From a virus: a stretch of DNA of 28,821 nucleotides. Below the pieces are notes generated by a model. The model worked only from the letters and a program-made list of their open reading frames with translations. It had not been told where the DNA came from and did not search any database. This document shows, in pieces, positions 1 to 28,821 of this stretch (its first letter is position 1; each line of letters opens with the position of its first letter). Position numbers and translations under genes: made by a program. The stretch is from positions 1-28,821 of IMG/VR virus record IMGVR_UViG_3300042860_001903. One strand, given 5' to 3'.

Positions 1-1
1 T

Positions 2-334
2 TTTGGGCTCACCGATCCCAATCTTGTTGACGTACCGTCTGGCGTTTCTGGTTACTCCTTTGTAGAACTGGGCCCTGAAAGCCTTCAAAAACTAGACAGC
101 AGCATCAAGAATAGATCCTATCTCGAAGACTTGACAGGTAAGTTTGGGGGACGCGGGCCGCTTGTTCCGTTCAGCACTATGTTCAGTGACTTCATTAAAG
201 AACGCAGGGAAGCGGGCTTGCCCGCAGGCTCTGATCTCAGGTCACTTGAGTTTCAGAAGCCGATCCAAGACATGACCCCCGAGGCCTACGATCGGCTCAT
301 GCGCTATCTGTCCAAGATCGATGACCCTTATTGA
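2..334 (+). CDS. 3' end of a phage protein of unknown function
   Basis: The frame is open from the first bases of the window to a TGA at 332-334, so this is the last 110 residues of a longer protein whose start lies outside. I do not recognise the family. The segment is hydrophilic with no membrane segment, and ends in a helical-looking stretch (TPEAYDRLMRYLSKIDD). Its base composition is clearly lower in GC than the early genes that follow, resembling the AT-richer part of the fibre gene at the other end of the window. It points right and its 3' end overlaps the leftward gene at 297-494. If the genome is circular or permuted this would be the last late gene. An internal ATG at 131 would give only 67 residues; the open frame upstream makes the longer reading more likely. 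Confidence 0.6.
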   Translation, partial: FGLTDPNLVDVPSGVSGYSFVELGPESLQKLDSSIKNRSYLEDLTGKFGGRGPLVPFSTMFSDFIKERREAGLPAGSDLRSLEFQKPIQDMTPEAYDRLMRYLSKIDDPY

Positions 335-494
335 GGATCGTCTCTATCTCCCACGCCAACACTTTCAGCAACGCCAGCGCTCCCGCCGCATCCCCGTTAG
401 TGGCGGCGGCAATGGCATCGTTAGCCAGCTCATACGCATTTTCCTGCGCCTCCTCGATACCCGCCTGATTAACCTCTTGATTTTCTTCGTTCAT
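297..494 (-). CDS. small acidic hypothetical protein (65 aa)
   Basis: A small acidic Ala/Glu/Asn-rich protein with no recognised domain, predicted mostly helical (ELANDAIAAATNGDAAGALALLKVLAWEIETIL). The ATG at 494 is preferred because an AGGAG motif sits six bases upstream; a GTG at 497 is directly adjacent and in frame. The start overlaps the stop of the gene at 494-835 by one base (TGATG), so translation is probably coupled to it. It is the last gene of the leftward early block, and its 3' end overlaps the rightward gene ending at 334 by 38 bases with no terminator hairpin visible between them. Function unknown. Confidence 0.6.
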   Translation of the reverse strand: MNEENQEVNQAGIEEAQENAYELANDAIAAATNGDAAGALALLKVLAWEIETILNKGHRSWTDSA

Positions 495-835
495 CACTTG
501 CTCCTCTCAATGATCCGCTGGCCGAAGAAGACGATCTTCTCGCCGTCGTAGACCGCGCTGTCCTGACCCGGCTTGCCCCGGCCCTGCCGCAGCGCCGCGA
601 CGCGCCACGCCGCCTTGAAGGCGTTGGCCACGTCATACTCCATGTTCAGCGCCTCGATGATGTCGTTGCACTCGGCCGTGTACGGCTCGCCGCCGGACGT
701 GGGCCGATCGACGCGCACCTTGTAGTAGTCGGTGCTACCGCCGGTCAGCTTGGCCGGCTCATGCGAATGGACGCAGGCCATGACCCCCGAGATCTTATCG
801 TGCACTGCGAGGCATACCGAACAGGTGTAGCTCAT
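494..835 (-). CDS. phage protein of unknown function, DUF3310-like appearance (113 aa)
   Basis: The protein has a Cys-rich N-terminus (CSVC near residue 5, then a C/H pair around 21-24) that could bind a metal. The body reads like the small phage proteins that contain an 'IEALxMxxxxxNAFKAxWR' core (residues about 58-80: DIIEALNMEYDVANAFKAAW). That arrangement recalls DUF3310, found in many phages near replication genes, but the match is from memory of the pattern and is tentative. The ATG at 835 overlaps the stop of the SNF2-type helicase gene by four bases (ATGA), which places it in the same operon. No specific role can be assigned. Confidence 0.65.
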   Translation of the reverse strand: MSYTCSVCLAVHDKISGVMACVHSHEPAKLTGGSTDYYKVRVDRPTSGGEPYTAECNDIIEALNMEYDVANAFKAAWRVAALRQGRGKPGQDSAVYDGEKIVFFGQRIIERSK

Positions 836-2190
836 TTCTTCCTCCGCTTCATTGCTTCCAGCAGGATCTCCTGCGTGCTCTTCTTCGACGTGAGACGATC
901 CATGACGAGGTCATCCACCGTGTCGCGGGCGAGGATCGGGTAGACGAACACCGGCCGATCGTAGCCGGCCTGCGCCTGCCGCATCGGCCCGATGCGCTCG
1001 ATGATCTGCATGTGCTCCTCGAGGTTCCAGTTGACCCCGTAGAAGGCGAGGATGTTGCCCCCGTCCGCGAGGTTCAGGCCGTGGCCCGCCGATGCAGGGT
1101 GAGCGAAAAGTAGTTCGATTTCCCCCCGGTTCCACTGTTTGATCGTATCAGGGTCAGCGTCCAGCACCCGGCCTTTAGGGTAGCGCTTGCGTAGCCGGGC
1201 CAAGTCGTGTTTGAAATTGTAGGCCACCAAGACGGGCGCGCCATTGGCCTCCTCAATGACGCTGTCCAGCGCCTCCAGCTTGGCATCGTGCACCGCCTCC
1301 CAGTTGCCGTACTCATCGGTGTACAGCGCCCCGTTGGCGAGCTGCAAGCACTTCTGCGTCCGCACCGCCGCGTTGGCTGCCTCGACGCCCTCGCTGTTGA
1401 GGATCGTGTACATCTCCTCCTCCATCTCGTCATACGCGCGGCGCGCCGCCGGCGGCAGGTCGATGTAGATCGGGCTGGTGATGGGCTCATCGACGGGCAG
1501 GCCGCGCACGGTCAGGCAGATGTCCTTGAGCCGCTCCTGCACCTCCTCCTGCGTGTGGTCGTAGGGCACGAGGCTGTAGCCGTCGTAGCCCTTGCGGAAC
1601 CAGCGCTCGCTGAAGGCGCTGAACGTGCGGCCTAGCCGCTCTCCCTGATCAAGGAACCAGCTCTGCCCCCAAAGGTCTTTAACGCCATTGGGCGCAGGGG
1701 TGCCTGTCAGGCCGATGAAGCGCGTGACGTGCGTGTGGGCCACCTGACCCAGCGCACGCGCCCGTGAGCCGCCCTGACGCAGCCTGAAGCTCTTCAGCCG
1801 GGTGAACTCGTCGGCGACCACGGTGATGAACGGCCACGCGTCGCCGAGCGCCTCGCGCAGCCAGACGAGGTTGTCGTAGTTGGTCGTGTAGATGTCGGCC
1901 GGCGTGTCAAGCGCCGCCTGACGCTGCTTCGGCGTGCCGGTGATGACGCTGACGCGCAGGTGCGACAGGTGCGGCCACTTCTTGACCTCGTCCGGCCACG
2001 TGGAGCGCGCCACGCGCAGCGGTGCCAGCACCAGCACTGGGTACACGTCCTCGACCACGGAGAGCGCCTCCAGCGCCGTCAGGGTGGTGACGGTCTTGCC
2101 GCCGCCCATGGGCATCCACAGGGCGGCCCTGCGCTCCTTGTACAGGTGCGCGAGGGCCTCCCTCTGGTAGTCGTGCGGCTTGAAGGTCAC
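832..2190 (-). CDS. SNF2/DEAD-type superfamily 2 helicase
   Basis: An ATP-dependent DNA translocase of the SNF2-like superfamily 2 group, of the kind phages carry beside a family A polymerase and a VRR-NUC nuclease. From the GTG at 2190 it has 452 residues. Walker A is MGGGKT (about 28-33), motif Ia lies around LVLAPLRV, the DEAD-like box is VVADEF (D127, E128), motif III is LTGTPAPNG (161-169), and the C-terminal RecA-like lobe has HPASAGHGLNL and a motif VI reading QIIERIGPMRQ. That motif VI is unusual, since SNF2 proteins normally have a histidine-containing RIHRIGQ-like sequence. The GTG is preferred because it overlaps the upstream stop as GTGA with a GGGAAG just ahead; an ATG at 2244 would add 18 Arg/Pro/Ala-rich residues and overlap the upstream gene more. 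Confidence 0.92.
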   Translation of the reverse strand: MTFKPHDYQREALAHLYKERRAALWMPMGGGKTVTTLTALEALSVVEDVYPVLVLAPLRVARSTWPDEVKKWPHLSHLRVSVITGTPKQRQAALDTPADIYTTNYDNLVWLREALGDAWPFITVVADEFTRLKSFRLRQGGSRARALGQVAHTHVTRFIGLTGTPAPNGVKDLWGQSWFLDQGERLGRTFSAFSERWFRKGYDGYSLVPYDHTQEEVQERLKDICLTVRGLPVDEPITSPIYIDLPPAARRAYDEMEEEMYTILNSEGVEAANAAVRTQKCLQLANGALYTDEYGNWEAVHDAKLEALDSVIEEANGAPVLVAYNFKHDLARLRKRYPKGRVLDADPDTIKQWNRGEIELLFAHPASAGHGLNLADGGNILAFYGVNWNLEEHMQIIERIGPMRQAQAGYDRPVFVYPILARDTVDDLVMDRLTSKKSTQEILLEAMKRRKK

Positions 2191-2396
2191 AGTGCTTCCC
2201 AAGGCTGCGGCCGGTGGAGCGGGCCACCTTCGCCTGCGAGCCACTCGGCGGTGTGTTCAGACGGAGCGCCCTTCCAGTACAGGCGGCCGCCGACATACCA
2301 GCGAAGCTGACGGCCACCGCGCGAGGTCTGGACGACGCGGGCGACGCGCTTGCCGGCGGGGGTCAGGTCGTAGTTGGTGTTGATGACGATCTGCAT
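2187..2396 (-). CDS. small hypothetical protein behind the conserved early leader (69 aa)
   Basis: A short basic protein, MQIVINTNYDLTPAGKR at its N-terminus, with a central aromatic patch (LRWYVGGRLYW, about residues 31-41). No recognised domain. The ATG at 2396 is chosen over an upstream ATG at 2438 because the conserved leader (ATCAGCAAC-GGAGACCC) ends directly in front of it, and the upstream ATG lies inside the palindromic promoter element. Its stop overlaps the helicase GTG by four bases, so it is the first gene of the unit that includes the helicase and the two small genes beyond. Being the promoter-proximal gene, it may be made in quantity. Function unknown. Confidence 0.65.
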   Translation of the reverse strand: MQIVINTNYDLTPAGKRVARVVQTSRGGRQLRWYVGGRLYWKGAPSEHTAEWLAGEGGPLHRPQPWEAL

Positions 2397-2399
2397 GTC

Positions 2400-2451
2400 A
2401 GGGTCTCCGTTGCTGATGTACTCTATTCGCACGTGCAACGTATGATTGCAA
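2400..2451 (-). promoter_or_regulatory. early promoter/operator and conserved leader, copy 1
   Basis: Read on the minus strand this holds TTGCAA, an inverted repeat TGCAA-N7-TTGCA (plus-strand 2434-2450), a GAATAG that could be a -10 seventeen bases after TTGCAA, then ATCAGCAACGGAGACCC and the ATG at 2396. It lines up almost base for base with the element before 17505. A promoter is inferred; the repeat itself is seen directly. Confidence 0.6.
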
Positions 2452-2498
2452 CCCCCAAATGCAAAAAAGTTTGGGGCGACCCGAAGGCCGCCCCGATG

Positions 2499-2861
2499 TC
2501 AGAAGAAGCGCAGAATGTGCAGCTCGCCCTCGTCCTCGAACCGCCGCACCATGGCGCTCCCAGTGCCCCATTGGGTTGAGCAAAATGCCGCGACGTTGCT
2601 CTGCAGAATGTTTACGTCGAAGTCGGCGTAGGGGATCTGCGCGGACTGGCCGGGCTCCAGCTCCCCGATGTAAGGCAGGAAGTGCGCGCGCGTCGCGCCG
2701 CGCGGGTAGGGGCCGGGGCCCCTGCGCCTGACCTTGGGCGGCGGTGCCAGTTCCAGAGTGCCGTACGTCTCGCCGTTGTACACGATGGCGTACTGAGCGC
2801 CGGCCGCGTCGAGCATACGCAGGGCGCGCTCGAAGGCCATGTCTTGGATAGTCTGTGTCAT
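2499..2861 (-). CDS. conserved-looking phage hypothetical protein (120 aa)
   Basis: A 120-residue protein without transmembrane segments. The N-terminal third (MAFERALRMLDAAGAQYAIV) looks helical, then comes a basic, proline-rich link (PPPKVRRRGPGPYPRG), then a C-terminal part reading PYIGELEPGQ, IPYADFDVNILQSNVAAFCS and WGTGSAMVRRFEDEG. That C-terminal part resembles a small phage family in which a short helical domain precedes 'WGKGSY' and an acidic turn, and which often looks like a DNA-binding fold. I have no firm function. It is a single-gene unit with its own variant of the conserved leader upstream, separated from its neighbours by promoter elements on both sides. Confidence 0.65.
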   Translation of the reverse strand: MTQTIQDMAFERALRMLDAAGAQYAIVYNGETYGTLELAPPPKVRRRGPGPYPRGATRAHFLPYIGELEPGQSAQIPYADFDVNILQSNVAAFCSTQWGTGSAMVRRFEDEGELHILRFF

Positions 2862-2865
2862 GTCA

Positions 2866-2922
2866 GGATCTCCTTTTTGTTACTGACATTCGACACATAA
2901 GTTGCACAACTCTAAGTTGCAA
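2866..2922 (-). promoter_or_regulatory. early promoter/leader, divergent copy 2
   Basis: On the minus strand: TTGCAA, seventeen bases, TATGTG (a reasonable -35/-10 pair), then GTCAGTAACAAAAAGGAGAT and CCTGACATG. It is a degenerate version of the ATCAGCAA...GGAGACC leader; the CCTGACATG end is shared with copy 1. The inverted repeat here is CAACT-CTA-AGTTG flanked by TTGCA and CAA, so the spacing differs from the other copies. Confidence 0.5.
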
Positions 2923-3205
2923 TCCCCTCCCGAACTTTTTTTACGATCTCGTCGATGTTCTCAATTGACCGGGCGATGAACACCGGCACGCCGTCGCCGC
3001 GCATGCGCTCGATCTCGCGCTGCTGGTGGCCGCTGAGCCGGTCGTCGTCGGCCTTGATCTCGATGAAGGCGGCGCGCGGCCACTCCCACCAGATGAAGCA
3101 GTCAGGGCAGCCCCGGCGGCCTTCCCAGCGCGCCTTGCGGTACTGGCCGCCGCTCTTCTGCACGACGCGCTTCAGGTGCTCCTGCAGCTTGCCGGCGGGC
3201 GTCAC
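2912..3205 (-). CDS. VRR-NUC domain nuclease (97 aa)
   Basis: A stand-alone VRR-NUC protein, a compact PD-(D/E)XK nuclease of the type seen in phage replication modules and in the eukaryotic FAN1 C-terminus. Family residues are visible: E9 in the first helix, GCPD at 32-35 (D35), EIK at 49-51 (E49, K51) and the helix LSGHQQREIERM with Q61. It probably cleaves branched or flapped DNA during replication or recombination. The start is GTG at 3205, overlapping the upstream 65-residue gene as GTGA. Length is normal for single-domain phage members. Its position between the polymerase and the SNF2-type helicase is the usual arrangement of these three activities. Confidence 0.9.
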   Translation of the reverse strand: MTPAGKLQEHLKRVVQKSGGQYRKARWEGRRGCPDCFIWWEWPRAAFIEIKADDDRLSGHQQREIERMRGDGVPVFIARSIENIDEIVKKVREGIAT

Positions 3206-3399
3206 TCCGGCTGCCTTCCGGCCGACCAGTTCGGCGTCACGCGCGCGTCGCTGTTAGGGACGCACCAAATCTCGCCGGATGTGTTCAAAGTCACAACCCA
3301 CAGCAGGTTGTGCTCCTGCCCGTAGTCGATCACGGCCAGCGCCAGACCGCGACCCTTGGGCGTGTCCATTGGGATCGAGGGGTTGAGCTGCGTAAACAT
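3202..3399 (-). CDS. small conserved phage protein (65 aa)
   Basis: The protein starts MFTQLNPSIPMDTPKGRG and continues with LAVIDYGQEHNLLWVV and GEIWCVPNSDARV. I recall very similar short proteins in many phages (Q-L-N-P-x-I-P start, then an IDYG-x-EH motif), usually next to replication genes, but no function is known to me. It is probably a small all-beta protein. The ATG at 3399 overlaps the DNA polymerase stop by one base (TGATG) and its stop overlaps the VRR-NUC start by four bases. It is therefore translationally coupled between two replication enzymes, and a role in that machinery is possible. Confidence 0.75.
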   Translation of the reverse strand: MFTQLNPSIPMDTPKGRGLALAVIDYGQEHNLLWVVTLNTSGEIWCVPNSDARVTPNWSAGRQPE

Positions 3400-5363
3400 C
3401 AGTCCTTGCGGTAACGATACGCCTCGAAGCCGGCGGCGGCAAGCGGCAGGCCGGCCGACCAGCTCGGGTTGGTGGACATGATCGCCGCCAGCCCCTCGCT
3501 GGTGTAGGCCGGCTCGTCCGGCGTCTCGCAGACCAGCTCGTCGTGCACGCGGATGCAGACGCTGTAGCCGGCCTCCTCGGCGCGCAGCATGCCGGACATG
3601 AACACGTCGCGGGCGATGGCCTGCACGGCGTTCTCGACCAGCTTGCCGCCGTACGTGTCGAGGCGCTCCCACTTGCGGGTGAATTGGTTCATGCCCTCGT
3701 AGGACAGGCTGCCGCTGGCCGACGCCTCCGGGCGCGGGTAGCACAGGTAGCGGCCGCTCGGCAGCTTCATCCGCAGCCACGCGATGCCCTGCCCGTCCGG
3801 CTTCACGTCGAACGTGATCAGGTCGCGCACGGCGAAGCTCTCGCCCATCTTGTTGATGGCTGACCGCGCGGCCGCCTCCATGTCGTACCACAGGTTGCGC
3901 GTGCACGGGTGGGCCTTGCGCCACGCCGAGACGATCTCTTGGATGGCCTCGTCCGTCATCGCGTCGAACACCTTGCCGCCCATCTTGCGGTACGCGCCGA
4001 CGCCGCCCTGATAGCCTCCCGCCAGCTCGGGCACCTTGCCCTGCAGTTGGCGCTCGGCCTTGGTGATGAGGCCCGGATCTTTGCCGAGGATGCGGCCGGC
4101 GGTCACCTTATACAGGTCGTGCCCGTCGCCCCGGTCGTAGGCCTTGAACGCCGTGACCTTCCAGTCCTCGCCGGCCAGCCACGCCAGCACGCGGCCCTCG
4201 ATGTTGGACAGGTCGGCGATGACCAGCTTGGTGCCCTCGGGGGCGACCAGCGCCCCGCGCACGGCGAAGGCGCAGCGCTCGCTGACGTTGTCCCAGATCA
4301 GGTGCTCGCAGTCCGCCTTCATGGCGGCCACGGTCGTCGCCTGCACGTCGTCATCGAACCAGTCGGGGCTGCGCGGCAGGTTCTGCGGCTGGAACAGGCG
4401 GCCGGCGTCACGCCCGGTGCGCGCCGCGCCGCAGAACTGGATCAGGCCGCGCAGGCGGCCGTCCTTGTTCGTGGCGTTGAGCAGCACACTGTACTTAGCC
4501 GGGCTCGTCGCGGCCGCCTGCTGGCGGATCTCCAGCAGCTCGCGCACCTGCGGGTCGAGGTCTCCGTCGAGCAGGTTGCCGAGCGTGGCGCGCGTCAGAT
4601 CCTCGGTCTCGAAGCCGTGGGCGTCCTTGAGGTGGTCGAGCAGGCGCTGGCGCTGCGTGGCGGACGTGACGCTGCCGCCGGTCAGATCGGCTGCACGAGT
4701 GGCCAGAGATCGTCCAGCTCGATCGAAAGCTCGTAGAGCTGCTCGTGCAAACTCTCGGTCAACGGCGACACCACGGTCATTAATTCTTTGATCACACTGC
4801 CACAGGAGCCGCTCACGATCACAATCGTTCCATGATGGCAGTCGTCCAAGTACGCTTCGCATTGCGTCCACATCCAGCCGGGCGTACTCGACGAAGGCGA
4901 CCCACTCGGCGGGATGTGTGTCACGGGTGGCTCTCCGTATCTTGACGTTGCTGGGCCTCGGCTTCGTCAGCAAGTGTATCAGCTTTTTGCCTGCCTTGTC
5001 TTTGGCTTTGTCCTGCGGCACGTGCAGCACGTCGCAGAGCTGGCCCAGAGAGCCGGGCAGGCTGTGCTGCAGGGCCAGCACCATCGTGTCGATGACCTTC
5101 TCCACGGGGATGTGGACGCCCTGCTCGCGCAGGACGGTGCGGTCGAAGTTGCTGTTGTGGATCACGACGCGATCAGACTTGTCGATGATGTTCTGCAGCG
5201 CGTGACGCCAATGCACGAGATCCTGCGTGTCCCAGACCGCAACAGGATCGCTGTCCATCGCCCACGCCACCAGCATCACCTCGGCGTCCTCCGCGTAGCG
5301 GTACGCGCCGTAGGTGATCTTGGTTTCGCAGAATGTTTCGAGATCGAGGTACAGTGTGCTCAT
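3399..5363 (-). CDS. DNA polymerase, family A, with 3'-5' exonuclease
   Basis: A replicative polymerase of 654 residues. The N-terminal DnaQ-like exonuclease has D7 and E9 (LDLETF), D74 (HNSNFD) and the Exo III motif YARLD with Y160 and D164, so proofreading should be active. The polymerase domain shows motif A VIADLSNIEGR (D383, E389), an O-helix-like motif B at about 436-452 (KAERQLQGKVPELAGGY), and motif C VHDE (H607, D608, E609). There is no 5' nuclease domain, as usual for phage enzymes. The ATG at 5363 has a GAGG motif five bases upstream. That ribosome-binding site lies in one arm of a long inverted repeat (5369-5450), which could restrict translation. The gene is followed by the 65-residue protein and VRR-NUC with overlapping junctions. 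Confidence 0.96.
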   Translation of the reverse strand: MSTLYLDLETFCETKITYGAYRYAEDAEVMLVAWAMDSDPVAVWDTQDLVHWRHALQNIIDKSDRVVIHNSNFDRTVLREQGVHIPVEKVIDTMVLALQHSLPGSLGQLCDVLHVPQDKAKDKAGKKLIHLLTKPRPSNVKIRRATRDTHPAEWVAFVEYARLDVDAMRSVLGRLPSWNDCDRERLLWQCDQRINDRGVAVDREFARAALRAFDRAGRSLATRAADLTGGSVTSATQRQRLLDHLKDAHGFETEDLTRATLGNLLDGDLDPQVRELLEIRQQAAATSPAKYSVLLNATNKDGRLRGLIQFCGAARTGRDAGRLFQPQNLPRSPDWFDDDVQATTVAAMKADCEHLIWDNVSERCAFAVRGALVAPEGTKLVIADLSNIEGRVLAWLAGEDWKVTAFKAYDRGDGHDLYKVTAGRILGKDPGLITKAERQLQGKVPELAGGYQGGVGAYRKMGGKVFDAMTDEAIQEIVSAWRKAHPCTRNLWYDMEAAARSAINKMGESFAVRDLITFDVKPDGQGIAWLRMKLPSGRYLCYPRPEASASGSLSYEGMNQFTRKWERLDTYGGKLVENAVQAIARDVFMSGMLRAEEAGYSVCIRVHDELVCETPDEPAYTSEGLAAIMSTNPSWSAGLPLAAAGFEAYRYRKD

Positions 5364-5368
5364 GATGT

Positions 5369-5450
5369 CCTCTGTTCGGGAGAGCCGCGCGCTTCGTGTA
5401 TCAGCAACGCAGGAGACCCCGCACCCACGCGCGGCTCACCAGAACAGAGG
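5369..5450 (-). promoter_or_regulatory. stem-loop over the polymerase ribosome-binding site, with antisense leader in its loop
   Basis: Arms CCTCTGTTC (5369-5377) and GAACAGAGG (5442-5450) pair perfectly over 9 bp. After a 4x4 internal loop, GAGCCGCGCG (5382-5391) pairs with CGCGCGGCTC (5428-5437) over 10 bp, leaving a 36-base loop. In the polymerase mRNA the GAGG ribosome-binding site lies in the outer arm. The loop reads GGGTCTCC-TGC-GTTGCTGAT in that mRNA, which is the reverse complement of the ATCAGCAAC/GGAGACCC leader before other early genes, apart from a 3-base insertion. The structure is seen; the regulatory role is inferred. Confidence 0.55.
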
Positions 5451-5491
5451 CGCGCCTGCCCCGCCAAGGGGGAGAAACAGGGCAGGCGCGC
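5450..5491. other. perfect 12-bp inverted repeat (strong hairpin)
   Basis: GCGCGCCTGCCC (5450-5461) and GGGCAGGCGCGC (5480-5491) are perfect complements around an 18-base loop. No T-run follows on either strand, so it is not a standard intrinsic terminator. It lies between the GapR-like gene and the polymerase leader stem-loop, sharing one base with the latter. It may be an mRNA processing or stability element, or a protein-binding site. Confidence 0.6.
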
Positions 5492-5504
5492 TGGTTCTAT
5501 AGAC

Positions 5505-5759
5505 CTACAGGAGATCCATGCCAATAGCCTTTGCGTAGGTCTCGAGCAGGGCGAAGTGCTCGTTCCTATCGTCATTGGCCATCTTGCGGAGACGGACGAC
5601 CTCGCGGAGGATCTTGGCATCATACCCACGGGCCTTGGCCTCGGTGTAGATGTCCTTGATGTCGTCCGCGATGCCCTTCTTCTCCGCCTCAAGCGTCTCA
5701 ATGCGCTCGATCAGGAGGCGCAGTTGTTCGCCTGCGCTGTTGTGTCCCTCCTCGCTCAC
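5505..5759 (-). CDS. DUF2312 / GapR-family DNA-binding protein (84 aa)
   Basis: A small helical protein matching DUF2312 (UPF0335). It contains LRLLIERIETLEAEKKGIADDIKD followed by YTEAKARGYD, KILREVVRLRKM and a C-terminal ALLETYAKAIG helix. The Caulobacter member GapR binds overtwisted, AT-rich DNA ahead of replication and transcription and helps type II topoisomerases. A phage copy could serve the phage's own replication or alter the host nucleoid. Its length is normal for the family. The GTG at 5759 overlaps the stop of the DUF2815 gene as GTGA; a longer frame upstream lies inside that gene and is not credible. The family is largely alphaproteobacterial, which is the main clue to the host. 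It is separated from the polymerase by 141 bases of structured non-coding sequence. Confidence 0.9.
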   Translation of the reverse strand: MSEEGHNSAGEQLRLLIERIETLEAEKKGIADDIKDIYTEAKARGYDAKILREVVRLRKMANDDRNEHFALLETYAKAIGMDLL

Positions 5760-6340
5760 AGGAAGTCGGCCGCGTCGGGAGCGACCTTGGTCAGCGACGC
5801 GAACTCGTCCGCAGACGCCGGAGCCGAGCCACCGCCGAGGTTCTCGCCCTCGCCGGTCAGCATGACGCCGCGCAGCGAGCAGTTGATGCGGCGGCCCCAC
5901 TTGTTGTCCTGCGCCCACACCTCGACCGAGGCGTTGACGACGGCACCGCTGTGGGCCTGCCGCTCAATCGGGCCCTTACCCATCACCTCTTTGCCGTACT
6001 GATCAAACACGGTCGGCTGGGTCTTGGCGTTGCGGGTGGACAGGTAGTGCTGCCCGTCAAAGCCCTGATAGGCCTCGCCGGTCTTCTTCGAGCGGTAGAC
6101 CTTCTTGACGAAGGCGACCTTGCCGTCCTCTTCCAGCATCTTCAGGACGCTCTCGGCCTTGTCCTTCCACGCCTCGTCGGCCTCGGCGGCGATGGCAGCC
6201 TCAAGCGCCTTGTGCTGTTCGCTGCCCGGCTTGATGGCGAACTTTGCGCCGTAGGCCGGGTCGCCTTCGCCAAACGCCTGCGGTTCGGCAATCGCCGGGA
6301 ACGACAGAGTGACGCCCTTGAGCATGATACGTGTAGCCAT
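5756..6340 (-). CDS. DUF2815 ssDNA-binding-type protein (194 aa)
   Basis: The N-terminus MATRIMLKGVTLSFPAIAEPQAF and the later AKFAIKPGSEQHKALEAAI and NASVEVWAQDNKWGRRINCSLRGV are characteristic of DUF2815. This phage family has an OB-like fold and acts, or is assumed to act, as the single-stranded DNA-binding protein of this replication module. The C-terminus is Gly/Ala-rich and ends in acidic-hydrophobic residues (APDAADFL), as in SSB-type acidic tails that contact partner proteins. The ATG at 6340 fits the family's usual N-terminus; a GTG at 6349 would add three residues (VNK), and neither has a strong ribosome-binding site. It follows the DUF2800 nuclease within a dozen bases and overlaps the GapR-like gene. 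Confidence 0.9.
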   Translation of the reverse strand: MATRIMLKGVTLSFPAIAEPQAFGEGDPAYGAKFAIKPGSEQHKALEAAIAAEADEAWKDKAESVLKMLEEDGKVAFVKKVYRSKKTGEAYQGFDGQHYLSTRNAKTQPTVFDQYGKEVMGKGPIERQAHSGAVVNASVEVWAQDNKWGRRINCSLRGVMLTGEGENLGGGSAPASADEFASLTKVAPDAADFL

Positions 6341-6351
6341 TTTGTTCACTT

Positions 6352-7524
6352 TCAGTTTGCAGTTAAATCGCGGAAGTCGTCCGCGACCGATTGAACGGCC
6401 AGTGCTGGCCGCTTATCCGTGGCGGGTGCCACAGATGGCTTGCCCTCGGCGCGGGAGATCAGGGCCTGTGCCCGCTCCCAGCGCTTGGGGGTGTCTTTGA
6501 GCAGCTTCTCCGCCTTGGTCGGCGAGATCAGGCTGTAGTCGTACATCTCATCCTGCCGCAGCCGGAAGCTCTTGAACAGGGCCTCGACCTCGGCGTCGCT
6601 GTTCCACTTGCGGTTGCCCCGCTTGCCCTCGACCAGTTTGAAGCCGTCAACCGACTGGCCGGCCAGCAGGCGGCGCGCGACCTCGGCGCGGACGGCCGAG
6701 CACCAGTGCTCGACCAGCTCGACCTTGGACATGGCCATCGACAGGTAGTTGTCGCCCGTCGTCATGTCCGGCGTGACGAACTCATCAAGCGTGGCGGATC
6801 CGCTGACGATCTCGCTCACCTCGGCGGCAAGCGCCGGGCACGTGGACTTCGCCTTGCAGAAGCGGCACTGCTTCTCGCCCGGCACGAGCGGTGCGTCAGG
6901 CTGGCGCGCGGCTTCAGCCGCCTCGGCGGCTTGCTGTTTGAAGGCCCGCAGGTCAGCGACCGGCAGCCAGTGCTCGGAGACGTGGTTGAGCCGTGGCTGG
7001 TGGATGACCATGCAAGCATCGTCAAACTCGCCGAGCTGGTCGCACTGCTCCAGTGCGCCCAGAGCGTACATCTTCAACTGCTCGCTATCGGCATCGATCT
7101 TGACGCCCATGCCGTACTTGAGATCGATCACGGTCAGCACGCGGTTGGCCGTGTCCACGACGATGGCGTCGCTGGTGCCGGTGGCACCCTGCTCGCCCGT
7201 GAGGTGGCCGATCGGCACGCGCTGCTCGATAAGCAGCAGGCCGCGCTCGCCGTAGTCGCGCACGAGGCGGATGTAGTCGTCCACGTAGTCGGCCATGGTC
7301 TGGTCAACGGTGAAGATGTAGCCGTCCACGTCGTGCTGCTCGCCGACGCGCTGCGACGGGTGCTTGCCGGTGCCGTCGAGGTACTCACTGGCGAGCGTGT
7401 GCGCCAGCGTGCCCTCGGCGGCGTAGGAGCTGCTCTGGTCGGGGAATGCCGCCTCAAGGGCGACGCTGCCGGGGCAGCGCATCCAGCGATGCGCTCCCGA
7501 CGGGCTGAGTTTTGCGTGTGCCAT
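6352..7524 (-). CDS. DUF2800 RecB/Cas4-like PD-(D/E)XK nuclease with Fe-S type cysteines
   Basis: A 390-residue DUF2800 protein. A RecB/Cas4-type nuclease core is visible: H42 in the first helix, D119 (GTSDA), D134 and K136 (VIDLKYG), and Q149/Y153 (QLKMYALG). Four cysteines, C17 (MRCPGS) together with C220, C223 and C229 ([10 protein letters not shown]), are placed as in AddB and Cas4, where they hold a 4Fe-4S cluster that clamps the nuclease fold. It probably resects or processes DNA in phage replication and recombination with the neighbouring ssDNA-binding protein. The ATG at 7524 overlaps the upstream stop by one base (TGATG). The C-terminal tail is low-complexity and probably flexible. 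Cluster assignment is by motif; activity is inferred. Confidence 0.9.
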
Positions 7525-7910
7525 CAGAAGGGGCTCTCCAGACGGTCGATCAGTTCGGCCCAGCGCGATGCGTCCAGTTGCGAGGCGCGTGCCACGCCGA
7601 ACTCGGTCATGACGCCCTCGACGAATGCTTTGCTCTTCGTGGCCACGGCGCGCAGCACCACGGGTGCCACGTCCTGCTCGAAGCTGAGCGCAGGTGCGTC
7701 GGCCACGGGTGCAGGAGCCTCGACCACAGGCGCAGGAGCCTCGACCACAGGCGCAGGTGCTGCGGGCGCAACCGGGTTGATCTCAACGGGCTCGGCCGGC
7801 GGCGCGTAGGCGCGTTCGACATCTGCAATGGGGTGCAGCTTGACGGCCAGCGACATGACCTTACCGGCCAGTTCAGCGAGCGTGTCGGCGGTGATCTCGA
7901 TCTTATACAT
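7524..7910 (-). CDS. hypothetical protein with Pro/Ala-rich repeat linker (128 aa)
   Basis: Three parts are visible. An N-terminal segment of about 35 residues begins [23 protein letters not shown] Pro/Ala/Val/Glu linker contains two exact copies of PAPVVEA and near-copies. A C-terminal helical segment ([33 protein letters not shown]) resembles the small helix-turn-helix ends of some phage proteins associated with recombination or DNA metabolism. Function unknown. The linker suggests two small folded ends tethered together. Its stop overlaps the DUF2800 start, and its ATG overlaps the preceding coiled-coil gene by eight bases, so it belongs to the replication operon. Confidence 0.7.
7711..7752. 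repeat. two perfect 21-bp tandem copies encoding PAPVVEA
   Basis: The unit GCAGGAGCCTCGACCACAGG plus C occurs twice without change, with degenerate copies at each side. It lies inside the coding region at 7524-7910, preserves frame, and encodes a seven-residue linker unit. Copy number could vary by slippage. Confidence 0.8.
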
Positions 7911-8184
7911 TCTTCAGCTCCTCAATGATGCGATCGCGTTCGGCGATCATCAGTTCCAGTTTCTCGATTTCGGCGCGCAGTTCGTAGACCTTGTCGTCGA
8001 GCTGGGTGCAGTCGATCTGCAAGTCCTCGGCGCGCTGCCTCCAGTCGGCCAGTGCCTCCTGCGCCTCGGTATCCATGTCTTCCAGACGCTCAGCCAGCAC
8101 GATGGCCAGCTCGTTGTCGCTCTCGAAGGCGGCCTCGATCAGGTCAAACATCTCGCAGGTGCGCCAGTAGTTCCGGTCGTTCAT
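7903..8184 (-). CDS. coiled-coil hypothetical protein (93 aa)
   Basis: An acidic, almost entirely helical protein. Residues about 12-45 include ALADW and LAERLEDMDTEAQ segments; residues 50-93 form a heptad-patterned coiled coil (LDDKVYELRAEIEKLELMIAERDRIIEELK). No catalytic motif is visible. The ATG at 8184 is chosen because GGGGAGA lies a few bases upstream; a longer frame to 8310 would overlap the next gene in an Arg/Ser/Pro-rich reading typical of a shadow. It is likely a small adaptor or oligomerisation protein of the early operon. Function unknown. Confidence 0.65.
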   Translation of the reverse strand: MNDRNYWRTCEMFDLIEAAFESDNELAIVLAERLEDMDTEAQEALADWRQRAEDLQIDCTQLDDKVYELRAEIEKLELMIAERDRIIEELKNV

Positions 8185-8197
8185 CTTTCGTCTCCCC

Positions 8198-8365
8198 TCA
8201 AAAGTTCCATGGTTCAGCGTTGTACTGGGCGGCAACGAGGCGAGCCTCGCGCTTGCCCTCGACGGCGTGTTCACACAGGTGGGTGCGGCGGCCCGCATCG
8301 ATGATCTCAATTTGAACCACCGCGCGGCCCTTGCCGAGCTTGTAATAGTTTGCTGCCTTGATCAT
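8198..8365 (-). CDS. small basic hypothetical protein (55 aa)
   Basis: MIKAANYYKLGKGRAVVQIE followed by a short His/Arg-rich stretch (AGRRTHLCEHAVEGKREAR) and a YNAEPWNF end. The beta-like N-terminus and helical C-terminus suggest a folded mini-protein, but no family is recognised. The ATG at 8365 is the first in-frame methionine after the stop of the upstream gene (8370), five bases away; the ribosome-binding site is weak, so translation may be coupled. A longer reading to 8545 crosses the upstream gene and is Arg/Ser-rich, so it is not accepted. Confidence 0.6.
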   Translation of the reverse strand: MIKAANYYKLGKGRAVVQIEIIDAGRRTHLCEHAVEGKREARLVAAQYNAEPWNF

Positions 8366-8369
8366 CGGA

Positions 8370-8684
8370 TCAGGCCTTGCGCGCCACGACCTTGACGGTC
8401 GTGTAGCCCTTGCTGACCTTCTGGTTCTTGCTGAACCAACGGCCGTCCACGCCCAACTCACGCAGCTTGACTTCGGCGGCCTTGGCGTCGAGCGACTGGC
8501 GCTCGGCCACTTCCGACACCGTGGCGCGGAACAGGCTGCCGTCAATGGCGGTGTCGCCGGTGTTGACGATGAGCGCGATCAGGTTGGCCTCGACCGCCTT
8601 CAGTTCGGCGATCTGGGCCTTGATGCTGCCGAGGCGGTCGACGACCGAAGCGGCGAGGTCGATGGTGTTGGGCTGGGTAGCCAT
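8370..8684 (-). CDS. helical hypothetical protein, first gene of the replication operon (104 aa)
   Basis: The N-terminal half is a coiled-coil-like helix (DLAASVVDRLGSIKAQIAELKAVEANLIALIV), and the C-terminal half has TVSEVAERQSLDAKAAEVKLRELG and ends in basic FSKNQKVSKGYTTVKVVARKA. A similar layout is seen in small phage proteins of unknown role located beside recombination genes. The ATG at 8684 is fixed by the conserved leader (ATCAGCAAC...GGAGAGACCCAC) directly upstream; the frame extends to 8720 but that would place the start inside the leader. It is the promoter-proximal gene of the unit running left through the polymerase. Confidence 0.7.
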   Translation of the reverse strand: MATQPNTIDLAASVVDRLGSIKAQIAELKAVEANLIALIVNTGDTAIDGSLFRATVSEVAERQSLDAKAAEVKLRELGVDGRWFSKNQKVSKGYTTVKVVARKA

Positions 8685-8687
8685 GTG

Positions 8688-8746
8688 GGTCTCTCCTTGG
8701 GGTTGCTGATACATACCCATATGAACTTATCAATCTCGCATTGCAA
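8688..8746 (-). promoter_or_regulatory. early promoter/operator and conserved leader, copy 3
   Basis: Minus strand: TTGCAA (8741-8746), seventeen bases, CATATG as a possible -10, then TATGTATCAGCAACCCCAAG with GGAGAGACCCAC before the ATG at 8684. One half of the TGCAA-N7-TTGCA repeat is intact (GCATTGCA), the other degraded to ATCAATCT. It lies just past the stop of the primase-helicase gene and would drive the whole polymerase operon. Confidence 0.6.
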
Positions 8747-8750
8747 GCCC

Positions 8751-10793
8751 TTATTCGTAAAAAATTACAATCCCGTTTTCCATCCGCAGTGGGCCGTCCT
8801 TCTCCTTGCTAAGTGCCTGAATTGCCCGGACAACAGATTGGCGACGGATGTCACGCTTGCCCGGTTCGGGCGGTGGTAAAGTATCGCAAGCCTTGCGGAT
8901 CAGATCCTCCGCGCGAATAACTGCATCCGCCGGGAACAGGGTCATCACCTCCAGCAGGTGGGTCTCAAGGCGGCCGCGACGCTTCACGCCCTTCTTGTCT
9001 TCGGGGGCCGCCGCCGGTCGGATATCGACCTCGACCGCGACGCAGCTCGTGATGTCGTCACCATCGTCGTCGAGGCCCAGCAGGACGGTCTCCAGCTTGA
9101 AGCCCCAGCGCAAGCCGTCCTCGCCGTCCTTCATCTTCTCGATCACAATCTCCCGGTCGCCGTTATCGTGGCGCAGCACCTCGATCTGCACGTCGGCGGC
9201 CGCCTTGAGACCCGACCAGCCGCGCGAGCCTTTGCTGAGATCCTTGCCGGCGTGGTGGACGACGAGGTTCATGGCACCGGTGGCGTCGTGCAGCAGGTTG
9301 ATGTTGCCCAGCGCCCGGCCCATGTCTTCGCTGGTGTTTTCGTTCGCGCCCGGCGTCACCTGCGCCAGCGTGTCGGTGATGATCAGATCGACCGGGCCGA
9401 GGTTCTTGATCTCGGCAATCACTTCGGAGATGTCGTCCCCGTCCAGAAAGTTCGGCGCGGCCGTGATGACGTGCAAGCCGTGCAGGCCGTGCAGGTCGAA
9501 GTTGTGGTGCTGGGCGTAGGCCTGAGCGCGCTTGCCCAGACCGGAGCCGCCTTCGGCGGCGATGATCACCACCCGCGCCTTGACCGTGCGCCGGGTGCGC
9601 CACGCGTTGCCGCGCGCGATCGCGAAGGCGAGGTCGAGGGCGACGAATGTCTTGCCGCTGCCCGACGCACCGAACAGGATGCCCAGCTCGGCCTTGGGCA
9701 GCACGCCCTTGATCAGCCAGCCCATGGGCTCGCGCTGGGTCAGGTCGTAGATCGGCACCGGGCCGAAGCGGCCGAGGCTCTTCGTCGGCAGATCAGCCAT
9801 GATCGCCTCGGCCTTGGCCAGCACCTCCTCGCGGCTGGGTGGCTCGGCTGCGCGGTTGGCCTCCTTGGCCATCTTCATCACCGAGGCCATTGTGACTTGC
9901 CGCCGGTTCGATCCCTTGCGCCGCTCAAAGCTGTCCCACTGGCCGCGCATGGCCTCGGTGCTGACATAGGTGTAGCCGTCCTGCGACCATTCGTCCCACA
10001 GCTCGAAGCCGGTGTCGTCGCCGTCGCACTCGTGGTGCAGGGCCATCCCGACCTTGATCCAGTCGTCCCTCCCCATGTTCGGGTCGAGGCTGTTGACCAG
10101 CTCGGCCATGCGCTCGGGCGTCAGGCCCAGTCGCGGTTCGCGGCCGGCCATGAAGTCGTCGGGGTCAACGACGTTGTTGATGAGGGAGCCGCCGAAGCGG
10201 CGTTCGCACAGGTCGATGACGTGCTGGTCAACCCCAGCCACCGTGTTCCCAAGGCCGATCAGCTCACAGCCGGCCACGATGTTGCCGGTGAAGGTCACAA
10301 AGCCACTGGAGCTGAAGGTCTCAAAGCCGTAGCGGTCGGGCGCTACTTTGCTCTTGTGATTGCCCAGATTGCCCTTCAGGGCGGCGCGAATGCCCTTACC
10401 GCTCGGGCTGAACTCGGCATATGTCCGGGCAATGATGCGCTCGATCTCAGTCGGTATTTCACCGTCCGCCCCGACGCAGTTGTCGAAGTCAAGGAAGGTA
10501 TAGCCAAAATCGGGCAGCGGCGCGAAGCCGACGCCCTCGTAGTTCATGCGCGCGGCCGCGTCGCGCGCTGCGGCAAACGTCGTCAGTCGCTCGCGGTCGA
10601 TCGGCGAGCCCTGTTGGCCGTGCCGGATCGTGCCGTTTGTCCAGTATGGCACTTTGCGGGGCTTGATCTCGTCGGGGTACTGCTCGAAGCGCCAGATAAG
10701 CCAGCCGGGGATCAGCCGCAGCTCCGCCGGCACCTCAACGGCGCGGATTTTGGGCGCAATTGCCCTGACGCTGGCCATGTCGTCCTCGCTCAC
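8751..10793 (-). CDS. primase-helicase fusion (AEP primase, PriCT-2, RepA-like ATPase)
   Basis: A 680-residue replication initiator with three parts. The N-terminal archaeo-eukaryotic primase-like domain has the metal-binding pair in FLDFDN (D102, D104) and SPSGKGIR (129-136). A PriCT-2 linker domain covers about 228-310 (MAELVNSLDPNMGRDDWIKV). A RepA/RecA-type hexameric helicase ATPase follows, with Walker A GASGSGKT (375-382), Walker B DLIITDTLAQ (469-478) and a VVHHAGKD sensor region. The C-terminal 70 residues, with HLLEVMTLFP and IRRQSVVRAIQAL, look like a winged helix. It should synthesise primers and unwind DNA for the family A polymerase. The GTG at 10793 overlaps the methyltransferase stop as GTGA; an internal ATG five codons later is possible. 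No separate phage helicase loader is visible. Confidence 0.9.
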   Translation of the reverse strand: MSEDDMASVRAIAPKIRAVEVPAELRLIPGWLIWRFEQYPDEIKPRKVPYWTNGTIRHGQQGSPIDRERLTTFAAARDAAARMNYEGVGFAPLPDFGYTFLDFDNCVGADGEIPTEIERIIARTYAEFSPSGKGIRAALKGNLGNHKSKVAPDRYGFETFSSSGFVTFTGNIVAGCELIGLGNTVAGVDQHVIDLCERRFGGSLINNVVDPDDFMAGREPRLGLTPERMAELVNSLDPNMGRDDWIKVGMALHHECDGDDTGFELWDEWSQDGYTYVSTEAMRGQWDSFERRKGSNRRQVTMASVMKMAKEANRAAEPPSREEVLAKAEAIMADLPTKSLGRFGPVPIYDLTQREPMGWLIKGVLPKAELGILFGASGSGKTFVALDLAFAIARGNAWRTRRTVKARVVIIAAEGGSGLGKRAQAYAQHHNFDLHGLHGLHVITAAPNFLDGDDISEVIAEIKNLGPVDLIITDTLAQVTPGANENTSEDMGRALGNINLLHDATGAMNLVVHHAGKDLSKGSRGWSGLKAAADVQIEVLRHDNGDREIVIEKMKDGEDGLRWGFKLETVLLGLDDDGDDITSCVAVEVDIRPAAAPEDKKGVKRRGRLETHLLEVMTLFPADAVIRAEDLIRKACDTLPPPEPGKRDIRRQSVVRAIQALSKEKDGPLRMENGIVIFYE

Positions 10794-12400
10794 AGCAGTG
10801 AAATTAAATCGTCGACGATCTGGATGCGCTCGCCTATCCAGCGCATCACCGGCACCGCCATGCTGTTGCCCAGCGCCTTGTAGCGCGGGCCGTCAGGACA
10901 ATGCTCTGGCCCTTTCTTCTTCCACGGGATGCCGGTGAAGTTGTCGGGGAAGCCCTGAAGCCGTTCGCACTCCACCGGGGTCAGGCGGCGGACGGCGGAT
11001 GCAATCGCTACAGATGCGTGATGCCGACGCGTTAAAGTTGGATTGACGCCGCTTGTGTCTGGAGTTGCAAAAGACATATTAGCTTCAAACGCCACCGCAG
11101 GTGGATGCGCGCCCGCCGCCAGTGGGTGGCACGGATCGCCGGATTGCGGGTTGCTGTAGTTGTGCGGGCTGCTGATCTGGGTGGTGTCAAACGGCGTGAC
11201 AACGAAGTCGCCGCCCTGATTGCCACTCACTGGGCCTCCCGCCATGATCGGCTGCGCCACCTCAGTCTCGCGGGCCTTGTAGTCCTTGCCGCTGTTCATC
11301 GGCATGATGGAGTAGGCCACGGCTGGCATATTGCCGCCGCCGTCTCCACCCTTGCGGATAGTCGGGCAGATGTTGTCGCCTGCGTCAGCTCCGTGGTCGC
11401 CTTTGCTGAAGGCAATGTAACTCGTCTGCTTCATTTCCGGCTGCGCGGCCAGCGCGCCAACGATCTGCCCATCGCCGCCGACCAGACGCACTTCATCGCG
11501 TGTGTTCTGGGCAAAGGCCACGTACGCCTTTGTGTCCGGCGCGTGATGCGATTCGCTCTGCGTGTTCAAAGCAGGGCTGACCACCGGCACAATGTGGTCG
11601 AAGTCGCCTTGCACACCGCCCTCGCCGGGGCGCTTGGTGCGGAGTGTGCCAACGCTGTCAGGCACGAATAGCGGGCAGCCTGCGTTGACGTGCTGGTTGT
11701 TCTGTCCCCACTTGCTGGCGAAGTCAGTGTCAAGGGTGCAGGCTAAGTTTGCGGGCCAGTCTACAGTAGGTCGCTCCCCTCCGGCATCGCCACGCTCTCC
11801 AGCGCCCGCTGCAGCGCCGCTGGCAGCGTCTTGCCGCGCTTCTCGGCTCGGCGCAGGATGCCCTGACATGCTGTGGCGCTCAAAAAGAACCGCTGCGGCA
11901 GGTCGCCAGTCTCCAAGGTATCCGACAACGAACACACGACGGCGGCGCTGGGCCACTCCGAAGTACTGAGCGTCAAGCACTCGGTACGCGAGGCCATACC
12001 CGAGCTCTTCCAGCGCCCCGAGGATGGAACCAAAGTCCCGTCCTCCTCCCGATGACAGGACGCCGGGGACATTTTCCCAGACAATCCAACGAGGCTGCTC
12101 ACGCTGAGCAAGTCTACAAAACTCGAGGGCGAGGTTACCACGCTGATCGTCCAATCCACCTCGGAGACCGGCGACACTGAAGGATTGGCAGGGTGTGCCG
12201 CCAACAAGGAGGTCGATTTTGCCATACTGGTTCTTCTCAATTGTCGTGAAGTCGCCGTGCAGCGGGACTTCAGGATAGTGATGGGACAGCACTGCACGGG
12301 GGAACGCCTCAATCTCCGAAAAGAAGGCGGGTTCCCAAGCCATGTGGTGCCACGCGGCTGTCGCGGCCTCAATGCCGCTGCAAACGGATCCGTAACGCAT
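10790..12400 (-). CDS. DNA (cytosine-5) methyltransferase, orphan
   Basis: A C5 methyltransferase of 536 residues that transfers a methyl group from S-adenosylmethionine to cytosine. Motif I is SVCSGIEAA near the N-terminus, motif IV GGTPCQSFS holds the catalytic Cys71, motif VI is WENV (E109), motif VIII QRRRR (151-155), motif IX begins RRLTPVECERLQGFPD and motif X is GNSMAVPV. The stretch between VIII and IX is long, around 300 residues, and contains the target recognition region. No restriction endonuclease is adjacent, so it is probably an orphan phage enzyme that protects phage DNA from host restriction or marks it. ATG at 12400 has AGGA ten bases upstream. It precedes the primase-helicase in the same unit. 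Confidence 0.95.
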   Translation of the reverse strand: MRYGSVCSGIEAATAAWHHMAWEPAFFSEIEAFPRAVLSHHYPEVPLHGDFTTIEKNQYGKIDLLVGGTPCQSFSVAGLRGGLDDQRGNLALEFCRLAQREQPRWIVWENVPGVLSSGGGRDFGSILGALEELGYGLAYRVLDAQYFGVAQRRRRVFVVGYLGDWRPAAAVLFERHSMSGHPAPSREARQDAASGAAAGAGERGDAGGERPTVDWPANLACTLDTDFASKWGQNNQHVNAGCPLFVPDSVGTLRTKRPGEGGVQGDFDHIVPVVSPALNTQSESHHAPDTKAYVAFAQNTRDEVRLVGGDGQIVGALAAQPEMKQTSYIAFSKGDHGADAGDNICPTIRKGGDGGGNMPAVAYSIMPMNSGKDYKARETEVAQPIMAGGPVSGNQGGDFVVTPFDTTQISSPHNYSNPQSGDPCHPLAAGAHPPAVAFEANMSFATPDTSGVNPTLTRRHHASVAIASAVRRLTPVECERLQGFPDNFTGIPWKKKGPEHCPDGPRYKALGNSMAVPVMRWIGERIQIVDDLISLL

Positions 12401-12414
12401 GTGGTGTGTTCCTG

Positions 12415-12654
12415 TTACAGCAGGTCGGCGCTGGCACTCGGGGCAGCAAGCGCGCGGACGAGGTCGGGGCTCATCAGGTCATCGCGCGGGACGCCGTAGG
12501 CGGCCTCGATCACGACGGCCTTCTCCACCGGCACCCAGCCTCTGCGCTTCCACGCGTAGACCGCCTGATGCGACACGCCCATGCTTTTTGCGAAGCGGAC
12601 GATGCCGCCGCCCTTGGCGATGGCGAGATTGATGGCGTCAATTCGGTTTGTCAT
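12415..12654 (-). CDS. YdaS/Cro-like helix-turn-helix regulator (79 aa)
   Basis: A small DNA-binding protein of the YdaS-like Cro family. It reads AINLAIAKGGGIVRFAKSMGVSHQAVYAWKRRGWVP then VEKAVVIEAAYGVPRDDL; the recognition helix is around SHQAVYAWKRRG, and the downstream 'VIEAAYGV.R.DL' is typical of the family. These proteins act as repressors or anti-repressors in phage early control regions. Its operator is unknown; the palindromes TGCAA-N7-TTGCA in this window are plausible sites, especially the perfect one at 13121-13137 in front of its own transcription unit. The ATG at 12654 overlaps the upstream stop by four bases. Confidence 0.85.
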   Translation of the reverse strand: MTNRIDAINLAIAKGGGIVRFAKSMGVSHQAVYAWKRRGWVPVEKAVVIEAAYGVPRDDLMSPDLVRALAAPSASADLL

Positions 12655-12824
12655 GCGTCTTCCAGTTTGTTGATCTCGTGACGGAAGCGCTCATCCCGGA
12701 TGCCCCAGATGTGCGTCTCCTGCATGTATTGCGACTTGAGCTTGACCAGCCGGTCGTTGACGGCGTCCAGCTCGGCCTGCAGCCGATCGCGCTGGGCGAA
12801 GGCCTCGCGTGCCTCGGCGATCAT
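12651..12824 (-). CDS. small coiled-coil protein (57 aa)
   Basis: MIAEAREAFAQRDRLQAELD with VNDRLVKLKSQYMQETHIWG and RDERFRHEINKLEDA forms a single long amphipathic helix with heptad spacing. No recognised family. It starts at 12824, overlapping the preceding gene as ATGA, and its own stop overlaps the YdaS-like regulator start. It is sandwiched between two other small proteins and translationally coupled to both. It could modulate the regulator by heterodimerising, but that is only suggested by position. Confidence 0.6.
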   Translation of the reverse strand: MIAEAREAFAQRDRLQAELDAVNDRLVKLKSQYMQETHIWGIRDERFRHEINKLEDA

Positions 12825-13078
12825 TTCCGCACTCCCTTCGGGCCGAGGCGGCCGGTCTTCGGGTCGCGGAAGTGCGCCTGCTTGAGGGTGTCCTCCAGAC
12901 GCTCGATCTTGGAGCGCAGGACGCGGATGACGAGGCCGTCCGTTGCGGAGTTGGACGCCTTGCGCTCGGTCTCGCCGAGCTTGACGTACAGGGCCTCGAT
13001 CTCGCGCTTCTGACTGGCTACGAGCCAGCGGGCCTCGCGCAGCGCGCCCCAAGGGTTGAGGATATCGCAGATGCTCAT
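12821..13078 (-). CDS. small helical protein, first gene of the leftward regulator/primase unit (85 aa)
   Basis: MSICDILNPWGALREARWLV starts a protein with a long basic coiled-coil segment (SQKREIEALYVKLGETERKASN, IRVLRSKIERLEDTLKQAHF) and a basic tail (DPKTGRLGPKGVRK). A short phage family with the 'NPWGALREA' start is familiar to me from other phages, always without a function. The ATG at 13078 is fixed by the conserved leader (ATCAGCAAACGGAGAGACCG) immediately upstream; the frame extends to 13138 only through the operator. It is promoter-proximal in the unit that carries the regulator, methyltransferase and primase-helicase. Confidence 0.7.
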   Translation of the reverse strand: MSICDILNPWGALREARWLVASQKREIEALYVKLGETERKASNSATDGLVIRVLRSKIERLEDTLKQAHFRDPKTGRLGPKGVRK

Positions 13079-13082
13079 GTCG

Positions 13083-13138
13083 GTCTCTCCGTTTGCTGAT
13101 GGGCCTGTTGTTGTGGCAGATGCAATCGCCGATTGCAA
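13083..13138. promoter_or_regulatory. early promoter/operator and leader, copy 4, with a perfect palindrome between divergent genes
   Basis: TGCAATCG-C-CGATTGCA (13121-13137) is a perfect 17-bp palindrome. Leftward it is followed by the ATCAGCAA-ACGGAGAGACC leader of the gene at 13078. Rightward, the TTGCAA at 13133-13138 could be the -35 of the promoter for the metallophosphoesterase (13204), with AT-rich sequence in the -10 region (AACAAT at 13154). A dimeric repressor bound here could control both directions. Confidence 0.65.
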
Positions 13139-13203
13139 TAGACATTTTTAAGTAACAATTTTTGTGCTAAGGGCGCGAGCGAGCCTTTTTCAAAGGGATG
13201 TTT

Positions 13204-14220
13204 ATGGCCGCGCGCAAAGACACGATCCCCGACGAAGTTTTGATAGACGCGTGGGAGCGATGTAACTTCTCCCCGGCCGCCGTCGCTCGAGAGCTCGGCA
13301 CCTCCGAGCGCAACATCTACGCCCGGCGCAACGCCCTGACCGCCAAGGGCATCGATCTGCCCACCGTCAAGGCGTCCACGTCCCCTATAACCCGTTCAAC
13401 GTACAAAAAGGTGATCAACTGCGAGATGCGCGACGGCGTCGTCGTGGTCGGATCCGACGCGCATATCTGGCCCGGCCCCGACACCACCGCCATGAAGGCC
13501 CTGCTGTTGGTGACCGCCGACCTCGGCAAGGCCGTGCGTATGCTGATCGCCAACGGCGACTGGCTGGACGGCGCGAGCACCAACCGGCACGACCCGTTCG
13601 GCTGGCAGCACCGGCCGACAGTCAAGGAGGAGCTGGACTGCGTCACTGACGCACTGCACCGCTGGCGCATGGCGGCCAAGCCGGCGCGCACGGGCGTGCG
13701 GTCGATATACACGGTCGGCAACCACGAGATGAACTTCGAGCGCCGCCTCGCGACGCAGGTGCCGATGTTCGAGGGGGTGCCGGGAATGCGCCTCGCCGAG
13801 CACTTCCCAGAATGGGACTTGACGTGGTCGTGCTGGCTCAATCGCGCCAGCAGCCACCCGGTCATGGTCAAGCACCGGCAGGCGAACGGCGTGCATAGCG
13901 CCTACAACAACACGCTGAAGAGCGGCGTCAGCATGCTGACCGGCCACACGCACATCCTTGAGGTCAAGCCTTGGGGCGACTATCGCGGCCGCCGGTGGGG
14001 CGTGCAGACCGGCTGTCTGGCCGAGCCCACCGGGCCCCAGTTCGAGTACGCCGAGAACGGCTACAGCCCGGCCTGCGCCGGCTTCGCCGTGCTCACCTTC
14101 AAGGACGGGCGGCTGCTGCCGCCAGAGATCTGCGAGGTGATCGAGGGTCGCGCGATGTGGCGCGGGCAGGTGGTCGTGGACGACCACGCAGACTATCTGG
14201 CTGAGCAGGAGGTGTCATGA
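13204..14220 (+). CDS. calcineurin-like metallophosphoesterase with N-terminal helix-turn-helix
   Basis: A 338-residue phosphoesterase. The metal-binding set is complete: SDAH (D85, H87), NGDW (D119), GNHE (N173, H174), a His in VKHRQ (H224) and GHTH (247-250). This is the Mre11/calcineurin-type dinuclear fold used by nucleases and phosphatases. Residues about 22-48 (FSPAAVARELGTSERNIYARRNALTAKG) look like a helix-turn-helix, which implies a DNA-bound role. Phage members are commonly found near replication genes and are often labelled DNA repair exonuclease or phosphatase; the substrate is unknown. The ATG at 13204 is preferred because AAGGG lies seven bases upstream; an ATG at 13198 abuts that site. 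It overlaps the next small gene by four bases. Confidence 0.9.
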   Translation: MAARKDTIPDEVLIDAWERCNFSPAAVARELGTSERNIYARRNALTAKGIDLPTVKASTSPITRSTYKKVINCEMRDGVVVVGSDAHIWPGPDTTAMKALLLVTADLGKAVRMLIANGDWLDGASTNRHDPFGWQHRPTVKEELDCVTDALHRWRMAAKPARTGVRSIYTVGNHEMNFERRLATQVPMFEGVPGMRLAEHFPEWDLTWSCWLNRASSHPVMVKHRQANGVHSAYNNTLKSGVSMLTGHTHILEVKPWGDYRGRRWGVQTGCLAEPTGPQFEYAENGYSPACAGFAVLTFKDGRLLPPEICEVIEGRAMWRGQVVVDDHADYLAEQEVS

Positions 14221-14384
14221 AGAAGGCGCAAGAGGCGTTGGAGAAGCTGCACGTCGCGCTGGAGGCGCGGGACGTGGCCGTGGGCCGGGCCGTCGAGGCC
14301 GTCTACGCCCAGTTCGCGTCGATCATCGCCCGGCGCGAGCGGGAGTATGATGACGCCCTGCGCGCCGCTAAGGCACCGGAATAA
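14217..14384 (+). CDS. small helical protein coupled to the phosphoesterase (55 aa)
   Basis: A 55-residue, strongly helical, charged protein (MKKAQEALEKLHVALEARDV ... IIARREREYDDALRAAKAPE) with no recognised family. An excellent ribosome-binding site (AGGAGG, five bases from the ATG) lies in the end of the phosphoesterase gene, and the ATGA overlap couples the two. Its 3' end overlaps the leftward gene ending at 14368 by 17 bases. It may be a partner of the phosphoesterase; the evidence is position only. Confidence 0.6.
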   Translation: MKKAQEALEKLHVALEARDVAVGRAVEAVYAQFASIIARREREYDDALRAAKAPE

Positions 14385-14775
14385 ACGCCTCGATCGGGAT
14401 CAGCACCACGCGCTCGATGTCGCGGCTGTCGCCCCGGTCTGAGCGGCCGCCGGTGGTGACGGTGTGCTCGACGGGGAGCTGCACGACGCCCAGTTGATCC
14501 GTCCACTGCACCGCCAGTAGGGCGTTGGCGTCCACCTCGCAGAGCGCGTTGTACTTGCCCGCGCTCAGCATGTACGTGTCGTACTTGGCACGCGCGTTGC
14601 GGCGCACCTTGATCTCCACGACGCAGGGCCGGTGCGTGAAGCGGAAGACGGCGTCGTACGGCGCGAAGCGGTCTTGGGGCGCAGTGGCCGTCAGACCGAA
14701 GGCGCGCTCCAGCTTGGCCACGACGCTGGCCTGATTGCTGCGATCGGCGTCGCTCTCGTAGATGGGTCTAGTCAC
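14368..14775 (-). CDS. possible PD-(D/E)XK-type small nuclease (135 aa)
   Basis: The middle of the protein reads FAPYDAVFRFTHRPCVVEIKVRRN, giving D41, E54 and K56 in the spacing D-x12-E-x-K expected of a restriction-endonuclease fold, with E23 in the preceding helix (VAKLERAFG). The rest (YMLSAGKYNALCE, ALLAVQW) fits the alpha/beta core. A DNA-cleaving role is therefore plausible but not certain; no closer family is recognised. The start is GTG at 14775, overlapping the upstream stop as GTGA. It is the last gene of the second leftward block and converges with the rightward gene ending at 14384. Confidence 0.7.
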   Translation of the reverse strand: MTRPIYESDADRSNQASVVAKLERAFGLTATAPQDRFAPYDAVFRFTHRPCVVEIKVRRNARAKYDTYMLSAGKYNALCEVDANALLAVQWTDQLGVVQLPVEHTVTTGGRSDRGDSRDIERVVLIPIEAFIPVP

Positions 14776-15002
14776 GGCTGCACCCTCCCGGCGGTGGCCA
14801 TCAGGTGCAAGATCCTATTGCCGCCGCCCCTGTCCTCGTACACCTCGACGCGCGCCTTGCCGTCTTGAGCATAGATGCGGTGGTAGTGGCCAGCCTCGCG
14901 CATGGCGTCGTCGAAGTTGACGCATTGGCCGCCCGCGACCGGCGGCTGCTGGCCCGGTGGCTGCGTCACCTCAAAGGTGTAGCGTCCTGCGACTGTGGTC
15001 AT
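14772..15002 (-). CDS. small hypothetical protein (76 aa)
   Basis: MTTVAGRYTFEVTQPPGQQP is followed by VNFDDAMREAGHYHRIYAQDGKARVEVYEDRGGGNRIL. The pattern is a beta strand, a helix, then two strands, suggesting a small alpha/beta fold. No family is recognised, and there are no membrane segments or metal motifs. The ATG at 15002 overlaps the upstream stop by four bases, and its own stop overlaps the possible nuclease, so all three are coupled. Confidence 0.6.
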   Translation of the reverse strand: MTTVAGRYTFEVTQPPGQQPPVAGGQCVNFDDAMREAGHYHRIYAQDGKARVEVYEDRGGGNRILHLMATAGRVQP

Positions 15003-15397
15003 GCCGGTTGCCCTTGTCTCAGGTTGGCGTAGGCCCGCGCCTTGCCGTTGGCGCGGGCAGCCTCGTAGACGGTCGGCCGGTGCGCCTTGAGCGCCGCCGT
15101 GCAGCGCGCCACTGAGCCCCAGCCGAGGTCGTGGGCCAACTCGCTGATCGTCCGGTTGCCGATGTCGTAACCGTTCTGCGGCAGCGTCGGCATGGTGCCG
15201 GGTGGCCGGGGCGGGTTGGTGCTGCGGGGTGGCGCTTCAGCCTCCTGCGCGGCGCGCTGGGCGGCTTGCACCTGCGTCTGGTAGGACGCCTGCCGCACCT
15301 GCGCCAGCAGCCGCTCAGTGACCTGCACAGGCTCGCGTCGGCCGTCGGCAAAGAGCCAGTAGAAGCGACGATTGTGGATGATGGGTCTGCGTGTCAT
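14999..15397 (-). CDS. hypothetical protein with Pro-rich linker and helix-turn-helix-like C-terminus (132 aa)
   Basis: Residues 1-30 are basic and aromatic (RRPIIHNRRFYWLFADGRRE). The middle is an Ala/Gln helix then a proline-rich link (PPRSTNPPRPPGT). The C-terminal part (NRTISELAHDLGWGSVARCTAALKAHRPTVYEAARANG) has the look of a helix-turn-helix, with ISELAHDLGWGSVARCTAAL as the two helices. A DNA-binding role is possible. The start at 15397 overlaps the upstream gene as ATGA. Function unknown. Confidence 0.6.
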   Translation of the reverse strand: MTRRPIIHNRRFYWLFADGRREPVQVTERLLAQVRQASYQTQVQAAQRAAQEAEAPPRSTNPPRPPGTMPTLPQNGYDIGNRTISELAHDLGWGSVARCTAALKAHRPTVYEAARANGKARAYANLRQGQPA

Positions 15398-15723
15398 GCG
15401 TCATCCTCTTCGGGATCGTGGCCGTACCGCTCGCGATAGACCTTCAGACCGAACAGCAGAAACTGCGTGAGGTCGGGCGGCTCTTCATTGCGCTCATCAA
15501 AGAACTCGGCGTAGGGAATGCGATAGGTGTAATGTTCGCCGTCTTCGGCGAAGGCGTCCTCAAGGAAGACGACGATGTGGCCGTCCATGAGATAGATTTC
15601 GAGGCGCTGCTTACGCAGCCACCGCGAGACGGCTTTGTTGATGAGCGTCTCAACACTATCGAGATCAAAGTGGAAATCGATGTCGCCCTTAGTCGTCTTG
15701 GGATCGGGATTAACGTATGTCAT
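15394..15723 (-). CDS. acidic hypothetical protein (109 aa)
   Basis: An acidic protein (MTYVNPDPKTTKGDIDFHFD ... ending DPEEDDA). The centre LRKQRLEIYLMDGHIVVFLEDAF looks like a beta hairpin, followed by YTYRIPYAEFFDERNEEPPD and a final helix TQFLLFGLKVYRERYG. No catalytic motif or family is recognised. An AAGGAG lies ten bases before the ATG at 15723, so it is translated independently of the membrane-protein pair upstream. Its stop overlaps the next gene by four bases. Confidence 0.6.
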   Translation of the reverse strand: MTYVNPDPKTTKGDIDFHFDLDSVETLINKAVSRWLRKQRLEIYLMDGHIVVFLEDAFAEDGEHYTYRIPYAEFFDERNEEPPDLTQFLLFGLKVYRERYGHDPEEDDA

Positions 15724-15737
15724 AGCTCAGTGCTCCT

Positions 15738-15854
15738 TTACCAGTCGATGTCCTCGAGATCTTGCGGGGTGGTGGGCGGCCGCCGGACGATGATCCAGAC
15801 GGCCGTGGCCATGAGGGCGAGGATGGCTATAGCCAACCAGTTGTCGCCCGTCAC
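15738..15854 (-). CDS. small single-span membrane protein (38 aa)
   Basis: A GTG start at 15854 overlaps the upstream stop as GTGA and gives VTGDNWLAIAILALMATAVWIIVRRPPTTPQDLEDIDW read in two parts: residues 6-23 form one hydrophobic helix, followed by a stop-transfer RR and an acidic tail, so the C-terminus is probably cytoplasmic. No family is recognised. It is encoded directly after another single-span protein. The pair could form a small membrane complex, such as a holin-like, superinfection-exclusion or lysis-control element, but nothing in the sequence proves this. Confidence 0.5.
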   Translation of the reverse strand: MTGDNWLAIAILALMATAVWIIVRRPPTTPQDLEDIDW

Positions 15855-16048
15855 CGGCTTGCTGGCTCCAGTGCCCAGACGTGCGCGCAGCGCTCGCCTG
15901 CGGGCGTGTCCACCAGCAGCATCTGGCGCTCCTGACAGTATGCCTCGGCGCGCTGGTGGGCCTTCTCCTCCCATGCGGATGCCCACAGCAGCAGGCCGAC
16001 GCAGGTGAGGAGGAGGCAGGTTAAGCCGATCAGTGTGCGGTCAGTCAT
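15851..16048 (-). CDS. small N-terminally anchored membrane protein (65 aa)
   Basis: Residues 5-25 (TLIGLTCLLLTCVGLLLWAS) are one hydrophobic helix near the N-terminus, and the remaining 40 residues are soluble (EEKAHQRAEAYCQERQMLLVD then AGERCAHVWALEPASR), with two cysteines (C38, C54) that could pair if exported. There is no lipobox in the usual place. The ATG at 16048 overlaps the preceding gene by four bases and the stop overlaps the next membrane protein. An Rz-like spanin was considered but the soluble part is too short. Function unknown. Confidence 0.6.
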   Translation of the reverse strand: MTDRTLIGLTCLLLTCVGLLLWASAWEEKAHQRAEAYCQERQMLLVDTPAGERCAHVWALEPASR

Positions 16049-16368
16049 TGGTGTTCTCCTGTTGCAGAGGCGATGAGATCGGTCACGGCCGTCAGCAGCC
16101 ACATGGCCTCGTTCGCCTCGGGCTGGCCGTCGTCGCCGTCGATCACGTCGGCGTAGCAGTCGAGGTAGTCGGCGACCTCCTGCAGCATGGCGAGCATGTC
16201 GGGGGCGGCGGCGATCAGGCGGGCGTTGGCCTGCTGCTCCTCGATCGGGGGCGCACGGTGCCCCTGCTCGAACAGGTCAGGGTTGGTGCTGCAGATGTCA
16301 GCGTGGTCGTCGTCGTCCACCTCTACCATGCGGCAGACGGCGAACCATGGGCCGGGTGTGTGCTTCAT
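16045..16368 (-). CDS. conserved phage protein with 'KHTPGPW' start (107 aa)
   Basis: The N-terminus MKHTPGPWFAV and the segment ANARLIAAAPDMLAMLQEVADYL are hallmarks of a very widespread small phage protein family. Members are found in accessory early regions of many phages and have no established function. The rest is acidic (VEVDDDDHADICS, CYADVIDGDDGQPEANEA). The ATG at 16368 overlaps the upstream stop by four bases. The length is ordinary for the family. Confidence 0.85.
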   Translation of the reverse strand: MKHTPGPWFAVCRMVEVDDDDHADICSTNPDLFEQGHRAPPIEEQQANARLIAAAPDMLAMLQEVADYLDCYADVIDGDDGQPEANEAMWLLTAVTDLIASATGEHQ

Positions 16369-16619
16369 TTGATCTGCTCCTTGATGTTGACGGCCTCGGC
16401 GACAAGCTCGGCCGCGATGGTGTGGATCGCCTTGAGGCGGGTGTAGTGCGCGTCCCGATCGGCCACGCACTGGTCGTTGTCGCCGGGGTAGTCCCGGCCG
16501 TTGGGCGTCACCTGCTGCAGCGCCTTGATGGCGGCCTGCAGGGCGTCGTAGGCGGCGATGCGCGGGTGGGTGAGGTCGGTCAGGCTGCTGCCGTTGATGT
16601 TGAGCGTGGGGCGGATCAT
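16365..16619 (-). CDS. helical hypothetical protein (84 aa)
   Basis: MIRPTLNINGSSLTDLTHPR leads into a long helix (AAYDALQAAIKALQQVTPNG) and a second one (ADRDAHYTRLKAIHTIAAELVAEAVNIKEQIK). A similar two-helix phage family exists, described only as hypothetical. The ATG at 16619 lies one base after the upstream stop; a longer frame to 16646 would overlap the upstream gene without a ribosome-binding site. Function unknown. Confidence 0.65.
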   Translation of the reverse strand: MIRPTLNINGSSLTDLTHPRIAAYDALQAAIKALQQVTPNGRDYPGDNDQCVADRDAHYTRLKAIHTIAAELVAEAVNIKEQIK

Positions 16620-16620
16620 G

Positions 16621-16851
16621 TCAGTAGCCCTCCGCCTGCAGCTCACGCTTCACAGCGTTGAGGGCGTAGACCTCGGACAGGCTGCGGAGCAGCAGGGTCT
16701 TGTCGCCGGAGTGATCGAAGAAGGCGCGGGCGGTCATGACGCGGTCAACGGCCGCGAGCAGGTGGCGCTGCAGGATACGCACCTGCCGGCCCTTGAGGCG
16801 CTTGAAGCTGCGGTGGGCCTTGTCGGCGTCGATGTTGCGGTAGGCGGTCAC
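16621..16851 (-). CDS. small basic helical protein with GTG start (76 aa)
   Basis: A GTG at 16851 is the start because a conserved leader (ATCAGCAACCAAGGAGACAC then CCA) ends directly before it; the frame extends upstream to 16908 but crosses the previous gene. The protein is basic and helical (KAHRSFKRLKGRQVRILQRH, DKTLLLRSLSEVYALNAVKRELQ). No recognised domain. This is the only gene with the leader but without its own TTGCAA palindrome, which separates the leader (translation) from the promoter (transcription) as two independent elements. Confidence 0.7.
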   Translation of the reverse strand: MTAYRNIDADKAHRSFKRLKGRQVRILQRHLLAAVDRVMTARAFFDHSGDKTLLLRSLSEVYALNAVKRELQAEGY

Positions 16852-16854
16852 TGG

Positions 16855-16872
16855 GTGTCTCCTTGGTTGCTG
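16855..16872 (-). promoter_or_regulatory. conserved leader without promoter, copy 5
   Basis: On the minus strand ATCAGCAACCAAGGAGACAC runs from just after the stop of the gene at 16874 to the GTG at 16851. There is no TTGCAA nearby, so here the leader works inside an operon, most simply as an extended ribosome-binding site. Confidence 0.6.
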
Positions 16873-16873
16873 A

Positions 16874-17101
16874 TTAGGCTTCGATGTGGTTGCCGTTGAT
16901 GTAAGCACCGTCGGTGTAGATGGCGGCGACGGGCGTGCCGTTACGCGAGCGCAGCAGCCACGCGCTCTCGTCTTCGTCCCAGTGCACGTCGACCGCGCCA
17001 GCGGCGACAGCCACCGCGACGAAGTCCGCGTCGAAGATGCACTCGCGGCCGCAGGTGACTTCGGCGATGTGGCTTTCGATGTCGGCGATCAGTTTGGTCA
17101 T
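16874..17101 (-). CDS. small acidic hypothetical protein, first gene of the second leftward block (75 aa)
   Basis: MTKLIADIESHIAEVTCGRE is followed by a hydrophobic segment FVAVAVAAGAVDVHW and a final part LLRSRNGTPVAAIYTDGAYI. The pattern suggests an alpha/beta mini-domain, not a membrane protein. No family is recognised. The ATG at 17101 is set by the leader (GGAGACACCCA) directly upstream. It is the first gene of the leftward accessory operon, driven by the element at 17105-17163. Confidence 0.7.
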   Translation of the reverse strand: MTKLIADIESHIAEVTCGRECIFDADFVAVAVAAGAVDVHWDEDESAWLLRSRNGTPVAAIYTDGAYINGNHIEA

Positions 17102-17104
17102 TGG

Positions 17105-17163
17105 GTGTCTCCGGTTGGTCGTTGCTGATGACCTCTTCTCTCATAACCAACGTGAGGTTGCAA
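17105..17163 (-). promoter_or_regulatory. early promoter/operator and conserved leader, copy 6
   Basis: Minus strand: TTGCAA (17158-17163), a degenerate TGCAA-N7-TTGGT repeat, TTATGAGAGAAG, then ATCAGCAACGACCAACC and GGAGACACCCAATG. The TGAGAGAAG segment and the GGAGACACCCAATG end are shared exactly with the divergent copy before 17505, showing that the whole module has been duplicated on either side of the repeat region. Confidence 0.65.
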
Positions 17164-17173
17164 TAGCCTAATT

Positions 17174-17433
17174 TGCAGCATTTGCACTTTTTTACATCCC
17201 TCTGCAGCATGCAGCATTAGCAGCATGCTGCGTCGTGCTGCAAATGGTGCAGGTCGGGTAATGCAGCATTTATGCAGCAGCAAGGGGAGACACCCCCTTA
17301 GGGGTGGCCCCCACTGCTGCAAATGCTGCACCGAGCAGATGCTGTGCTGCGCTGCAGATTTCCATGCTGTGCCGGAAGCTGAAGATGCAGCATGATGCGT
17401 CGTGCTGCAGATGCTGCAGCGCCTCGTGCTGCA
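17174..17433. repeat. cluster of TGCAGCA/TGCTGCA motifs in the 400-base non-coding region
   Basis: The interval 17164-17449 holds no convincing gene. About a dozen copies of TGCAGCA or its complement occur between 17174 and 17433. They include two head-to-tail at 17203-17217, the 12-bp palindrome GCAGCATGCTGC at 17220-17231, ATGCAGCAT at 17261 and 17385, and ATGCTGCAG pairs at 17403-17419. A longer unit, GCGTCGTGCTGCA, occurs twice. Spacing is irregular. A G/C hairpin ACCCC-CTTA-GGGGT sits at about 17292-17305. It lies between divergent early and late transcription units, so a replication origin, packaging (pac) site or regulator-binding array are the candidates. Confidence 0.65.
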
Positions 17434-17449
17434 CCTCGTAAAATATCGC

Positions 17450-17502
17450 TTGCAACGGTGCGTTGCATGTGAGAGAAGCAATTATCAGCAAACGGAGACA
17501 CC
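17450..17502 (+). promoter_or_regulatory. promoter/operator and conserved leader, copy 7
   Basis: Plus strand: TTGCAA at 17450-17455, inverted repeat TGCAACG-GTG-CGTTGCA (17451-17467, perfect 7-bp arms), GTGAGAGAAG, then ATCAGCAAACGGAGACACCC and the ATG at 17505. This is the cleanest copy of the module and the only one pointing toward the packaging genes. Confidence 0.65.
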
Positions 17503-17504
17503 CA

Positions 17505-17801
17505 ATGACCGACCTCGACGCCCTCCTCGCCGAATTCGCCGCCGCCACCAAGATCGTGACGCTCGCGGATCTCACTCCTGCTCAACGCGAAGCTGCCGAG
17601 CGCATCATCGCCAAGACCGCCGGCAATCGCAAAGAGATCAAGACGCTCAAGATCAGCCGCTACAACGGCAACAGCTATGTCACGCTGTACGTCGAAGCTG
17701 GCCTGCCAAACGACGAAAAAACGCTGGCGTCCATCTTCTGCCGCGACACCGCCCACGTTCAGGTCGGCCCTCGCGGCGGCATCACCAACATCGGCCGCTG
17801 A
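17505..17801 (+). CDS. hypothetical protein upstream of the terminase genes (98 aa)
   Basis: MTDLDALLAEFAAATKIVTLA and LTPAQREAAERIIAKTAGNRKEIKTLK are helical, and SRYNGNSYVTLYVEAGLP with CRDTAHVQVGPRGGITNIG looks like beta strands, giving a small alpha/beta protein. No recognised family. The ATG at 17505 is set by the conserved leader. A strong G/C hairpin (17809-17838) follows at once, separating it from terS, so it is probably an early single-gene unit rather than the first late gene. Confidence 0.7.
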   Translation: MTDLDALLAEFAAATKIVTLADLTPAQREAAERIIAKTAGNRKEIKTLKISRYNGNSYVTLYVEAGLPNDEKTLASIFCRDTAHVQVGPRGGITNIGR

Positions 17802-17808
17802 GCCGATC

Positions 17809-17838
17809 GGGGCGGCCACAGTGCCGCCCCTTGTCGTT
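17809..17838 (+). terminator. intrinsic terminator-like hairpin
   Basis: GGGGCGGC (17809-17816), a six-base loop, GCCGCCCC (17823-17830), then TTGTCGTT. The stem is perfect; the T-run is weak. It would terminate or attenuate transcription between the 98-residue gene and terS. Confidence 0.65.
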
Positions 17839-17898
17839 CGGCCGGCTGGGTGTTATCTGTGGGTGGCTGGTAGTCCTGCCACGAAGCGGAGCATGCAG

Positions 17899-18312
17899 AT
17901 GGCCAATGACATTGTCGGTAGTAAAAAAATGGGTCGGCCGCCATACGAGGCGACGGACGAGCTTCGCGCCAAGGTGCGGACGTGGGCCGCTGTCGGCACG
18001 ACACAGGAAGTGATCGCCGCAGAGCTTGGCATCTGCATCGACACCCTCGCCAAATACTATCGGGACGAACTCGACGAGGCGTCCGCTCGCGGCGTGGCGA
18101 ACATCGCCAGCAACCTGTACGCGAAGGCCATGTCGGGCGATGTGACATCCATGATCTTCTACCTGAAGACGCGCGGACGCTGGCGCGAGAAGGCGTCGGC
18201 GGGCGATGACGAGAACCCGTTGGTCATGCGGATCGAGGGCAGCCTTGACCCCCTCGATCAGGCGATGGAGATCGCGAAGCGGGCAGCACGAGCAAAACAG
18301 CCCGATGAGTGA
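17899..18312 (+). CDS. terS: terminase small subunit
   Basis: The DNA-recognition subunit of the packaging motor, 137 residues. A basic N-terminal helix-turn-helix is visible (GRPPYEATDELRAKVRTWAA then GTTQEVIAAELGICIDTLAKYY), followed by the typical GVANIASNLYAKAMSGDVTSMIFYLKTRGRWRE oligomerisation segment. Its position directly before terL confirms it. The ATG at 17899 is preferred because CGGAG lies seven bases upstream; the ATG at 17893 abuts that site. It probably binds a pac or cos site; the repeat-rich region 400 bases upstream is one possible place. Confidence 0.88.
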   Translation: MANDIVGSKKMGRPPYEATDELRAKVRTWAAVGTTQEVIAAELGICIDTLAKYYRDELDEASARGVANIASNLYAKAMSGDVTSMIFYLKTRGRWREKASAGDDENPLVMRIEGSLDPLDQAMEIAKRAARAKQPDE

Positions 18313-19802
18313 TGGGGCCTGCCTTGCTGGCTGAGAGCCACGAGATCGAAGCGACGTTCGCCGCTGCCCGCCAGCGCCGGGCGCAGTTGCCCGCCGTCGA
18401 ACGATTGGCCTACGACAAACATATGGCGTGGCTGGCGCAGGCGCACGCGCACCAGATCGAGCCGGAGGGGAACTGGCGCACGTGGCTGCTGCTTGCCGGC
18501 CGTGGCGCTGGCAAGACCAAATGCGCGGCGGAGTGGGCTTGGTGGGAAGGCTGGCGCGATCCGGGGTCGCGAACGCTGGTCACGGCCCCGACGCTGGGCG
18601 ACATCCGCGACACCTGCTTCGAGGGCGAGAGCGGCTTGCTGAACTGCATACCGCACCAGTTGATCAAGGATCACAACCGCTCGCTGTCCGAGATTGTGCT
18701 GGTCAACGGTTCGCTGATCAAGGGCATTCCCGCGTCAGAGCCTGAGCGCTTTCGCGGCGGCCAGTGGCACCGCGTGTGGGCCGACGAGCTGGCGGCGTGG
18801 ACGTATGACGAGGACGCTTGGCAGATGATCATGTTCGCCCTGCGCCTCGGCAAGAACCCGCGCATAGTCGCGACCACAACGCCTAAGCCCAAGCAATTGA
18901 TCCGGCAGTTGGTCGCCAGAGACGGCAAGGATGTGACTGTCACCCGCGCCACCAGTATGGCGAACATGGCCAACCTCGCGCCAACCTTCCGTGACCAGAT
19001 CATGGCGATGGAAGGCACAGTCATCTATCGTCAAGAGGCGTTGGGAGAATTGGTGGATCCTGAGGAGGCCGGAATTGTTAAGCGATCGCAGTTCCGCCTG
19101 TGGCCGCACGACAAGCCGCTGCCCCGCTTCGACCTCGTCGTCATGTCGCTCGACACGGCCTTCACCGAGAAGACCATGGACAAACGGAGCGGCGACCCAG
19201 ACCCGACGGCGTGCAGCGTCTGGGGCGTGTTCTTCCACGAGAAGCGCAACAACGTGATGTTGTTGGACTGCTGGGAGGAGCACTTGGGGCTCCCGGATCT
19301 TATCCGCAAGGTTCGTCGGGAGCTGAACGTTTCATACGGGGACGATGACGACACGGCGCTGATCAAGCCGCTGTTCGGCAGCGGAAAGCCCACCACGTCC
19401 GGCCGCAAGCCGGACATCTTGCTGATCGAAGACAAGGGCTCAGGCATCAGCCTGCGCCAGATGCTGGAGCGTGAGGGCATCGAGGCCTACGCCTACAACC
19501 CCGGCCGCGCCGACAAGCTCACCCGCCTGCACATCGTCTCGCCGATCTTCGCACGCAAGATGGTCTGGCTGCCCGAGAGCAGCAAACACCCCGGCCGGCC
19601 GCGCAACTGGGTCGATCCGCTGCTGCACCAACTGTGCTCGTACACCGGGCCGGGCAGCATCAAGCACGACGACTACGTGGACAGTACTTCGCAGGCGCTC
19701 AGGCTGATGATGGACAAACGCCTACTGGATGCTGTACAAGCCAAAAAAGATGAACCTGTTGGGCCTCCGCCCAAGCCGGTTAGCAATCCGTACGCTGTCT
19801 AA
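18312..19802 (+). CDS. terL: terminase large subunit
   Basis: The packaging ATPase and nuclease, 496 residues. ATPase domain: Walker A GRGAGKT (63-69), Walker B VWADE (155-159), coupling motif TTTPKP (188-193). RNase H-like nuclease domain: D281 in MSLDTAF, E373/D374 in LIEDKGSG, and D453-D457 in KHDDYVD. All catalytic residues are present. The start is ATG at 18312, overlapping the terS stop; an adjacent GTG at 18309 would add one residue. The N-terminal 60 residues are helical and may contact the small subunit. The C-terminal tail is Pro/Lys-rich and probably contacts the portal encoded next. Confidence 0.97.
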   Translation: MGPALLAESHEIEATFAAARQRRAQLPAVERLAYDKHMAWLAQAHAHQIEPEGNWRTWLLLAGRGAGKTKCAAEWAWWEGWRDPGSRTLVTAPTLGDIRDTCFEGESGLLNCIPHQLIKDHNRSLSEIVLVNGSLIKGIPASEPERFRGGQWHRVWADELAAWTYDEDAWQMIMFALRLGKNPRIVATTTPKPKQLIRQLVARDGKDVTVTRATSMANMANLAPTFRDQIMAMEGTVIYRQEALGELVDPEEAGIVKRSQFRLWPHDKPLPRFDLVVMSLDTAFTEKTMDKRSGDPDPTACSVWGVFFHEKRNNVMLLDCWEEHLGLPDLIRKVRRELNVSYGDDDDTALIKPLFGSGKPTTSGRKPDILLIEDKGSGISLRQMLEREGIEAYAYNPGRADKLTRLHIVSPIFARKMVWLPESSKHPGRPRNWVDPLLHQLCSYTGPGSIKHDDYVDSTSQALRLMMDKRLLDAVQAKKDEPVGPPPKPVSNPYAV

Positions 19803-19811
19803 GGAGCGGGC

Positions 19812-22412
19812 ATGGAAGACGATGACGATCTGCCCGAGACCGAAGTGGTCGATCTGGGCGAGGCCGACGACGAGGACGTGATCGACACGCCCGACGGCGG
19901 TGCCATCGTCCGGCTGGATGACGATGACGACATGGAGCCCCGCTCCGATGACTTCCTCGCCAACCTCGCCGAGGAGATGCCCGAGAGCGAGCTGCAGACG
20001 CTGGCGCAGTCGTACCTCGACCTGATCGGCAAAGACAAGGAAGCGCGCAAGAAGCGCGACGAGCAGTACGAGGAGGGCCTGCGCCGCACCGGTCTGGGCG
20101 ACGACGCGCCCGGCGGCGCGCAGTTCAACGGCGCGACCAAGGTCGTCCACCCGATGCTGACCGAGGCGTGCGTGGACTTCGCCGCCCGCGCCATCAAGGA
20201 GCTGTTCCCGCCGCAGGGGCCGGTCAAGGACATGATCCCCGGCGAGGTGACGGCCGACAAGGTCAAGAAGGCCAAGCGCAAGACCACCTTCATGAACTGG
20301 CAGCTCACCGTCCAGTCCAGCGAGTTCCGCGCCGAGCTGGAGCAGCTCCTGACGCAGGTGCCGCTGGGCGGCGCGCAGTACATGAAGGTGACGTGGAAGG
20401 AAGACCGCAACCGGCCTGAGTTCCTGTTCGTCGCGATCGACGACCTGTACCTGCCGTTTGCTGCAACCAACTTCTACACGGCGCAGCGCAAGACGCACGT
20501 GCAATATCTTACGGCCGTGGACTACCAGCGCCGCGTCAAGAGCGGCATGTACCGCGACGTGGATCTCGGCCCGGTCAGTATGGAGCCCGACTACAGCGTC
20601 GCCGAGAAGGCGAACAACAAGATCGAGGGCCGCGAGGAGACCAGCTACAACGAGGACGGCCTCCGCACCGTCTACGAGGTGTACACCATCGCCGCGATTG
20701 AGGGCGACGAGGCGCTGCCGTACATCATCAGCATCGACAAGCCGAGCGGCAAGGTGCTCAGCATCTACCGCAACTGGGACGAGCTGGACGAGGCGCAGGA
20801 AGAGCTGCAGTGGTTCGTCGAGTTCCCCTTCGTGCCGTGGCGCGGCGCGTACCCGATCGGCCTGCCGCACATGGTCGGCGGTCTGGCGGCCGCCGCGACG
20901 GGCGCACTGCGCGCCCTGCTCGACAGCGCGCACATCAGCAACAGCCAGACCATGCTCAAGCTCAAGGGCGGCAGCAAGGGCGGGCAGAGCCTCGAGATCC
21001 AGCCGACGCAGGTGATGGAGATCGAGGGCGGCATGGCGGCGGACGACATCCGCAAGCTGATCATGCCGCTGCCCTACAACCAGCCGTCGCCGGTGCTGTT
21101 CTCGCTGCTGGGCTTCTTGGTCGATGCGGGCAAGGGCGTCATCCGCACCAGCATGGAGGACATCGCCGACGGCAACGCCAACGCGCCGGTCGGCACGACG
21201 CTCGCCAAGATCGAGCAGGGCATGGTCGTGTTCAGCGCCATCCACGCCCGCCTGCACAACTCGATGCAGAAGCTGCTGTCGATCCTGCACCGCCTCAACG
21301 CCATGTACCTCGACGACGAGGAGACGGACGCCGAGCTGGGCGAGGAGCTGGCCACGCGCGCCGACTTCGAAGGCCCGCTCGACGTGGTGCCGGTCAGCGA
21401 CCCGAACATCTTCAGCGAGGCGCAGCGCTTCGCGCAGGTGCAGGCGGTGGCACAGCGCGCGGCCGCGCTGCCGCAGTTGTACAACCTGCGGAAGGTCGAG
21501 GAGCGCATCCTTGACACGCTCAAGATCCCCAACGCCAAGGAGCTGTTGAACCCGGCGGTGGAGCCCAAGGAGCGCAACGCGGTCAACGAGAACGTGGCGG
21601 CGACCATGGGCCAGCCGATCGTGGTCTTCCCCGAGCAGGATCACATCGCCCACCTCAAGACGCACTTGGCGTACATGCTCTCGCCCGCGCTGGGCATGAA
21701 CCCGCTGATCGCGCCGACGTACCTGCCGATGATCCTGAACCACATCCGGGATCACCTCGCGTCGTGGTACGCCTACAGCGTGTTCGAGCTGGGCACCGAG
21801 GCGACGGGCGAGGACATCGGCGACGTGCTGAAGGCGATCAAGGATCCCGACGACAAGCGCGCATTCGACGCCATGCTGGCCGAGGCTTCGCAGACGGTGG
21901 TGCAGCAGGCCGGCAACGTGTTCGCGTCGCTGCCGCCCGTCATCCAGCAGGCGCAGCAGGTCATGCAGTCTCTCGCGCCGCAGCCGCCCATGGATCCGAA
22001 CACGCAGGCGGCCATGGAGCAGCTCAAGCTGCAGGCGCAGCAGATCCAGCAGCGCGCCCAGTCCGACGCGCAGCGCATGCAGCTCGATGCAGCGAAGACG
22101 CAGCAGCAGGCCCAGACTGATCAGGCCAAGCTGCAGCTCGACGCGGCCAAGACGCAGCAGCAGGCCCAGAACGATCAGGCCAAGCTGCAGATGGAGCAGG
22201 CCAAGCTGCAGCTCGACGCGCAGCAGGCGCAGGCACGCCTCGCCTCCGCCCAGCAGATCGAGCAGATCGAGAACCAGCGCAAGCTGTCCGAGATGCAGGT
22301 GCGTCAGGCGATGAACACGCAGGACAACCTGACGGCCATGGAGCTGGCCAAGCTCGAAGTCGAGACGGGTGAGCGCTTCGGCGTCAGCACCGGCACCGGC
22401 ATCAACCCGTAA
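19812..22412 (+). CDS. portal protein, very long, with Gln/Ala coiled-coil tail
   Basis: An 866-residue portal, the dodecameric ring through which DNA enters the head. The N-terminus is very acidic. The core from about residue 100 (FNGATKVVHPMLTEACVDFAARAIKELFPP) and WYAYSVFELG are seen in P22/podovirus-like portals of many environmental phages. From about 710 to 840 it is a continuous Gln/Ala/Lys/Asp-rich helix with two exact-length 18-residue repeats (LQLDAAKTQQQAQ, DQAK). This is long enough to be a barrel like that of P22. The ribosome-binding site AAGGAG precedes ATG at 19812 by seven bases. It is much longer than siphovirus portals, pointing to a podovirus-like virion. Confidence 0.88.
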   Translation: MEDDDDLPETEVVDLGEADDEDVIDTPDGGAIVRLDDDDDMEPRSDDFLANLAEEMPESELQTLAQSYLDLIGKDKEARKKRDEQYEEGLRRTGLGDDAPGGAQFNGATKVVHPMLTEACVDFAARAIKELFPPQGPVKDMIPGEVTADKVKKAKRKTTFMNWQLTVQSSEFRAELEQLLTQVPLGGAQYMKVTWKEDRNRPEFLFVAIDDLYLPFAATNFYTAQRKTHVQYLTAVDYQRRVKSGMYRDVDLGPVSMEPDYSVAEKANNKIEGREETSYNEDGLRTVYEVYTIAAIEGDEALPYIISIDKPSGKVLSIYRNWDELDEAQEELQWFVEFPFVPWRGAYPIGLPHMVGGLAAAATGALRALLDSAHISNSQTMLKLKGGSKGGQSLEIQPTQVMEIEGGMAADDIRKLIMPLPYNQPSPVLFSLLGFLVDAGKGVIRTSMEDIADGNANAPVGTTLAKIEQGMVVFSAIHARLHNSMQKLLSILHRLNAMYLDDEETDAELGEELATRADFEGPLDVVPVSDPNIFSEAQRFAQVQAVAQRAAALPQLYNLRKVEERILDTLKIPNAKELLNPAVEPKERNAVNENVAATMGQPIVVFPEQDHIAHLKTHLAYMLSPALGMNPLIAPTYLPMILNHIRDHLASWYAYSVFELGTEATGEDIGDVLKAIKDPDDKRAFDAMLAEASQTVVQQAGNVFASLPPVIQQAQQVMQSLAPQPPMDPNTQAAMEQLKLQAQQIQQRAQSDAQRMQLDAAKTQQQAQTDQAKLQLDAAKTQQQAQNDQAKLQMEQAKLQLDAQQAQARLASAQQIEQIENQRKLSEMQVRQAMNTQDNLTAMELAKLEVETGERFGVSTGTGINP
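22080..22187 (+). repeat. 54-bp tandem repeat in the portal C-terminal helix
   Basis: Two consecutive 54-base units (22080-22133 and 22134-22187) differ at few positions and encode LQLDAAKTQQQAQ-x-DQAK; a partial third follows. They extend the coiled coil by whole turns without breaking frame. Confidence 0.75.
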
Positions 22413-22425
22413 CGAGGAGACTGAA

Positions 22426-22563
22426 ATGAACGACACCAAGGGCAAGCCGGTCGGTAAGGACGGCGTCAAGATGCACAAGCGTCTGGCAATGGGCGAAGCC
22501 GTCGAGACCGGTGCCGGCAAGGGCGCGATGGGCGGCAAGAACTCGCCGAAGACGCCTGCATGA
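22426..22563 (+). CDS. small Gly/Lys-rich hypothetical protein (45 aa)
   Basis: MNDTKGKPVGKDGVKMHKRL then AMGEAVETGAGKGAMGGKNSPKTPA: basic, Gly/Lys-rich and probably disordered. A GGAGA lies a few bases before the ATG at 22426. Similar tiny basic proteins sit after the portal in related phages. It could be a minor virion or DNA-contact protein; there is no other evidence. Confidence 0.6.
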   Translation: MNDTKGKPVGKDGVKMHKRLAMGEAVETGAGKGAMGGKNSPKTPA

Positions 22564-22754
22564 GAATTGAGGTTCTGCTGCAGCGTCTGGAGCAATCGCA
22601 GGCCGATCTGGCACGCGATGCGCTGGAGCAGCCTCAAGGCCGCGACCTCTTCGAGTACGGAAAGGTTGTCGGCATTTACGCTGGTCTCGAGCTGGCCAAG
22701 ACCGTGTTGATCGACATGGTCGCGGAGAAAGAGCGAAAAGACCGTAATCTCTAA
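22560..22754 (+). CDS. helical hypothetical protein (64 aa)
   Basis: A wholly helical protein (MRIEVLLQRLEQSQADLARD, FEYGKVVGIYAGLELAKTVLIDMV, KERKDRNL). It is coupled to the previous gene by an ATGA overlap. No transmembrane segment strong enough to call. Unknown function; small proteins of this kind sit between portal and scaffold genes in related phages. Confidence 0.6.
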   Translation: MRIEVLLQRLEQSQADLARDALEQPQGRDLFEYGKVVGIYAGLELAKTVLIDMVAEKERKDRNL

Positions 22755-22776
22755 CCACTTGAGCGGAGGAGCACCC

Positions 22777-23205
22777 GTGCAAGAATATGTTCTGAACAAG
22801 GTACAGTTTGCGTATGGCAGCATCGACGAGGCCTTCCCGGCCGTCGATCCGGGCGTGAAGCCCTTTGGCAGCCGCGTGCTGTGCCAGATCCGTCTGGCTA
22901 AGAAGAAGACGAAGGGCGGCATCATCCTCACCGGCGACACCAAGGACACCGAAACGTGGAACACGCAGGTGGCCCGCGTCGTGGCCGTCGGTGATCTCGC
23001 CTTCAAGAACCGCAACACGCAAGAGCCGTGGCCAGAGGGCTCGTGGGCTACGCCGGGGGACTTCGTCCGCGTCCCCAAATACGGCGGTGACAAGTGGACG
23101 GTCAAAATCGACGACGATCAGGAAGTGATCTTCGTTATCCTCAACGATCTGGATCTGATCGGCTTAGTCACGGGCGACCCGCTCGCGATGAAGGCGTTCG
23201 TCTGA
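22777..23205 (+). CDS. GroES-like co-chaperonin (Cpn10 fold)
   Basis: A 142-residue protein with the Cpn10 pattern: FGSRVLCQIRLAKKKTKGGI (first strand and mobile-loop region), ARVVAVGDLAF, WATPGDFVRVPKYGG and an EVIFVILNDLDLIGLV C-terminus resembling GroES 'ILAIVE'. Phage co-chaperonins such as T4 gp31 replace GroES so that host GroEL can fold the phage capsid protein. The location between portal and scaffold fits a role in capsid maturation. The start is GTG at 22777 with GGAGGAG six bases upstream; an upstream TTG at 22759 is unlikely. It is longer than host GroES (about 97 residues) because of an extended N-terminus and an insert after residue 70. Confidence 0.8.
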   Translation: MQEYVLNKVQFAYGSIDEAFPAVDPGVKPFGSRVLCQIRLAKKKTKGGIILTGDTKDTETWNTQVARVVAVGDLAFKNRNTQEPWPEGSWATPGDFVRVPKYGGDKWTVKIDDDQEVIFVILNDLDLIGLVTGDPLAMKAFV

Positions 23206-23230
23206 TCCATAAGGCTGAAAGGAGCCGATC

Positions 23231-24157
23231 ATGGCTGATACAGTAGACGAAAAGGACGACGAGATCGTCGTCATCGAGACCGACGGCACCGAACAGGTTG
23301 AGCAGCCCGAGGTGCAGGACGACGAGGACGATGATGACGACGACAGTCGCATGGGCACGTCCGAGGACGACTCCGAGGACGAGATCGTCGACAAGACGAA
23401 GAAGAACCGCGATAGCCGCGTCAAGCGGCGCCAACTGCAGAAGGTGGCCAAGGAGCGCTCGCAGCAGGAGCTGGCCTATCTGCGCGAGCAGAACGCCGAA
23501 CTCATGCGCCGCATGGCTGCGGTCGAGGGCAACACGCTGACGCAGAACGCGGCCGGCGTGCAGCAGCAACTGCAGCAGGCACTGGCGGAGGCCCGGCAGG
23601 CCGAGCAGATCATGGCCCGCGCGATCGAGGCCGGCAACGGTGAGGACGCCGCGACCGCGCTCCGCATCCGCGACGAGGCCAAGGAGCGCGCCGCGCAGCT
23701 TTCCGCGTACAAGGATCGCTTCGAGGCCGCCGCCAAGGAGGCGACCACGCCGCGCGCCGACCCGCGCGTGACGAACTACGCGCAGCAGTGGCTGTCAGCC
23801 AACTCGTGGTACGACCCGCAGGGCCGCGACGAGGACAGCGCCATCACCAAGGCGATCGACAACGCTCTGGCGCGCGAGGGTTGGAACCCCGCGAGCGAGG
23901 AGTATTGGCACGAGCTGACGCGCCGCGTGGCCAACCGCATCGGTGATGGGGACGAGGCACCTGCGCGCACCGCCAAACGCAAGGCTCCGCCGACCGGCAG
24001 CGGCCGCGAATACGCACCGCCGAGCACCAAGAACGAAGTAGTAGTGACACCCGAGCGCAAACAGGCTATGTTAGACGCTGGTGTTTGGGACGACCCTGTC
24101 GCTCGCAAGCGCTACCTGAAGGCGTATCAGGACTACGACCGCAACACAGCTCGCTGA
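23231..24157 (+). CDS. scaffolding protein
   Basis: A 308-residue protein with scaffold architecture. The N-terminus is extremely acidic (residues 1-55 mostly D/E), followed by a basic patch (KKNRDSRVKRRQLQK), a long Gln/Ala coiled coil (about 75-165), and a C-terminal part (VVVTPERKQAMLDAGVWDDP and VARKRYLKAYQDYDRN) likely to bind the capsid protein. It is located just before the capsid genes, with GGAG before the ATG. It would direct assembly of the procapsid and leave before packaging. No protease motif is visible. Confidence 0.8.
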   Translation: MADTVDEKDDEIVVIETDGTEQVEQPEVQDDEDDDDDDSRMGTSEDDSEDEIVDKTKKNRDSRVKRRQLQKVAKERSQQELAYLREQNAELMRRMAAVEGNTLTQNAAGVQQQLQQALAEARQAEQIMARAIEAGNGEDAATALRIRDEAKERAAQLSAYKDRFEAAAKEATTPRADPRVTNYAQQWLSANSWYDPQGRDEDSAITKAIDNALAREGWNPASEEYWHELTRRVANRIGDGDEAPARTAKRKAPPTGSGREYAPPSTKNEVVVTPERKQAMLDAGVWDDPVARKRYLKAYQDYDRNTAR

Positions 24158-24172
24158 AAAGGAGAGAGCTAA

Positions 24173-24718
24173 ATGTCTGAAGAACGTATGGATGATCGCC
24201 TGAAGAAGGAACTGGGTGTTAGTCGGCAACCCCGAGAGACGCAGGATCGGCGCACGACGCAGAACCGCGAAATCTCGGAAGATGACCGGCTCGCGATGTT
24301 CCGAATGCAGTTGTACAACGATGCTCTACCCAACATTCCAGATATCCCCGGATATCATGTGTGCTGGCTGACGACGACGAACAATGGCGACACGATCCAA
24401 CACCGCCTGCGTCTGGGCTACGAACTCATCCGTGCCGAGGACGTTCCGGGGATGGAACTGGTCACCATGAAGACCGGCGAATATGTCGGCTGCGTCGCCG
24501 TCAAGGAAATGATCGCGGCTAAGCTGCCCTTGTCCCTGTATTACAGGTACATGCAGGAAGCTCACCACGACGCACCCATGCGGGAGGAGAACAAGCTCGA
24601 GGAAACCGCGCAGATGATGCGCGAGCAAGCCGAGCGTTCTGGCGGTCGTCTCGTCGTGGACGAGGACGACATGCGGGGAGGGTATGGTTCAAACCCGGCA
24701 AAGGGCCTTTTCGCCTGA
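24173..24718 (+). CDS. hypothetical head-region protein (181 aa)
   Basis: A charged helical N-terminus (MSEERMDDRLKKELGVSRQP) precedes a central globular part (PDIPGYHVCWLTTTNNGDTI, RLRLGYELIRAEDVPGMELV, GEYVGCVAVKEMIAAKLPL) and a helical C-terminus with EEETAQ-like and GGRLVVDEDD segments. I know this protein type only as a hypothetical lying between scaffold and decoration genes in similar phages. It may be a second scaffold-like or connector protein. A GGAGAG ribosome-binding site precedes the ATG, 16 bases after the scaffold stop. Confidence 0.65.
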   Translation: MSEERMDDRLKKELGVSRQPRETQDRRTTQNREISEDDRLAMFRMQLYNDALPNIPDIPGYHVCWLTTTNNGDTIQHRLRLGYELIRAEDVPGMELVTMKTGEYVGCVAVKEMIAAKLPLSLYYRYMQEAHHDAPMREENKLEETAQMMREQAERSGGRLVVDEDDMRGGYGSNPAKGLFA

Positions 24719-24753
24719 TGCCAACCGAAACCCTTTTGTAAGGAAACAGGCTC

Positions 24754-25329
24754 ATGTCTGCCACGGTTAACGCACCGTTCGGTCTGCGCCCGTCGTACTC
24801 GCCCAGTGGTGTGATCCGTCCCACCGCCTTCACGATTGCGTCGGGTTATGCCCAGAACCTCTTCCAGAACCAGCCCGTACGTATCGCCCCCACCACCACC
24901 GGTGGCGAAACTGAAGGCAACCTTGTCGCCGCCGCTGTTGGTGCCGCCTTCATCGGCGTCTTTCAGGGCGTCGAGTTCACCGATGGCGAAGGTCGCCGCC
25001 GCGTGTCCAACCGCTGGTTGGCCTCGACGGTTGCCACCGAGATCACGGCGTACGCCACGCTTGACCCGACCATCTTCTACGAAATCCAGAGCAACGCCGC
25101 TCTGACCGTGGCAGATATCGGCAAGCAGTACGACCTGTCTGCCATCTCGGGCAACACCACTACCGGCCTGAGCACTCAGGCTCTGGACGTTGCCTCCGCC
25201 GCCGCCAATGCTTCTGTCCGTCTCGTCGGCATCACGCCCGGCCCGGACAACGCCTTCGGCGACACCTATGTCATCGCGCAGGTTCAGATCAGCGAACATC
25301 AGTTCGTTGCTGACAAAGCTGCCATCTAA
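24754..25329 (+). CDS. probable head decoration/stabilisation protein (191 aa)
   Basis: MSATVNAPFGLRPSYSPSGV opens an all-beta-looking, Ala/Thr/Gly-rich protein without cysteines. The order scaffold, this protein, major capsid, its neutral composition and its length fit a head decoration or stabilisation protein. The 'NAPFGLRP' start is familiar from structural proteins of environmental podoviruses. AAGGA precedes the ATG at 24754. Confidence 0.7.
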   Translation: MSATVNAPFGLRPSYSPSGVIRPTAFTIASGYAQNLFQNQPVRIAPTTTGGETEGNLVAAAVGAAFIGVFQGVEFTDGEGRRRVSNRWLASTVATEITAYATLDPTIFYEIQSNAALTVADIGKQYDLSAISGNTTTGLSTQALDVASAAANASVRLVGITPGPDNAFGDTYVIAQVQISEHQFVADKAAI

Positions 25330-25346
25330 TTAGGAGGGCTTGAACA

Positions 25347-26261
25347 ATGGCTACGCCTATGCGTTCAACCGACTTTCGTTCAATCGTCGAACCGATCCTG
25401 AACGAAGAGTTCAATGGCATCTATGACCAGCGCGCGGACGAGTGGTCACAGGTCTTCAAGGAGTTCAAGGGCATCCCCCGGAACTACCATGAAGAGCCTG
25501 TCCTGTACGGCTTCGGGGCTGCCCCGGAACTGCCGGACGGCATGCCGGTCACCTACCAGTCGGGCGGCGTGCTGTTCATCCAGCGCTACGTCTATCGCGT
25601 CTACGGTCTGGCCTTCGCCCTGACCAAGGTGCTGGTGGAAGACGGCGACCACATCCGTATCGGTCAGACCTATGCGCGTCACCTCGCGCAGTCGCTGATC
25701 GAGACGAAGGAAACGCTGGGTGCCAACGTCCTGAACCGCGCCTTCAACGGCTCGTATCCGGGCGGCGACGGCGTGTCGCTGGTGGCCAACAACCACCCGA
25801 CCGCCAATGGCACGTTCAGCAACCAGCTCAACGTGGCTGCGGCTCTGTCGCAGACCTCGCTGGAGCAGTTGCTGATCCAAATCCGCAACGCTGTTGACAA
25901 CAACGGCAAGCGTATCCGCCTGACGCCGAAGAAGATCGTCACTGGGCCGTCCAACGTGTTCCAAGCCGAAGTGCTGCTGAAGAGCGTACTGCGTGCCGGC
26001 ACTGCGGATAATGATATTAACCCAGTGAAATCTTTGGGTCTTTTGACCGAAGGTCAGGCCAACCTGTCGCGTATCACCTCCAACACGGCCTTCTGGGTCG
26101 AGACCGACGCGCCGGAAGGCCTCAAGCTCGCGATGCGTCGCGGCCTTGAGAAGTCGATGGAAGGTGACTTCGAAACCGACAGCATGCGCTACAAGGCCAC
26201 CGAGCGTTATGCGTTCGGGTGGACGGACCCCCGTGGCGTTTTTGGAACTCCGGGTATCTGA
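25347..26261 (+). CDS. major capsid protein, Mu gpT-like (HK97 fold)
   Basis: A 304-residue capsid protein resembling the Mu major head subunit (gpT) family: EPILNEEFNGIYDQRADEW near the N-terminus, QRYVYRVYGLAFALTKVLVEDG (E-loop/P-domain region), and IVTGPSNVFQAEVLLKSVL then AFGWTDPRGVFGTPGI at the end. No prohead protease gene is visible and the N-terminus has no obvious delta domain, so the separate scaffold at 23231 probably does that job. It is followed by two hairpins and a very strong terminator, as expected for the most abundantly made late protein. GGAGG precedes the ATG. Confidence 0.88.
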   Translation: MATPMRSTDFRSIVEPILNEEFNGIYDQRADEWSQVFKEFKGIPRNYHEEPVLYGFGAAPELPDGMPVTYQSGGVLFIQRYVYRVYGLAFALTKVLVEDGDHIRIGQTYARHLAQSLIETKETLGANVLNRAFNGSYPGGDGVSLVANNHPTANGTFSNQLNVAAALSQTSLEQLLIQIRNAVDNNGKRIRLTPKKIVTGPSNVFQAEVLLKSVLRAGTADNDINPVKSLGLLTEGQANLSRITSNTAFWVETDAPEGLKLAMRRGLEKSMEGDFETDSMRYKATERYAFGWTDPRGVFGTPGI

Positions 26262-26270
26262 TAAGCACTT

Positions 26271-26287
26271 AAAAAGCAACGCTTTTT
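26271..26287 (+). other. short A/T hairpin after the capsid gene
   Basis: AAAAAGC-AAC-GCTTTTT forms a 7-bp stem directly after the capsid stop, ahead of the main terminator. It may be a weak terminator or 3' mRNA stabiliser. Confidence 0.45.
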
Positions 26288-26303
26288 AGGCACTTGCAAA
26301 ACG

Positions 26304-26354
26304 TCTCCTCCGGTATTAGGCCACAAACCTAACTACCGGAGGAGATTTTTTTTT
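26304..26354 (+). terminator. strong intrinsic terminator that also contains a ribosome-binding site
   Basis: TCTCCTCCGGTA (26304-26315) pairs with TACCGGAGGAGA (26334-26345) over 12 bp. TTAGG pairs with CCTAA further in, leaving a 7-base loop and one bulged C. Nine T follow, then the ATG of the next gene at 26355. The GGAGGAG ribosome-binding site of that gene is the right arm, so read-through mRNA would hide its own start. Confidence 0.85.
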
Positions 26355-27020
26355 ATGCCTTGCCAGATTGACGGCTGCACCCGCCCGCACAAGGCGCGCG
26401 GTCTTTGCCAGACGCACTATGCCCAGCGCCTGCGGGGCTCAGACTTTTCACCCATCCGCAGCCGCGTCCGCGAAAAGCCGGTCGAATGTACGGAGGAAGA
26501 CTGCGCCGAACCCGTGAAGTCCAAGGGGTTGTGCAAGATGCACTACCAGCGGTTTTTGCGACACGGTCACACCATGTATCGCAACCGCAAGAAGCCCGCG
26601 AAACAGTGCGGGATCGACGGCTGTGACAGCGTTCTGTACGCCAAAGACCTGTGCCACGCCCACTACATCAAGCAGCGCAAGTGGCAGGCGGCTGGCGTTG
26701 ACGCCACCCGGTATCAGGAGATGCTGCGCGAGCAGGGCGGCGTCTGCGCCATCTGCGCCCAGCCTGAGCGCGCACCAGACAAGGCGTCAGGCAAGACGAA
26801 GGATCTCGCCATCGACCACGACCACGTCACAGGCGCGATCCGCGCCCTGCTTTGCTCGAACTGCAATCGTGGTCTGGGCCTCTTTAACGATGACGAGGGG
26901 CTACTAGCCAAGGCACAAACGTATGTGCTATATCATAGACAATCTGGGCAAACCCCAGCTTGTCAGACCGGCCCAGCGGACGATGCACAGACTGACAGGC
27001 GACTTGTGCATAAGGACTGA
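26355..27020 (+). CDS. HNH endonuclease, recombination endonuclease VII-like, with three zinc-finger-like repeats
   Basis: A 221-residue nuclease. The C-terminal part matches the endonuclease VII/HNH fold: C131, C134 (CAIC), the DHDH centre (D154-H157), C167, C170 (CSNCN) and the GLGLFNDDEGLLAKA helix. The N-terminus holds three repeated C-x4-C-x9-C-x2-H units (C3/C8/C18/H21; C45/C50/C60/H63; C85/C90/C100/H103), each ending GLC-x-x-HY or similar; these probably bind DNA. Free-standing HNH nucleases of this kind are homing genes that insert between late genes. Here it splits the capsid gene from the next virion gene. Expression should be low because of the terminator over its ribosome-binding site. 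A Holliday-junction role as in T4 is less likely given its location. Confidence 0.9.
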   Translation: MPCQIDGCTRPHKARGLCQTHYAQRLRGSDFSPIRSRVREKPVECTEEDCAEPVKSKGLCKMHYQRFLRHGHTMYRNRKKPAKQCGIDGCDSVLYAKDLCHAHYIKQRKWQAAGVDATRYQEMLREQGGVCAICAQPERAPDKASGKTKDLAIDHDHVTGAIRALLCSNCNRGLGLFNDDEGLLAKAQTYVLYHRQSGQTPACQTGPADDAQTDRRLVHKD

Positions 27021-27022
27021 TC

Positions 27023-27430
27023 ATGGCTTCGACCACATTCTCCGGGCCGGTCACCTCGACCAACGGCTTCATCGGCAATTTCACCGGCAACATCACCGGC
27101 GACGTCACCGGCGACGTTACTGGCGACCTGACCGGCCGCGTATTTGGCACTGTCGGCACCCGCTCGGGCGCTGGCGCGGTGCCGATCACCTCGGGCACCG
27201 TCCGCCTGACCACCACCGCCGCCGACGCCCTGACGCTGGCCAACGGCGCGAACGGCCAGCTCCTGACCATCGTGATGGTCGTTGACGGTGGCGACGGCAC
27301 CCTGACGCCGACCACGAAGACCGGCTACACCACGATCACCTTTGGTGATGTGGGCGACAGCGTGACGCTCCAGTATTTCACCACGCTGGGCTGGATGATC
27401 GTCAGCAACTACGGCGCAACAATCGCGTAA
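27023..27430 (+). CDS. small virion-type protein with TGDVTGD repeats (135 aa)
   Basis: An N-terminal collagen-like or beta-helical repeat (NFTGNITGDVTGDVTGDLTG) is followed by a beta-rich C-terminal domain (VRLTTTAADALTLANGANGQ, VVDGGDGTLTPTTKTGYTTI, SVTLQYFTTLGWMIVSNYG). Such short fibres occur as head fibres or spike stubs; the C-terminal 'GDSVTLQYFTTLGWMIVSN' motif is common to phage fibre and head-fibre tips. No charged or catalytic residues stand out. The ribosome-binding site AAGGA lies in the end of the HNH gene. Confidence 0.75.
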   Translation: MASTTFSGPVTSTNGFIGNFTGNITGDVTGDVTGDLTGRVFGTVGTRSGAGAVPITSGTVRLTTTAADALTLANGANGQLLTIVMVVDGGDGTLTPTTKTGYTTITFGDVGDSVTLQYFTTLGWMIVSNYGATIA

Positions 27431-27437
27431 TTGGCAC

Positions 27438-27479
27438 GAGAGCAGGCCGGGCGAATGGAAGTGCGCTCGGCCTGCTCTC
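27438..27479. other. perfect 12-bp inverted repeat between virion genes
   Basis: GAGAGCAGGCCG (27438-27449) pairs with CGGCCTGCTCTC (27468-27479), loop 18 bases. No T-run follows (TAGCATAG). It could be an mRNA processing or attenuation hairpin; the same stem length and loop size occur at 5450-5491. Confidence 0.6.
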
Positions 27480-27499
27480 TAGCATAGAAGGACACGCCC

Positions 27500-27817
27500 A
27501 TGCGCCAGATCGTTCTGACCCAGACGGGAGCCGGCAACGGCACGACCGCGCCCCTCGACATCCACGGCCGGCCGGACATTTCACTGCAGGTCGTCGTCAC
27601 CGGCACCGTGAACTGGACGGTGCAGCAGACCCTCGACAACCCGCAGACCGTCACCTCTCCGACGTGGTTTAGCCACCCGGACGCCAACATGGTCTCCCAG
27701 ACCGTGAACCGGCAGGGCAACTACGCCTACGTGCCGGCGGCTGTCCGCGTTGTCGTCAACAGCGGCGCAGGCAGCGCCACGCTGACCATCATCCAGTCCG
27801 GCGACAACAGGGCGTAA
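27500..27817 (+). CDS. beta-rich hypothetical virion-type protein (105 aa)
   Basis: The protein is almost all beta strand and turn (RQIVLTQTGAGNGTTAPLDI, LQVVVTGTVNWTVQQTLDNP, VRVVVNSGAGSATLTIIQSG). Proteins with this 'dIhgrpdislQvvvtGtvnWtVqqTLdn' look are found next to head-fibre genes in many phages. It is likely a small decoration or adaptor protein. AAGGA precedes the ATG at 27500. Confidence 0.7.
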   Translation: MRQIVLTQTGAGNGTTAPLDIHGRPDISLQVVVTGTVNWTVQQTLDNPQTVTSPTWFSHPDANMVSQTVNRQGNYAYVPAAVRVVVNSGAGSATLTIIQSGDNRA

Positions 27818-27819
27818 GG

Positions 27820-28821
27820 GTGAGCACCGGCCTCTACAGCGGCGTCTCCGGCCTCGCGCTCGGCACCGGCCTGTACAAGGGCGCGCAGGGGCTGTGGGGC
27901 GGATCGAGTGGCCTGATCGATCAGTTCGGCGCGTCGCTGTCGCTGAACTTCCTAGCCGGCGCGCCGCTGGACAGCCGCATCACGTTCAGCCGCACGACGA
28001 ACGCCACGCTGGTCGATAGCACCGGGCGGGTGACCTACGCGCCGAACAATCTGGTGCTGCGGTCGGAAGAGTTCGATAACGCGGCGTGGACGAAGACGCG
28101 CTCCAGCATCACGGCTAACGCTACAACCTCGCCCGATGGTACAGCGAACGCGGATAGATTTGTCATAGACACTACGGCGGCAACCAACCATGCAGTTGGT
28201 CAGTCTGCTTCAGTAACCAGCGGGACAACTTACGCGCTCACCGTGTTTGCTAAAGCCGATCAGTTTAGCCAAATCAATTTGCGATTTTCGGCTCAATTTC
28301 CAGCCGGAAACGTTTATTACGACCTAAATAACGGAACTATTTCTTCCGCAGGGTCTGTTGTTTCGGCTTCTATGACCTCGTTTGGCAACGGCTGGTGGCG
28401 GTGCGTACTTGTGATGACTGCCAACGCAACCGGCGCGGCGGCAGGCCAAATCTTTCTTGCTCAAGGCAATTCGATCACCATAGCGACGGCTGACGGCACC
28501 AGCGGCCTGTTCATCTGGGGCGCGCAACTTGAAGCCGTCACCTACCAGACGCTGCCCTCGACGTATGTGCAGACGGTCGCCTCGGCCTACTACGGCCCGC
28601 GCTTTGACTACGATCCCGTCACGCTGGCTCCGCGCGGCCTGCTGATTGAGGAGCAGCGGGTGAACTTGGCTCTGTATTCGGCGGAATTTGATAACGCGGG
28701 TTGGGCTAAAGATAATGCCACGATAACAGCCAATGCCGCCGTGGCACCTGACGGCACGACCACCGCAGATAAAGCTATACCAAGCAATGGTGTAGATTTG
28801 ACGTCTATTGCTAATGGTACA
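27820..28821 (+). CDS. head spike/tail fibre protein with repeated sandwich domain (5' part only)
   Basis: The frame is open from a GTG at 27820 (two bases after the preceding stop) to the end of the window, 334 codons without stop. A Gly-rich start is followed by LDSRITFSRTTNATLVDSTG, then two copies of a module. Copy one is NLVLRSEEFDNAAWTKTRSS ... TTYALTVFAKAD ... GWWRC ... FIWGAQLEAV; copy two begins RFDYDPVTLAPRGLLIEEQR and NLALYSAEFDNAGWAK. These are the repeated jelly-roll-like modules of phage head-spike/fibre proteins, probably carbohydrate-binding. Positions about 28140-28480 are visibly richer in A/T than both flanks, suggesting domain acquisition. The gene continues beyond the window. 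Confidence 0.85.
   Translation, partial: MSTGLYSGVSGLALGTGLYKGAQGLWGGSSGLIDQFGASLSLNFLAGAPLDSRITFSRTTNATLVDSTGRVTYAPNNLVLRSEEFDNAAWTKTRSSITANATTSPDGTANADRFVIDTTAATNHAVGQSASVTSGTTYALTVFAKADQFSQINLRFSAQFPAGNVYYDLNNGTISSAGSVVSASMTSFGNGWWRCVLVMTANATGAAAGQIFLAQGNSITIATADGTSGLFIWGAQLEAVTYQTLPSTYVQTVASAYYGPRFDYDPVTLAPRGLLIEEQRVNLALYSAEFDNAGWAKDNATITANAAVAPDGTTTADKAIPSNGVDLTSIANGT

Follow-up and report, generated by a model that had tools for sequence, protein, structure and literature searches.

The phage antisense RNA c4 is processed from a precursor transcript. According to the passages on phage RNAs in PMC12197685, c4 of phages P1 and P7 binds complementary regions around the ribosome-binding site (RBS) of the ant mRNA, the complementary sequences likely lying in loops, and both c4 and sar of phage P22 act on ant (antirepressor) mRNA. 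The c4 antisense RNA is Rfam family RF01695 in the relevant part of PMC2864571. The same passages of PMC12197685 describe VpdS of VP882 and PreS of lambda as base-pairing phage RNAs that require Hfq, PreS targeting the host gene dnaN and VpdS taking part in a host-phage RNA network. For the mRNA of T4 gene 43 (DNA polymerase), the section of PMC3014915 on this operator describes an autogenous hairpin upstream of the start codon that overlaps the RBS; the operator hairpins of T4 and RB69, of 18 and 16 bases, are bound by the polymerase itself.

We analyzed a 28,821-base virus record (G000), here called the window, in which a hairpin, HP2, precedes a DNA polymerase gene. Like c4 as those passages describe it, HP2 has loop-borne segments complementary to RBS regions of phage mRNA; unlike c4 and sar, which are described there as acting on ant mRNA, its loop matches a tag that recurs in front of many genes and lies in the 5' region of a replication operon. 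As with VpdS and PreS in the same account, a phage RNA is proposed to regulate by base pairing, but this RNA belongs to the 5' region of an mRNA and is predicted to target the tagged leaders of its own phage. With the T4 gene 43 operator, as outlined in its source, HP2 shares mainly its position upstream of a phage DNA polymerase start; unlike in that operator, the next gene behind HP2 varies and the loop tracks RNA tags. By analogy, c4 is the closest known mechanism. An Rfam scan of the window gave no family at gathering score, and the matches up to E 5 around the element (6C, weev_FSE, CcsR1, and mir-3173, all subthreshold) do not include c4, so we do not claim c4 membership. A search of the open-licence literature found no description of the element formed by HP2 and its neighbor HP1, which is not proof of absence.

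Sequence and fold of HP2

The locus comprises the following features.

5505..5759, minus strand: GapR-like DNA-binding protein gene (PF10073, by family scan), just upstream of HP1-HP2
5496..5524, minus strand: promoter-like TTGGCA (5524-5519), 17-nt spacer, and TATAGA (5501-5496), a few bases upstream of HP1
5451..5491, minus strand: HP1, second hairpin directly 5' of HP2, its stem rewritten with compensation in relatives
5369..5450, minus strand: HP2, a 21-pair stem with two 1x1 mismatches and a 36-nt loop; the 3' arm holds the Shine-Dalgarno (SD) sequence of the downstream gene
5412..5419, minus strand: anti-tag part b (GGGTCTCC), complement of the leader SD region, partly within a small apical hairpin
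5400..5408, minus strand: anti-tag part a (GTTGCTGAT), mostly single stranded in the HP2 loop
5369..5372, minus strand: polymerase SD (GAGG), paired in the HP2 outer stem
3399..5363, minus strand: family A DNA polymerase gene (by family scan), downstream of HP2

The minus strand from 5450 to 5369 reads CCTCTGTTC tggt GAGCCGCGCG, the 36-nt loop, CGCGCGGCTC tccc GAACAGAGG, and is followed by acatc and the polymerase ATG (5363). The hairpin that the original prediction placed in the polymerase mRNA exists and forms the core of a conserved RNA element. Its paired stem stands, but not the proposed division into 9 bp and 10 bp with a 4x4 internal loop: the stem is better drawn as 21 pairs with two 1x1 mismatches, T.C and T.T, flanking two G-C pairs. 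HP2 has an MFE of -50.7 kcal/mol (z, -3.8), and none of 200 shuffles was equally stable. The polymerase GAGG is hidden in the outer arm, as had been claimed: each of its four bases is unpaired with a modeled probability of at most 0.009, and burial extends to relatives, with a downstream SD unpaired probability of ≤0.1 in 43 of 50 sequences. Also as claimed, the loop is antisense to the phage's own leader, since it contains GGGTCTCC-TGC-GTTGCTGAT, complementary to the leader ATCAGCAAC..GGAGACCC. The mean unpaired probability of anti-tag part a is at least 0.5 in 48 of the 49 scored sequences (L097 unscored), with an overall mean of 0.68. Opening the whole loop carries a modeled cost of 11.7 kcal/mol because part b sits in the small hairpin. 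Reading HP2 as an intrinsic terminator or attenuator, a stem followed by a U-run, was rejected, as a scan of the window found no terminator-like site at 5300-5700.

The stem is maintained by compensatory change, which the original prediction had proposed as a check. In an alignment of 50 distinct HP2 sequences, 97.3% of cells are paired, with two-sided changes at 16 of the 21 pairs; the stem score was not approached in any of 500 shuffles and collapsed when the alignment was slid by 1 to 3 columns. RNAalifold, to which no structure was supplied, returned 18 pairs, mostly the same ones, 15 of them with compensatory changes.

Occurrence of the element in relatives

Relatives came from an IMG/VR polymerase search (28 loci), from hairpin-pattern scans, and from a polymerase-profile scan of IMG/VR that supplied the best 80 of at least 585 relatives. 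Long hairpins were sought automatically in the 1.7 kb upstream of the polymerase, and one was picked in 150 of 153 loci; the L183 hairpin was added and the L174 pick corrected by hand, both with hand-set loops. Chance matches dropped by eye were L062, L070, L075, L082, L094, L095, L098, L099, L101-L106, and L108, and loci without a polymerase start (e.g., L016, L022, L023, L028, L122, L135, L143, and L169) were left out. HP2 lies upstream of the polymerase in all 23 loci of the first polymerase search and in 73 of 75 loci of the profile set (best 80 of at least 585). Of the two misses, L150 lacks any upstream sequence; in L137 another gene stands upstream, neither tag nor anti-tag motifs were found in 9.1 kb, and the covariance model finds no hairpin. 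Counted by contig, the hairpin is present in 96 of 97, part of these contigs having been found via the hairpin pattern itself.

The distance between hairpin and polymerase is at most 20 nt in 45 contigs and 57 to 1,303 nt in the other 51 of 96. Judged by eye, the intervening sequence consists mostly of open reading frames, such as a 97-amino-acid frame without a Pfam family in L006. Because other sequence, mostly genes, stands between the two in 51 of 96 contigs, the hairpin is not polymerase specific. This variability weakens polymerase autoregulation as its main role, is at odds with an autogenous operator of the T4 gene 43 type, in which the hairpin is tied to the polymerase, and leaves the originally proposed switch coupling polymerase synthesis to early mRNA level unsupported. 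Small genes, many of them beginning ..TATCAGC-ATG, are swapped at the site behind HP2 (L006, L011, L046, and others); from these sequences, the position after HP2 appears to be a site of gene exchange.

A covariance-model search of 58 sources gave one strong gene-strand match in each of the 35 that bear the element. Matches elsewhere were few and weak (E of 0.22 or worse), besides a chance palindrome in L103 at E 3e-6, so the model is not fully specific against G+C-rich palindromes. An exact-pattern scan of bacterial genomes returned five stretches, whose displayed context lacked the stem in every case, and the model had no match in the examined loci of cultured phages RW, BPP-1, BcepC6B, Jess A, and Acinetobacter phage 4316. 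The polymerase of Caulobacter phage RW shows 58% identity, and the same gap in RW holds two predicted hairpins, the second without a long anti-tag loop. The polymerase region is about 2.88 kb long in L021 (L021:6001-8883) and RW (L186:6001-8883), versus 1.96 kb, which suggests an insertion, such as an intein.

HP1 and the promoter-like site

The strand of the folded RNA is set by HP1. Its stem has been rewritten repeatedly among relatives, with 18 G.U and 0 A.C combinations, in a count for which at least 3 of 50 HP1 picks (L035, L107, and L139) are not real HP1. This bias identifies the gene strand as the folded RNA and rules out an RNA folded from the opposite strand. In HP2 the non-Watson-Crick tally is 33 G.U, 45 A.C, and 66 other nonpairs, and many of the A.C combinations come from a single column in which C is opposite A in most rows; the strand call therefore depends on HP1. 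The better gene-strand scores of the covariance model are not independent evidence of strand, as the model was built from that strand.

Upstream of HP1, TTGGNN-N17-TAT(A/G) occurs with constant spacing in 41 of 49 distinct sequences, against a background, over all loci exceeding 9 kb, of 0.04 per kb and strand. Its -35 hexamer overlaps the last, conserved codons of the GapR-like gene, to which the conservation of the site is partly due. A generic consensus promoter scan of the window did not call the site before HP1 because it requires T as the sixth base of the second hexamer. The site suggests that an RNA containing the hairpins (HP RNA) could be produced independently of the tagged promoters.

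Tagged leaders in the window

The HP2 loop complements a tag, (A)TCAGCAAC plus an SD, that precedes other phage genes. The window contains 5 occurrences of ATCAGCAAC-N0-12-GGAGA versus 0.00 expected: one in the loop (antisense) and four in leaders (2404, 8692, 16858, and 17108).

2404..2417, minus strand: tagged leader ATCAGCAAC-GGAGA (pattern match)
2866..2887, minus strand: degenerate tagged leader GTCAGTAAC..GGAGATCC (imperfect copy)
8692..8710, minus strand: tagged leader ATCAGCAAC-CCCAA-GGAGA (pattern match), upstream in the same minus-strand gene run as HP2
13082..13100, minus strand: tagged leader ATCAGCAAA-C-GGAGAGACC (imperfect copy)
16858..16874, minus strand: tagged leader directly after a stop codon, without a promoter-like site (pattern match)
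17108..17129, minus strand: tagged leader ATCAGCAAC..GGAGA (pattern match)
17484..17501, plus strand: tagged leader ATCAGCAAA-C-GGAGACAC (imperfect copy)

The "at least seven" leaders of the original prediction thus comprise four exact ones and reach seven only with the two ATCAGCAAA copies and the degenerate GTCAGTAAC...GGAGATCC. The distance from tag to SD is 0 to 10 nt, and the modeled unpaired probability of the tag is 0.60 to 0.99 in five window leaders. Several different genes stand behind the tags; no antirepressor was found among the nine window proteins scanned for families. At L197 and L209, in the contig of L107, several tagged leaders follow an intergenic G+C-rich hairpin and have no promoter-like site, so the tag marks translation starts and not only transcript 5' ends.

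Other features of the window were noted in passing. The double motif TTGCAA-N7-TTGCA, a possible operator, occurs in tagged-leader promoters at 2434-2451, 13121-13138, and 17450-17467 (3 in the window versus 0.07 expected), and the window also has a Cro/YdaS-like gene (12415-12654). A 260-bp stretch between two divergent tagged leaders (17174-17433) contains 12 copies of the word TGCAGCA, distributed over both strands, with 25 in the whole window versus 7.7 expected; the cluster looks like an iteron-type origin or operator region. The translation of a plus-strand open reading frame at 26355-27020 shows, by eye, an HNH-like region preceded by repeated Cys/His motifs.

Co-variation of loop and tags

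Comparison of relatives strongly supports pairing between the loop and the tags. In permutation tests, whose values overstate independence because the clusters share ancestry, the whole duplex energy was -28.5 for own pairs versus -24.7 for permuted pairs (standard deviation, 0.62; 0/20,000; 30 clusters); part a alone gave a z of -6.0 (0/20,000; 29 clusters), part b alone gave a z of -3.5 (2/20,000; 29 clusters), and part b within the 21 clusters whose loops all carry GTTGCTGAT gave 4/20,000. At a seven-letter core, all 30 polymerase clusters were concordant versus 19.8 by permutation, with none of 100,000 permutations as high (maximum, 28/30); the loop-leader covariation on which the original prediction was to be judged is therefore present. 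Own loop-leader energy was weaker than the mean cross energy in 6 of the 30 clusters (L030, L036, L047, L083, L093, and L182).

We also looked for leaders kept without a match in the loop. At the core, 139 of 140 promoter-bearing leaders match their loop, a count in which close relatives' leaders are entered separately and are not independent cases and in which the L172 leader was entered by hand. Exceptions at the core come from L138 and L020, with one leader each; the L020 leader is missed by the pattern because its SD is AGAAAG. A wider leader search also matched coding sequence (L036, L093, L163, L177, L181, and L182), and the promoter filter was written after these matches had appeared. 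No promoter-bearing leader was found in the examined DNA of 16 of the 96 contigs.

From two odd loops we predicted tags, ACCAACAAC and TATCAAGCAA, and both were later found. The loop GTTGTTGGTAAC of one clade predicts ACCAACAAC leaders, and a ACCAACAAC leader with an SD and a start codon is present in 8 of the 14 loci with this loop core: L164, L165 (three leaders), L167, L174, L178, L179, L180, and L182. In L166, L168, L176, L177, and L181 only the loop itself was seen, with no ACCAACAAC leader, and L161, counted among the 14, has ACCAACAAA instead of ACCAACAAC; L175, at first listed with this clade in error, has a loop of the GTTGCTGAT type. The loop of L172 has one extra base and predicts TATCAAGCAA; a whole-contig search found such a leader, promoter included. 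For L107, whose loop is GTTGTTGAT, a whole-contig search returned seven CAACAAC..GGAG gene-strand matches, six of them leaders ATCAACAAC, and the sole TCAGCAAC in the parts examined has no SD and start after it.

On the polymerase tree, changed cores fall at four places (the ACCAAC clade, L161, L107, and L172/L185), L161 being a long branch and L172/L185 weakly placed, or at six with the first-base cases L100 (GTCAGCAACT) and L149 (CTCAGC). These two are weaker because the first tag base tracks the loop loosely: 15 leaders elsewhere carry G or C in place of the A predicted from the loop. Tracking of the leaders extends to the SD-side half of the loop: GGAGCAAAC leaders accompany GTTTGCTCC loops in L031 and L035.

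Complementarity to the gene behind HP2

The sequences indicate that the loop can often address its own downstream gene too. Perfect complementarity between the loop and the downstream start region extends over 8 to 11 nt in 37 of 64 distinct combinations and over 7 nt or less in 27, the window (a 4-nt match) among them. Own cis pairs fit better than permuted ones (-16.6 versus -14.9; 0/20,000), and flanking bases match their own loop (GATAAC with GTTATC, GATACAC with GTGTATC, and GATCCT with AGGATC). The 27 combinations with 7 nt or less rule out cis pairing as the loop's sole role. In L107 and the ACCAAC clade the cis match is at most 7 nt, and the loop still tracks the leaders. The downstream start region of L107 has no tag, yet its six leaders bear the changed tag; leader pairing is thus separable from cis pairing.

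DISCUSSION

We consider it probable that HP1-HP2 is an antisense module of the 5' untranslated region whose pairing with the tags keeps ribosomes from binding to early mRNAs. A transcript reading into the polymerase operon would carry HP1-HP2 as structured RNA at or close to its 5' end, the HP2 loop displaying an anti-tag against the two-part tag at the translation starts of many early genes. The single-stranded part a would contact the tag first, and pairing would then spread across the SD, so that ribosomes could not start. A mostly single-stranded anti-tag, leaders with a largely unpaired tag, and complementarity that includes the SD are together the build of an antisense RNA that prevents translation initiation. 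As HP RNA accumulated, the tagged early genes would be lowered jointly. The gene behind HP2 would itself be held low by the burial of its SD in the stem and, in roughly half of the variants, by an additional match between the loop and a tag copy at the gene's start codon. As in a regulon of a trans-acting small RNA, one segment is complementary to several mRNA start regions and co-varies with them. The original prediction that the loop pairs with the leaders in trans and represses them is supported, in many lineages, as far as loop-leader co-variation goes; we infer that a free HP RNA is made, that it pairs in trans, and that repression is the outcome, as we do the direction of the regulation.

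The reverse direction is the alternative to which we give most room, though we think it unlikely. Abundant tagged leaders would occupy the loop, which would then release the tag copy at the start codon of the gene behind HP2, and translation of that gene would be coupled to the level of early mRNA. The 8- to 11-nt complementarity in 37 of 64 combinations and the better fit of own cis pairs speak for this reading, but matches are no longer than 7 nt in the other 27, several of which, including L107 and the ACCAAC clade, still have a loop that tracks the leaders. Moreover, the SD is held by the stem. When HP2 was cofolded with seven leaders, SD opening reached at most 0.29 (one base, leader 8692) and otherwise at most 0.10, a weak test because the model cannot represent the pairing of a closed loop; the original suggestion that leader binding opens the polymerase hairpin thus gained little from it. 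A long-range contact within a single transcript, between the operon's 5' leader and HP2 about 3.3 kb downstream, might instead set first-gene translation or mRNA stability. We see only a slim chance of this: the tagged leader at 8692 does lie upstream of HP2 in the same minus-strand gene run, but tags also precede genes distant from HP2, including one on the opposite strand (17484) and one after the polymerase (2404).

Slightly less doubtful is that a phage protein reads the tag as DNA or RNA, the inverted HP2 copy being an extra site and the co-variation tracking the protein. Nearly all tags of a genome have one core in common, as expected for a shared protein, and the TTGCA repeats in leader promoters resemble operators in a genome with a Cro/YdaS-like gene. 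However, the copy is inverted and sits in the loop of a conserved RNA stem in 96 hairpin contigs; it includes the complement of the SD part of the tag, which co-varies too; and the variable tag-SD distance of 0 to 10 nt is unlike a rigid protein site. The idea that the loop is a functionless, reverse-inserted leader copy, or chance, draws only on the fact that one window by itself would be compatible with a relic. Conservation with co-variation in relatives led us to reject the relic put forward in the original prediction, and loop-tag co-variation together with the two predicted tags excludes it in our judgment, so that we regard it as extremely improbable.

Pairing of an antisense module with the early leaders is therefore the reading that we carry forward. 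Loop-tag co-variation suggests an RNA switch that controls an entire set of phage genes, and on the best reading the proposed HP RNA would work like P1 c4 while addressing a whole regulon. With about even confidence, we propose that a lineage-specific tag on the early-gene set and a matching anti-tag in one replication-operon hairpin, drifting as a unit, form a phage-wide RNA addressing code. Natural tag/anti-tag pairs may be orthogonal, and a direct test with natural alleles is possible. If the code exists, related phages in one cell would each regulate only their own early genes. This would be RNA control of a phage program at the scale of a regulon, whereas the phage antisense RNAs compared here act on one or a few mRNAs.
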